Source: Fistulifera solaris (lineage: Eukaryota; Bacillariophyta; Bacillariophyceae; Naviculales; Stauroneidaceae). From it: a DNA stretch of 64,000 bases. The stretch spans positions 420,001-484,000 of the forward strand of contig AP026132.1 in NCBI GenBank assembly GCA_030295235.1, in the 5' to 3' direction. Positions 1-64,000 of this stretch are shown piece by piece (the stretch's first letter is position 1; each line of letters begins with the position of its first letter). The notes below the pieces were generated by a model that did not search any database, was not told where the DNA came from, and was given only the letters and a program-made list of their open reading frames with translations. The position numbers and the translations under genes are program-made.

Positions 1-1007
1 TGTCTGGTGAGGAAAGCGAGAGGTCTGTTGTTAATTATGTAAAGAAACAAAGCGAAGGTCTGAAAAGTCTCTTCAATCTGCAAATATCAGCTTGCGAACC
101 TCATCATGTCGGAAGAATCGAGAAAACGACGAAGTTCTGTCTTCGACAACATGACCTTCGACTTCGAGAACACTGGCTTCTTGTCGATAAATTCTCAGAC
201 GCGAATGTACAAGAGCTTCGTGATTCGGTCACTGTGTTCCTTTCAACCAGCGGAGTCGCCTTCGCATGATTTTCTGATAAATTTTTTACCGGCCCGGGGC
301 TGAAAACTGCAGAAGAAAAAGAACGGCGTCGCAGGTGCCGTTTGAAAACGCAACATGACAAGTACCGAGCGCTGTTTGCAAGTTAAAACCGTTTCTTCAT
401 CATGTTGGTCGCAAGGGAATTTTTTGTGTTGGTGCCTTGGGGTAAATATTATGATGAGGTCTTCGTCCGGCCTTACTTCGTGCGAATGAGGACGCTTGTT
501 CGCCATCGCTGACTCAGTTTGAGAGCAAAGAACCCAAGCGTTGTGGTGACGCTAACCCGGCCCGAAAGCGCGAAACGGAAAATATAGGGAACGAAGAATG
601 AGATCAACAAAACTTTTGATGTGAAATAATCTTCATTTTATGCTGGGTGCGGCTTGCCGGCTTGCCGAAATCCTTATCGTTCGATGTGCGGACCGAAAGA
701 ATGACTCACCGAATTATTAACGGTGTTGGAGATATTCGCGAGACTTTGTTTATGGTTCTTAACGAAAAAGCTCTGTACTGGTGAGCGACCCAGGGCAAGA
801 AATAACCAGGTAGAGAAGAACTCGATACGGTGCTTCAACTGGCGCTCGAAACGTTTTTGTCTCCAGGACCATTTACGATGGTAAGTTGTTGAAATACTTT
901 GCGAGTTTACATTTCATATTACGCAGTATACTGTTTGCTTGCTCAGCAAACGAACCCGTGTTCATTCGTTTTCTACATCAGAAATTTGAGTTCATGGGGA
1001 AATTTAA
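1..1007. other. Left-edge region without a recognisable gene
   Basis: About 1 kb with only short, overlapping, unrelated reading frames on both strands and no family motif I can recognise. A small Arg/Ser-rich frame starts at 106 but has no homology signal and no clear splice continuation. The 3' end of a gene extending from the left, or non-coding sequence, are both possible. Confidence 0.4.
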
Positions 1008-1394
1008 ATGAACACCCGACCGATTAAACGGCTGATTGCTGCAATATTCTTCCCAAATTTCGTGCGAGTTGCATGTTTGTTGCTTAGTTTAATAATCATT
1101 GGTACGTTGAGATCGAACGTTTATCACAGAAGATCACGGTTCGACTTCACAGTAACATTTTCAGTTGGACGACTCGAAGACAAGTTTTGTGATGCCGCAT
1201 TGTTCGGTATTGGTACCTTCGAGGAGTTGCTGTTTGTGAAACATCAAAGAAAGGTTACTTTTGATCCAAAGTTCCGCGAGGCCCATTCGAAGGTCTCGCG
1301 AGCTTTCATTGTTCGACTGCCTTTCTTTAAAAAAATAGCCTTTATCAAGACGCTAATTAGAATTAATTACGATAGTACGTTGCAAAGACACTAA
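1008..1394 (+). CDS. Small hypothetical protein with one N-terminal membrane segment
   Basis: This is an ATG-started frame of 128 codons that I do not recognise. After a short basic N-terminus comes a hydrophobic stretch at about residues 20-34 (VACLLLSLIIIG), compatible with a signal anchor. The rest is mixed, basic and without a domain signature. It converges with the TLDc gene on the opposite strand, whose repaired end lies about 20 bp away. Coding status rests only on the open frame and the plausible hydrophobic segment, so it may be a chance frame. Confidence 0.25.
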   Translation: MNTRPIKRLIAAIFFPNFVRVACLLLSLIIIGTLRSNVYHRRSRFDFTVTFSVGRLEDKFCDAALFGIGTFEELLFVKHQRKVTFDPKFREAHSKVSRAFIVRLPFFKKIAFIKTLIRINYDSTLQRH

Positions 1395-1414
1395 GTAAGA
1401 ATGTTAACATACTA

Positions 1415-3803
1415 CTAATAAACGCGTCCGTGCTTCCCGAGAAAAAGTTGCCCCAATTCTAGCTTCTGAGCCTCTTCTACGTTCATACAGGGAGTCAATG
1501 TCCAAAGCTCCATATTCATTATTTCAAAAGACTTCCGTCGGTGTGGGCGAGGCAAAGTGGCGGGCTAGAAAAGGTGGTGCAATGAGAAGATGTTCCATGC
1601 AGCATATCGTTGTTGACTGAAACTCCGAACCCGTACTCGTGATTCTTTGGAGACGTTGGCGAGGCGTCGGCTTCAAGGGAACCTCCGGCACCTCCGCCGA
1701 CTGCAAATCTATCATGAGTACAAAGTTGGATGCACGAATTGTTTCCGGAAAAGGGAAAGACCTCAATTTCGGACTCCATTCTTGCTTGATCAATAATGGA
1801 ATGGCTCCTCTCTTTGCGTGTGTGCCGCATTCTCCAGAGGAAGGATTCACCTCCGCCAAAGAAATTCCAGTTTTTTCGCCAGGGTTCTGTCGTAAATGCA
1901 CCGAACACTTCACCATCGATTGTTTCAATGGCTAGAACAGAATATGTAGCTCCGCGGGCGTGTTGAAGAAAGGTTATAAGCGACGCGCCATCACGCACCA
2001 AGCTGTACTTCATCCAAAAGTTTTCTCCCGAAACTCGTTGTGGTAGAAAAGCCTGGAGGCTTTCCATGAGAGGAGGTGACAAAACATGCGGCAATGAAGA
2101 CTCGTCGTCGCCAGACGTGCCCAAGATACGAAAGGGTAGAGTGCCGCCCCCTCCATACCCATTCTCATATTCATCTTCAATAACTTTCCATGAATCAAAG
2201 TAGTTCAATGATATTTCATCATCAATGTTATAAGAATCGTCGTCGTCGGGATCGATTTGGCTCATGTCGCGTAGAGTGCTTGATTCTCGAACCAGTTTCC
2301 GTGCTCCACCAAGAAATATACCGTTCAAGTTGTCGTCCGACAAACTTCGAGTCAATTTTGTCGAAAGATGGAATGGATTTTACCGAAGCTCATCGTGTCA
2401 TCAAACGAATAAGATGATCGGAGACTTGCCGATACAGAGTTGTCGCCATTTGAAATAAGACTATTCAGGCGCGCATCTGTAACTTCTATACCTTCTCCTT
2501 TATCTTTGTTACTGGATGCTCTCCTCATGAATACAAGACGTGCGATCCGATCACTGTCGTCTTCATGCGTAAGTAGCTTGGTAGCCGACTCGATTTGCCG
2601 ACCTTGGTCAGATTGTTGAAAAATCTCAACCTTTGCTGGTACTGACCACGTATCAGTCTTTTTCTCGTCAGTAAAGTTCTCCTCAACGTTGTTGAGCATC
2701 TCTGACCCGGTAAAGCTAGAGCGAAATGAATCTGATGGCATGGAGTGAATATGGTTTGCCATGTGAAGAGATAGAGTGCTACCAGATGACCGTAGAGATG
2801 TCGCGGATGACATCAATGGGTTTGCCATATGAAGCGAGGGAATGCTGCTTGCTGACTGTACGGAAGCGGAAGAGATATGGCGCCCATGGTGAAGGGATGG
2901 TGCAGTGTAACTGGATTCGGAAGACTCGAAAGAATGGGGAATCACAGGCATAGAGGTCGACCTTTCTGACGAGAATTTTGATTTGCGGATAGATCCGGTT
3001 GAGGCGACGCGCCCACCGAACGGAGATTGCTTTGGCATAGGTACATCTCGACTAAACGAAACCGATTTCCGACTGCTATCAGACTCCATACGGCGTAGTG
3101 CATGACGTGCAGGTGTCCGAAGGATCGATGGAGCAGCACCAGTTGTTGCAGTTAGAGCTCCAGCGGTCCAAGAGACTCGTCGACCGTAATCTCGACGGCT
3201 ACCCTGGGTTCCCTTGCTTCCACCAGAGCCTCGGAATATAGCATCAGTGGCGCCCGAAAAATACATTTCAGGTCGACTTCCAATCGATGAAACACTCGAG
3301 CGACGCAAAGATATAGAGCGTCGACTGCCTTGAGCGGAAAAGGCTAGACCATTGTTGTGTGCGTGGAACATGTGTCCCAAGGAAAATTTCCTCTTCCGTT
3401 CCTCCAGAACTTCGAGACGTCGCTGCGATCCGTCCATTTGAGACTCATTTCCCGTGGATCTAAGTGATGAAGACAAATTTTGCATTTCTTTCGCCCCGGT
3501 ACAGTCATCGGCTTGTTGCTTTGTTTCAAAAGGCAATCCTTCAAAAAACAGCTCCGAGTCCATCAGAGTCTCGTGAGCCAGTTGCACTTCGATTTCCTCG
3601 CCGTTGTCGCACAGATGCTCAAGAAAGTCCAGCTCGTATCCTGTCAATGACGTTTTTCGCTCCAGCAGCGCTTTCCGTAAGCTACTGCGACTTGTCATGC
3701 TGGATCGCAGTGAATCATCGTCCATCGGTTCACTCGCACAACCCGCGCTCGCATTCAGTGGCCGCGGAGGCGGGCAAGGCGGAGGAGGAGTTGCCGTAGA
3801 CAT
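1415..3803 (-). CDS. TLDc-domain protein with long Ser-rich N-terminus
   Basis: Exon 1 runs 3803-2384 from an ATG and gives about 473 residues rich in Ser/Arg/Thr with many SxRRS-like patches, probably disordered and phosphorylated. A predicted 80-nt intron (2383-2304, GTAAAA..GGAG) restores phase into exon 2, which carries a TLDc domain at roughly residues 555-745. Recognisable pieces are the FLPQRV start, the ETIDGEVFGAF strand, the F.G.GESF.WR segment, the AVGGGAGG loop and the C.TF.SPPL stretch. The last strand (FEIMNMELWTL) is in another frame, reached by adding one T at the T-run at 1526-1529; the uncorrected frame stops at 1519, the repaired one at 1415. TLDc proteins (OXR1/NCOA7/TBC1D24 families) act in oxidative-stress protection and bind the V-ATPase; a similar role here is inferred from the family only. 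Confidence 0.8.
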
Positions 3804-4351
3804 TACTGTGATTATTCATTCGAGAACAATCGGATATATTTTAATCTATTTTGCTTTCAAGGTTTGAACTTTGAACGTAATTGCCGAAGCAGAGTTTGTT
3901 GTTGTTGTTGGCGATGCTGTTTCTCGTTTGCCATCCTACGTAGTACTTATTTCCGCCTTGGCGAACGGAAACAACAGTTGTTTGAGCGTTTAAAGCGGAA
4001 ACGTGGTACAAAAATTCAAATTAGATGCGGATTGCGTTCTCTTTTTTTTCATAAAGAATGAATAGTGAATAGTATAGCATGACGAGGAAATTGTGTCGTA
4101 CTGGCATGTAAGACGTAAGCACCATCGCCTTGACCATCGCACCTTCACAATCTAAGGAGTTAAAAATAGCCTGGGTCAACTTAAAGCCCGTTGCCAAAAC
4201 CGTGCCTTCAGGTCTGATATTGCGCGAAACGTGATCTTTTGCATTAATCCTATTTTGTTGCTTTTGCATAAACTTAGTACGGCCAACATTCAAGATACTA
4301 CCAAATTTTGCTTAATCGTCCCATGCGACACAAACAAAGATTAGTAAAGAA
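3804..4351. other. Intergenic region, TLDc gene to GT34 gene
   Basis: About 550 bp. It contains a short GTT/TTG triplet repeat near 3897 and A/T-rich stretches. A minus-strand frame at 4021-4293 has no recognisable features. It should hold the promoter of the TLDc gene and the 3' UTR of the GT34 gene; I see no other structure. Confidence 0.4.
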
Positions 4352-5422
4352 TTAATGTGCTTCCTGCAGAAGAAGCAGTAGAGTTTCTGCCTTGTTATCA
4401 TATCCCGCAACGTGTGCAATCAGATCTCCTTTGTGATAATAGTTGTTTTTCAGCTTGGCCCAGTGCTGCTCGTCGACGTTCTTGGCTATTGTCTCCGCTT
4501 GGTCTACCGGAACAAATTTGGCAAAGCTGTTGATGTTACAGCGAGGCGGCACCAGCACATGATCATTAAAATCCGTCATGCTCTTCAGTTGCGCCTTCAT
4601 AGCGGTATTGTCCCCCGAAAGTGACAGACCCGGTGGACGAACATAAGATTTCATATTCCACCAATCCTCCAAAAACTGTTTCGACCAAGCAGTGTTGCGA
4701 AAGATGAGTACTCCGGAATTGTAGCCAGAATTTGGTTCGTCTTCTGCAACGATCAGGTCGTGCTGTTGATCTGTCGGTAGTATCGATTCGATTCGAATGT
4801 CGCTGTTCATAAAGACAGCATCGGCATCCGTCCATACGATCCAGTTGCAATTTTCCTTCTCCAGCAAATGCTGCATTGCCACGATTTTCGTCCAAGCGGG
4901 AGGTCGACTGGTAACAATTAAGTCGGATCCATCGTAAAGACTATAACCATGCTTTTTGGCGTAGTTTTCCTTATTTTTCCACGTCAAATCCAATACACTG
5001 TCGTAGTTTCTCCAGCGCATCATTCTCTGAAACCACCCCTTCGACTTGTGATCAGTGAGTGTCGTAATGCAGATTTTACCAACTTTTTGCTGCAAGACGG
5101 TAGGATCTGTTTCGCCGCGAAAGGTCTCGTACTCGGGCTCGGGGCACGCGCGTTCGGTGTAAGTGATGGGCGCATTGGCCCATTTTCGGCTTCCCATGTA
5201 CAATGAAATCGATCGATGTATCGTCAAATAAGAAGCCACGAAACAAAACAAGCAGAAAGCAATGTTTGTTGCACTCGCTCGATGACGAAGGTAGAGAACT
5301 GTTCGACTTGGTTTGAATTTAGAAAATGATAGTCGTCGACCGGGAAGGCCTCTTTCGGGAGACATATTTAGTGAACTGCTATTGCTTCGCTTCTGTGGCG
5401 TTCTCCGGGAATGATTTTGCAT
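4352..5422 (-). CDS. GT34-type glycosyltransferase, type II membrane protein
   Basis: Predicted 356 residues from the first ATG at 5422; the open frame extends further up only through a GTG. A basic Ser/Arg-rich cytosolic tail precedes a single membrane segment (about residues 65-85, IAFCLFCFVASYLTI), giving the type II topology of Golgi transferases. The lumenal part matches the galactosyl/mannosyl transferase family GMA12/MNN10 (GT34): a W.KI..M..LL helix, the DxD metal site in WTDADAVFMN, a NSGVLIFRN segment, a conserved CNINSF stretch and the terminal HVAGYDNK motif. Family members transfer galactose, mannose or xylose to N-glycans or cell-wall glycans; acceptor and donor cannot be read from sequence. 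No introns or frame breaks are seen. Confidence 0.88.
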   Translation of the reverse strand: MQNHSRRTPQKRSNSSSLNMSPERGLPGRRLSFSKFKPSRTVLYLRHRASATNIAFCLFCFVASYLTIHRSISLYMGSRKWANAPITYTERACPEPEYETFRGETDPTVLQQKVGKICITTLTDHKSKGWFQRMMRWRNYDSVLDLTWKNKENYAKKHGYSLYDGSDLIVTSRPPAWTKIVAMQHLLEKENCNWIVWTDADAVFMNSDIRIESILPTDQQHDLIVAEDEPNSGYNSGVLIFRNTAWSKQFLEDWWNMKSYVRPPGLSLSGDNTAMKAQLKSMTDFNDHVLVPPRCNINSFAKFVPVDQAETIAKNVDEQHWAKLKNNYYHKGDLIAHVAGYDNKAETLLLLLQEAH

Positions 5423-5461
5423 TCTATTGTCTCTTGGTCGAGAAATAGAATGATGAAACAC

Positions 5462-5825
5462 GTAAATGATGTTATTATAACAACCAAGAAGTTTGATGAA
5501 TGAATGAATGCCTTGTCAACGAAGCGAATGAATGCTTTGTTTTTATGGTATTGCAAAAAGTGGTTTGAGAGGAACTATATATATTTAACAGCATTTTGGT
5601 ACCGGTCAGACTTGCAAATAGAAATTACTCCGCACTTTTTTGGCGCTTTGGCTCGGCTAGAGGGCGAAAAAGACAAATAAGAGAGGATAGGTTCTACGGT
5701 CAGCTTCTGCTGCGTAGTGAGAGTCAATAAATTGTACACGATGCAGTTGTTTGATGTAGTTCTTTACGGCTAGTCGCAATCCTCCACGTTGTTCAGAGGG
5801 AACGATGTAGTTTACTAGGCTAGTC
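5462..5825. other. Intergenic region, GT34 gene to ABCC gene
   Basis: About 360 bp between the promoter side of the GT34 gene and the 3' end of the ABC transporter gene. There is a short TA-repeat (TATATATAT) near 5577 and a pair of similar TACTAGGCTAGTCTTAATCC / TACGGCTAGTCGCAATCC segments near 5760-5830, one overlapping the transporter stop region. Nothing coding is recognised. Confidence 0.4.
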
Positions 5826-8800
5826 TTAATCCTCCACCAGGGCTACGCCGCTGGCCGCTTTGCTCTTCTCCACCATCGCCCTGAATAAGCCATCTTCTTT
5901 CTCCAATAGCTTTTCGGGGGTATCAAACTCAGCAATGTTGCCATTGTCCAGAACCAACACTCGATCACTGTCCATGATTGTGTTCAAGCGATGCGCGATA
6001 GTGAGAACCGTAGCATCCCTAAAGTTTTCTCGGATCATGGTCTGAATGTGAGCGTCGGTGGCATTGTCAATGCTTGCCGTGGCCTCGTCCATGACAAGAA
6101 TCTTCGGTTTGCGCAGCAAAGCGCGAGCGATGCAGAGCAATTGTCTCTGTCCTTGGGAAAAGTTTTCACCTCCTTCGGAAACAAGTTCATCGAGCCCACT
6201 GGGTAGTTCTTGGATAACAGTATCCATTTGAACCTTCTTCAACACTTCCCATAGCTCTTCGGTAGATGCAGATTTGAATGGGTCGAGATTGTATCGGACA
6301 GTGTTCGAGAAAATAATTGGGTCTTGAGGAATGATTGAAAGATTCAGACGAAGCGTCGACGTTCCTATTTCCCTGACATTGAGGTCGTCAATTATAATAG
6401 CCCCACCATCCTCCTCAAGCTCCGTAATTCGAAACAGAGATATCATAAGGCTGCTCTTTCCGCTTCCTGTACGACCACAGACTCCAATCTTCTCGCTCCC
6501 TTTCACTTGTAAAGAAATGTTCTTCAAAACAAGCGGTCCGTCGCGGTATCGCATAGATGCTCCTCGAAACTCAATATTACCTTTCGTCGGCCATTCAGAA
6601 GGTGCGGGGTCCACATCAGGAATGAATTCTGGCGCTTCAGGTTGTACTTGGTTTGTGTAAAACAATACACGCTCTACTGAGTTCATCTGTGCCTCAAGCG
6701 TCGCAATCATCTTGACACCATGTTTGAGAAAGTTCGTGACTTCAATGCTGTACGAGAGAGCGAGTCCTAGCCAACCAGCGGGAATGAAGCTGCTGGAGTA
6801 TGTGGCGACTGCGAGGCCACCGATGAACGCTCCGATGAAGCCACCAAGGATGTCTAATCTCAAGCTCAGCCACGAGCTGACGAGTTGTATAAGAATGTAA
6901 GAGGCATTCATTGTGTCAAATGAATGTTTGCACTGCTCAAAGAATCGTGTTTCTTCTCCATATGCACGAATCGTATTCGTGCCAGACAAGGTCTGAGAGA
7001 AGTCAGCAAAAATAGGAGAATTTGCAATGCTGTTGATTCTCTGAAGTTCCGTCGATGTCTTGCGAAACCATTTTTGGATTACGTAGTAACAATAGCTGAT
7101 CGGTACAAGTGGCACGAGAAAGGTCCCTCGCGTTGCAGCGATGATCGCCGCGATGGCACCCAACACGTTAAAAAGTGTAGAGATGCCCTGAGAAAGCGTT
7201 TGAGTCAACTCAAGATCGATCTTGTCCATATCAGCAGCAAACCGATTCAGCACACGTCCGGTGGGGGTAACATCAAAAAGGATACAGGCGCCCTAAGAAT
7301 GCTTTCCGTTAGACCGTCATGGAGGATTTTAGATGCAGCCAAGCGGTGCACCGCGATTAAAAGGGAACGGACGGTTAATCCGATGACGCCAATCAAGCCG
7401 AAGACGGCATAAATCGCAACGTAATAATTTGTTTCACTTGTGCTGAGCCCGCCCTCGTCACTAGCGGCTTCGGCCCAAAAAGCTAACCAAAAACCAGCCA
7501 TAACTTCTGCACCACGACCGAATGCTTGAACAAGTAAAACCATAAAGGCAACAACAAGTCCACCGACTCTGGCGTAGTGCATGTAGGCTGAACCCGCGAC
7601 GCTTCCTTCTTCGCGTTCCTCATCTTTGACTAATTTTTTGCCATTCTTCTGAAGTTGTATTTGATCCTCGCCTTTCTTCTCTGGTATTTGGGCTTTGGCA
7701 CTTGATTTCTCAACTTTCTTTTCCGCCTCTTCCTCGTTCGATTCCGTTACTTTTATTTTTGATACGTCAATGGCACCTGCAAAGTCGACGCCTTTGGCCA
7801 CTAGCTCCTCGTATGAACCATGATGTTGAATGGTCCCTTTTCCATGACGATCACCTTGTCACATCGTGCTAGTAAGTGCACATGATGAGTAACTATCATT
7901 CTTGTCGTCCCCTTGCTTACAGAGCCTGTAATTGCCTTTGAGAAAATCCATTCACCGACGTGAGAATCAACTGCGGAGAGAGGATCGTCCATAAGAACAA
8001 TTTTAGTTTCCTTCGAATACATAGCGCGGGCAAGAGAAACTCGAGCTTTCTGTCCACCTGACAGGTTTATCCCTCTCTCCCCGATTTCTGTCATATCTCC
8101 AGCAGGAAGGACTGCAAGATCATCTCGAAGCGCACAGGCATTTATAATTTCCTCGTATCGTTCCTGATCAAACTCTCGGCCAAACAAAATGTTTCCTCTT
8201 AAAGTGTCGTTTACGACCCAAGGTGTTTGGGAGCAATAAGACACAAAACCGTCTCTTTTAGCGCCGGCGCGCGGCATATACACTTTGGAATCATGGATCG
8301 GTTCCAGCTCTCCCAAGATAGCAGACAAGAAACTGGACTTTCCGCTACCGACCGTCCCTACAATTGCCACCAAGCTGCCAGACTCTACATGGCAATTGAT
8401 TTCACGTAGCGTAATCACAGGTACTTTAGTGGTTGCTTCGGTGTTTTCGCTCGCTTTACTACCTTCACTTTTGTGGCTGTGTTCGCTTGATGATATTTCG
8501 TCGTCCCCTTTCTTTCCTCTCTTGGGCTTCTTCTCTTTCTTCGGCTTTTCGTCCTGAATTGGCCGTACTGGACCAGCCTCAGGGTCAACCCAGCTGAAAG
8601 TTCCGTTCCGTATCGTAATACTTCCGCAAACAGTTTCCGACTCCGAAGCATTCGAAGGAGGATTTGGCTCCACGTATTCGGTTAGCTCAGGTAAATCCAG
8701 GTATCGCTCAAGGCGAGATAACGAAATCTTGCTTTGAATATATTGCAGAAGACCCATTGGCAAGAATGCGAAAGGGAAGCGCATCATGTTGAAGAGAGCG

Positions 8801-10183
8801 ACCGTCGTAAAAGCGGTGGAGGCTGTAAGAGGCTCATCTTGGATTGCAACATAAGTAACAAAGACCAAGACGGGTTGAATGAGAGGCGCCGCCATGAGAA
8901 TCAACGAGAATCCTATCGCCGACGTGTAGGCCAATCGGGTAAGCGCTTTGAGCTCGTTGCCACGAAGTTCGCTCACTTCCTTTCCGAAAGGACGCTCCCA
9001 TGCATAGAACTTAATGATTCGGATTCCCGACAGAATCTCGTTCATCATTTTGACGCGCAAGTCGGAGTATTTCAAAACTTCGCGGCGTTGCTTTGATACG
9101 ATCGAGAATACGACTGTGTTGATGGGCATCAAAAGCACCATGAAACCAACACCCACCCATGTAGCATTACCAACCTAGAGAGCAGTTACTTGTAATAAGA
9201 CAAAGGAGCTCTCGCACTGTAGAATGCAATCATTTCCGGTTACGTACCTGTTGATAAATCAGCGCCAAGGCCAAAACGATCTGAATCGGAGCCACCATAG
9301 TGAACCCAATGAACTGTAAGAATCGCTGCAGCTGTGCAGTATCATTCGACATCATGTTAACGACCTGCCCCGTGGATGTTTTCGCACGACCAGCCGCCGA
9401 AACTCGTACCGCCTTGCGATAGAGCATGGTCGAAACCGCGGTCCGCACAAACACCGCCGCGTGACTCATAATGGTAAGATGTCTGGTTTGAAGTAACGAA
9501 ATCACGAATGGCAGTACCCCCAACGCCGCCACTTGAATCCAAGGGTGCTCAATACTGTCAATCGGTCCCAGTGGCTCTCCCGATTCGAAGAATGTCACAA
9601 GATTGTTGAGAATGAGAACGGGCACGAAACCCAGCAGCGCAGAAATGACATAATACAAGATGGCGACGAACAGCGTCCACTTTCCGTATCCCGTCGCCAG
9701 TGCCGCCGCAATGCTGGGATCTTTTAGTTCCAGCGGTTTGACTTTGTTGCGCTCTTCTTCCGTTCTGCACTTGGCCAACTTCGCTTCGTGTTTTTGTTTC
9801 AATTTCTTGTTAATAGCAGCCGCTTTGACCGACTGCACTTCCCACGCTTCCATGGCGACTCGGTACGCTTTCTCGGCGCGGTCATTTTGCGAAGGAACTC
9901 CAATGTCTTCGGCGTCGAGTACTTTGTGCGAACCGAGACTGAGGAGCGGATTGAGAAAGTAAAGGAGCCATTGCGAAACGAAACCGGCTTGATCTTCTAA
10001 ACTTTTGTCCCATACACCCAGTTCTTTGGCGGATGCTACCTTTCGACCTCCGCCGCAACATAGCAAATCGGAGAAGCAGGTTCTCTGGACGACCGGGTTC
10101 GCGTCGGTCGGAGACGATACCTTGTTCTCATCCGTCGAACCGGAGGAATTGGTGTCGGGTGGGGAGTCTTCGCTTTTGCACAT
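5826..10183 (-). CDS. ABCC/MRP-type full ABC transporter
   Basis: A full transporter of about 1,428 residues with order TMD1-NBD1-TMD2-NBD2 and no extra TMD0. Exon 1 is 10183-9248; a clear 73-nt intron (9247-9175, GTACGT..CTCTAG) joins ..IYQQ to VGNAT... NBD1 has Walker [10 protein letters not shown] (about residue 590), signature [14 protein letters not shown] and Walker [17 protein letters not shown]2 has GRTGSGKSS (about 1215), signature FSQGQRQLL and [20 protein letters not shown] members export glutathione conjugates, organic anions and metal chelates, often into the vacuole. Two one-base losses break the frame: near 7833 after NBD1 (MEKG | TIQHHG continuation) and in an A-run at 7275-7279 in TMD2 (APVSF | FDVTPTG). 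Both sides align seamlessly with the family, so these look like sequence errors. It is head-to-head with the APS reductase gene. Confidence 0.92.
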
Positions 10184-10711
10184 GATGAGTCTGTTGTCTA
10201 ATAGCTTTGCTAATGTCTTTAGTAATCAAAAATGCAAGTAGCATGCCTTCGTAACGAAGACACTAATAGTATTGTGATTGCAATGATGGAATGACAATAA
10301 GAAAGAGTCAGCCGAGAGAAGACCAAGGAAAATCGGGTGATGCGATTTTCGTCGTCAGAAAAGTCTTTCCCTTGCATTCTCGAAGCCTCGATGTCATTGA
10401 AACGTACATACGGACAGATCATGAGAAATGGAACAAAAACGTCAACCATTGTCCGACGTCATAAACGACAGACCGGTATTGAATTTGCACTTCTTGATTA
10501 CCGCTCCGTCGCTTCTTTTCTGTACTCATTTTATCACACTCAACTTGCCGCCGATTTCCACAGCCGCTCATTTTCGTTTCTTCAAGGTTCCTCCGATCGC
10601 TTCGCGCGTCCGCGTTCCAACTTGCGCGTCACTTTTCGTCTGCAACCAAAATCCTTCATCGGACATTTGATAGCATCGTTGTTGTTGTTGATCAATATTA
10701 TAGAATAGAAG
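10184..10711. promoter_or_regulatory. Divergent promoter region, ABCC gene / APS reductase gene
   Basis: 528 bp separate the two start codons, so both promoters must lie here. The half next to the APS reductase gene is pyrimidine-rich and has a short GTT repeat just before the ATG. I see no TATA-like or named element. Shared regulation of sulfur assimilation and conjugate export is possible but is only an inference from the arrangement. Confidence 0.45.
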
Positions 10712-12040
10712 ATGAAATTTGCTTCGTTGGTGCTCCTCTTGCCGTTGGCTTCCGCCTTTGTCGCCCCCAAGGCGGCTTTTCGGTCGATGACCCTCAAGGC
10801 GTTCGACCAAGAACAGTACATTGCCGAGAGCAAAGAAATGAGACTCAAACATTTGGAGGAGCAAGCCATGTTTGCTCTCAAAATTTCGTGCGAGAACTTT
10901 GATAATGCAGGTGAGTTTGAATTACTGGTTTATTGTGAATCTTCGAGCGCCGACCTCACATATTTCCCAGTATTTCCGAATGCCATGATTGCGGGTGATG
11001 TCGTAATCACGGACTTGTTGGGTCGCATGGGATACTTGAAGAATGGAAAGGCCAAAATCATGGTCGTTGATACCTTCCACCTTTTCCCGGAAACGATGGA
11101 ATTTTTGAAAGTCCTCGAAAAGAAGTACGAATTCAAAGCCGAGATTTTCTGTGCCGACGGCATTCCGGTCGGTGACAAGGCGGCCTTTGACAAGCGCTAC
11201 GGAGCGGATTTGTGGAAGGAAGATATTGATGAGTACGATCGAGTCTGCAAGGTGGAACCCTTCCAGCGTGGGTTGAAGACTTTGAATACCAACTGCATGA
11301 TCAACGGCCGCACTCGTTGGCAGGGATTCGAGCGTGCTTGGATCGATTTGTTCGAAAATGCTCCCATCGGAGGAGGACTCGCCAAGTGCAATCCCCTGGC
11401 GTACTGGACCTTCGAGGACACCTTTGAATACATTGCCAAGTACAAAGTTCCTTACCATCCTCTTCACGAGAAGGGTTACCCCAGTATTGGTGATGCGAAA
11501 GATACTATCCCCGTCCCACAGGATGGATCGGTCAAGTTTGTCAACTACGAATGGGTCGGTGACAAGACCGTGTGGTGCGAGTACGCCAAGGAGCGCGTGG
11601 GACGCTTCGTTGGTTTGCAAAATAAGGATGGTTCGACCAAAACCGAATGCGGCATTCATGTGGACGGAGCGGAACGCACGTGGGATCGCGATTTGTGGGA
11701 GTCGGACAAGAGCAAGGCCAAGAAGCTCTCCAGTACCGATGAAGCCTTGGAAATCAAAAAGTCCGGCAAGCCCTCGGTTGTTGTGGTGTATGCTCCTTGG
11801 TGCCAGTTCTCTCAGGCCATGGAAGACGAATACGAAAAGTTTGCTGTCGCCATGGCCGGCGAGATGGATGTTTACACATTGCGAGGAGATGAAGACCGTG
11901 AATTCGTCATGGAAAACCTCAACACCAACTCCTTCCCTACTGTCAATGTTATCAAAGCGGATGGAACTGCGGTCAAGTACGAATCCGAAGTTCGAACTGT
12001 TGAAGCTTTCAGCAAGTTTGTGAAAGAGACTTTGGCATAA
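10712..12040 (+). CDS. Plastid adenylyl-sulfate reductase (APR-B type) with thioredoxin-like domain
   Basis: The enzyme reduces adenylyl sulfate to sulfite in plastid sulfate assimilation. The N-terminus is a signal peptide ending in ASAFVAP, the diatom plastid-import signature. A 60-nt intron (10911-10970, GTGAGT..TTCCCAG) is in frame and stop-free, so unspliced sequence reads through; the spliced product is about 422 residues. The reductase domain has the VDTFHLFPET segment and the catalytic ECGIH near residue 290. It lacks the paired-Cys motifs that bind the [4Fe-4S] cluster in typical plant APR, which matches the cluster-free APR-B type described from Physcomitrella and diatoms. The C-terminal domain is thioredoxin-like, but its site is WCQFS rather than WCxxC (about residue 343). 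The downstream tail is complete. Confidence 0.93.
   Translation: MKFASLVLLLPLASAFVAPKAAFRSMTLKAFDQEQYIAESKEMRLKHLEEQAMFALKISCENFDNAGEFELLVYCESSSADLTYFPVFPNAMIAGDVVITDLLGRMGYLKNGKAKIMVVDTFHLFPETMEFLKVLEKKYEFKAEIFCADGIPVGDKAAFDKRYGADLWKEDIDEYDRVCKVEPFQRGLKTLNTNCMINGRTRWQGFERAWIDLFENAPIGGGLAKCNPLAYWTFEDTFEYIAKYKVPYHPLHEKGYPSIGDAKDTIPVPQDGSVKFVNYEWVGDKTVWCEYAKERVGRFVGLQNKDGSTKTECGIHVDGAERTWDRDLWESDKSKAKKLSSTDEALEIKKSGKPSVVVVYAPWCQFSQAMEDEYEKFAVAMAGEMDVYTLRGDEDREFVMENLNTNSFPTVNVIKADGTAVKYESEVRTVEAFSKFVKETLA
10911..10970 (+). other. Short in-frame intron in the APS reductase gene
   Basis: 60 nt with GTGAGT donor and TTTCCCAG acceptor. Removing it joins DNA to VFPNAMIAG, the expected family sequence. 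Its length is a multiple of three and it has no stop codon, so an unspliced transcript would encode 20 extra residues before the catalytic core. Confidence 0.85.
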
Positions 12041-12212
12041 ACATAAACGCTCGAGCTACCTTTTAAATTGTGAGCCTCTCCAATAATAAATAGATGTGCT
12101 TCGTTATGTTTTATCATTCATCAGTTTTAGTGATACAGAATATTTATGCAATTAATCTAAAGATTAGTTATGAACTGATTGTAGCAATGGAAGATATCGG
12201 CCTCCCAGCCGC

Positions 12213-13817
12213 TCACAGTAACTTGCGATACGTGTGCATGTGGAAGTCACCCAATTGAAAGGAGTGAGGCGGACCAAAGCCGCAGGAAGTGTAAAATGTA
12301 TTGGCGCTTTCAAGGCCCGCAAAGGTCGTTGCAGTCAGCAGTACCTTCTTTGTTGTTTTCGTAGATATTTGTCTTTCAACACATTCCAACAGGGCTTTCC
12401 CAATCCCTCGTCGATACCAAGCAGGATGTACCACCAACCGGTGCAACTCGTAAACGTCTGGTGTAGTGTTTAGTTCGGTATCAGTATTGTGGAGTTGCTG
12501 TTCCCTGGGTGTACATTTACGTACGGCTATTCCGCCCAACACCGTTCGAGGATGGTGCTGCACGGCCACGAAAAAGTCACCCTCTCGATCACAAAACCAC
12601 TTTCTCATCTGAGACGAGGATGCAGCATCGTCGCTCGTCAGAGCCATGTCTTTCTTCAAGGCAGTCTGAACCATCTTTTGAATCGAAGGGTACGTTGCAA
12701 AGAATTCTTCGTATGACTGTGCAAATAACTCACGAATCGCTACTTCATCTTCGATTTCCACGGGCGTGATCCATGCTACGACGCTCTGGTCGGGCCCCGG
12801 AATTGAAATTGGGGCAAAACCGATGGACCATGGACACATCCTGCGCTGGAGCAAAGTATCGTCACTAGAGGAAAAGGCGCAAGCCAGCATATAGGACTGT
12901 AAATGCAAGGTCAGCGCCATGTGCTCATCAAATGGCTCGGGTATGCGTAACGAAATGCCGTGTGCGGATGCGGCCTGCCCGGCGGAAGTCACGTAGGCCC
13001 GGGGAAAATACTGTTTCAATCGCGCCCTGATCGTGTCGGCGGAGTATCCGAGCGGGTACATGGAGAGGGAGGAAGCCGTAGCCTTGCCTTTTTCCAACTT
13101 CTCGTGAAATAGACGCAAGTAGGCTCTCTTATATTCCTCGAGCACGGACTTGTCTTTCTCGTCGCTGCTGCACCCAAATGGCTCGTACGCCACCAAACAG
13201 CAATTAGGTAGCTGGCTGCAAAATTCCATGATACCGTCCGACACGGAGGGCTCCAAGTACGTCATGACGAGCTCAGAAATGACCAAATATGAACGCGAAC
13301 TATTGGCGTCTTGTTTGTTGATTTTCAAAATGTTCATTAGCTCGTGTCCCCATTCATTCTTATTTCGGAGATCGGTCGCTAACAACGTATACAATCCTCC
13401 CGTTGCTGTCGTTCCTTGAAACGCTCGCTTGCCTTCGGTTGCTGAAGTCTCTACAAAAGGAACCTTCTTCAACAAAGAATCGACTTTGCTGTCACAGATT
13501 TCCGGAACATCCATCTCAATGACACAATGTGCCCCACGAAGCGCCGTCCAAACACCGGTCACATCCAAACCCGCTCCCAACAGAATGACGGTCGTATTGG
13601 CCGAAACAAAGGTTTGAATACACTGTAAAATACACTCAAAGCGGACGGCATATCCAGCGTGGACAAGGGGAGTTTGTCGTGATGACGACGATGATGCCAG
13701 TAGCCATTCGCGGTAGAGATCGTCGCCCATCTCGTATCCCGCGCGTAGCGCCGATTGCTTGGCGAGCAGCGCATCTTGGGCGGTCCGTATAATGGCCGAA
13801 GGCAGCGTTGAAGGCAT
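12213..13817 (-). CDS. Leucine carboxyl methyltransferase domain fused to GNAT acetyltransferase domain
   Basis: One uninterrupted frame of 534 residues. Residues 1-300 resemble the LCMT/PPM1 family: an ILLGAGLDVTGVW SAM-binding segment, an EMDVPEICDSK stretch, LLATDLRN and ISELVMTYLEP, as in the enzyme that methylates the C-terminal Leu of PP2A catalytic subunit. Residues about 365-534 form a GNAT N-acetyltransferase domain, with the LHRLVVHPAWYRRGIG acetyl-CoA loop and a F-Y..CGF terminal strand. LCMT is normally a single-domain protein, so the acetyltransferase fusion is unusual; substrates are unknown. Whether the LCMT half acts on PP2A or belongs to the wider family (bacterial O-methyltransferases, TYW4) cannot be decided here. 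Confidence 0.82.
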   Translation of the reverse strand: MPSTLPSAIIRTAQDALLAKQSALRAGYEMGDDLYREWLLASSSSSRQTPLVHAGYAVRFECILQCIQTFVSANTTVILLGAGLDVTGVWTALRGAHCVIEMDVPEICDSKVDSLLKKVPFVETSATEGKRAFQGTTATGGLYTLLATDLRNKNEWGHELMNILKINKQDANSSRSYLVISELVMTYLEPSVSDGIMEFCSQLPNCCLVAYEPFGCSSDEKDKSVLEEYKRAYLRLFHEKLEKGKATASSLSMYPLGYSADTIRARLKQYFPRAYVTSAGQAASAHGISLRIPEPFDEHMALTLHLQSYMLACAFSSSDDTLLQRRMCPWSIGFAPISIPGPDQSVVAWITPVEIEDEVAIRELFAQSYEEFFATYPSIQKMVQTALKKDMALTSDDAASSSQMRKWFCDREGDFFVAVQHHPRTVLGGIAVRKCTPREQQLHNTDTELNTTPDVYELHRLVVHPAWYRRGIGKALLECVERQISTKTTKKVLLTATTFAGLESANTFYTSCGFGPPHSFQLGDFHMHTYRKLL

Positions 13818-14125
13818 GTTGGTTGGTTTGTTTTATGTGAACTCATTCATGCGGTTAATGCGTTTCTTTGGAATTAAATCTGCCCTTTCGACTTACCGGT
13901 ACTAAACCTGTACTGATAACCTTCACAGCTACATCTATAGCACACCGGTATTTTTTTTGCTAACAAAGGAACAGCTAAGCAGAACTTGTGTACAGTACTT
14001 TTCGAATTACCAGGTACTGATAACGTAGTACTACAAGTACAGTACTGATTACGCACTACGCACTACACGCACTCACTTTTCGAACACGGCAAATATTCCG
14101 ACAGCTTTGGCGTCAACTGCCGCCT
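13818..14125. promoter_or_regulatory. Divergent promoter region with repeated GTACTG/CAGTAC words
   Basis: 308 bp between the LCMT-GNAT and alpha/beta-hydrolase start codons. It contains several GTAC-centred words (TGTACTGATAAC, GTACAGTACTTTT, CAGGTACTGATAACG, AAGTACAGTACTG), giving a locally repetitive, palindrome-rich promoter. Confidence 0.4.
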
Positions 14126-15544
14126 ATGTCAATCAAAATCGATTCTGACAACACTTGCTATCGTTGTTTCTCATCTGAGTTAACTTTTGAGAGAGTATTT
14201 GTTGAAAAGATGCCTCCGGAAGAACGAGTCGAGGCCCGCAGTTGCGAGTTCACGGGAACGACAACGAATGCTACGTTTCATTGCTGCACCTCCACTCTGC
14301 CTTACCCAAAACGTCCTCTCGAAGACATCAATCGGGGTCTCAATTTGAATTTGGGACAAAGTATCATTTCACCCAACAGCAAAACGCTTCTTTGGGTGAT
14401 ACAATTTCTCGATCGCTTGCTCGTCCGATGGTGGGAACCTTATTTTCAGCGTCTCTGGAAATCCATTCCTCTGCACCTCCGAAAAAAGCTGACTTTCGCC
14501 GCGTGGAATGTCTACTTTCCTCTTCACAAACGACTACTAGGTCGAACGACCGGAATTCATCCCGATGCGTCACTGGAATATCACGCCATGACGACACTGG
14601 CTTGGTGGGGACGAATGATTCCGGTGACGATTGAGCGGATGCGCTTTTCGCTGTCCCAGCTGTCCGTCTGGTCGAACCATCCCGTACTCTCTCGCGTCGA
14701 AGTCATTGACGAGCCCATTGCCTGTCCTATTCCTCCCGATCAACACTGGCATGTGAAGGGATTGTACGTGCATGTGGCGGATGAACCCACGGAGTACACG
14801 TTACTGTGGATCTACGGAGGTGCCTTTCTCGCGGGCGACATGGAAGGTAATCTCGGACCCGCCGAACGTGTCGGTCGGGAAACGGGCATGGATGTCTTTC
14901 TCGTGCACCATCGTTTGGTGCCGGAAGTGCAAATGAAGGATATGTTATGGGATGTAGCACTGGGCTATCATTGGTTGACTTTACAGAGAAAGTCAACAAA
15001 AGTGCTCGTATTGGGCATCTCGTCGGGAGCCGGACTCGCGACGCGGTTGTGTCAGAGCGTGGCAGAGGCCATGCATGGTCGATCGACGCTTCCCGATTAT
15101 CTTTCTTCGATTTTACAAGACACTCCGTTACCCGCCGGAGCCGTCTTGTTGGGACCGTTTGCGGATTACACCACCCCTCGGGGTTCATTGATTACAAACG
15201 CCACTCACGACTTGATTGTCAATCCTCGTGTCCTCGAGTCCGGTTTACCGTATTTGGAAACACACATGGGTGGATCCCGGCGTGATCATTCTCCGATTTA
15301 CCGATCCTTCGCGGGGTGTCCTCCCCTCTGTGTCGTGACGTCGGAACACGAAGCCGTGTACGATCATGCCATTGATTTGGTGAATGCAGCACGCTCCTAC
15401 GGTGTCCCGGTCACGCTGGGTGTGTGGAAGTACATGTGTCACGTCTTTACGTTCTTGTCGAGTTTTGTGCCGGAAGGAGAGGAGTCGATGCAATTTTTCA
15501 TTCAGTGGCTGAAAGAACAGCAACAACGCAAGCAATTATATTAA
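14126..15544 (+). CDS. Alpha/beta hydrolase, HSL-like esterase/lipase
   Basis: 472 residues from ATG 14126; a second ATG at 14211 (MPPEERVEAR) is also possible. The core matches the hormone-sensitive-lipase type of alpha/beta hydrolase: an oxyanion-hole IYGGAF (about residue 230, in place of HGGG), nucleophile elbow GISSGAG (about 297), a candidate acid near VYDHA (about 413) and a catalytic His in MCHVF (about 437). Such enzymes hydrolyse carboxyl esters of lipids or small acyl compounds; the substrate is unknown. There is no clear signal peptide. The long N-terminal part before residue 150 lacks a known domain. No frame break is seen. Confidence 0.85.
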   Translation: MSIKIDSDNTCYRCFSSELTFERVFVEKMPPEERVEARSCEFTGTTTNATFHCCTSTLPYPKRPLEDINRGLNLNLGQSIISPNSKTLLWVIQFLDRLLVRWWEPYFQRLWKSIPLHLRKKLTFAAWNVYFPLHKRLLGRTTGIHPDASLEYHAMTTLAWWGRMIPVTIERMRFSLSQLSVWSNHPVLSRVEVIDEPIACPIPPDQHWHVKGLYVHVADEPTEYTLLWIYGGAFLAGDMEGNLGPAERVGRETGMDVFLVHHRLVPEVQMKDMLWDVALGYHWLTLQRKSTKVLVLGISSGAGLATRLCQSVAEAMHGRSTLPDYLSSILQDTPLPAGAVLLGPFADYTTPRGSLITNATHDLIVNPRVLESGLPYLETHMGGSRRDHSPIYRSFAGCPPLCVVTSEHEAVYDHAIDLVNAARSYGVPVTLGVWKYMCHVFTFLSSFVPEGEESMQFFIQWLKEQQQRKQLY

Positions 15545-15575
15545 CGATGCGTTAATTTACATTTCATTATTTATC

Positions 15576-16514
15576 TTAATACAAGTTTGATTGACGTACG
15601 ACAATCGCTGCCGTAGCTATTAACATAGTATTGAGAACGTCATGATGACGATTCCTAAATTGAAGAAGCAACGACAAGGCACACAGATCCCACCGCACTA
15701 CGGTCAGCACGGCACGCAGCGAAGCCACACTGGACACCAACATGAGCCATCGATTGAGTAGCAGCATCGTAGATTGATCCATATGACGACGTTTGACGAG
15801 ACTCTGGAGAAAGAACTCCATGACGTAGCTGGTGTTGAGACACAACCAAAAGATTCTCCACTCAGGAGCGTTCGTCATCGCCACTGGTTTCACGCACAGT
15901 GTCAAATTGAGACCGTGCAATACGACATGTTTGTAGAATAGATATTGTCCTTTCTTGACCTTGTACAAGATCGTTTCCATGGTAGTTCGTTGCTGCAAAG
16001 GCGTGGTTTGCCAGTTTTGTTGAAACGAGTGTACGGGGAGGTAATGTCGGAAATACCAGGGAGCTGTCACCACCAGCAACGCGCACCAGCGCATACTATA
16101 TTGTGATAGATACGAGATGCTGTGTAGATACAGAGCCTGCCACAGATTGAGAAACTGATAAAGCAAATGCTCCATCATTTCCGCTTGGGTCACAGTGGCT
16201 TTCTCGGACAATGTTCCCGATTGTCCTGGAGCATTGCGAATGGTACGATGCGGAAAGTCTTGTGCCGCCGTATACGTAAGTAGCATGCCGCTGCATCCCA
16301 AGACTACATCATAAATGAGATAGTGCGAGTCATCGCGTGGAAGGCAGCCCGCGAGTAACAACAACAAATATACGCCTCCCGTACATCGATGTCTCCAGCC
16401 GTGACGGTCGAAAAATAGCGCAGGAATCGACCTTGCTATTTGATACAAAAGAATGAGAAAGAACACTTGTAATCCGCAGAACGAGAGTTGTAACAAATAA
16501 TTGTCAACCATCAT
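15576..16514 (-). CDS. Multi-pass membrane protein of unknown function
   Basis: 312 residues starting with two adjacent ATGs. I do not recognise the family. Hydrophobic stretches near residues 5-28, 48-58, 67-82, 138-155, 213-225 and 260-308 suggest four to six membrane spans. The connecting loops are basic and rich in His and Gln. It converges tail-to-tail with the hydrolase gene, with only about 30 bp between the stop codons. The frame is intact. Confidence 0.6.
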   Translation of the reverse strand: MMVDNYLLQLSFCGLQVFFLILLYQIARSIPALFFDRHGWRHRCTGGVYLLLLLAGCLPRDDSHYLIYDVVLGCSGMLLTYTAAQDFPHRTIRNAPGQSGTLSEKATVTQAEMMEHLLYQFLNLWQALYLHSISYLSQYSMRWCALLVVTAPWYFRHYLPVHSFQQNWQTTPLQQRTTMETILYKVKKGQYLFYKHVVLHGLNLTLCVKPVAMTNAPEWRIFWLCLNTSYVMEFFLQSLVKRRHMDQSTMLLLNRWLMLVSSVASLRAVLTVVRWDLCALSLLLQFRNRHHDVLNTMLIATAAIVVRQSNLY

Positions 16515-17203
16515 TGTTGTTGCAGCGGACTTGGGGTATAAAAACGAAATATTTTCGTGAACTCTTCCTAAAAAATTCGTCTTGTCGCAGCGTGTCTAGC
16601 TATTCACTAAGGAGTACGTAGTGACTAGTCAGATGAACTTCCGACTGAATTTAGTCATGAGTCAACTGATCCTTCGAAAACTTTAGAGATTAAAAACTAC
16701 AAATACTGCTCTTTCATTAACCCTCCGCAATAAATACCAGGAGACGGTCTCCATCCGAGAGAAAAAGTAAAGCTATCTAAAGGCTATTATCACTTGCGAT
16801 GTTCTTCGTCAATTAGCGCAAGAAAAAACACGCATTCTTCAAGCGATACTGTGCAAAACAAAACATCTCTTCGCATCAATCAGTCATTGCCCTTCTCTCT
16901 CCCATGGTCCTTTACGAAATAAATCGAAATTATCTCTGGTGCGAGAAAAGAAAGGGCCTTTGTGTGAAACAATACTTCAGTCCAGGGGCTCGTGACTCGT
17001 GACAATGAAAAATAGAAATCGGGGAAAAGTAATCTACACTCTGTATGATAGTAGAATTTGGACCATCGCCAAAAAACATAAAAAATGCCTGAGAACTCAG
17101 AACAGGGTCACAACTCACAAAACATAAAAAACCCGTCGTTGCTATTCATTACGAACTCAGTAAACCCGTTTTGGGGCCAACCTTCGAGCTTTATGAACAT
17201 CTC
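16515..17203. other. Intergenic region, divergent
   Basis: About 690 bp, AT-rich, between divergently transcribed genes; it must contain both promoters. A CTCAGAACAGG / CTCACAAAACATAAAAA pair of short repeats lies near 17080-17130. No gene is seen. Confidence 0.4.
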
Positions 17204-18253
17204 ATGAGTGAATCATTCCCACAAAGAGGCAGGAGTAAACGCATTGCGCTGGTTCTTTCGCTCTTGGCTTCCGTTTCGCTTACTTTGTGTCGGTTATGGA
17301 GCGATGGCGGCCTTCCAAGTGCTTTCATCGTCGAACAAGCGCACATCAATCGACAACCTTCCCCGTTTGCAGAAGCTTTTCCTTCAGTGAATATCACCGA
17401 TAGCCTGGACTCTTTTTCGAACTTAACAGAACTTGTACAGCTACAGAATCTACCGGTGCCTCGCAACCTCAATATTCTCTTTATGGGAGATTCGTTGACG
17501 CGTTATCAATATTTGGATCTCGTCTATTTCTTATCTCACAATGGCACGTGGCCGTCACCGAACGATCGACCCAACATGGTCATGGAAAAGACGCACCGGA
17601 ACGGCTGGACCCAATTTTACAGTTTCACGAAATCCGCGCTCCAACCGTACGAGCAATGCGATTGCTTTCGTGAATTCAACCTCACGACACTCATTGAGAA
17701 TCGGTACTATCACGATCCTGTCCGCAACAATCGTGTCACGTACTTGCAAAAATTTGGGAAATTGCCGTTCAAGAGCAATTGGAATGTCACGGAGGTGCAT
17801 CAGGAACATAGATTAGTACAAAGTGCGGCGGAATTAAATTTTTTGATTCAAGATGCCGACTGGGTCGACGCCATTCGTGATTTTGTGTGCCATTTGTCAC
17901 CGAAACCGTCTTTGTTCATATTCAATGCTGGTTTGTGGAGGGACCACGATTTGAAAGACGTCGCGTTGCAACAAAAGATCGTCCAAGCGCTGCAGGCGTG
18001 TAACATCCCGAGCATGTTCAAGACCACCACCAAACCAAAGACAAGCGCTCAACCAACGTGGGACGAGTACGAACGGCAATTGTGTAATCTCACGGATTAT
18101 TGTATGGACGTGAGATGGACGGCTCTGGTTCCGGAATCTTACTACTGGGACTGGTTGCATTTCCATGAGCCAATCTACTCCATGTTGAATGTTCAGCTAC
18201 TGTCTATGATCACTTCTCACGTCAACTTTGATGTTGTAGAGGCGATTTCTTAA
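17204..18253 (+). CDS. SGNH/PC-esterase-like type II membrane protein
   Basis: 349 residues from ATG 17204 (an upstream TTG extends the frame by 11 codons). A basic tail and one membrane anchor (about residues 14-27) give type II topology. The lumenal domain has the GDSL-type nucleophile block FMGDSLTRYQY near residue 94 and a DxxH catalytic block in DWLHFHEP near residue 316, the arrangement in PC-esterase/TBL-PMR5 proteins that O-acetylate or de-acetylate polysaccharides. Several NxT/S sequons fit a secretory location. Function as a glycan O-acyltransferase or esterase is inferred from motifs only; overall similarity to plant TBL proteins is weak. Confidence 0.7.
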   Translation: MSESFPQRGRSKRIALVLSLLASVSLTLCRLWSDGGLPSAFIVEQAHINRQPSPFAEAFPSVNITDSLDSFSNLTELVQLQNLPVPRNLNILFMGDSLTRYQYLDLVYFLSHNGTWPSPNDRPNMVMEKTHRNGWTQFYSFTKSALQPYEQCDCFREFNLTTLIENRYYHDPVRNNRVTYLQKFGKLPFKSNWNVTEVHQEHRLVQSAAELNFLIQDADWVDAIRDFVCHLSPKPSLFIFNAGLWRDHDLKDVALQQKIVQALQACNIPSMFKTTTKPKTSAQPTWDEYERQLCNLTDYCMDVRWTALVPESYYWDWLHFHEPIYSMLNVQLLSMITSHVNFDVVEAIS

Positions 18254-18617
18254 AGGGACAGATGTCAGAGACGAGTTACTTTGACTGGATTGCTCATCCG
18301 GAATGGTCGCTTTCGTTCTTGAGTCACTCTACTGAATGCTGACGGTCTCATGGGTCGTCGCTTTCCGCATGTTAAAGAAGCTTCATGATTAGTACTCCAT
18401 GAAAAATATTTGTAGAGTACTTGTAATAACTTTCTAAAGGGAGTGTAAAAAGTTATAAAAATATCCTTAGCGAAGACGAATCATGACTATGCGGGACTGA
18501 GTTATTTGTAAGCAAGTGGCGACGGACAGACACACAGCAACAACACTTGACTTGATAATAACGATCGGGCATGCGAACTCTTTTCATTTCAATTCAGAGC
18601 TTTGAATTCAGAACCAA
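18254..18617. other. Intergenic region, PC-esterase gene to FHA gene
   Basis: 364 bp between two genes on the plus strand; no reading frame or element recognised. It should carry the terminator of the upstream gene and the promoter of the FHA gene. Confidence 0.4.
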
Positions 18618-19852
18618 ATGACCGAAGAGGCAACAAAGAAACGAACATTAGGCGGATCTACCGCAGTCGATGCTTATTGTTTAATTGATGGCTTTCTGGT
18701 GCGCGAGGACGACGACACGAACGGCGAGCGCGTGACGATCCCCGTTACGCGATTGCCCGCTATTTTTGGTCGAGATCATGAAGCTGCCGAACCGAATCAC
18801 TTCTTCGGAATCGGGACTTTAAAACTATTTTCGCGAGAGCATTTTCGGATCGATTACTGGAGCAAGGGAGGTCGATGGGGGCAGACGTCTTCTTTGGATG
18901 CTTTTCAATGGGATAACAGTATGGAGAGTAGTGAATTGATGAATCCAGAGGATGTCGATCTGGACAAGCCCTTCTTTACTATTACATGTTTGGGTAAAAA
19001 TGGAATCTTCGTCCAAGGGCGTAAAGTTGAAAGAGACCAGTCGATTGTAATCAAAGACCGCACTGCAGTCAAGGCGTCGTCTCTTTGCTTCTACTTTCTA
19101 CGACCCCTCCATCCTGAATATCGAGCCATAAGTATACCCAGCAATAACGCAAAACCTATTCTTGTTGACAACCGCGACGGCGACAGCGTCGATAGTCCCC
19201 CTTGAAAAAACGACGGGGATTCGGTGGACTCCAAGCCGAGCTGGATGTGTTGAGTACGGACGAACTGCTCGAACAATTCAGCACGGCGATTGCTACCAGC
19301 GTCTGGGAACGCAGGCATCAATTCGTCGGTTCCACCATTTCGGTACGAGCCGTCATGGCCGCCGCTCAATCGCCGGAACTGCACGCCTTGGCGGCCAAAT
19401 CGGGTGATTTGGAGCGAGCGGAAGTCATGGACTGGATTGCCGCATCGGAACGATTCTCCAAGTGGTCACAGCAGATGCTGATGAAATTGGAAGCGAAGAG
19501 TTATCAGGCAAGTATCACGAATGCCATGATCAAGGTGGGATTTACGAGGACCGCCGAGAAGGGTCGGTACATCAAATGGAGACTACCGCAGCAAATACAG
19601 CACTTGGGTGGAGCGGAATCGCCCAAGCCAAGCCCCAACACAACTCCGACCAATAAGACTGTTAGTGACAACGATTCCGTGGATGATAATCATTCTGTGG
19701 ACGAGAAAGATGATGACAAGCAATTGAATGTTTCGAATGATGGGACGCTCGAAGATGAGATGCATGTAGCGCAAACGGGTCATAATCCAACCGAAGAAAA
19801 TGACAAGTCCAATGAAGAAATGGAAGAAGTAGAAGAGGATAAGGGTGAATGA
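18618..19852 (+). CDS. FHA-domain protein
   Basis: ATG at 18618. Residues about 47-165 form an FHA phosphothreonine-binding domain: LPAIFGRDHE, the SREH..I segment, a long insert, then FFTITCLGKNGIFVQG and a final F.FLRP strand. The frame stops at 19205 after DSPP. Adding one C to the C-run at 19197-19201 continues as LKKRRGFGG.. through to 19852, giving about 411 residues. The second half holds a helical region of about 110 residues (LSTDELLEQF.. to ..IKWRLPQQ) that I do not recognise and a very acidic Asp/Glu/Asn-rich tail. A nuclear or chromatin role is plausible from FHA plus a basic KKRR patch, but is inference. Confidence 0.75.
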
Positions 19853-20135
19853 TCAACATCCGCTGCCATTTTGTGAAGTCTCGAAAACATTGAGCCGAAG
19901 GAGTGAATGAACACTGCTTTTACAAGGGGTGGATCTTCGATTATACTAGTACGTCCATTTTGAACTCGTATTTAGTCTTTATTGTTGAAAGAGTGAATTA
20001 TGAACTAACCAAATGAATATCTTAACTTATGAATTTATTAGTCAGTGAGCATCGCATCAGACTACCATGCCATCGTGACATGTCTTTAACAAATTATGAG
20101 AAAACTGCAACAACTTCTTGGACAACGTGAATAAC

Positions 20136-22043
20136 TTAGAGGTCAAAATCCGCCATTCCAAGATCCCCCGTGGAAAGGATATCAAAGATGCAAGCATCCC
20201 TGGACTCTTCCTCCATACCAGCACAAGCCTTGGCAGCTTCTTGGTAGGTGACCGAAGACTCAGCCAGACGTCGTCGGGCAATTGCTTCCGGAGGAGGCAT
20301 TTTGCAAGTTTGAGGGAATTGAATTCCATGAAGTTCGGTAAAGAGATGCTTGTCCGAGTCTCGGATTTGCCATTCCAAGCCGAATTCGTCCGTGTTCGTC
20401 ATGACTCTTCCGTCACGTCCTTTTAGTTCGCCAGTAACAAAGTCACCCATGAGACCAACGGCATCACTAAAGTCTTCCGACGCGCGCTGAACGGTAACAG
20501 CAAGGAAGTCGCCGTACATTTTGAAGGAAACGATGCCCTTGTCTCCCATGTCCACTTCAAACTTGTGGCGCCTGGTGTCGTAATTGACGTAGCTGATCGG
20601 GAAGCCAGCAATCTTCTGAGGAAGAACACCGTCGCGACCACCAAGGTGGTTGATGCCACGACGGCGGAAGCCATGGGTTGCCAGGTTGGAGTGGTACACC
20701 ATGTCTTTTGTGACCTCAAAGACCTGGTCGCCGATGCGAAGGGCAGCTTCCTTGATGAAAGACCAGTCACGACGAATTTGCGTGCGAATCTGAACTTCAA
20801 AGCCCAAGTTGTTGTGGAACTTCTCGCTTCGAACGAGAAGGAGATCACATTCGCCATGGAAATCATAAACCAGTCCATGCCACGTTTTCAAGTGCTGTAA
20901 AGAGTATAGTTAGTCATACTGCGAAACAATGATGTGCTTTCAGATTTGCTGTATGCACTTACAGGATCTCCGTAGCCTCCACCCTGATTCGCGGGTCCCA
21001 AGTCAATCGTGAGCGGGTTCAATTCTGATTCATCGATTTCATCTTCATCATCGCCTGCGTTGTTGGCATCGCCTAGGTCAATAGCAGGATCGGCCGGTGC
21101 AGCAGGATCGGCGGGAGCGGCAGGATCGGCGGGTTCAGCGGGAGCAGCCGGATCGGCAGGCGCAGTTTCAACTGGTGCCTCCACCGGGGCCGGAACGGGC
21201 GCTGGAACTGGTGCCTCAACCGGAACTGGAACGGGGGCTGCTACCGGAACTGGGACAGGGGCCGCTACGGGAACTGGAACAGGAGCAGCTACCGGCACTG
21301 GAACAGGAGCTGCCGCCGGCACTGGAACGGGGGCTGGAACAGGAGCTGCGACAGGAGTGCCAACAACAGCACCCTCATTCAAGCAAAGGTCCATTTTGGT
21401 GTATCCATGTTGCGCCTTTCCAGTAGAACCGGTCTCCCAACTGGTAGATTTGCCGGATTTGTAGTTCACATGAACTTCGATTTGACTGCGAGAGGGATCC
21501 TTCATCGCTACGTCGGGTATCTTGAAGCAGCCTTCCCAACCAACGGCTTTTCCACCTGCTCGGACGAACACAATTCCTGGGTCGCCCGTGTACTTGTCAC
21601 CGGTCATGCCCGAGCTGTAGTCTTTGAGCCATGCGTTATCCAGAGAAGGTTCGACTTCCACGCCTGGTTGTCCGAGGACCAAAATACACACTTGCTTCTT
21701 CTCGCAATCAACTCGTTTGTAGGCTACGGCGGCCAACTGGTATCCTTTCCATTTGGAATCGGCGTTTCCCTGTCGGTACATGTTGGCGAAAATGTCACCC
21801 GTAATCCATTCGGTGATATCTCCATCTACAACGATAGGGTTGGCGAGGGAATGGGCCTTCTTGGCATTGAGGGTGCCTCGTCCAGCCAGATGTCTCTCAA
21901 TCTGAAGAAAGCGAGGAAATGAGACGACGGTTCGTATGTTCCGCGATGCGTAGGAAACGCATACAATAACTTACCGACTCGGCATTGGTCGATGATAATA
22001 AAGCGAAGAGGAGCGCTGCTAAGCGTCTGTTTATCATTTTCAT
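20136..22043 (-). CDS. Secreted protein with CBM9/DOMON-like domain, Pro-rich linker and VWD (GDPH) domain
   Basis: Three exons: 22043-21975, 21901-20963 and 20894-20136, with 73-nt and 68-nt introns of good GTAAGT..CAG form; about 588 residues. Exon 1 encodes a signal peptide (LAALLFALLSSTNA). Residues about 38-185 (VDGDITEW.., a single-domain beta fold with three Cys) resemble CBM9/DOMON-like sugar- or heme-binding folds. A linker of PVPVPVAAP repeats follows (about 200-293), then an acidic stretch and a von Willebrand type D domain opening GDPHLKTWHGLVYDFHGECD. The GDPH is assembled across the last splice junction. VWD/GDPH domains occur in mucins and have been reported in raphid-diatom adhesive-trail proteins; an adhesive or matrix role is inferred. 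Confidence 0.88.
21090..21380 (-). repeat. Coding tandem repeat, Pro-Val-Ala linker
   Basis: Tandem degenerate units of about 24-30 bp encode repeated (A/E)APVPVPV and then AAPADPAAPADP blocks. The repeat lies inside exon 2 of the VWD protein and is likely to vary in length between alleles. Confidence 0.85.
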
Positions 22044-23143
22044 TGCTTGTTTATTGTTTGACTTTTTCTGTCCAAATGCAAAAGCTAAATTTGAAATGAG
22101 GGGCTTTGCTTTTTTCTTCCGTTTTTTTCATGTTGATCGCTTCCATTATTTTCGACGACCAGTTAAGAGTCATTTCCTTATTTCTTTACGATTAACCAAA
22201 TGCCAGTTTGACGTTGACTATGGTCTGACGTGTACGACAAAGAGCAAACAGCGTTCATCTTTACGATCGATGGCATATAGACTTCGGAATACCGAATGCT
22301 GCTGGCCTTGTACACCTCTGTATCGAATAACGAATACCTGGCATGTAAAAACCGTTAAACTATGTTCTACGTTATGACGAAAGACCTCTTAACTCAGTAA
22401 GAGAGTGGACGCTGACATAGTGCGCCTCAGTTATCAATTGTAAGTTCACACGTCTTAGTACAGTACATCCTAGAGTGTAATTTGTGAAACTTTTCCCTTT
22501 TCGCTGGTTAACTCTGGGCTCTGGGCTCTAATAAAGTACTGTGTATCGAGGAATGCTTCAAGGGCAAGCGGCATTCCGGCATTGCCATAGCATCTCAGTA
22601 CTAGTAGTAGAGGTTGAGGAGTTGAGGAGTCAAATTCGTAGGCAATAGTGGACAAGAAAATTAAAAATCTTATCGACAGTACAGCAATGATAGGAAAGAA
22701 CGCACAGACAAGTTTTAAAGTTGAACCGATGACCGTGACGTAAGACTTGAGTCTTCAGTCCCGTCTTTTCTTTCGCTAAGAGCCTCGAGACCTCGAGATT
22801 TTAGAGCCTAAATTTCGGCTTTACTTGTACAGGGTACAGTTACAGTATCCGAACTTCGGGCGTGAAGGAGGCTCTTCATCTACTGTACCAGGTACAGTAG
22901 AGATCGACACGTAGGAATCGTTTGTTCACATTTTGGTCCTGTTTGCTGCGTCACCTTGTCGTCTGTACTTTAACCGCCCTGACAAGAAGATGACGGTAGC
23001 GACAAAAGCGACGCGGCTGGAATCTCCCTCCGCTCGCTTCTGTCTGATCTTTCTTATCAACACTCTTGAAAAAGAATTTAAATTAAGAGGCTACTGGTAC
23101 TATCATCTAGCATTATTTTTTCCTTGTGATGATATTCGAAAAA
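22044..23143. promoter_or_regulatory. Divergent intergenic region with GTACAG palindromes
   Basis: 1.1 kb between the VWD gene and the lipid megasynthase gene. I see no convincing gene. It holds a 9-bp inverted repeat with one central base at 22881-22899 (TACTGTACC-A-GGTACAGTA), nearby GTACAGGGTACAGTTACAG near 22828, and a TAGTACAGTACATCC word near 22457. The AT-rich part near 23060-23120 precedes the start codon of the megasynthase. Confidence 0.45.
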
Positions 23144-26100
23144 ATGTCTGTCTCCGGTGAAAACGTAGTGGAAAACGATAAGTTGGCGTCAACTTTTGAA
23201 ACCGTTTCTCGCTGGGTCTCTGCGTCGAACGAAAACCCTAACGACGATGATACTTCGACCGACACCAAGTTGAAACTTTACGGACTTTTCAAGCGCGTCA
23301 AAAATGGACCCTGTGAAACGGAACCGCCGCCGGTGTACCGCGTCAAGGCTTACGCTAAGCACAAGGCATGGATGGAATGCTCGGACCTCTCGAAATTAGA
23401 GGCCATGCAAAATTATATTGATTTGGTGGCGCAGCAGACACAAAACACAGTTGGTCGAGAAGCGCAACGACTTGTCGATCAACTGCGAAGCGAAGAAAGC
23501 CGCGTTTCTCCACAAGTTGTGAATGACCAGAGTAAAGCAGCGTTGGCAAGCTCGGGAGCGAGCTCTGTGGAAAAGAAGACGTTTACCGAAACGTCGCGTG
23601 GCAATGTTGGCATCGTTCCGAGGGGAAGCTTGGATATTTCTTACAGCGACCTTTTGTATGCAGCCACGCACTGTCTTTTTTCGTCTCTCAATTTTGTTCC
23701 GAATCCTCGACACTACGAACAAGAAATCATTGATTTGTGGCAGCAAAGTTTGGGGAAGAATGTGGGTGTAATACCTGGATATTCTGCTAGGACTCTTCTC
23801 GATCTGTATTTGCGCACGAAACGATATCCTCTGGGATCGCAAATTATCATTTGTCCGCCTATTACGGTTCCCGGAATCGAAGAAGTCCTACGACATCATC
23901 AAATCGAATTCGTCCCTGTTGATATCCCAGAATACGACGGAGACAGTCCTTTCATATCGGTAGATACGAATGCACTGGAACACGCGATAACAGACAAAAC
24001 GGTCGCCATCATGGTCGTTCATATCTTTGGAATGCTAACGGCGAGCTCGGAAGATATGCAAAGGATACACACGATTTGTAAACGTCGCGGTGTGGAATTA
24101 ATGGAAGACTGTGCGGAGTGCTTTGGTGGGCTTTCTGAGACGGAAAACGATACCAGCACTTACCTCGGTAGTCCACATGCGGATCTTGTTCTTTTCTCTT
24201 TCGGTTTCATCAAAACGGCGACTGCCTTGGGCGGTGGCGTGGCTATCGTGCGAGACAAAGGAACGCATGAATCGATGAAGCGTCTGTTATCCGCTTGCTA
24301 CCTCGATCGCCAGTCCCAAGCAGTATTCTTCTCCAGGGTATGCAAAGCATTTCTGATCCGACTAGTGTCGGACCATCCCGTCATTTATGGACTTTTGGTC
24401 GTATTCATTCAAAACTTTGGCTTCGACTTCGATACTTTCGCTACAGCGCTTCTTCGTGGTTTCAAAAGCTCAACTGAAATGAGTGGTGACTACGTGACCC
24501 AGATAAGATTGATGCCGTGTTCTAGCTTGTTTGCTTTGTTGCTTCGCCGCATAAAGCAGAGAAACTGCACAGCTGAGCTCATTTCAGCGCGTCGACAGCA
24601 TTGCAGACGTTTGGTCGACGTTCTCCAGCATCAAGACGATGTGAGAGTCCCACGCTTTCTGGTTCCTTCCAACTTTCACGCATATTGGCTTTTCCCTGTA
24701 CTTGCTAACAATGTGCAAGATCTCTGTGTATATTTGACGAACCAGGGAATAGATGCCACGCAAGGTGCATCACAGCTCCGTTGCGTCGGGGCGTCCGAGA
24801 AATGTCCGCGCGCTTACAGTTTGATGAAACGAATTATGTATTTGCCCATGTCCCATGAGAGGCATTGGATATCAACACACTGGATCAACAATCTACCACA
24901 ATTCATAAACAATTTTGGGACCGGGGTAGGAATGAAGACCGTGAAAACAAAAAACTTTGGTTCTTCATTTCCTGTATGGGTTGCCTTTTCATTTATTTTC
25001 TTCATATACTATGGCTTCAGCACTTTGCTGGTAACAGTTTGCCCCATACTATTCTTTGTCATGGTGTGTGCCATTGCTACTGCGATCCTCGTGACGCTGT
25101 TTTTACGTTTGAGGATGGCCTCTTTTTACCTCGAAAGTTCCAACGCTTTCGCGAAATATTCATACTTGTTCGATTTGGGGTCTAAGCAACCTTTAAGAGT
25201 GAATAATACTCTGGATGATCTGAAATTTGTCGACGTCGTCGATGCAACTCTTCTGATTTCGATTCTGTCGACACGGAACGCTCCGTTTTATTAACAGGTG
25301 TTACCGGTTTTGTTGGTTCAACGATTCTCCGTGAACTGCTCTGCCGCCGAAGACAATACTCAATTAAACGAATCTATGTCATAGTTCGGCCGAAGGGGGA
25401 CCTTTCCGCCGAAGAGAGAATACATCGCTTGCTCGAAAACCCAATATTTTCTTGTGTGCCCACAGATGACCTATTTTCAGCCATTGTCGTCATCCCGGGT
25501 GACATCAGCCACGCAAACGCTGGTCTGGCCGCGGAAAGCCTTGAACAGCTAAAAAAAGAACGTTTCATTACGCATGTTTACAATTGTGCTGCAACTGTGA
25601 GCTTTACTCAATCATTGCAGGAAGCGGCTGAATCCAATATTACGTCGGCACTGAACGTCCAACGTCTAGCAGCTGAAATGCCATACCAAGAAGTCATTTT
25701 TGTTCATATCAGCACTGCTTTCGTTCATGGTGATCAAAAAGGAACAATAGATAACCCCTTGGGCAACAATCTATTTGACATGAAACCTTACGACCCTGTC
25801 GACGTGTACAAGTCGATGTGTGGAACCCAATACTATGCAACAAAAGCTATGAGTGATTTGGGTTTCTCCAACGCCTACCAGCTTAGCAAGTGCGTAGCTG
25901 AGCATCTCCTCCAGAATTGCTCTCTAAACACGATAATTATACGTCCAAGCATTGTCGGTCCTGCATTTTGTGAATCGTTGAAAGGATGGGCTGGATCCAG
26001 ACCCTCAACAATAACTGCTGCCCCGTGTCTCTATTTCTCGTATCAATGGAATATATGGTCCTTCGGTGACCATGCAGTGCCTTGCATCCCGGTCGATGTT

Positions 26101-29100
26101 CTTGCTCGATTTGTTGCTAACAAAACTATTTGCCACCGACTGTCATCCTCCGAATTAGAAGAAGATCGATCATTATCGTCGGATGAAGACTTTGAGAAGG
26201 TTTCAATCTGTGCTGGAAGATCGAAGCCTAGATACACGATACATGTTGCCGCATGGGATGTGTCGTCTAAAGCCAAGTCGCAGTTCACCTGGCTTCAGTT
26301 TGCTGTTGCAATTACTCAGACTGGTGTGATTCTTGGTTATTTCAGTCGCTCGACGGCATATCTAGGCCTTTGGGTTGCGACGCGTGTTCTCCCGAGAAAT
26401 TTAACGGCGTCACGCTTTAAGCAATTGCATGAGCTTTTTGTGCAAAGCTCTTTCAGCGCACTGCTTGCTTTGCATACTTTTTGTGGCTATTCCAAGAACC
26501 AATGTGGAAGGTTTCGTCGGTTTCTCGATCTACCCGTTCTTTTCTTTCCTTTCATGAATTCATCGTTCTGTTTTTCTTCCAACTTGATACCTCCTCCGGA
26601 TTTTGATGGTGAACGATATATGATGATCTGCCTATCAAGTGCGTCGCGCTTTTTACAGCGGGAACGGGTAGAAAATGCGATCCTGAAGGGGGCAGACATG
26701 CAAGTCGCAGGGAATGAACAGTGCTCTTGGATTCAAGCTTGGTTTTGGGCTTTCACACAGCCAAAGGGTTCGATCGCTATCAGGGCGGTGGCCGCTTTGT
26801 TGAACACACTTTTATGTTCAATATTCAGTAGTGTGATTGTTGATTTGGGGAGTATATGCGACGTTCTACGTGACCTGAAAAAGACTCAGAACACAAGGAT
26901 AATCCTAGCTCCGACACACCGATCATTTTTCGACTTCTTGCTACTGAGTTATGTATGCTTCGCGCTTCCAGAATTGGGTGTTGATGTACCTTTTATCGTT
27001 TCTGCGGATAGTTTTGAGCGGCTCCCCGTGCTTGGAATTGTGGCGAAACTTCTTGGTGCGGTCTTTGTAAGACGAAATCGTGGTCGCATTGACCCTTCAC
27101 TCGAAGCGAGTTTGAATGAGTTACCAGCAAGTTCAGTCATTGAAGTCTTCATTGAGGGCACTAGAAGTCGAGACAGGAGATTTGTGCGCCCTAAAACCGG
27201 TGTCCTCCGCTGCCTATCGGCAAAGAGTCAGAATTATTGCATTATCCCGATAACAATATCCTATGAAAGGATACCAGAGCAGTGTTCCTTAGTCGAGGAA
27301 ATCCGGAATGCTTCGCCTAATGATTTAAGTACCCAGGGTTTGTTCTCATGGGCATATGTAAGTGTCGTTGCCTGTGGCAATGTGTCATCGTCGTCGCTAA
27401 CACCCCATACCCTACGCACCCGTTCCACAGGCGGCCTTCAGCGGAAAAGTTCGGCTTGGCAAAGCTTGGCTCTCGGCTTGCGACGCAGTTACACTTTCCA
27501 GCACAGAGGATAAGAATATTGAGGATTTAGTGATCGAGGTTCAACGACGACAGGCATCTCAGGTGCTGCTATCTTCATACCATGTATCAGCCCTTGCTCA
27601 TCTTCTTGAACTTACCCCGTCAATTGTCAAGGAAGCTCTCTCCGAGCTGGGTTGTAGGTTGTGGTTGCGGGAAGAAGGTTATACTCCTTCGATTCCTTCT
27701 GATCAGGACGAACTCTGGACCGTAGCCCTTCAGGCTAGTGCGTGCCTTGCACCATTATTTTATGAGTCAAGATCCCTATGGGCCCAGTGGCTCTTTTGCA
27801 CGTTGAAGACACTGTGGACAAAACAATTGTTGATAAAACTTCTGTTTCCGCTGTGACACTGGCTTTGCAGCGTCACTTTGACGAGGCAACGGAGTGCGTG
27901 AAAGATGCTTTAGCGCATCTTAAAACGAACGGTTTTCCAAACCCCGAAGCCAATCATGTTCTTCACTTTATATCAACGAAGAAGAGGTGTCCAGTAGCTT
28001 TGGCTAAAGCTGCAATATCACACGAGTTTGGCATTAAGTTCCAGACTGACGAAAACGCTCCTCCGTTTCTCACGAAAATACCGAAGATGAATCAAGCAAG
28101 TCTTTCCTCGGGAGAGCGACTAGGCTTTTGGGGATTTAGCGACTCATTTTTTGTCATCAAGCCATATGAAAGCGGCGGAGCTTACGTCACAATGGCTGGA
28201 AATAGATATTCCTTTGCTGGAAGACAGATCGGTAAACTTATTCCATTTCTCCAACGAGAAACGGGGTTATCAATCGACCTCCTTAATGAAGCATTCCAAA
28301 ATGTTGCAACTGCCAGTGGATCTTCTTTGTCTGCTCTTTCTTCAGAAAACAAAGTATTCTTGGAGAAAATTTCCCGGAAAGTGTCGTACGAAGACAGCGA
28401 GCTAATTCGACATGGAACTGGTCACTCATTGGCGGACATTTGGGACGTACGCAACGGATCTGTTGGCCGAGTCCCTGATGCTGTTGTGTGGCCTTCCTCC
28501 GAAGGTCAAGTGGTAGAACTTATTCGCATGGCCCGATCCCGAAATTGGTGTTTGATTCCTTTTGGTGGGGGTACAAGTGTGTCTCAAGCAACAAAGTGCC
28601 CAAGTATCGAAGTTGACCCTAGACCAATAATATCTGTCGACATGACCGAAATGCGAAGAGTTTTGGCTGTTGACGAAGAAAATGAAGTCGCACATGTCGA
28701 GTGTGGAATTACTGGGAAAGAGCTTGTCCAAGAGATGAAGCGGCTTGGATATACAATAGGTCACCAACCAGACAGCTACGAATTTAGCACGCTTGGAGGC
28801 TGGATCGCCACGAAAGCCAGCGGCATGAAGAGAAACAAGTATGGGAATATTGAAGACATTGTTATTTCAGTGCGTGTTGCTGGTCCAGAAGGAATTATGG
28901 CCCATGGTAACCGAGGGGGTGATTTTCCGGTATGGGGACGTGAAGCTACGGGCTTGGAACTACTTAGCGTCGTCCTTGGTTCCGAGGGGTGTCTTGGAAT
29001 TATTACGAGTGCCGTGATACGGATTTGGCCGCTATCAAAAGTGGAAGATTATGACAGCGTTTTGCTACCCTCTTTTGATCACGGGCTATCTTTTGTTCGC

Positions 29101-29871
29101 GACGTACAAAGATTGGGGTCTTGTTGCCCAGCCAGTATTCGACTCCTGGACAACGATCACTTTCGATTAGGACGGGCTTTGCGAGCCAATCCGGTTTCCA
29201 TGCTACAATCTTTGCGACAAAGTGCTGGTGAATTTTACTTGAAACGACAAGACTTTGACTTCATGTCAACTGTATGTACAACCATCCTTTATGAAGGATC
29301 ACGCGAAGAAGTTGATTCACAAAAGCAAATGTTGAAGAAACTGATAAGTCGTCATGGTGGTTTTAGTTTGGGTGCAGCTGTGGGAGAACAAGGCTACAAT
29401 TTTACCTTTCTCATCGCTTATCTTCGCGATTTTGCGCTCACGTACAATTTTCTAGGAGACTCATTTGAGAGCTTTGTGCCATGGTCGAAAATTAGAACTG
29501 TGGTCGATTCTGTAAAAGATCGCATACGAAGGGAGCATGCAAAACGGTGTCTACCTGGATCTCCTTTCATTGGATGCCGTGTGACACAGTTGTACCACGA
29601 GGGTGCTTGTTTGTATTTTTACTTCTCGATGAGCAGTGCAAACGTTACAAACCCGAGTCGCGTCTTCATGGATATCGAGCATGCTGCCCGGGAAGAGATT
29701 CTACGACTTGGTGGCTCGCTCAGCCATCATCATGGGATCGGCAAAGCGCGTTCCGCTTTTCTCGATGACATTGACTCGCCAGAATGGATCAATGCAAAGC
29801 AAAGCGTCAAACGGGCTCTCGACCCAGACAACATATTTGGGGCACAAAATTGTGGCTTTTCTGCGCGTTAA
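23144..29871 (+). CDS. Multidomain ether-lipid synthase: ACBP + DegT aminotransferase + TM + FAR + DHAP acyltransferase + alkyl-DHAP synthase
   Basis: Predicted about 2,218 residues. Start chosen at ATG 23144 (A at -3); an in-frame ATG lies at 23129. Order: acyl-CoA-binding domain (17-100; LYGLFKR, HKAWMEC, EAMQNYID); DegT/DnrJ/EryC1 aminotransferase (about 162-580; EDCAECFGG, PLP Lys in FSFGFIKTATALGGG); two or so membrane spans (about 609-660); fatty-acyl-CoA reductase (LLTGVTGFVG near 717, YQLSK near 911, then FAR_C); GNPAT-like acyltransferase (THRSFFD near 1259, FIEGTRSR near 1336, IIPITISYERIPE); alkyl-DHAP synthase with FAD domain (PDAVVWPS, PFGGGTSVS, STLGGW.ATKASGM, SLSHHHGIGK near 2170). 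A 73-nt intron (27358-27430) lies after the acyltransferase core. One-base losses occur near 25250-25290 (before FAR) and near 27775; no stop-free gap separates the parts, so one polypeptide is the best model. Confidence 0.87.
27358..27430 (+). other. Intron in the ether-lipid synthase gene
   Basis: 73 nt, GTAAGTGTCG..GTTCCACAG. Splicing joins ..FSWAY to AAFSGKVRLGKAW, restoring an open frame that continues to the next domain; unspliced sequence leads to a stop at about 27513. Confidence 0.85.
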
Positions 29872-30418
29872 GTGCGGTATTTACAGAACTAGCTGAGTAC
29901 GAGTTTCGGTTGATATAGCTGTCATAATTCTGTGAGGTTCCAAAGGTTTTGCTCATGGAAGCCTTTAGCAAGGCGCCAATGTAGAGAGCAGCTTTGCCAT
30001 AGTTTATTACCGGTTGTCTCTAGTTTACCAGGGTTGACCAGGGTTATGGTTTTCCAGTCAAGGTTCTTCATTCGGTTTTGTCACATCTGCTGTCGGTCCG
30101 GTATCATCAGTCTAAAGGTGGAAACTATGAATTTTCAAAAATCTCGCTCCATTTAGGACAGGTCACGCGGTGACACCAAGTACTTAGAAAACTTGCCTAT
30201 GCCGGCGTAATATTCATATACAAAGCTGTTGATTGAGGAACATTTCAACATTTCATGGGTCTCACGAAACGACACTCGCTTCCCTCATCGTTTTTTCTTT
30301 TGATCTTTTGGTTGCTTGCACATCATCGAGGCAAAACCTGTTCCTTTATTTCATTGATTACTTAGGCTAGTTCTTTATCGTTCTGTTATAGTTGCAAACT
30401 CTTTTCAAAGGAAAAGTG
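29872..30418. other. Intergenic region, lipid synthase gene to PDZ gene
   Basis: About 550 bp between two large plus-strand genes. There is a short direct repeat (ACCAGGGTTGACCAGGGTTA) near 30028 and a pyrimidine-rich stretch near 30290. No gene recognised. Confidence 0.4.
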
Positions 30419-33400
30419 ATGCTTGGCTCTAAGACTGTAAGTGTTATCTGGCGCGAATCCGTATCAATTATAGTGAGAGAACCTCAACTAATGTCTGTCT
30501 CGTTTGCCTCAGCCTCCTCGACGTCAAGACGGCCGTCGTTTCGGAACTCTTATTTCGCACAACTCTGTCACTCCGAAAAGAAAGTGAAAGCGAAACTCTC
30601 ACATCGCAAAGCACCCAGACGAGATCATCTTCCTGATTATGTTTCGTACTCCGTCGTCTTCTCACCGGGGCCCATCGGTTTAGAATTGGACGAAGACAGT
30701 CACTCTGCCATTCGCGTGCAGAAGTTTGTTGACGGTGGCTTTCAGAATCCAGGAGCGGCACGAAAGTCGGGAATGATTCAGCCCGGAGATGAGGTCATTG
30801 CAGTGAACGGGCAACCGGTATCATCGTATGAACAGACTCTTGAGCTACTACAAGAGCAGACTGTTACACGAGAAATGACATTCAGACGTCCATGTAATAA
30901 GTCGATCATGAGTTCTCCTCCTAAAACGACGGGTCGAATCGGTCGCACCATTCAGGTCACTCCAAATCCTTCTTTGATGTCGTTGAGAGCCGTCGAAAGT
31001 GAGCCTCGTAAAATCGCTTCCGAAAGCAACAGAGCGGATAATCTACTTTCGCCTGCCCATGTCAAGGCACTTCCGCAGCAAAGTCGAGTCGTATTTGGCA
31101 AGAATAAACGAGCTGCCCTGCAAAGATTGTTGATACGGTCGCCGGCGTCGTACCGCTACGAAATTATGGTATCGGATCTATGCAACGCAGCACCCTCGAA
31201 TCGTCGCGATCGGACGGCAATAAAGAGTTGCGGTCGGCATTCGAGCAAAAGTATGATTTGCTGCAAGAATTAAGTCAAGCACGGATTGCGCTGCATCAGC
31301 AACAGGAATTGATTGATCAGCAAAATTTTCATGTCAAAGCGGAGAGACAGCGAATGGAAGAGGAGCTGATAATATCTCGCAGAGAGAAACAAATGGCCGA
31401 GGCTTCTCTGGCAGCCTACCGGAACACCCTTCAAAAACAGCAGACTGATGAGATCGAACAATGGAAGTTGGCGTTTGAAGATGTTTGTGCTCAAAATGAT
31501 CGAATGCGACAGGAGATGACTCTCATGGAGGGAATGGGACCGGGAAGTGAACGTCGAGATCACGAAGCATCTACACTCCACCTCTCCTCATTTGAAAACA
31601 CAAAAGTTCAGTATTTCGAGGCATCGGATTCTTTGTTGCAGCGAGATGTAGAGATCTACCAAGCTAGGTTAGAGGCAAGCGAACGCCAGCTATATCAAAT
31701 GAACGAAAAGATGGAAGAGCAAGAAAATATTCACAACCGAGAAGTCGCACGCTTGAATGACGTTTTATCAAATAAGATCAGAGCGTTTGACGAAGAAAGG
31801 TCCCGGATGGCTTTGGAAATACGTAGTATGCAGGGATCCCACGAAGCAGAGAAGCGACGAACTTGTGAGGACAAAGAGGCGCTGAAGAATAATCTGCATG
31901 ATCTACTTGCTTCTCTACGAGAGGACAGGGAGAGAGCCGAAGCTACTTACCAATCCAGAATCGAAGCCTTGGAAAATCAGCTCGAGACTCGAATGTCTTT
32001 GTTGGACGAACGAAATGACGAGATAAGCCGTTTGACGGATAATATGCAAAGCACTGAGCAGACAATCAGAGATCTTGAAAAGAATCTTGAGTTAGCAGAA
32101 GCAGAGAAGTTGCAGCAGCAGAATTCGATAAATGCTCTTCATAAGGAACTGATCATTTTGCGTGATACCGCTTCAGTAAATCAAGAGAAGTATCAACAAG
32201 AGCTGAATGAATTGTCTGAGAAAACTAAGAAGCAAAGCGAGAGGATCATATCTCAGTCCGAAGAAGCTACCGCAACTGCAAGGCGCCTTCACGACCTAGA
32301 AAATAAGTTGAACGAGACGATGACGAAGAAGGTCGACTGTGAGAAGAATCTTGCTGCTGCTTCGGCAAGGGTAGGGCAACTCGAAGAGGAACTACTCACG
32401 TGGCCATCTCGAGAGGCTATGGTTCGTAAGGAGGAAGAAGAACGCTTTGAAGTCCTGCTTGGAAGAGAAGGCAATTTTTGAAGCCAATCTTGCGGAGGCT
32501 AGAGGAGAGGCCGCAGAGATCGCACAAAAATGCACATCCCTTGAGTCTTCGAGGTCGATTTCCCAGCATGAAATTGTGTCTCTTCGACGTCTAAACGAGG
32601 AGTTGACAGACCAAATGGAAGAGCTTCGCAAAGCTTTAGAGGGTACAGAGGTACAGCTTTCTAAAAAAACGAGTAGAGGTTTCAAAGCGGGACGATGAGT
32701 TGCAGGATGTTCGAGACTCATTGTTTCGAGTCGAGGAGGAACTGACTAGCTGCAAATCAAGCTTGGAAGCAGCACATTCACAGTATTCTGATTTGAGTGC
32801 CCTCTTCTCGAAAACGAACGAATCTTATACTACTACCAGAGAAGAAATGAATTCCAAAATCGTGGAGCTGACCGAAGAATGCTCCTCTCTTCGTTCTCAA
32901 AAAGCGACAATGGAGACCATTCTCAGGTCAATTCGCAAGAGTGCATCTGAATCAGAAGATCGGTGCTCCCGACTGCGCTTAGAGTTACAGCGAGAGCGAG
33001 AGGACGCACTTGCCAAAGCGAAAGTGTCAGAACAAACGGTTGCTCTATCTCAAGAAGCTCTGTCTTCAGTCGAAGCGAAGTACTATGGATTGCTTCAGGA
33101 AAAGTCGCGTTTAGAAGAGCAGCTATCCACTATCAAGGAAGTCAACAGTTTACTCGAAGATGAGGTAAAATGCTTACAAAAGAAGAATGCACACACAGAG
33201 AGTGAAATTCAGAGTTGGAGGGCGGCGTACTATGCCGAGCGCCAGGAACTTGAGACAAACCTTGAATCCGCACAGGAGAATTGCAAGATACTTTCCAAAT
33301 CGTTGAAAGATGCAGAGTTGGAGGCGAGTAAATTGAAGAAAGAATTGAAAGAGCAGAACGAAATCTTCTTGGATCAAAAACAGCGCTACGAAGCGGATAT

Positions 33401-36400
33401 GGAAGTAGTTTCGAGGAAGCAAATTGCTCTACTTTCTGAAAAGGAGAGCGAGCTTGACAAGCTGCGTGCGTCCGTGAGAGAGACCGAGAGACTACGACAT
33501 GAGTTGCAAGACCAAGAAGATCAGCTAGCATGTGCTCTTTCTGACGTGAGACAACTTGAGAGCACTGTAGAGAAGCTCCGATGCGACGTGATACAAAAAT
33601 CTGCTTTGGAAGATAGTCGAAATGCCGAAGCTCAGAAAGCGAAAGCTGAAGTTGCAGAGTGCGAAGCAAGACTTGCGGAGTGCACAGAGCAGCTTAAATT
33701 ACTTCAATGCGAGATTCATCAACGAAACGTTGATATCGCAGTCGTTAGACGGGAGAAAGATCAGCTCCTCGGCGAAAAAGTGAAACTTATGAAATCGCTC
33801 CGTGAAGCAGAGGATGATTTGTGCCAATTGCGTCATGAACTTGAGATTGCAAGAATGGAGCAACATAACCTCTCTACCGATTCTTTAAACGACGACTATT
33901 CGGGTTTATCAAGGGATGAACTGAAACAAATGTGCGTATCCTTTCAAGAGGATATGAGAGTGCTTGAACGGCGGGCGTCAGAGGCAATGGACGATTCTAC
34001 CAGGCGTCAAAACCAAGTAAACCGGCTGGTCGAAGACATAGCATTGCTTTCCTCAGAAGTCGAGAAATTAGTTGAGGCCAACGAAAAACTGAACGAACAC
34101 CTTTCGAAATTAAATTCGGAAAAGTCCAAGTCCTTTCTTTTGAAAGAATCACTTGAGCAAAAAACGAAGGGCCTCGAAGATGAACTAGCGGCTACCCAAG
34201 GCGAGCTACATAACCAGCGTCGAATCAATGAGTCGCTATCTGAATCCATTACTGGGCTGCGCCAGCAAATCAATGCAGCCACGGTCAAGCAGAACTTTCG
34301 CGAACAGCAGTACAAAGAAGAGATTGAATTTTTGAAGCAATCCGTTTCTGAAACGGAAAAGAAGAAGACGTCTGCAGAGAACGAAATATTACGGCTTTCG
34401 ACAGAAGTCCAAAATTTGAAGCAAGATATTGATGCTAGCTTGATCAAAACAAGAGATACTGAACGGGCCCTCTCTGCAAAGAACCTCGAGTACGAAGAGT
34501 ATAAAAAAGCACAGGATGGAGTGGTTACTGAGATGAACCAAGAAATTTCCCGCTGTGAGAACCGATCGACAACGTTAAAAAGCGAATGTAACGTGTTACG
34601 TCGCCGCGTAACGGAACTGGAAATGGAAGGTCAATCTCAAAGAAGCCTTATTGAAAAGCTCAGCGAAAGCGAATTAAATAAGGACTCAACTTTGTCACGT
34701 TACTCCGATGACATTGAAGAAATGAAGAAAGAACATAAAACGCTGTCAGCTGCCCTATTTGATGTCCAACGCTTAGCGTCAGAACGTGAAGCGAAAATTG
34801 AACAACTCGAAAGACAAGTGGCAGGATCGGATGCAACCATATCCACTCTTTCCCAACAAGTGGAAAAATATAAGGATACGCTAAAAAAGTTTGAGTCTTC
34901 GGCTGAGACGAGTGGGAATTACAGAAGCCAAGAAGTTCAAGAGATTGAGTCAAGGTGTTCCCTACTGGAGAAAGAACGCGAGTCCTTAACGCATGAAATA
35001 TCTTGCTTGCGGGGCGATCTCCGAAAAACCCGCAATGACCTCCATGAGTCGGAAATGATGTATAAGTCTTTAAAAAGTCGTCACGACAACATGAAGGCTT
35101 CAATGGATTCGTCCAAGACAGAGCTTATACAAGCTCGCGAATTGAAAGAAGAAGCTGCATTGGAGGCAAGAAAGTCAGTCACAGAGCTTGAAAATAAGCA
35201 GATGGAACTGGATCAATTTCGAACTCAAGTCAAGTTGCTCACAGCCACGATTTCTAGAATGAAAGCAGATTATGCCATGTTACAAGAATCAGCTGTTCAA
35301 AATGAATTGAAGGCTGCTGCATCAGTGCAAGCTCAGGCGGAAATTAACAAACTAAAAGCGGAACTCCGGAAAACAAAAGCAAAGCTTGACTCCGTAGCTG
35401 CGTACCAGACAAACGAAACGGCTAGTTCCCCGGACACATTTGAAGAACAGCTGTTGCAATTCATAGAAGATGTTATTCAAGAAGCAGATTCTGTATTCCA
35501 GGACATCTTACGACATTCGAACATTGTTTGTGACTTGTCGTTAACGAAGTCAAATGACTTTACTGCTCTAGATCTAGCAACGTCCTCTACGCGACAAACC
35601 AAACTAGAAAACGTCAGAGAAAGCATGGATAGTCTTTCCTTAATTATACCAAAAGCCATATCCTATCTTAACGAGAAGCTCGAATTGGTACAGGAGTGGA
35701 AGAAGCATCGTCAAAGTCACACGGAAGCCAAGACGCCGAGAAGGAAGAATAAAACAAGCAAAGAAGCCTCTTCCCCGATCCTTGAGACTTTAGAAAAAAT
35801 GAAGGCTGTTATTACAGAGGATCTGATGAGCCCCATCCGAGAAAGTAGCCCTCACATCAGTCGTCCCGACCCTGAAATCCTTCAAAAAGTAATTATTTCC
35901 CTCGAAGACCAGATTGACAGTTTGCTTTCAGATTTGAAGGCAGCGAATGACGCCCTTCGCGCAAAGGAACAGCTTTTTGCGGACCTCGAAAACCTCGTTC
36001 ATCATCACGAGACAGAACGTGATATCCTTGAACGGAAGCTTGAATCAATGAGCGCACGTCTTCAAGAAGAGGAAGGACTAGATATAGCGTCTGTAGGCGA
36101 GATGAGTGTAGGTGCTACATCTTCACGCGACAGTAGTGCACAGAAGCTGGCAATTCAGTTGGCTTCCAAGGTGATGAATGGAGACAGACAGATGAGACTT
36201 GCTTTGGCATTCCAACACTGGTCAACTTTCACAGCTACGTCGCGTGATGTATCGATGCACAGTCAGGCGGCATCGGCACTAGTACAAGAACTCGAAACGA
36301 CAAGAGAGAAACTAGCGATCTTGAAAAAGCATCTGAAGAAAAGTCGCCGGGGTCGTGAGCCGACACTCGATCGCATCATTGAAGGCTTCGTAGTAGAATC

Positions 36401-36407
36401 ATCGTAA
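30419..36407 (+). CDS. Giant PDZ plus coiled-coil protein
   Basis: About 1,996 residues from ATG 30419 (alternative ATG 30491). A Ser-rich N-terminus precedes one PDZ domain at about residues 77-157 (VVFSPGPIGLELDED, SGMIQPGDEVIAVNGQPV). From about 255 to nearly the end is almost continuous heptad-type coiled coil rich in Glu, Lys, Leu, Gln and Ser. Near the C-terminus is a short globular LALAFQHWSTF segment and a basic tail. The frame is broken by three one-base shifts: an A lost near 31158, a T gained at 32446-32448 and an A gained in the A7 run at 32663-32669; the coiled coil continues in register after each. Such architecture suits a cytoskeletal, centrosome-like or Golgi tether, but no family is recognised. 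Confidence 0.8.
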
Positions 36408-36444
36408 GAGCTCACTTTGACCTAAAAAATACATATTACTATAT

Positions 36445-37152
36445 TTAGCTATCTTTTGTCTTTTGAATTGTCGCCGGTCCTTGTATACTGTTGAGGCAAG
36501 CCAATCTTGCGGCAGGAAACTTTGCTAACTTTTGATCCTCATACTCGGATCGCTCCGCCCATCCTTCACTCTCGAGGATATCCACAGCACAAAACGTACA
36601 AGTTCCACCTCCACCGCAATTACCTAGCTTCTGTTTCATCCCCTGATATACCTCCACACCGTTATTGAGCATCACTTTTCTCAGATTATCTCCTACAGCG
36701 GCTTTCATTTCGAGTTCGCGCCCTTCACTGAGGAACTTGATTGTCACCGGAGTACCCACGGCGTATTCGTCAGTCGGAACACTTGTTGATACAATGAATT
36801 GCAGAGCGACGGTATCGGGAGCGTTCACAAGTTGGTCCATGACGGCATCAAAGTCCATGTTCGACACATCCGTTCCTTGTACAGAGGAAACTTTGGCACC
36901 CTGCAATTGGCTAGCATACTCCAAAGCCGAACCCTCCTCCGCGAGACCCGCGACATACACACCCGCTGCTTTTCCTTCTTCGACTTCTTCCAAAATCAAG
37001 CCTAAAGGTTTGCGGAGTGACAAGGACAAGACTGGTTCCGTACTGACGGCGAAGAATTGGGTGTGGCGACGTGCGGAGTGAAGACGGCTCACGAACGCGT
37101 CCGCCGAAAGAAAACACAACAGGGGTGTTAGCAATTGGAGAAGCCGAATCAT
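36445..37152 (-). CDS. Plastid PDZ-ferredoxin fusion protein
   Basis: 235 residues, intact. The N-terminus is a signal peptide ending SADAFVS, the diatom plastid-import type. Residues about 40-120 form a PDZ domain (LRKPLGLILEE, VYVAGL, GAKVSSVQG). Residues about 130-228 form a 2Fe-2S ferredoxin-like domain with Cys179, Cys185, Cys188 and Cys219 (C-x5-C-x2-C-x30-C), one residue wider than the usual C-x4-C loop of plant ferredoxins. The likely role is electron transfer or cluster-dependent scaffolding in the plastid, inferred from domains. It is head-to-head with the plastid LPAAT gene, sharing a 530-bp promoter region. Confidence 0.85.
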   Translation of the reverse strand: MIRLLQLLTPLLCFLSADAFVSRLHSARRHTQFFAVSTEPVLSLSLRKPLGLILEEVEEGKAAGVYVAGLAEEGSALEYASQLQGAKVSSVQGTDVSNMDFDAVMDQLVNAPDTVALQFIVSTSVPTDEYAVGTPVTIKFLSEGRELEMKAAVGDNLRKVMLNNGVEVYQGMKQKLGNCGGGGTCTFCAVDILESEGWAERSEYEDQKLAKFPAARLACLNSIQGPATIQKTKDS

Positions 37153-37682
37153 GTTAGATTGCTGTGTTCAATGAAATAATAATGAGTTGGACTTCACAGA
37201 AAAAGGGAAAGGTAAACGACAACAAGAGGTTCGCCAACGAATGACGCAAGACGAAAGAAACAAGAAACCTTGCCTGTGACGTGTGACGACGTGTGACGCG
37301 TCACACGTTAAACTTTGCGACCGTTCGGTATCAAGCAGCATTATAGCGAACATAAACTCAGAAATGATGGTCACAACAAAACCGCATGACGTGGACCGAC
37401 TCACCTACTTTCAGCATCATACACACTGCAAGGAATCTGTACAGGTAACGTGTCTTGGCATTCCATCCACTCGCAATCTCCTTTCTCGCCACTCGCCACA
37501 CGCACATCATCACAGGCTTCAACTTGTTGCCTCAACGTTCAATAAAACGACGGTGTCGTTCGAGAATCTGTCGAATAACATCTGTTTCATCCAAGCCTTT
37601 CAAGAGATCGTCGCCGCTGATTCATCTCTTATTAGTTTACTCTTGTCAATCCGATCGTCTTCAGCACTATCACACGAGAACG
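37153..37682. promoter_or_regulatory. Bidirectional promoter of two plastid-protein genes with TGACG cluster
   Basis: 530 bp between the start codons. It contains a cluster of TGACG words at 37276-37303 (TGACGT, TGACGA, TGACGC and the reverse CGTCA) and a perfect 20-bp palindrome at 37289-37308 (ACGTGTGACGCGTCACACGT). TGACGT/C is the core of the CO2/cAMP-responsive elements that bind bZIP factors in P. tricornutum. Whether these sites act is an inference. Confidence 0.6.
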
Positions 37683-38844
37683 ATGAGACGAGTAGGAACG
37701 TTGTCGATTGCCACCGTTTTATTATTCTATGTCTTTCATGCCGATGCGTTTCTTCCACAACGGCCGATTGTCTCCAACACTCGAATTCACAGCTCTGCGG
37801 AGCAAGATGATCATCGGAAGCAAAGTTATTTTCTGACTCTCGAAGAAATCAATCCGATCATTACCCTCAATAAAGACAAAAGCTCGATGAAAGTGGTCAA
37901 TGCCTTTGGCTTGTGGTGTGCGGTGGTGTCTTTAACGTTAGCTCCCATATGGACCCTCGCGATGAGCATGGTGAAAATGGCACACAACATGAATGAAGAC
38001 TTTGATCCGCAACGAGCCATTTACGATAAGTAAGTATCCGGTTTTTGTGATATCTCTGAAGGATGAAATAATACGGCTTCTCATGTTCGACACTTTAGGA
38101 CGGGCAAAATCTGGGCAAAATCGTGGCTCGCTTTGACCAATAGTGTTCCAACGTACTCGGGAGAAATAGAGTCGCTACGGCAGGGTCAAGGACCTTGTCT
38201 TTACGTCGCCAATCACGCGTCGTGGCTGGACATTCCCATTCTTTGCACCGTCCTTGACCCTGTGTTCAAGTTCATCGCCAAAGGAGAACTCAAGAATGTT
38301 CCTTGTATAGGTCAACAACTTACCGGGGTGAGTTTGAATTGTATTTCTGTTGGTAGCAGTATTCTCTTTTACTCATTGTTCTTAACAGGGCGATCACATA
38401 ATCATTGATCGCGAAGACAAACGATCCCAGCTGCGTACATTCAAAGACGGACTGAACTGGCTAAAAAATGGGGTACCGATTATGGCGTTTCCGGAAGGAA
38501 AACGGTCTCAGGACGGCCGACTGATGGATTTCAAAGGAGGGCTCTTTTCCATGGCGACCAAGGCCGGTGTTCCCATCATTCCCATTACCATCTCTCACGC
38601 CCACGCCGTGATGCCCAGTGTCTCGTTGTTTCCCGTGCAACCGGGACGTGGTAAATTGCATCTGCATGTCCATCCCGCCATTGATTCTGCAGGACGCACG
38701 GAAGCGGAACTGCAAGAGCTAGTGAGAGCGGCGTTTTTGTCGCAACTACCGGAGGACCAGCTGCCACTCAATGCTGCTTCATCCGATGAACCAACGGTTG
38801 TGGACCTTCCAGCGACTCCTAGCCCCGTCGAGGCGGGCAACTGA
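37683..38844 (+). CDS. Plastid lysophosphatidic acid acyltransferase (PlsC/AGPAT)
   Basis: Three exons: 37683-38029, 38099-38327 and 38389-38844, with 69-nt and 61-nt introns (GTAAGT..TTTAG, GTGAGT..AACAG); exon lengths total 344 codons with stop, so the model closes perfectly at 343 residues. The N-terminus is a signal peptide ending ADAFLPQ, a plastid signature, followed by a membrane segment near residues 85-100. Acyltransferase motifs: NHASWLD (about 152), GDHIIIDRED, FPEGKRS (about 226, Lys where most have Thr) and VPIIPITI. The enzyme would acylate lysophosphatidate at sn-2 to form phosphatidate for galactolipids inside the plastid. It shares a promoter region with the PDZ-ferredoxin gene. 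Confidence 0.92.
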
Positions 38845-39105
38845 AATGCTTCCTCCATGCTATCGCTAATTTTATGTAACGCATCTATATTAAACGTAGC
38901 GTTCGCCGTGTATCAAGTTTGATTTCTCAATGCGATTTTTCACGGCAAGCACCTTCCTGACATACGATTCGATCGACCCTTCTTGAAAGAGCAGTCGTGA
39001 TCGATGCAAATGCTGTTGCATAAGAAATGGAAGTATTTATAGTCGAAAGTCTATTCAATTCAATAACATTATCAATTGCTCATTATTTGTGTCGTATGTA
39101 TAGTA

Positions 39106-39740
39106 TTACCATTTCGTTACGCGAGTAACTAATTCCGAAGGAAATACGTGAGTGCGTTGTGCAAGCATGAAACAAGGAACGAGATAAGTGGAAATGTACT
39201 TACGCTCCGGATTGCGATCTCGCAAAAGTAAAGTTTCGCCCTCTTCACCTTCCGCTTACCCTTGTAAACAAAGTTTTCTTCTAACAGTTTCACCGACTGC
39301 AAGAGAGGCGAATGCAGCAGAATACGGCGTTCGACGGGTTGCCCAAACACGACATCTCGTAACAGCACCGAATGATCGAGTCCTTTGCGGCTGATTCCTA
39401 AAACAACCCCACGGATCTTTTCAATTTCGTTCTTTTCGGCATTTTCACGTCCGATGACGAGCTCAATGGCATCCCCCACGCGAAAGTGCGTTCCCCAGAC
39501 ATCGGGTTTGTTAGCCTTGTTGCTTTTGACCAATTCACCTTGCAGTTCCTGCAGTAATTTCGAGGCTCGTTTTCGCGGTGACTTGAATTTGGGTGCCCTA
39601 TGACGGGGACGTAACCCGTGATGCAACACCGCCATTTCCTCGGGAGTGCGAAGGTTCGTTGAAAACGCTGCGGCGGTCCATCGCGGAAGACCGCTCGACG
39701 AAGCAGCGAAACGTCCGATTCTGGCAGCGATTCCCAGCAT
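39106..39740 (-). CDS. Mitochondrial ribosomal protein bL19m
   Basis: Exon 1 39740-39204, 75-nt intron (39203-39129, GTAAGT..AATTAG), exon 2 39128-39106; about 186 residues. The bL19 core is clear: FRVGDAIELVIGR, IEKIRGVVLGI, LLRDVVFGQPVERRILLHSPL, VKRAKLYF. One T is missing in the T-run at 39224-39227; restoring it gives the conserved RDRNPE ending, and splicing then adds a nine-residue basic C-terminus (LTRVTKW). Without the repair the frame drifts into an unrelated hydrophobic tail. The N-terminus (RIGRFAASSS..) is Arg/Ser/Ala-rich, as a mitochondrial presequence. It binds at the 30S-50S interface of the organellar ribosome in this family. Confidence 0.85.
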
Positions 39741-40369
39741 GTTTTCGCGTACAAATATTATTTACAGGATAATAAGAGCAGGTGTCTATTGCAATGAAGA
39801 AGATGTTGTCATCAGGAAACTCATTAGGCTCGCACGTTGCTCAAATACGGTAAGCTCAACGCTGCTCAAGCTCAACGTGCCTATTGTCGAAGAGAATGAG
39901 GGACGGTTGAAAGGCAGACTTCCTGTAAGTTGTCGGTCGGTCACGGTTACGAGGGACTGGCCCGTCCCACTCTATCATCAAAATCAAAATAATAGATAAA
40001 CTATTTTACATCCGTATCTACCATCTACGGTATCATAGTTCATACTTCGTACATTGTATTTTTATTACAAGGCCTTTGAACTACAATTATTCGTCCTCGT
40101 TCCTCGTCCTCCGCTTTGCGCTACTTGTGCGCGCAAGCTTAATAACTTTCTTTCATCATTCTTCACCAATCACCAACTCTATTCTTTTTTACTCTGTTCT
40201 ATCTAGACTTTTTAGAGAGAGAAAGAGGATTCGGATGTTTCTCTCTCTAGACCTAATCTCCTCTCCTCCGTTCTCTCTGATGCAAGGAAAGAGGAAAGTC
40301 GCAGATCGCAGATCTCAAATAATACAGTATGCAGAATGCACTCTCAATTTCATCATTATTACCTGGGTA

Positions 40370-40631
40370 GGGATCCATTTCATACCGGTACGGTATGAAA
40401 TATCGTACCGGCGGGTCGATTTTTGGCCATACCGGATATCGTACCGGCCACCTTGACGATACCGGTATAAAACGATATTGAAGGATCAATATCTTAGCGG
40501 TACCCAATTGTAGGCAGATCACGTCCGCAACTCATACCGCCAAATACCGGTATTTCATACCGGGCGGGCCTAAAATCCGGTAAAATATCGGAATACCGTA
40601 CCGCCCCAAAAATCCCGGCGAAATGGAACCC
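40370..40631. mobile_element. MITE-like inverted-repeat element, copy 1
   Basis: About 262 bp. The ends are inverted repeats: GGGATCCATTTCATACCGG at left, and the right end read on the minus strand is GGGTTCCATTTCGCCGG. The interior is dense in short palindromes built on TACCGGTA, GTACCGG and ATACCGG. It is closely related in layout to the element at 40737. No coding capacity, so non-autonomous if mobile. Flanking bases do not give a clear target duplication. Confidence 0.6.
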
Positions 40632-40681
40632 TTACCCCTTACCTGGTATTACCCGTTTCCCGTTCTGCGTTCTGCTTCTTT

Positions 40682-40732
40682 TGTCACTTGTCACTTGTCA
40701 CTTGTCTTTTGTTACTTGTCACTTGTCACTTG
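40682..40732. repeat. TCACTTG tandem repeat
   Basis: Seven or so copies of a 7-bp TCACTTG unit, interrupted by TCTTTTG and TTACTTG variants, sitting directly between the two inverted-repeat elements. A simple sequence repeat; no spacers, so not a CRISPR. Confidence 0.8.
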
Positions 40733-40736
40733 ATTA

Positions 40737-41035
40737 GGGATTCATTCCGTACGGGTCCGGTACGGAATACCGTACCGGCGGGTCGGTTTTTGGCCTTACC
40801 GAATACCGTATACCGTACCGGCCGTTTGGGGAATTGTCGGTAAAAACCAGGTGATATCTTAGTGGCACTTAACAGTAGAAATAAGTGTGGGATGATGTTT
40901 CAGAATGCTAGGGATTAAAACAATGCCACTGCCAAGTAGATACAAGTACCGGACATTTCCGGTATTACCGGACCGGGCGGGCTGCAAAATACCGGATACC
41001 GTACCGACTTCCTTGAACCGGACGGAATGAAACCC
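40737..41035. mobile_element. MITE-like inverted-repeat element, copy 2
   Basis: About 299 bp with terminal inverted repeats GGGATTCATTCCGTACGG at left and GGGTTTCATTCCGTCCGG at right (minus strand). TA precedes the left GGG and follows the right CCC, compatible with a TA target duplication. It shares the motif block GTACCGGCGGGTCG.TTTTTGGCC with the copy at 40370, so the two belong to one family. Non-coding. Confidence 0.6.
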
Positions 41036-41197
41036 TACACTTGATAAATCGATAAATCTTGATACTTCTTGTGCGTACTAAGTACTAAGTACAAAGTGGA
41101 CAGTACGACGAATCACGTATCATCACGATTTCGTACTACGAACGACGAAATATTGTGGGAAAAAGAATGCGGAGTCGCGAGTCTTAGTGCAAACTAA

Positions 41198-42918
41198 GGG
41201 TCGATCTTATCGAAATTATTTCTGGCCATCTGGCCAGCCATCTCGCTACATGGCCGTCGACATGGCTCGATACGTTTTATCGGAAAATTTTTGCCGGCCA
41301 CCAGCCATTTTGACAGTTTCGATACGACATTGCAGTGACTAAATAAGAATCCTCGTTTTTTCCTTTACAATTGCATTGAAAATCACGACACATTTTCATC
41401 GAAAGACGTCGACCTACATTTGTTGATAAAAAATCTCATTTTGAGGACTTAAAAATAATTATTACTCTATTGTAATCAAGAATTAATCATGGATGCATGG
41501 TGAAGGGGATTTGTCGCAGGTGCGGAAAGCGACTCGTCATCGGGAACGTCGAAAAGTAGCATCTAGATCATCGACGAGATCTATTTGTTTTTCGCGATTC
41601 ATATGCTGTTGCATCGAAAGGGAAACTTTACTTTTGCGAATCGTAGGAAGAAACTCTTAGAGTCAATTATCATGTCATTAATCTCGACTTTCATTTGCCG
41701 GGTAGAGCTGTGAGCGTCACTTCATCCTCCGTGAGGAGATCAAAGTAAAGTACTAGAGCTTCCGTCCTGAACGCTTTGCAGTTTATTCACTAGCAATCCA
41801 CAGTAAAGTAACTAACTAGATACTTGCGATTGTGTCCACTTCCTAGATGAGGTCTGCGAACAATGCAAGCTGTATCATGCTCAATCAACAATATAGACTG
41901 GCAAATAGATTTAGCTTTGCAAGAAGAATATTGACAAGATCTCAGAACCAAATACTCTTCGGAACGGATAGCACATGTAAAACAGAGCATCTGACACAAG
42001 ATCCACGAGGTCAAGAAGATAGAAGGTGGCATTATATCGTTTTTCCGTCTAAAATTAGGGAATAAAAACTACGTTCTGAAAAATTCGGTTTCCCCACCAT
42101 TCATCGATTCGTGGACGGCCAGATCAAATTGAGCATCGTAGCCGGCACCAAAACGTGAGATCTTCTGTTGTGATGTCTACACAATAGAAAGAAAAGCTCA
42201 CACTTGGTTGTGTGGACGGCATTTAAATTTACAGTCGGCCCGCGAAAAATTCCCATCGTCGTCGTCAATTGAGCTCTCCATTCTTCCGCCCCCGCTTCCT
42301 TCTTTAAGAGGAATAAATCTTTTTTGTATTGATGCATGATTTTCTGTGTCATTTTTCGATCACTGGTATGAGAAAGATCTCATAATTCGCAGAAGAAAGA
42401 AGCCGACTGGAGACCAAGCGCTCGTTCGATCGTCCGCTCGAGCGCCTTCGAGCGCTTATTGCAGAACCAGTGACTCCATGAGCTCCATCACACTATGAAA
42501 GTATGTCTTTGAGCCTTATTGATGGGAATACATGAAGAAGCGATGAAAAAAGTTGAATAACGATAACGGTCGGCAGGAAATACGCGATCAAAAAACGGCT
42601 GATTGTCGGAATATTGTGGGTACGAAGACGCAGTCTTTTCCCGGCTGTTCCCTACAACAAATAGATCAGCTGTAAATGAAAATAATGGCGAATGATTAAT
42701 CAATCAGAACATTTGAGTGACGATTGTAACAAATGGTCGTGTTGAATAAGGTGAAAAATTTTGAAATGGCCGCGTGGATGCGAGGTGGCCGAGAAAATGG
42801 ACATGTCAAAAATCTCGGCCATGTGGCTCGTCCGAAATGGCTGGAACGGTTGAGAACAGACGATTTTTGGTGGCTGATGGCCAGATGGCCGGGTTTTTTT
42901 GTCCGATAAGATCGACCC
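41198..42918. mobile_element. Non-autonomous TIR DNA transposon, PIF/Harbinger-like
   Basis: 1,721 bp bounded by perfect 15-bp terminal inverted repeats (GGGTCGATCTTATCG) and flanked on both sides by TAA (41195-41197 and 42919-42921), a 3-bp target duplication. The inverted repeats continue imperfectly inward for about 100 bp, sharing GGCCATCTGGCCA and CAGCCA blocks. GGG-starting TIRs with a 3-bp T-A-rich duplication fit the PIF/Harbinger superfamily. Only short frames are present, none resembling a DDE transposase or Myb-like partner, so it would depend on a source element elsewhere. Confidence 0.75.
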
Positions 42919-43195
42919 TAAGGTATAAAGTACAAAGTATATGGAACAAAGTAGATAATAGCGATGTCACTATACGGAATTACAGTAGCCACTCCGCATT
43001 ATTGCCTTGCAACTTGCAACTTGCGACTCGACTCCTCCTCCTCCTCGCGGGATGCCTACTTCCTCCTGCTTTGCGGCCTCCTCCTTTTCGCGCCCCGAAA
43101 TAATGAAAATTGAAGCCACGAAGATTTAACTAGAAAGAATTTCGAACCTTCATTCCAGTGCTGGCTACAATAAACCGGTAAACAATCTTGTTGAA

Positions 43196-44389
43196 ATGTC
43201 GACGCGATCCCATCATTCTACGGCTGTAATCGTCTGTGTTTTCCTGGCGTGCTCTTCCATATTTTATGAAACAGTCGGGCGTATCAAGTTCGTTGAGAGC
43301 ATCAACACAGTCTGTGCAGAGAAAAGTGTCGATGACGGAATCGACCCCGTCGGGAGCGTAGCCGATACGTACAGTATCAGTGTCAGCAAAAATCCGATCG
43401 ACACGAGTTGTCTTCGCTTTGCCACGATGGAGCAAACGTTCGCCGCCGGTCTGGGGCACAAAGTTACGGAAGTGATCTTTGGTATGGTCATGGCCGAGGA
43501 AACAAACTCTGTTTTTGTTTTGGATGACCACATTTGGTTGGAAAACGGCACGCATGGATCTTACGACTGGTTGATGGATTTCCTCCCACTCAATGAGACC
43601 GAGTTCACCAAGTCAGAGCTTGAGGCACTCTCCAGCGACACCCCCGTAACGACGGTGTTGGACCGGTGGGATGTGGTTGTCAATCAATCCAAGGAGGAGA
43701 ATAACGCTTGCAACGTTTTGTTTTCAACGCGATTGGAGTGGTGCTGTGATAGCGCTGACATTTGTTACTGCACGATGCACCCACCACGGATCGGTTCTTT
43801 CGATCGCGTCAAATGGCGTATGCGCGAAGCTTTCTCACGGTCCAAATACGTCCCTTCACGCAGTCTTCTCGATCTGGGCGCACTTCCCAAGAACGAACCG
43901 ATTTTAACCATCGTGTGGCACGTGCGACAAGGAGATATCGTTTTGAATGCCAGAAAGGAGCACTTTGATAAGCTTGCATCGCAGATTGCGTCGGTATTGT
44001 CAATTGGACGTATCCCCGTCCACGTCTTCCTTTACGGAGACGGCGAAATTTTTGAAAACTTTCCTTTTCTTCCCTATCTCTGCCAACAGTACTTCGGAGG
44101 CAATTGTTCCTACCCGGCATTAGACGTGCGAGACTCACTCTATTACATGATAGAAAGCGACGTTCTCATCACTAGCGGAAGCAGTTTTCCCATCATTGCA
44201 GCAGTGTTAAGAGCTCACGGAGTCGTTCTTCACGAGTATCCAAAAGAATACGTTCTGGGTATCTATGAACTGGCGGAGCACGGACTCATTGAATATGATG
44301 GAACCATTTCGACACCGTCGTTGAGGGATCTGCAATATCAGTTGCAATTCATGTTCAATCAAAAGATAAAGAAGTTGAGAAACCCATGA
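43196..44389 (+). CDS. Fucosyltransferase-like type II membrane protein, paralogue A
   Basis: 397 residues, intact. A short cytosolic tail and one membrane segment (about residues 9-25) lead to a lumenal domain with AGLGHKVTEVIFGM, a Cys-rich WCCDSADICYC segment, and VWHVRQGDIVLNA near residue 242. The HxRxGD block resembles motif I of alpha-1,6 and related fucosyltransferases (GDP-fucose binding), followed by DVLITSGSSFPIIAA, as in GT-B donor sites. Donor and acceptor are not known. The paralogue at 46747 has the same layout and near-identical C-terminal half, so this is a local duplication. It lies about 280 bp from the TIR transposon. Confidence 0.7.
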   Translation: MSTRSHHSTAVIVCVFLACSSIFYETVGRIKFVESINTVCAEKSVDDGIDPVGSVADTYSISVSKNPIDTSCLRFATMEQTFAAGLGHKVTEVIFGMVMAEETNSVFVLDDHIWLENGTHGSYDWLMDFLPLNETEFTKSELEALSSDTPVTTVLDRWDVVVNQSKEENNACNVLFSTRLEWCCDSADICYCTMHPPRIGSFDRVKWRMREAFSRSKYVPSRSLLDLGALPKNEPILTIVWHVRQGDIVLNARKEHFDKLASQIASVLSIGRIPVHVFLYGDGEIFENFPFLPYLCQQYFGGNCSYPALDVRDSLYYMIESDVLITSGSSFPIIAAVLRAHGVVLHEYPKEYVLGIYELAEHGLIEYDGTISTPSLRDLQYQLQFMFNQKIKKLRNP

Positions 44390-44896
44390 AAGAGCAATTT
44401 GTTGCCGCTGTTGGCCTAAAGAGAACGTAGTTTCGATGGTTTTTATTTTAGGCCAGCGACCCCACTCTTTCCTGATAAAACGTGTGGAAGGTTGTTGACA
44501 TAAAAACCATTGAAGTTAATCAATTTTATACGGAGCTTGTTCTATTAGAGGTGAATGAATGAATTCAAAGAAAGATGAGAAAGACCTCCTCTAAAGCGTG
44601 ATAAAGCGTGATTTGTTGAGAAGAGCCAGTCCCGTCATCAGTATTTTTTGTCGACGACATACTAAAAATGGCTAGACTACTCCGTGAACAATCGTTTATT
44701 CCTTGTTATAAAACTTCAAAAAACATCTATGAATGTTTTTGCGCCAAAAGTGGTCAGCTGTACAAACCTGCATAGAGTCTTTGGAGCATTCGAATGTATT
44801 GATTGCGGCAGCTCGTTGTGATCGCTCATGATACAAATCGAAAATATTGCGGAGAAGGCGCGACTTAGACTACAGCAACCCACGGCATTCTACTCA
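44390..44896. other. Intergenic region between convergent glycosyltransferase genes
   Basis: About 500 bp between two convergent stop codons. An inverted pair near 44395-44460 (GGCCTAAAGAGAACG and ..TTTTAGGCC) may form a hairpin in the transcript 3' end. No gene is seen. Confidence 0.4.
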
Positions 44897-46085
44897 TCAA
44901 TCATGATTCTCGCTTTCGCAGCATGATACCCAATCACTGACTACTTGTAGAAAGTATCGAAGAATGGTCCCTGTTGCGGGGCAAAAGTTTGTCGCCCTTA
45001 ACTTGCCGCGCTGTTCATACGTTGCACTCATAGTCCTGGTGTCAGCATGAGGATCCGACGATTGATTGCCGTACACTGTGTAGTGATTCACGTGGCAAGA
45101 GTCACTGAGAGTACCGAAATAATGGGGAATGTAATAGCCGACCGGGAAAATCTCTATCAACGCTCCGCATTTGGGCATGAAAGGCATACCTGTTTCTTGA
45201 GCTCCATGGCCTGTGAAGATGATGTCATGCGTTGCAAACCAAGCAATTTGTTCACGGAAAGACTTCGCATCAAACGTCGTCACATCCATTTCCACCTGAC
45301 TGCCCCAATAACGCAGTACTTCATCACGTATATGCTCTGCGTTCAAGATCGAACGCGAGCCACTCCGATTGAGGATACCAATCCGTATGGGCCCCTTGCA
45401 GCCAACCCGTTCTACCTTTTCATGTCGTAGAATTCCCTCGGTCCATTTCCAAGCGTCATCCCTAAAGATATGAAATTCTCGTCTCGGATAATTAGGATCC
45501 ACCGCAGAATTCACGTCGGTATCGTTCAGTTGATCCGTTGTCGTCACCGTCACATTGAACGCTCCGTGCATTGCTTGAAGCATTTCTTCGACGAACTGAG
45601 GGGTAGACGACGGGACAAATCCTTTGTAACCAGGTGGTCCTACGATGACAGGGTGCTTGCCCGAATTTGCTTCCCAGAACGACCAACAGCTGTAAATTTT
45701 TTCCATTGCGTGAGGGAAATGAGCAGTAAAACTACTGTTCATGAACTTGCAAATAGCCCTTTCGCTTTCGCTCGTTTTGGGTGGAAAGGCCGACTGATTT
45801 GATTTCGCCCGGCGGTCGAAATTTCCTGGTTCAATCTCTAAACATTGTGCTGGCTCCTTCAACACGCCACTCAGTGTCATTCAGCTGACTTAAAAGGAGA
45901 CTAAAGTCGGGTGACGATTCCGTCTTTGAAACTTCGTAAAAGGAAGAGCTCCATTTTTCGTTCGCTGCCACAATTTCGGACTGATAGATAAAAAGAGCGC
46001 CAACTGCCAAAGCCGGAAGAAGAAACAAAAGCCGAAAGCTTGACCTTTGTTCCATCAACCTTACTGTGGGATTAGAGACCAACAT
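44897..46085 (-). CDS. GT61-type glycosyltransferase, type II membrane protein
   Basis: ATG at 46085 opens a frame with one membrane segment (LLFLLPALAVGALFIYQ, residues about 18-35) that stops at 45831; the lumenal domain continues in the next frame from about 45842 to 44897, so a one-base shift near 45842 (ACAATG) joins them, about 395 residues in total. The domain has the GT61 (DUF563) hallmarks: AHFPHAMEKIY early, an R-x-G-S-R segment (LNRSGSRS), and the HGAQETGMPFMPKCGALIEIFP block near the end. GT61 members are xylosyl-, arabinosyl- or GlcNAc-transferases of N-glycans and wall polysaccharides. It sits between the two fucosyltransferase-like paralogues, on the other strand. Confidence 0.82.
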
Positions 46086-46746
46086 TTGCTATTCTCGGAG
46101 ACTGATATAGATGAAGATAAACGCAACACATCAATCACATGAGACAGTATTGCTTTAGAAGGCGTTTTGATCGTTTTGGTCGAAGATGGTGAGGATAGTG
46201 TGGAGTGAGGACCATTATTATTTTTTCTAACCGGAATGTTCGCGTTTTTCGTAAATTCGTATTTCGCGCGGTCGCACACTTTCCCATTTTGCCCAAACGG
46301 TAGAGAAATAAAAAATACGAAAGTTTTTGTCTGTCATTTTCTCCGGCTACGAACGCGAAATGCGAAAATACGAATACGAAATTTCCAGTTAGAAATGGCC
46401 CTGAGGAGAGGGAGGACTATTTTTGTGGTACGGTACTATGTACTACTAGAGTACTTTGTAGGTACTCCGTAGCATTTTCTGAGTACCGTATGTTGTGCAG
46501 TGGGATCAATAAATAAAAATTTAACTATGAACTAACCTACTTTCCAAGCGACAGTAGAATAGGGCAATTGTAAGTTGTTCCTCTCATTTTTCTGTCAAAC
46601 ATTAAACCACTTCTTTACGGAGCTCATCCAACTTCTTTGAACCGAGAACCAAGGACCAAGAACGCTTTAATAAATAAATCAACATCCACGCTCTTGTTAG
46701 CTACCTATTTCGATTGGTATCTGTAAAGCAATTTAATTAAGTCGAG
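46086..46746. other. Divergent intergenic region, GT61 gene / paralogue B
   Basis: 660 bp between two divergent starts. Two similar segments rich in ACGAAA/AATACGAAA words lie near 46240-46385, and GTACTACTAGAGTACTTTGTAGGTAC-type words lie near 46436-46475. No gene recognised. Confidence 0.4.
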
Positions 46747-47979
46747 ATGGCGACAAGATCCCCAGCCACGGCAATCATTATCCTGCTCTCCGTTTGTGTG
46801 TTTTTTCTGGCCTGGACTTCCATGTTTCAGGTGTGCCTCTGCGTCACACCGGATCTTAAATTAAGCAACGAAGTAGCCGGGTCTACCAAAGTCGTCGCGG
46901 ACACGCTTTCTGCAGAAAACGACAAAGACCAACTAACCGTCGGAGACGTAGAGGAGAGGCATAGCTTCAGCGTAAGCAAGAGTCCGATTGACATGAACTG
47001 TCCTCGCTTTGCAACAATGAAGCATACCGGCAACGCCGGTCTGGGACACAAGCTAACTGAAGTGATTTTCGGTATGATTATTGCAGAAGAGACAAACTCA
47101 ACTTTTCTTTTGGATGACACGATATGGAATCACGTAGGCAATCATGGATCTTACGATTGGTTGATGAACTTCCTTCCTTTAAATGAAACTGAGTTCACCA
47201 TGTCTGAGTTTGCTAGAATTTCAAAAGATAACCCCATTCCGACTGTGTTAGACAGGTGGGATGGACTTGTCGACCAATCCAAGAATGAGAGTAATGCCTG
47301 CAACGTCTTGTTCATGACTTACTTGCATTGGTGCTGTGATAGCGCCAACATTTGTTACTGTACAACTCAGCAAGCAAGAATAGGAACTTTCGATCGAGTC
47401 AAATGGCGTATGCAGGAAGCTTTTTCAAGGTCAAAATACGTCCCTTCACTCAGTCTTCTCGATTTGGGCAAACTTCCAAAACATGAACCGATTTTAACCA
47501 TTGTGTGGCACGTGCGACAAGGAGATATCGTTTTGAATGCGCAAAAGGAGCACTTTGATAACCTGTCGTCGCAAATAACGTCTGTGCTATCGATAGGAAA
47601 AATCCCCGTTCATGTCTTTATTTACGGGGAGGGCGAAGTTTTCGAAAAATTTCCTTTTCTTCCCGATCTCTGCCAGCAGTATTTCGGAGGAAATTGTTCC
47701 TACCCGACCTTAGACGTGCGAGACTCGCTTTATTACATGACAGAAAGCGACGTTCTCATCACCAGCGGAAGCAGTTTTCCAATCATTGCCGCAGTGTTAC
47801 GAACGGGTGGAGTCGTTCTCTATGAATATCCAAAAGAAAATGTGTTGGGTATCTACGAACTGGCGGATCACGGGATCATTGATAGGGATGGAATGATAAC
47901 GACACCATCGATGAAAGATCTGCAATATCGGTTTCAGTTAATATTCAACCAGAAGATGAAGAAGTTGAGGAACTCGTGA
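46747..47979 (+). CDS. Fucosyltransferase-like type II membrane protein, paralogue B
   Basis: 410 residues, intact. Same architecture as the protein at 43196: membrane segment at about residues 10-30, AGLGHKLTEVIFGM, WCCDSANICYC, VWHVRQGDIVLNA near residue 254, and SGSSFPIIAAVLR. The C-terminal 150 residues differ from paralogue A at only scattered positions, while the stem region after the membrane segment is quite different, so the catalytic part is conserved or has been homogenised. Function beyond sugar transfer with an HxRxGD-type site is not known. Confidence 0.7.
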   Translation: MATRSPATAIIILLSVCVFFLAWTSMFQVCLCVTPDLKLSNEVAGSTKVVADTLSAENDKDQLTVGDVEERHSFSVSKSPIDMNCPRFATMKHTGNAGLGHKLTEVIFGMIIAEETNSTFLLDDTIWNHVGNHGSYDWLMNFLPLNETEFTMSEFARISKDNPIPTVLDRWDGLVDQSKNESNACNVLFMTYLHWCCDSANICYCTTQQARIGTFDRVKWRMQEAFSRSKYVPSLSLLDLGKLPKHEPILTIVWHVRQGDIVLNAQKEHFDNLSSQITSVLSIGKIPVHVFIYGEGEVFEKFPFLPDLCQQYFGGNCSYPTLDVRDSLYYMTESDVLITSGSSFPIIAAVLRTGGVVLYEYPKENVLGIYELADHGIIDRDGMITTPSMKDLQYRFQLIFNQKMKKLRNS

Positions 47980-48358
47980 TGATTTCAACAAGTTTTGGTG
48001 GTTGTGTGATCGCTTTTGTATGGTCCGCCACCGTCAGAGCTGATGAATACAGTTAATGAAAGTAAAAGTCTACACGCTCAATGCGTTGCAACTAGACTAT
48101 AAACTTTTGGATGTATTGTATTATTTGAAAATCAATAATTTATATTCTCGTCGAAAAAATGGTTGTCACAGCAAACTAGACTATAGTCTACTGCTAATAA
48201 TTGGATGTCGCAGTGACTATAACAACCGATCGATGAATAAAAACGAGACCGATGATGCCGGCAGCCTGACAACGATGAATCAAAATCGTTAATGCTTTAA
48301 AACTTACCGGGGGTGCGAAAAAGGGAGTTCGATAGTTATAGGCACCGTAAAGAAGTCT
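47980..48358. other. Intergenic region after paralogue B
   Basis: About 380 bp, AT-rich, containing two similar ACTAGACTATA segments near 48091 and 48175. No gene recognised. Confidence 0.35.
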
Positions 48359-49999
48359 ATGCGGAAGACGGGCGTTCAGAGACCCGTAATTCATACGAAG
48401 ATGGTGGATTCCGCGTCATTTGTCAGAGCCGCGCGCCATATAAACAATAGCAACAAAGAAAGCACGCCGCACATCATTCCAGAAACCGACAGCAAGTTAG
48501 GGTCTAGTCGACTGGCATCGCCAAAGTTAGACCCTCCCGGTAGTACAGAGAGCTCAAGAATGGCTTCGGAACGTCAGCCGTACACAATGGACAGAACAAG
48601 CTTTCCAGGTGAAAATCTGATAGGCTTACTCGACAGTCCCGAAGAAGATTTGGCGTTTCGCATAGTAATAGAAGAAGCGCGGAGGCAACAAGACAGAAAG
48701 AACTTGCAAGAGACTCATCATCGGCGGCACGACGCAAGACAGACACCCCCAGCCAAGAGTCCACCCTTTTATTCCTCGCATCGAACACCCGAGCCGCCTA
48801 CGCCAGTAAGGACACCGATTCTCACAGCCAACAAGCTGGATGATCAGTACTTGTATCCATCGTCCTTAAAGCATGAACAATACTCGCGTCGAGTCGACGA
48901 ATCGCGATGGAAAGAGACTTCGCCACTGACTTACCACCAAATTCACCGATCGCCATATCATAAAGTCGAAACAAACCTCATTTTGACGAAAGAGTACAAT
49001 TTTGACCAGTCACCCAAAATCTCATTCACCAAGAAGAAAGCTACAGATACATTCACAGAGACATCGGGATCTTTTGTTTCAACAAGGAAACACAAAGCTC
49101 CACTCTCCTTGGAAACGCCAGATCTTGCCCCGTCCAGTGCGACATTCGCATCTGTATCTCCCTTACGAAACGACAACAAACCGAATATTCCTTTCACAAC
49201 AAGCGTTTATCCTGCTACACTTTTTGAAACGTTTGAGAGCATTGAACGCGACGGATCGTTGAGATCGCTCATGGAGCAAGTGCAGAAACAGCGCGAAGAG
49301 CTGATACAGTCATTAGAATTTTCAAAAGAAATCAACAACACACACACCTCCAAACGAGACGCTGAGATCCGGATGAAAGTCAAGCATCCTCCGTATACGG
49401 ACAAACCCAAATCGCCTCTATCCGATCTTGACGATAAGGAGCAACATCGGCTATTCACTTTTGACCATACTGACGAAAGAATCAACAACTTGTCCGAAGA
49501 ACACAAGCAAGTGAATTGTACTAACGTGGGTGAGAGACTAGTCGCTCAGGAAACTATAGTCGGTGCTTCACTTGTGGCACCAAACGAACATGTACCGATT
49601 CATTCACCCGCACAAGACATTGCTTCTGCTCTTGGTCCCAGTTTTGGGTCCGCCAAAACTAGATCTGAATCCCTCATCCAGGCGGATAGCGATAGCATTA
49701 TCAAGTCGTTACTCGAGCTCGTGAACATGATGCAGGACACAATTGATAAACAAGAGACCCTGATTTCATTTTGGAAAGCCGATAACGGCAGTCTTCTATC
49801 TACTACAATGAGAGGCCTAGATACTCATTCACCGCAAAATGAGATGTCTACCAACGGCCAAGCTGCCGAAAACAGCGTTCCTCAACTTTCTAGTAGTGTT
49901 AATGGTAAGTCATCGTCCGCGAAGGATGATGTTTCAAGCGTAATAGATCGCCACTTGCTGCGCCTTAGGACACTCAGACGAAAACATGGCTGGGAATGA
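48359..49999 (+). CDS. Unrecognised, largely disordered protein
   Basis: 546 residues; ATG at 48359, or 48401 (MVDSASF) with a better context. I do not recognise it. It is rich in Ser, Pro, Thr, Lys, Asp and His, with short predicted helices at about residues 95-115 (DLAFRIVIEEARRQQD), 300-320 (LMEQVQKQREELIQSLEF) and 448-470 (SIIKSLLELVNMMQDTID), and a basic end (LLRLRTLRRKHGWE). This looks like a scaffold or regulatory protein with coiled-coil segments. The frame is intact over 1.6 kb, which supports its being a gene. It converges with the ProRS gene. Confidence 0.6.
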   Translation: MRKTGVQRPVIHTKMVDSASFVRAARHINNSNKESTPHIIPETDSKLGSSRLASPKLDPPGSTESSRMASERQPYTMDRTSFPGENLIGLLDSPEEDLAFRIVIEEARRQQDRKNLQETHHRRHDARQTPPAKSPPFYSSHRTPEPPTPVRTPILTANKLDDQYLYPSSLKHEQYSRRVDESRWKETSPLTYHQIHRSPYHKVETNLILTKEYNFDQSPKISFTKKKATDTFTETSGSFVSTRKHKAPLSLETPDLAPSSATFASVSPLRNDNKPNIPFTTSVYPATLFETFESIERDGSLRSLMEQVQKQREELIQSLEFSKEINNTHTSKRDAEIRMKVKHPPYTDKPKSPLSDLDDKEQHRLFTFDHTDERINNLSEEHKQVNCTNVGERLVAQETIVGASLVAPNEHVPIHSPAQDIASALGPSFGSAKTRSESLIQADSDSIIKSLLELVNMMQDTIDKQETLISFWKADNGSLLSTTMRGLDTHSPQNEMSTNGQAAENSVPQLSSSVNGKSSSAKDDVSSVIDRHLLRLRTLRRKHGWE

Positions 50000-50036
50000 G
50001 AAATCTTATCGGTTTGCTGATGAATTTTTATGTTAA

Positions 50037-51917
50037 TTAAAAAGCGCGACCGAATAGCGCCATGTGAGTTGCTTCTTCGCCACTATAGAAGCATTTTTGG
50101 CCCTTGTGCATGCCCTCCTGATTCTCTTTAAGTGGATAGCATCGAATAGTTGCCTTGCATTCTTCTTTGATTTTCCTTTCGTTGTCAGCATCGCACTTCC
50201 ACGGGACGAGGAATAATCCAGGACCGTTGTACTCCGAAGCTTCGTCGTTTTCCAATAAGCTTTTCATTTCCGCATACGTCGCCCCTTGACGAATACCATC
50301 TTGCAGGCGTGCGTTCGCTCTTTCAAGGAGAGCACTCTGGAATTCTTTCAAACCACTTTCAACCATCTCCGGAGCATCTACCAAAGGTACACTTTTCTTC
50401 TCGACATCGCCCACTCTGTATTTGAACACGCATACTTCATTCTGAACATCGCGTGGGCCAATCTCGATTCTGAGTGGAACACCTTTTCGTTCCCACTCAA
50501 AGTACTTAGCACCGCTTCGCACATAGTCGCGATCGTCGACTTTCACCCGAATACCTTTCGCTCTTAATTTCTCTACCAAATCATCAACAGTTGCATCGAG
50601 TTTTTGCTGTACCTCGGGACCGTCTGATTTCTTCGGTGGAATAGTCACAATTACGACTTGCACCGGTGCTACCTTGGGTGGTAAGACAAGCCCTGCATCA
50701 TCGGAGTGTGTCATAATGAGCGCACCCAACAAGCGCGTCGATACACCCCATGACGTTCCCCAAACTGGTTGTTGCTCTCCATTTTGATCCTGAAACGTCA
50801 CATCAAACGCATTGCCAAATGACTGGCCCAAGAAGTGCGAAGTACCGGATTGTAGCGCCCAGCCATTCTGCATGAGGGCTTCAATGGTGTATGTATCTGA
50901 CGCTCCCGCAAATCGTTCGGAAGGACTCTTTACGCCTTTCACGACAGGGATCGACAAAAGATCCTGACAGAGATCCGCATAAACATCCAACATGGCCCTT
51001 GCCTCTTCAACCGCATCTTCTGCTGTAGCGTGGGCCGTGTGTCCCTCTTGCCACAAAAATTCGGATGTTCGGAGAAAGGGACGCGTTCGCATCTCCCAGC
51101 GCATCACATTCGCCCATTGATTGATCTTGAGCGGCAAATCACGGTGACTATTGATCCACTTGCGGAACATGTACCAAATCATGGTTTCGGAGGTCGGACG
51201 AATAATCAAAGGATCTTCCAATTTGGCCTCGGGATCGGCAATCAGACCACTGCCGTCCGGATCCGCCGTCAAGCGGTGGTGTGTCACCACCGCACACTCG
51301 GTGGCAAAGCCATCGACGTGCTCGGCTTCTTTGGACAAGAACGACTTGGGGATCAAGAGCGGAAAATACGCGTTCTCGACACCCCGATTCTGAATCTTGG
51401 CATCGAGTTCCGTACGAACCCGATCCCATAATGACATGCCCCACGGTTTGATGACCATGCATCCACGTACGGGCGATGTTTCCGCCAAGCCCGCGACGCG
51501 AATGAGATCATTGTACCACTTTGAATAATCCACCGAGCGCGCCGTAATGAAATCCGATTCCTCTTCGGACGATTGTTGTTTCTTCGGTTGCTGTGTCTTT
51601 TTGGTAGGTTTGGCTAGAGTAGGATCCAATTGGGCCTTGAGTTCCTGGAGTTCTTGCACCAGCGGTGCGAATGTATCCTTACTCGCCCCTGACTCTTTCA
51701 GTGCCCGTATTTGATCTCCAGTGGCTTTGATTCTCTCTTCCAGCGCGGCCTTTTCTTCACTTTCGTTGACGGTCGAACTCGCGAAACGGATCCATTGCTG
51801 ATGTCGTGTTCGAAGGACTGGGGAAAAGCCGTGTACCCGCTTGACGAGCGATAACAGTAAAAGCGGCATTAGGACCGAAAGGGTAAAATTCTTGTTTCTG
51901 AAACGGGTTGCACACAT
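50037..51917 (-). CDS. Prolyl-tRNA synthetase, archaeal/eukaryotic type, with organelle presequence and WHEP domain
   Basis: 626 residues, intact. It charges tRNA-Pro with proline. The N-terminus looks like a signal peptide (LMPLLLLSLVKRVHG) followed by FSPV, the diatom plastid-import pattern. A WHEP-like helical hairpin follows (about residues 52-98, ALEERIKATGDQIRALKESG), then the class II core: RPTSETMIWYMF, RWEMRTRPFLRTSEFLWQEGHTAHA (shown in parts), SDDAGLVLPP; then the anticodon-binding domain and the ProRS C-terminal Zn-type domain with conserved Cys near the end. The eukaryotic form having a plastid-type leader implies import into plastid and perhaps mitochondria. Confidence 0.9.
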   Translation of the reverse strand: MCATRFRNKNFTLSVLMPLLLLSLVKRVHGFSPVLRTRHQQWIRFASSTVNESEEKAALEERIKATGDQIRALKESGASKDTFAPLVQELQELKAQLDPTLAKPTKKTQQPKKQQSSEEESDFITARSVDYSKWYNDLIRVAGLAETSPVRGCMVIKPWGMSLWDRVRTELDAKIQNRGVENAYFPLLIPKSFLSKEAEHVDGFATECAVVTHHRLTADPDGSGLIADPEAKLEDPLIIRPTSETMIWYMFRKWINSHRDLPLKINQWANVMRWEMRTRPFLRTSEFLWQEGHTAHATAEDAVEEARAMLDVYADLCQDLLSIPVVKGVKSPSERFAGASDTYTIEALMQNGWALQSGTSHFLGQSFGNAFDVTFQDQNGEQQPVWGTSWGVSTRLLGALIMTHSDDAGLVLPPKVAPVQVVIVTIPPKKSDGPEVQQKLDATVDDLVEKLRAKGIRVKVDDRDYVRSGAKYFEWERKGVPLRIEIGPRDVQNEVCVFKYRVGDVEKKSVPLVDAPEMVESGLKEFQSALLERANARLQDGIRQGATYAEMKSLLENDEASEYNGPGLFLVPWKCDADNERKIKEECKATIRCYPLKENQEGMHKGQKCFYSGEEATHMALFGRAF

Positions 51918-52723
51918 TGCCGAGGAAAAGGAAGCTGGATGAACTGGATCACGTCGTTTATTCGGAAATTACACCCCTAACGTTGCCCTTGAAAGTGGCT
52001 CAATTTCCGTAGGAATAACTATTCAGCTGCTTCTAAGGATGTGCAACGAGCGGTTTTAGAAACGATGTCGAAGAGAGGAATGAAATAATAATAACTGTCA
52101 AGGAACGATGATCTCATTGCGATGATGTGTGTGCAAAATGTGTGACGATTGACGGCAGCAGAAAGGGAGACCCGGACATCGCATCGAGACATGTTCCATG
52201 ATCGTTTGTCCTTTGTCCGTCTGTGGAGCACCACCATCCAAGTCAAGTACTTTTACACTTATAGTAAATCGAACTTTCGGAGTGGACCATCCACTTCATT
52301 GTACTTGAACTTTGAACCCGGCACTCGGAGAGTTCCACAAAAATTGCGGAACCCAAAACAAGAAACTGTCTTCAAATTTTCGATCCGATACAAAAAGAGT
52401 ACGACAGGAAGTCATTCTATCGTTCCACTTAGCCTAATTATTTGAAGAGAACGACAATGACAGCACCACGTTCCTAACAAACGAGTACCAAACCAGCTTG
52501 TAGTATTGGTATTCGTGTAGAACACGCGGTCGCCATAAGGTCGCCGGTTCGGCTTTCTCCGCTGCGCCGCTCTCGTCCTTGTGCTCAAAAAACGGCGAAC
52601 GTCTCCTTTTGCGATGCAGACCGCCATCTCGGTACGAAATCACGTAGCGTTTTACGTGCGATGACCATGAAAATCATGAACCTAACAAGCCTTGCTTTTT
52701 GCTCGTTTCGTCTGTTTTTTTAG
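51918..52723. other. Divergent intergenic region, ProRS gene / CK1 gene
   Basis: About 800 bp holding the ProRS promoter and the start of the CK1 gene. The first CK1 exon is probably within 52430-52630; an ATG at 52614 followed by a GTACGA donor is a candidate, but its phase is one base off the next exon. Confidence 0.4.
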
Positions 52724-53787
52724 AATATCGTATCACCAAACGAGTGGGTGGAGGCTCCTTTGGTGATATTTACCTCGGGGTCGGTGCGAATGGCGAAAAG
52801 GTAAGATGAAATATTGCTGTGTTGCGGTGCGGTGTCGGTGGTAGTACAAAGTATACTTGACAGTGCTTGGAGGCTTAGGAAAACGACGGTTGATGAGGCT
52901 CTAATGAAGCGGATGCCATTGATGAATGTTTCGTCCGAATTACAATCGTCTAACACATGCTATCATTAGGTTGCTGTGAAATTTGAAAAGCACGGCTCAC
53001 GATGCCCGCAGCTCCGTCACGAGTATAAAGTCTACCGCGAGCTGCAAAATGCTCCCGGTTTCGCCAAAGTACACTATTTCGGAACGCAAGATTCGTACAA
53101 CCTCATGGTCATGGATCTTCTCGGTCCGTCCCTCGAGGATCAGTTTAACAAGTGCGGACGTCGCTTTTCGCTCAAAACGGTACTACTCATTGCGGATCAA
53201 ATGTTGGAGCGCGTCGAATTGATGCATTCGCGCCATCTCATTCACCGAGACATTAAGCCGGCCAACTTTGTGACGGACGTGACGGGAAAAGGCAACGACA
53301 ATATGGTGTTCTGCATCGACTTTGGGCTCGCGAAGCGGTACCGTCACCCCGTACGCTGCAGCACATTCCCCAGCGCGAAGGTCGTTCCTTGACCGGAACG
53401 CCCCGTTATGCGTCGATCAACAATCACTTGGGTGTCGAACAGTCTCGACGGGATGATTTGGAAACGATTGGTTACGTACTTGTCTACTTCTTGAAGGGAG
53501 GACTTCCGTGGCAGGGAATTCAGGCAAAATCGGCCAACCGAAAATACAAATTGATTTTGGAAAAGAAACAATCCATGACCATCCCGGCACTATGCCAAGG
53601 TTGCCCCAATCAGTTTGCCGAGTACCTCGCGTACTGCCGATCTCTCAAGTTTGAAGCCAAGCCGAACGTGGCGTATCTCCGAGGCATGTTCCGTGACTTG
53701 TTCCGCATGCAAGGATATACCGTCAGTCAGGGTGTGATGGACTTTGACTGGACGAGAGTTGACAATGGTATTGCTCCTTCGGGTTGA
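52724..53787 (+). CDS. Casein kinase 1 family Ser/Thr protein kinase (5' end unresolved)
   Basis: Exon 52724-52800 encodes EYRITKRVGGGSFGDIYLG; a 169-nt intron (52801-52969) follows, then exon 52970-53787. Kinase features: Gly loop VGGGSFGDIY, VAVKFE Lys, HRDIKPANF catalytic loop, DFGLAKRYR, and the CK1-specific TLQHIPQREGRSLTGTPRYAS region, SRRDDLETIGYVL and LPWQG. One C is missing in the C-run at 53347-53350: adding it gives HPRTLQHIP, exactly the family sequence. The protein ends soon after the kinase core (FDWTRVDNG), so there is no long regulatory tail. CK1 delta/epsilon-type kinases act in Wnt-like, clock and DNA-repair signalling; the role here is not known. Confidence 0.88.
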
Positions 53788-54095
53788 AGTGAACGGGGTT
53801 AGCAGACGAAATAGGGCGAGTTGCCCAGTTTGTGATTTACTGGGTGTCGGGTCATTTTCGTTGCAGGAAAATAATTTGAGAATCGTGTATGAACTTCCCT
53901 TGGGATAATAGGGGTGGCTTAAGGTTGATATAGAACGACTTACTGTATATCTTTAGGGTTTTTTTATACATCAGAAAATTGGTATTTACACTAAATTCGG
54001 CCGTGTCGTCTACAACAATCTAGTCCTGCTTGGTGCTACTCGGGTACAGGTGTTCGATGTCGACATGCATGAGGAGTCGTCGACAGTCTGCAGAT
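53788..54095. other. Intergenic region between convergent genes
   Basis: 308 bp between the CK1 stop and the stop of the tail-anchored protein gene on the other strand. Contains a T7 run near 53958. Nothing coding recognised. Confidence 0.4.
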
Positions 54096-55292
54096 TTAGC
54101 CGCGATAGATGTAAGCCACCAGTCCCATCCAGCTAAAGACGATTAAGAGCACACAAATGGCAATCATCAGTTTCGGCTTGGCGACATCTTCGTGGTGACC
54201 ACAAAAGAAGAGACCACAGGGTAGATTGGCGCTGCTGGATATTTCATCCACCATGCGCCGATAGAGATCGGGAGGAGCATGAATGACGTAACGGGTCGGA
54301 GGCAACGCCGGTCCGGCATTGATTCGCGCGTCAACCAAGTCTTCTCCCTGGCGATGATAGTTTTCAAAGGTTTGATCGTTTTCTCGTATTTGATAGAATT
54401 CGTCACCATTTGGATGTTCCTCCACGGAAATTTGCACCGAGCTGATGGGTAAATTGAACAGCGCTTGACCGGTAAACTCGTCATACCCCGCAAACAGCGA
54501 CGACTTCTCAATATCCGTAACCAACGTCATCATGCTGGCATCCGTCATGACCGAGCCGACCGAAGAAAACACCGAATTGGAGGATCTGCGACGATGGTGT
54601 CGGGATGCGGGGACATTATTATTCAACGAGGACGAGGAAAGTGTCCGTGGTAGTGGTCGCGAAGGAGAACCTTCATAATTAGTGAGCGATCGAGCTCGTA
54701 CCGGAAGAGTGGCCGTCCGTGAATTGTCCGAATTGTGACGACGATGACTGCGTCGAGGTGAGACGTCGGGAGTGGTGGGAACGGCCGTCATCGGTCGTTT
54801 CGGTGGTCGCTTTGATTCCCCTACGAGACTCTTCTTGGCACTCTTGGAAGACATGTCCGATATTCGTCTATTACCCGAATCGACGGCACCGTAGGTTTCC
54901 TCCTGCATACCTTGAATCAGCGCAGTGAATTCATCTCCTTCGACGTAAGATGTGTCAAGGGATAAACTTTGTCTGGCTTGGTCGACCTTTTTGAGCGGAT
55001 GTATTCGCTCCAGACTCGGCACTACTGATGAAGGAGGCTGACGTGAATAGTCGAACGGCTTAGATTGTGTCGGCCACAGACTGGCCGCGTGTCGCATTGT
55101 TGATGGATAATGAGAGGCCGGCCGTTTGGATTCGGGAGATTGTTGTGAATATGGATATACGATAGACTCAGATTGTTGCGAGATCCTTCCCGGCAGTGAC
55201 ACTACCGAGGGAGGAAGTGACGGACGCACTCGTCGATGGCCTCGAGGCTGAGGAGGTTCTTTTCTTTCATGGATGTGTTGATTGTTCTTCAT
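54096..55292 (-). CDS. Tail-anchored, Ser/Arg/Pro-rich protein of unknown function
   Basis: 398 residues, intact, ATG at 55292. The first 260 residues are of low complexity, rich in Ser, Pro, Arg, His and Gln, with repeated RxxS sites, probably disordered and phosphorylated. A more ordered segment at about 265-345 (FAGYDEFTGQALFNLPISSVQISVEEHP.., YVIHAPPDLYRRMVDEIS) precedes a single membrane span at about 375-395 (LMIAICVLLIVFSWMGLVAYIY), with only two residues after it, so a tail-anchored, cytosol-facing protein is likely. No family recognised. Confidence 0.65.
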   Translation of the reverse strand: MKNNQHIHERKEPPQPRGHRRVRPSLPPSVVSLPGRISQQSESIVYPYSQQSPESKRPASHYPSTMRHAASLWPTQSKPFDYSRQPPSSVVPSLERIHPLKKVDQARQSLSLDTSYVEGDEFTALIQGMQEETYGAVDSGNRRISDMSSKSAKKSLVGESKRPPKRPMTAVPTTPDVSPRRSHRRHNSDNSRTATLPVRARSLTNYEGSPSRPLPRTLSSSSLNNNVPASRHHRRRSSNSVFSSVGSVMTDASMMTLVTDIEKSSLFAGYDEFTGQALFNLPISSVQISVEEHPNGDEFYQIRENDQTFENYHRQGEDLVDARINAGPALPPTRYVIHAPPDLYRRMVDEISSSANLPCGLFFCGHHEDVAKPKLMIAICVLLIVFSWMGLVAYIYRG

Positions 55293-55982
55293 TCTTTGCG
55301 ATGTTCTGGAGCTCGCAGCAGGAATCGAATATCGAAGGCTCTACTTTCCCCAACGAACACCACTGGTTGAATGCCTAAAAGCTCGTCCGTATGCCCTATT
55401 CCAAGCCTGGATCCTTCTTTTTAAATGATTGGAAGCCTTTGGACTGTGTTGCAATGGCATGAAACATTCTTTCGTTGTGAAGAAAATCAAACGCACCGGG
55501 GTTGATGTCTGTCGCATGAGTGGCACTCAACGGTTGAAGTCGCATCGTCATCGAATGAACATAAAAACTCGCGTCCCCATTCCCCATGTCTCAACAAAAC
55601 CAAAACTAAAGTGAATACCGGATGCATGCCAGCCGTGCATGTCACTTAAGGCCGAAATAACGTCTATACACGGTTTCTGGATGATATATGACGTGTCAGT
55701 ATTACCTGGTACTGTATGCTGTATGTCTGAAGTACCACACTTTTGTCACGCGTTCTGTGTACATTTTACTATCAGGAGGCGCAGATTCTTCTGCTCGATT
55801 TCACGTTTCATGTTTAAAGCACAAATGCCCTTCGTCACATCCTCTGTTATCTGCTTCGCGTTTTGACTTTTGACAAGACCGAAGACCGATAGTCTACACA
55901 GCGACAAAAAAACAACAAAAGTTTGGGCGATTGGCACTCCTTGCATTGACTTTCAATGCGAAACTGATCGAAGACGTTCATC
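55293..55982. other. Divergent intergenic region
   Basis: 690 bp between two divergent genes. Short frames are present on both strands but none is convincing. There is a GTATTACCTGGTACTGTATGCTG-like GTAC word near 55700. Confidence 0.35.
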
Positions 55983-57168
55983 ATGCATCCATTCTTGAGG
56001 TATGCGTTACCCATTGTGGTAACATTCTACATCATCAGCCTTTATTTGGAAACACAAACCGCACTTTTGAAATGCTCTCATTCATCGACGACATCATCCT
56101 TGCGACAAAAGAACGCCGAGGAAGTGACGTATCATACTCCTTCCTACGGCAACAGTAGCAACAGACGCGAACCGTACAATGATTACATTCCTGCCGTCGT
56201 CGAGAAATACGTCCTCGATCACGCCGCCGAGTTGAATTACAATACACCCACCACGGAAACGGGAAATTCGTGGTGGTGGAATATGCCTCAAATCCTTCCG
56301 GTTGCGCCATTTGGAACGATCCCACTTCCACACCTTATTACAAGGAATTACAACAATTCCTGCACGAACTGCGCGAGTATTCGCAACGCATCGCGGCCTT
56401 TCCGCCCGTTCCCGACCTTCGCCTGCAGATGCAAACGACACCCCAAGAACAAGTCTGTGCGAGTCTCGAACTGCATCCCGACGGGTTGCCGGCCCTCTTC
56501 CCAGTCAACAATTGTCGTACACGAAAGCGGGTTACGTCGAACCCTTGTTGACACCGATGCGGCATCCGTCCTTTTGTTTCGACCACGATACGTACAAATT
56601 AAACATGAATTATATGGTCCACGACTTTCCGACTATGTGTCGGCAATTGAAGAATCACACCCGAACCATCTTTGTCGATATGGGTGCGTCATTGGATTTT
56701 CATGCCGGCACCGAAAGTCCCGCCATGTACATATTGGATCTCTATCACCAATTCGGTTTTGTCTTTGATCACATATATGCGTTTGAAATTGAGGAGAAAC
56801 GTCCGGCGGACGTCTTTGCCAAAGTGCCGCCGCATTTGATGGCATCGTATCATTGGAACAATGTCGCCGTGAGTCCCGAACCCGGTCACAAATTCAATCC
56901 CCTCGACAGTATTTTGCGTCATTTTACGAAAGACGATTTGATTGTCGTCAAATTGGATGTCGATACCCCGGCCGTCGAATTGCCCCTCGCCGATCAAATT
57001 GTGACACAGTATGCCCATCTGATAGATCATTTTTATTTCGAACATCATGTGCACATGGACGAAATTTCCAGTGATTGGCGATCTTCGATGCAAGGCACGA
57101 TCCAAGACAGTTTAAGACGCTTCCAACGGTTGCGACAGCGGGGTATCGCGGCGCATTTTTGGCCTTAA
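55983..57168 (+). CDS. Type II membrane protein with FkbM-like methyltransferase-type domain (frameshifted)
   Basis: About 394 residues across three frames. ATG 55983 begins a membrane anchor (LPIVVTFYIISLYLE). The frame changes near 56265-56275, in a GTGGTGGTGG run, and again near 56510 (after ALFPV, to QLSYTKAGYVEPLL). The C-terminal 210 residues have the layout of FkbM-type class I methyltransferases: FVDMGASLDF, a YAFEIEE acidic strand end, NNVAVSPEPG and VVKLDVDTPAVELP. Substrate unknown, perhaps a glycan because of the Golgi-type anchor. The breaks may be sequence errors like those elsewhere, or the gene may be decaying; the intact 3' frame of 550 bp favours error. Confidence 0.6.
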
Positions 57169-57254
57169 TTATTGTTAATAGTGTTTAACAAGGCTCTATA
57201 TAAATAATTAGGATAGAAATCAACTTACTGAAATGGATTTTCGCTAGAAAGAGC

Positions 57255-57276
57255 GGGGGGGGGGGGGGGGGGGGGG
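57255..57276 (+). repeat. G22 homopolymer
   Basis: Twenty-two consecutive G in the intergenic region between the FkbM-like gene and the aminotransferase gene. It could form G-quadruplex structures; its true length is unlikely to be reliable. Confidence 0.9.
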
Positions 57277-57476
57277 AGCTAAAGACTATAACATACAGTC
57301 TTTAGGTGGATGATTCACCTTAGCTCGCCGACAGGGTACTTTTGCATTTATACTTTGTAGAGAACTCACCACTGTGTCTCGAACTGTAAAGCACCTCTTG
57401 TGCTGTCATTTTTCGTTGAAATGCATCGATCACAAAGGAACGCCCTAATATTTATCTTCTTCCTTTCGTTTCTACA

Positions 57477-58815
57477 ATGAACTTGCGCAAAGCAGTTGTA
57501 GCTTTGAGTAGTCGCACGACGACTCGATACAGCAGTCGTCTCTTTTCGTCATTCTTGGCCGATCGATTGCACGGTTTGGATCGTCCGACGGTGTGGCACG
57601 AATTTTCGCCTCTTGCCGCACAACACCAGGCCATTAACTTGGGACAAGGCTTTCCCGATGGCGATCCACCGTCCTTTGTCCAAGACGCCATGCATGCCGC
57701 TGTTTTTCACAAAAGCGCGAATCAATACGCCCGGAGTGCCGCGCATATGCCCCTCGCCCAAGTCTTGGCCGACGAATACAACACCAAATTGAAACGCACC
57801 GATATTGCCGCCGAGACTCATATTGCAACGGCCGTCGGATGTACACACGCCTTGTATTGTGCCTTGACGGGATTGATTCAAGCCGGTGATGAAGTGATCT
57901 TATTGGAACCCGCCTTTGACATTTACAGCAGTCAAGTCCAAATGGCCGGTGGGAAAGCCGTCTATGTGCCGTTACGGCCTTCGGGGAAAGAAGGCGCCAG
58001 TCAGTATTTTCAACTCGATTTGGACGAATTCGAACGTGCCATTACGCCACGAACCAAAGCCTTTATTTTGAATACGCCGCACAATCCGACGGGAAAAATC
58101 TTTTCGCAGACGGAATTAGAAGGCATTGCCGCAGTGGTTCAAAAACATCCGCGCATCACAATTCTAGCCGATGAAGTCTACGAACATTTGGTCTTCGATA
58201 AAGCGAAAGAACCGCACATTCCCATTGCATCCTTGTTATGGGATCAAACGTTAACACTCAGTTCGGCCGGGAAAACGTTCAGCTGTACCGGATGGAAAGT
58301 CGGTTGGGCCGTCGGACCACCCCATTTGGTCCAAGCCGTCACCGCCGTTCAGCAATGGGTGACCTTTTCGGCACCGACCCCGAATCAAGATGCGATTGCA
58401 CAAGCCCTCGTGCAAGCCCGCCAACCTTACGCAGGCTTTGCGTCGTATTATGACTACTTGGCGGACGATTATCATCAAAAACAACAATTACTCGTGGCGG
58501 CCTTACAATCGGCCGGCATGACACCGATTGTCCCTGCCGGTGGCTTTTTCATCATGGCCGATACGTCCGCGATTGACTTTCCCTTTCCCACAAAGAAACC
58601 ACGCCCGCCATGCCTGCCACACCCATGCCCCGCGATTGGGCCCTCAGTCGGTGGATGACACAAACGGTCGGTGTGACGGCGATTCCGCCGTCGGCCTTTA
58701 CAGTCCTAACAACGTGCCGCTCGCGCAAAATTTGTTGCGGTTTGCCTATTGCAAGAATGCGGAAACCTTACAGGAAGCGCAGCGGCGATTCGCGGCGTAT
58801 TTTCAAAAACAATAA
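57477..58815 (+). CDS. Kynurenine/glutamine-K aminotransferase (class I, cysteine-S-conjugate beta-lyase family)
   Basis: About 446 residues from ATG 57477. It transaminates kynurenine, glutamine or related amino acids with 2-oxo acids using PLP. Motifs: INLGQGFPDGDPP, QYARSAAHMPLA, NTPHNPTGKIF, ADEVYEHL and the PLP lysine in SSAGKTFSCTGWK. The N-terminus (LRKAVVALSSRTTTRYSSRLF) is Arg/Ser-rich, like a mitochondrial presequence. Two one-base losses break the 3' part: an A in the A-run at 58596-58598 (KK | TTPAMPATPMPRDWAL) and a T in the run at 58697-58699 (PPSAF | YSPNNVPLAQNLLRF). After repair the protein ends normally at 58815 (..RRFAAYFQKQ). Confidence 0.92.
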
Positions 58816-58870
58816 GTATAGTAGTAGTCGTTAAAAAGACTTTTTTGTTAATTCGATTCTTCTATTACTA

Positions 58871-59581
58871 TTACTTGGTTTCTTCTTTCTGGTCTCGTTG
58901 CAATTGCTGCAACCATTCGGCCCGCATCCGGTGCATTTCTTGAACACGTTCGTGTGCGTCTTGTTCCGTGATATATTTTCCATTCCGATCCATGAATTCC
59001 TTCAAGCCCATGACCGACAACAATAACAAAAGAGTGGCAAATTGTCCAAACACCCGGGTATGCATGATTTTACTACTGAGTGCTAGATGTTCCTTTCCCG
59101 AACGACCGTAAAAGATATAACCGACGGTCGGTACCGCGAGACTGGACAAGACTTGAATGGGATGTTCGTTGGCATAATTGAGAAACCGATGATGCCATCG
59201 TAAGGTGGGAACGATGCAGACACCCGATTCGGCAATGGATCGTTCGTACAATTGCGTTACTGTGATGGCGGGTTGCTGTGACAATTGCTGTTCGGCCCAT
59301 TGGACCGTTTCTCGGGAATGTTGCGATTCGTACGCGACTTGTTTCATGCGATGCGTCAGTTTGTGTTCCGATGTGAACGCAAATACGAATAAAGCGGGCA
59401 TGAGGGCCATGGCCGTTCGGGATTGTAAATTGGTGCGGGCCCGAAAGGCCGGAATGTTCTGAGTGGCCCAGTAGACGGCGGCCGTCGAAGGCACGAGGGT
59501 GAAGAAACCATTGAGGAGTCCTTCGTTCGTGGCGTCGGTGGCGACTTCTTGACTGCGTTCGATGGGTGTTAATGAGACCAT
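58871..59581 (-). CDS. HIG1-like small membrane protein
   Basis: 236 residues, intact. Hydrophobic stretches lie at about residues 25-45, 58-72, 140-158 and 175-195. The last pair with HTRVFGQ between them resembles the HIG1 domain, which has an HxRxxxQ signature, found in mitochondrial cytochrome c oxidase/supercomplex factors (Rcf1/HIGD). The rest of the protein (about residues 80-140) is polar. Assignment rests on this motif and topology only. It overlaps nothing and converges with the aminotransferase gene. Confidence 0.55.
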   Translation of the reverse strand: MVSLTPIERSQEVATDATNEGLLNGFFTLVPSTAAVYWATQNIPAFRARTNLQSRTAMALMPALFVFAFTSEHKLTHRMKQVAYESQHSRETVQWAEQQLSQQPAITVTQLYERSIAESGVCIVPTLRWHHRFLNYANEHPIQVLSSLAVPTVGYIFYGRSGKEHLALSSKIMHTRVFGQFATLLLLLSVMGLKEFMDRNGKYITEQDAHERVQEMHRMRAEWLQQLQRDQKEETK

Positions 59582-59761
59582 GTTTGTGAAGGAAGAAATT
59601 GGGGGATAGCAATGCTATGGTTTATTCGACTCGACCAGAGGAGAAGATTGAAAATGAAAGAGAATGTTTTTTTGCGTCTGACGACTCGGCATTTGGCTAG
59701 CTGACGTCATTGTGTCGCGTTACGACATGTTTCTATCTCATCCACCAAGTTTTTATAAGAG

Positions 59762-61156
59762 TCACAACAGAGAAAAGGAACATACAGATTCACCTTCCTC
59801 CGATTGCAACACAATGTCACCGTCCACATAATCCATCTGATGGACTGTTTCTTTTGAACATCGCTTCCAGCCCGCTAGAAATCGTTTCCACAACGGACTG
59901 TCGTCCAACATTTGGGCACCTTGCAAGGCCACCGTCATAAACGGCACCGGTTCGTCGGCAACAGTATCACGACGTTTCCATTCCAAATATTCGGCCTGAT
60001 CCAACCACACTTTAGTGAAACGATCCGTCAATGTTACCGAATGACCCGCCAGTCGCGATATCTTCAACGACACGACGTCTCCCAGTGTTTCCCGCGTCAA
60101 AGGTTGAAAGGGAATCACCGCATCCCATTCGTTTGGTAGGTCACGCTGCAAATCGTCCCACAAGGCCCTGTTTGCGAAATGAAATTGATCTTGTCGCAAC
60201 GCCCGGGCAATCGCGGAGCGACCGATTGTGGGACTGCAAACGATCACAATCGTACGAGACGTCCACGCGTCTTCCGCCCGGAGCAATGACAGTAGGTCCG
60301 TGTCTTCCACGTCTTGGATCAAAATCATGGCACCCGATGGATAGTATTGGGCGTGTTGTGTCATTTGGTGCCAGTCCTGGATCGGGGCTCTCGCTCGAAA
60401 CAGGCGTCGTTCGCGATCGACACAATCCCCGAACAATTCTTCGGCAATGGCTTGCGCCAACGTCGTTTGACCCGTATGCGGAAACCCCGTCAGCAACAAA
60501 AAGAGTGGTTTCGTGCGCGACCATGTTGCGATCGTATCGACGACCATTTCGACGGCGAGCGGTTGTCCTGTCACGGGCACCAGGGATGTCAAGGGACGGA
60601 AACGACATTGCGATTCGTGATATCGTTCGTACGTCAACTGTAAATCCATTGCAGCAGTAGAAACGATCCATTGCGAAACGTGGAGTGGAACTTGTATGGT
60701 CAAGACGGTCAACGATTGCCCGAGTTGGAAGAAATGATGGGTCAAAAATTCCGTCCAAGTCGTTGATATTGTCGTATCATCAAATGCCGGAGGAGCCGGC
60801 GGTAAATAGCGTTGCAACAAATAACTCAAGAGAATAACAAATAGAGAGACATTTCTCAGTGTGTTGAGGAATGATTTCGGTCGAGACGAATGAGGGACAA
60901 TCACGGCCGATGGGTCGGACTCGTCGTTTCGTCGTTCGTCACTCTTCACAATTAACGCCCCTTCTTCGCCCGGATTTGCTACAAATTCCCAACAGCAGTC
61001 GTTGTCGTCATTTAACGAAAAGCGACCCATGCGTGCTTTGAAATCATTTCGTTCGTTCGAATATGTGTTGGATGATTCGTCCTCGTTTTTGTTTTGTTTT
61101 GCGGTCCTCTCATCCGGTGGGAGGTATGGGAGGACGAGAATCTGCAGTGGGTTCAT
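59762..61156 (-). CDS. AAA+ ATPase-like membrane protein with degenerate Walker A
   Basis: 464 residues from ATG 61156; the frame is open further up only through a TTG. An acidic, polar N-terminus, a membrane segment at about residues 100-115 (VSLFVILLSYLLQRY) and a second hydrophobic stretch near 150-165 precede a P-loop-like domain: GFPHTGQTTLAQAIAEELFGD near 230, where Gln stands in place of the catalytic Lys, then AMILIQDVEDTD as Walker B and a C-terminal lid region. The order matches ClpA/B-torsin type AAA+ proteins, but loss of the Lys suggests weak or no ATP hydrolysis. Location in an ER or organelle membrane is inferred from the hydrophobic segment. Confidence 0.6.
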   Translation of the reverse strand: MNPLQILVLPYLPPDERTAKQNKNEDESSNTYSNERNDFKARMGRFSLNDDNDCCWEFVANPGEEGALIVKSDERRNDESDPSAVIVPHSSRPKSFLNTLRNVSLFVILLSYLLQRYLPPAPPAFDDTTISTTWTEFLTHHFFQLGQSLTVLTIQVPLHVSQWIVSTAAMDLQLTYERYHESQCRFRPLTSLVPVTGQPLAVEMVVDTIATWSRTKPLFLLLTGFPHTGQTTLAQAIAEELFGDCVDRERRLFRARAPIQDWHQMTQHAQYYPSGAMILIQDVEDTDLLSLLRAEDAWTSRTIVIVCSPTIGRSAIARALRQDQFHFANRALWDDLQRDLPNEWDAVIPFQPLTRETLGDVVSLKISRLAGHSVTLTDRFTKVWLDQAEYLEWKRRDTVADEPVPFMTVALQGAQMLDDSPLWKRFLAGWKRCSKETVHQMDYVDGDIVLQSEEGESVCSFSLL

Positions 61157-61471
61157 GTCGCATAGGGTACAATTTTTGGCTAAGTATACAATCTTATTAT
61201 CAATTTTTGTACTTGGCAATTTTTTTGAAACAGTGTTTTGAATTTTTTTAAGAAAATTTATGCATTTGTACAGTTTTGTAGAAAGATAAAAGCAAAATAG
61301 TATTCCGGAGGGTCGTAGGCGCCTTGGTTGGCGTACGTTGTGCCTTGTGCCAACAAAAAATGAAGTCCATTGCCTCTACTGTACAAGTAACATTCCGATC
61401 ATTATTTTTGCATTCGCTTTGTTCTTCGCTCTTGGTTCTTCTCTGCCCAAACAAACGAGAGCAATACACAA
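61157..61471. other. Divergent intergenic region
   Basis: 315 bp, AT-rich with several T and A runs, between the AAA+ gene and the Lys-rich gene. Both promoters must be here. No other feature seen. Confidence 0.4.
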
Positions 61472-63093
61472 ATGTCAAAGAATAATTGTATCGATATCGA
61501 TGTATTCAAAGGGCTAACTTGCCAAGAACTGGCGCAACACGTTGTACCGGTCACGTTTGAGGGCCACGGCCCGAAAGCACTTAAAGCCAAACGACACTGT
61601 ATTCAAAATGCGATCAACTATTTCTTCCATACGTTAAACATGACTGTGGAATTAGCACCCAGACATTGGAAAACAACCAGGTTTGCGAAAATGGTCGGTG
61701 AGGAAGTCGTATCGGAGACAGAGAAAACGGTCGTTTATTGCAATCTGTCCATCACCAACAGCTGTCTTCTGTATTGCTTGCGCTGTAAACAGAAACAGAA
61801 TAAATGTACTCCCATTGCCAAATTCGTACTCAAAGAGGATAAGAGTCATGGATCTGAAACAGCCTGGTGCTATAAGGGAAACGTCATAATCGTTGGGAAG
61901 ACGCGAACTTCATGCTTTGTGCCGGAGGCTTTTGTAGGGTGCCGGTGTCTGTGGAATATGTGACACAAGGTCTCTATGCCAATGTCATTGAGCAGGGTAG
62001 AGAACTGCTGCATGCGCCCTCCGGTCATCCGATGAACCGTCTCTTCAAATACCACGAAAACGACTACCACTTGGCCATTCTGCCGGCATCCAAAACGACC
62101 CAGAAGGATTGGAAGAAGAAGAAAAAAACCCCGATCGTCGTTTTTCAAACAGATTGATTTCAATTCCCACAAAGCTGCTTTGATTCGCTTGTATTACCGT
62201 GTGTCCAATCACATTGGATTGGGGTCGATCGCGTCACCGTTTGAATACCAATACAATGACCAAATGAGGCTCATGGAGCCCGTCGTCAATCCCCAACACA
62301 CGTTGTTTCTGCAGGAAGAGTCTTTGGTGGCGGGTGGGTTTGTTCGGAACGGTGAACGCCCGGAGGTACAGCCCCGCACCCCGAACAGACATTCCATCAT
62401 CGAGATTCTGTCATCCCGGCCGGCCAGGACGCCGGGAGTTGTCACCAGCACGGTTTTACAATCATAATGCCATTGTTAGAGGCCGAACCGAAAACAATGT
62501 ATTATGGAAAATGGGGTCATGAACTGGTCATTCCTTACAACAAGGCCATGGTGGTGTGTGGAAATTTTCATTGCGGAGGTGTCATTCAACAAATCCGGGA
62601 GGGCGATCGATCCGTGTGGCCGGCCCTGTTTGTTCATTGGGACATGACCACCCGGAAGCGAAAATCCAGTCCCATTGGCAACGTTCGCTACAGTCTCTGG
62701 GCCAATAAGGAGAATGCACACAAGGAGAACAAAGATGTGGAATCCGTCAATGACGTGGAGGTTGACAGTGGAGGTGACAGCGGTAGTATTTACACTGGCA
62801 GTACTATCAGCAGTGAAGGCAAGATTCAAATTCTAGCCAAAACGGCAAAGGCAACCAAGAAAGTGTCGACCAAGAGAAAGCTGGAAGATCACAGCAATAA
62901 TGACAAGACAAAGATCCCCAAGAAATCCACTAGTTTCTCCAAGGAGGCGACCGACATCACGGTAATGTCAAACAATGCCCAGTATGGGGGTAACACGGGT
63001 GTTGCGATTGCCAAATCTGTTGCGAAGAAGGATAAAAAGGACAAGAAAGACAAGAAGAAGAAAAAGAAGAACAAGAAAGTATGGAAGGTCTAA
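61472..63093 (+). CDS. Unrecognised protein with Lys-rich tail, broken by several frameshifts
   Basis: A run of overlapping open frames on one strand with changes near 61870, 62125 and 62455-62515; together they would give about 540 residues. Pieces with protein-like composition are a Cys-rich part (NSCLLYCLRCKQKQNKC), CAGGFCRVPVSVEYVTQGLY, IRLYYRVSNHIGLGSIASP, and a conserved-looking block MVVCGNFHCGGVIQQIREGD. The last 60 residues are nearly all Lys/Asp/Ser (KKDKKDKKDKKKKKKNKK). I do not recognise a family. At least one shift lies at an A7 run, like the other errors in the window, but the number of breaks in 1.6 kb also fits a pseudogene. Confidence 0.5.
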
Positions 63094-63309
63094 GTGCCGT
63101 TTTTTAATGCAACAAGAGATAATCATTACTCGGTATTATTTATTAGCCAACTTGTTATGAACAAAAGAGGTATTTTTGTAGCGTCCCCCAAGTCCTAGCT
63201 CGTCGCGGGACTCCATGAGAACCGAAAGGACATGCGCTCGATCCGAAGCCTATCGACGATGACAAAAAAAACAAAAGCTGTTTTCATTATTTTATTCAAA
63301 ACGAAAATA

Positions 63310-64000
63310 ATGACCATGAAGACCTTATTGATTTTATTTGTGGCACCATTTCTTCTCGCGAGTCTCGCACATGCCGAAGCACCGGTATGTTCGGTCACAG
63401 ACGAGGAACACGATCCGGCCTTGCGAGAAATGATTTATAACATTGGTGGCGGAGAACAATCGACTTATGTCTATGTCGAACCCGACATTGCTTCCTTTTA
63501 TCGAGGCCAACCTCCCGCGTCGACCAAAGTCGCTCCGAAACACCGCGGTTTTTCCGCCAAATTCATCAATGCGAGCAATCGTCGTTTGGCGCTGTATTGG
63601 TACGTTCGAAAGAACAACACTGATTTCTTTCCTTCCTGACTCACACTTTATGTCGTAAGGGTCGAACCGGGCGGCAAGAAACATTTGATGCGCGAACATG
63701 CTCCCTTTACGGCATCCGGGACGGCATCCTTTCCCGGTCACACATTTGTCTTTACGCCTCCCAATCAACCGGACGAAGTCATTCATACTTTGTCGTCAAA
63801 GACTATCCCGACAATATTCAACTCTACGATCCGTATTTTGTACCCGGCGACGCCATACAAACGCAACAGAATTTAGCCACATTGAATGACGCGGAACGCC
63901 AAAAGTACCAACAATGGCGCGATACTATAAATTTTCATGAACAATATTTGGCGTTCACGGGACGATCGTATTTGGCCAATTATTTGCGAGAACCGCCCCG
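63310..64000 (+). CDS. Secreted VHL-like beta-domain protein (3' part beyond the window)
   Basis: ATG 63310 starts a signal peptide (TLLILFVAPFLLASLAHA); an in-frame ATG at 63232 would lengthen it. A 60-nt intron (63600-63659, GTACGT..CGTAAG) joins ALYW to VEPGGKKHLM. The segment KFINASNRRLALYWVEPGG followed by a HTFVF strand resembles the beta-domain of VHL (FVN.S.R.V..YW), a fold also found at the N-terminus of some prolyl-hydroxylase-type proteins. One T is missing in the run at 63789-63791; restored, the frame continues (VIHTFVVKDYPDN..) to the right edge without a stop, so the gene is truncated by the window. Confidence 0.65.

Follow-up and report, generated by a model that had tools for sequence, protein, structure and literature searches.

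Can one diatom gene encode the whole start of ether-lipid synthesis, and if so, what would a PLP aminotransferase be doing in the same protein? This question is raised by a 6.7 kb region of the Fistulifera solaris genome, lying within the 64,000-nucleotide stretch of contig AP026132.1 that we analysed (the window, to which all positions refer). The original prediction, made from the letters alone, read the region as a single gene for a self-contained alkyl-DHAP assembly line and named an aminotransferase domain within it.

Domain organisation of the gene

Searches with Pfam and PDB, together with hydropathy and frame analysis, gave the following features.

23144..29871, plus strand: whole gene, in the order ACBP, DegT, linker, FAR, GNPAT, AGPS; about 2,218 residues if read through
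23195..23428, plus strand: ACBP acyl-CoA-binding domain (PF00887, E 1.2e-18)
23621..24913, plus strand: DegT-family PLP aminotransferase domain, approximate limits (DegT_DnrJ_EryC1, E 6.1e-21; catalytic Lys362, Asp327)
24965..25108, plus strand: hydrophobic linker with at least one membrane span predicted from hydropathy
25219..25291, plus strand: two-frame overlap at the first single-base break, near 25250, across which the homoeolog and P0002 stay in frame
25291..26112, plus strand: FAR fatty acyl-CoA reductase domain (PF07993, NAD_binding_4, E 7e-46; motifs TGVTGFVG and YQLSK)
26600..27798, plus strand: GNPAT-like acyltransferase and its C-terminal part, approximate limits, split by an intron (PF01553, Acyltransferase, E 9.4e-19)
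26887-27261, plus strand: Pfam core of the GNPAT-like acyltransferase (PF01553)
27358..27430, plus strand: intron of 73 bases, GTAAGT...CACAG, phase 0, with the same splice sites in the homoeolog
27766..27853, plus strand: two-frame overlap at the second single-base break, near 27798, across which the homoeolog, P0001 and P0112 stay in frame
28078..29868, plus strand: AGPS alkyl-DHAP synthase domain (PDB 4bby, E 5.3e-136, and Pfam)
28474-28896, plus strand: FAD_binding_4 part of the AGPS domain (Pfam, E 1.2e-34)
29044-29841, plus strand: FAD-oxidase_C part of the AGPS domain (Pfam, E 1.6e-32)

The six Pfam domains (ACBP, DegT, NAD_binding_4, Acyltransferase, FAD_binding_4 and FAD-oxidase_C) were collinear on the plus strand, and the order and coordinates that had been predicted for 23144-29871 were confirmed by Pfam and by the match to 4bby. 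Chance domain matches are excluded by these E-values and by an identical domain set in relatives. The start at 23144 coincides with the start of the database homologues P0001 and P0002, and an additional in-frame ATG is present at 23129.

Continuity of the reading frame

Stop-to-stop frames across the gene were found at 23111-25291, 25219-27510, 27401-27853 and 27766-29868. Of the three changes of frame, the second is the 73-base intron, which is conserved in the homoeolog, and those near 25250 and 27798 are one-base breaks. F. solaris is described, in the accessible text of PMC5935921, as an allopolyploid with homoeologous gene pairs. The homoeolog of this gene, on contig C16, read through both breaks of the window copy, and direct alignment showed that the two copies differ in length by a single base at either break. 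P0002, which is 99.6-100% identical to the window copy, read through the first break, and P0001 and P0112 through the second. However, P0001 (an F. solaris record) and the homoeolog are 99-100% identical over most pieces, and therefore count as one witness and not as independent ones. In the same assembly the homoeolog is itself broken elsewhere, at positions that P0001 reads through.

Among pairs of overlapping long frames in the window, picked mechanically from frames of at least 120 codons, 10 of 12 step by -1, and one of the other two is the intron at 27358-27430. Since the frame stays open here in the homoeolog and in other records, and since most frame pairs step in the same direction, both breaks look like assembly errors, namely deletions left in the long-read assembly. 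The window copy may be a null allele, though intact copies exist. We also tried introns at the breaks. At the first, each of the 12 GT/GC-AG introns that could be drawn either cut into the NADPH motif of FAR or removed it, while at the second there were 63 candidates which frame alone cannot separate, and relatives read through at this position. The breaks fall near 25290 and 27500, the positions where transcript ends or real stop codons would, by the original prediction, count against a single gene.

A pseudogene, or two to three distinct genes mistaken for one, would be in keeping with the two breaks in the window copy and with the different breaks of its homoeolog. We consider this extremely improbable, because the homoeolog and other records cross the breaks of the window and P0001 crosses those of the homoeolog, because the FAR frame contains no ATG ahead of its NADPH motif, and because full-length relatives occur in many diatoms. 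Positions 23144-29871 on the plus strand are one gene in Fistulifera, as predicted, although the 6.7 kb are not continuous in the assembly, where the intron and two one-base breaks divide them.

Occurrence of the fused protein in diatoms

The original prediction had proposed a search for the same domain order in other stramenopiles, and the domain set was found in other diatoms. DegT, FAR, acyltransferase and AGPS domains were present within one protein in 43 of 71 database matches, a figure that is not a census, as the search scored only the best 7,985 candidates by shared words. ACBP was also matched by Pfam in 35 of these 43 proteins and absent in eight. The named species among them are ten diatoms: F. 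solaris, Nitzschia inconspicua, Cyclotella atomus, Seminavis robusta, Thalassiosira profunda, T. oceanica, Cyclotella cf. meneghiniana, Cyclostephanos tholiformis, Discostella pseudostelligera and Skeletonema marinoi. The 43 also include P0014, an MMETSP transcript record of 2287 residues labelled as complete, and database records of the fused protein carry names such as alkyldihydroxyacetonephosphate synthase. Proteins of about 1,480 residues with ACBP, DegT, FAR and acyltransferase and no AGPS match were found in Amphora coffeaeformis (P0086) and Cylindrotheca fusiformis (P0092). The AGPS fusion may be absent from some diatoms, or AGPS may have been cut off by the gene models.

An exon-by-exon search of the 51.7 Mb genome, which scored the best candidates, gave AGPS matches at E 1e-5 in the gene and its homoeolog only, and any ether lipid of F. 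solaris should therefore depend on the fused gene. The genome also contains two matches to PF10520, a family of plasmanyl desaturase or FAD4 type.

Conservation of active sites and the membrane linker

Catalytic residues of all four enzymes were conserved in the family alignment, and the homoeolog retains 14 of the 14 positions checked. In ACBP, Y51 (58/58), K55 (58/58) and K77 (60/60) were invariant, which we take to be the Tyr, Lys and Lys that contact acyl-CoA. Y917 and K921 of FAR were each present in 70/70 sequences. The acyltransferase contains the HxxxxD and EGTRS motifs of the GNPAT/PlsB type, with H1264, D1269, E1343, G1344, R1346 and S1347 each at 70/70 and T1345 of the EGTRS motif at merely 26/70. 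The FARAT-type arrangement, NAD_binding_4 followed by PF01553 in one chain, is thus present with both active sites kept. No match to FAR_C/Sterile (PF03015) was seen in the FAR-GNPAT piece at E 1; a search of the genome with PF03015 gave no match anywhere, controls included, and is uninformative. The AGPS domain is similar to 4bby from end to end (residues 104-694 of a 700-residue piece), and R1981 (51/51), Y2132 (44/44), H2176 (46/48), H2177 (46/46) and H2178 (44/46), presumably the catalytic Arg, Tyr and His triad, were conserved.

The DegT domain has the fold of its family and the lysine and aspartate expected of a PLP enzyme. Lys362, Asp327, His298 and Ser357 were each found in 64/64 members of the fused family, and when bacterial members were included Lys, Asp and Ser remained at 96/96 and His at 90/96. 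In a tree of 96 DegT rows, rooted arbitrarily on L088 and with 15 fused rows taken as diatom though not all are named, 14 fused rows formed one clade (support 1.0). P0076 and P0078 joined this clade next (0.908), and only after them the divergent full-length P0059 (0.348); all of these rows adjoined Pseudanabaena-type rows (0.948). DegT is the strictly conserved, least explained and most interesting part of the fused protein.

One to three hydrophobic windows were present in the linker of 69/69 aligned sequences, the query included. Peroxisomal targeting was assessed with patterns for PTS1 and PTS2. A canonical PTS1 ([SAC][KRH][LM]) was found at 0/45 C-termini, some of which may be wrong ends of records, and neither the query nor any of these 45 sequences had a PTS2-like nonapeptide among its first 60 residues. 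The hydrophobic linker and the lack of a visible PTS1 suggest that the fused protein probably sits on a membrane such as the ER.

Bacterial relatives of the DegT domain

DegT genes of the same subfamily as the fused domain also occur in bacteria. At locus L044, genes for an acyltransferase (7654-8277), AGPS (8274-10004) and DegT (10001-11182) overlap by four bases each, giving a PlsC-AGPS-DegT set that lacks FAR, with a FAR-like gene on another contig. PlsY adjoins DegT at five loci, one from Thioglobus and four from Pseudanabaena/Phormidium records, and an acyltransferase adjoins it at L077, from a member of the Lujinxingiaceae (G029).

Neighbours of the bacterial DegT genes were mixed; of the 77 loci scanned, 66 contributed a total of 102 frames, and three of 80 loci had been left out for a stop inside the match, among them L015, which also has a FAD_binding_4 neighbour. 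The commonest neighbour was DUF255 with Thioredoxin_7 (8), a vertically kept gene, followed by PlsY, FAD_binding_4, GST_C_2, GST_N_2 and Glyco_hydro_88 (5 each). No AGPS was detected at E 1e-30 in 32 of 36 bacterial genomes with the fused-type DegT, these genomes coming from 36 of the 80 DegT loci. Within the phylum of G029 (282 genomes), 6/13 genomes with DegT (E 1e-40) and 72/269 without it had AGPS (E 1e-80), a co-occurrence that was not significant (one-sided Fisher p 0.12, and 0.21 when the seed genome was removed). DegT stood beside AGPS at one of 42 AGPS loci, with flanks of up to 1.5 kb and some wider; seven wider regions gave no such adjacency, and another scan gave L044 alone.

Proposed function of the fused protein

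We consider it probable that ether-lipid synthesis is started by a single multienzyme, anchored in a membrane and encoded by this locus, a reading based on the domain order, the single gene and the conservation of catalytic residues across the family. The reactions of FAR, GNPAT and AGPS are established chemistry of these families. In the proposed scheme, ACBP would bind acyl-CoA, the FAR domain would turn part of it into fatty alcohol with NADPH, the GNPAT domain would acylate DHAP, and the AGPS domain would exchange the acyl for the alkyl chain to yield alkyl-DHAP, using FAD with no net redox change. Intermediates may be channelled between domains at the putative membrane site. Feeding by the protein's own acyl-CoA-binding domain, part of the original prediction, can only be proposed; eight of the 43 proteins show no ACBP match. 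The predicted assembly line therefore stands in so far as fatty alcohol, acyl-DHAP and alkyl-DHAP could in principle all be made, with catalytic residues kept and the protein present in many diatoms, while the production of ether lipids in the cell is inferred.

The DegT domain had been correctly named in the original prediction, but was left without a role. It is probably an active PLP aminotransferase and would aminate the sn-2 ketone of alkyl-DHAP (or acyl-DHAP). The product would be 1-O-alkyl-2-amino-2-deoxyglycerol 3-phosphate, a lipid resembling a sphingoid base, and amination would replace or accompany the usual reduction to alkyl-glycerol-3-phosphate. With a C16 chain this product would have the formula C19H42NO5P and a calculated [M-H]- near 394.27. 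We propose this substrate tentatively, as the likeliest of those considered. The fusion itself, the PlsC-AGPS-DegT set of L044, the PlsY-DegT pairs and the existence of known DHAP transaminases argue for it, whereas most of the bacteria tested have DegT without AGPS and the co-occurrence of the two was not significant.

Three other roles can be envisaged for the domain. DegT may transaminate free DHAP to serinol phosphate, as a side product or to control the supply of DHAP. This is the reaction that RtxA and Cj1437 catalyse, according to the accessible descriptions of these enzymes; however, serinol phosphate lacks the ketone needed by the AGPS mechanism, and the PlsY-DegT pairs point to a lipid substrate while being compatible with free DHAP. 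We regard this role as unlikely. It is equally unlikely that DegT is catalytically dead, serving as a scaffold or sensor in a protein that starts ether lipids and does nothing more. Modules do decay, as in a FAR paralogue elsewhere in the genome whose acyltransferase-like region lacks the catalytic His, but such decay is hard to reconcile with the conservation of Lys362, Asp327, His298 and Ser357 described above. Amination of a fatty aldehyde made by FAR, with part of the output being a long-chain amine, appears more improbable still. DegT and FAR are adjacent in the chain and FAR-type NAD_binding_4 domains go via an aldehyde, but the overlapping gene set of L044 contains an acyltransferase, AGPS and DegT without FAR, and in fold DegT comes closest to enzymes with keto-sugar substrates, a nearness that by itself is no proof of function.

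Returning to the amination of alkyl-DHAP, its consequence would be a new diatom lipid pathway, in which an all-in-one enzyme makes alkyl-DHAP and aminates its sn-2 ketone to give an ether analogue of a sphingoid base. This is a proposal that we hold with considerable doubt. The ether bond would matter here, since the new amine could take over the acyl group if the linkage were an ester instead. If the proposal is true, bacteria in which this DegT subfamily is paired with PlsY, with both PlsC and AGPS, or with an oxidase of DprE1-like type would use it to produce related amino-glycerolipids.

The giant gene suggests, as far as sequence can indicate, that one membrane-bound protein serves diatoms for making ether lipids, possibly of an unknown type that carries an amino group. 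In the accessible text of the literature searched, we found no chemical evidence reported for alkyl ether glycerolipids of diatoms. Phospholipase-type genes appear under the annotation category 'ether lipid metabolism' in a Skeletonema transcriptome (PMC7281586, available text), and the lipid chemistry retrieved for diatom ether lipids and plasmalogens concerned betaine lipids, whose head group is ether-linked (PMC12387633, available text). In the available portions of PMC5516116, PMC5063337, PMC3853752, PMC8100218, PMC6723447 and PMC9959416, ether and plasmalogen terms were confined to the references. If our reading is right, major photosynthesisers of the ocean own a built-in ether-lipid route, undescribed for diatoms in the literature searched, with its start on a single membrane-anchored protein rather than spread over several in peroxisomes, and the single gene offers a target for a direct test of ether-lipid production. 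RNP editing is reported for F. solaris (PMC13276009). A PLP aminotransferase would moreover be tied to alkyl-DHAP, pointing to a new class of membrane lipid, and this step, if true, exceeds a variant of known fusion enzymes.

Comparison with known systems

The DegT domain was 14-22% identical to ArnB, WecE and TlmJ of the DegT/DnrJ/EryC1/StrS family, and differs from them as a subfamily of its own, with the motif SFGxIKTATALGGG followed by a hydrophobic helical stretch. The AGPS domain is like the AGPS structures 4bby and 2uuu in being a whole domain with the conserved Arg, Tyr and His triad, but unlike the stand-alone enzyme, which is peroxisomal according to the name of 4bby, it forms the C-terminal domain of a protein of about 2,220 residues.

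Six database proteins (P0133, P0142, P0143, P0160, P0164 and P0165), which we take to be of the myxobacterial ElbD type, also carry FAR and acyltransferase domains in one chain. They differ in having an AMP-binding domain, a carrier domain in 5/6, and no AGPS or DegT match, and they were 28-34% identical to the query over merely 17-18% of its length. The AMP-ligase and carrier domains of ElbD gave no Pfam match in the diatom gene.

FARAT, a fusion of FAR and acyltransferase that feeds AGPS, is known from Dictyostelium (PMC7375469) and Tetrahymena (PMC13256971). As far as the available descriptions go, the diatom protein is like these in having FAR followed by a GNPAT-like acyltransferase at the start of ether-lipid synthesis. 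In Dictyostelium, however, FARAT is a peroxisomal protein with a C-terminal PTS1 (SKL), and AGPS is a separate protein, whereas the diatom protein shows no PTS1 and contains AGPS as its C-terminal domain. The diatom protein further adds ACBP, DegT and the hydrophobic linker, and ACBP and DegT are not mentioned in the descriptions of FARAT available to us. In Guillardia, a cryptophyte, FAR is not joined to AGPS, and the two have PTS1-like ends (PMC9244630, available text). The diatom protein works like FARAT and is not classed as a peroxisomal protein.

In the phylum of G029, an AGPS gene adjoins a gene for a FAR-acyltransferase fusion at L157, L158 and L160, the last cut by a contig end, and a FAR gene at L159. 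At the three fusion loci the bacterial AGPS was 40-43% identical to that of the window and the fusion 28% identical, with the same active-site motifs at L157 and L158. Unlike in the diatom, these are separate genes, AGPS then FARAT, with an extended-SDR gene next at L157 and L158, and with no DegT or ACBP match. Such pairs touch on the origin of the eukaryotic ether-lipid enzymes. The suggestion that the diatom protein is an independent solution does not hold in full, given the known FARAT fusions and the bacterial AGPS beside a FAR-acyltransferase fusion. No paper on a multidomain AGPS in diatoms was found in the literature searched. The FAR-acyltransferase fusion is already known, and the addition of AGPS, ACBP and DegT to it appears unreported in that literature. 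The diatom gene looks like the bacterial set of AGPS and FAR-acyltransferase fusion, joined by DegT and ACBP and fused into one chain, with AGPS and the FAR-acyltransferase part in changed order.

Frame steps across the window

Analysis of the overlapping long-frame pairs across the whole window showed -1 steps in 10 of the 12, as if the assembly still contained many one-base deletions. Caution is needed in reading other genes that are split here. One stretch carries two overlapping frames that look like a single gene interrupted by a frame break; judged by eye, its start is PDZ-like and the remainder coiled-coil.

window 30419-32481: frame pair of 284 and 433 aa

Related genes elsewhere in the F. 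solaris genome

A pair of FAR-type paralogues (loci L007, L008, L010 and L011) and two matches to the PF10520 lipid desaturase family, of the plasmanyl desaturase or FAD4 type, were found on contigs C21 and C22.

C21:401600-403213 and C22:372222-373945: FAR-type paralogues
C21:815784-816293 and C22:761043-761552: PF10520 lipid desaturase matches

The products of the two PF10520 matches could perform a downstream step on ether lipids. The C21 FAR paralogue carries an acyltransferase-like tail that has lost the catalytic His, with STRKSVLDF replacing THRSFFDF, and gave no Pfam acyltransferase match.

Bacterial gene neighbourhoods

Some stand-alone DegT genes, of the same subfamily as the DegT domain of the main gene, are overlapped or adjoined by PlsY in cyanobacteria and one Thioglobus record, possibly forming an amino-glycerolipid pair.

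L068, L070, L071, at 9343-10014 and 10001: PlsY with DegT
L052, 11199-11822: PlsY
L078, 9196-9882: PlsY

In planctomycetes, an FAD oxidase gene lies directly upstream of the DegT gene (L015, L017, L020, L021, L048 and L074), a possible oxidise-then-aminate pair; the L074 oxidase is nearest to DprE1.

In genomes from the phylum of G029, a FAR-acyltransferase fusion gene directly adjoins the AGPS gene (L157, L158 and L160), followed in L157 and L158 by an extended-SDR gene. This arrangement is a predicted bacterial ether-lipid gene set.
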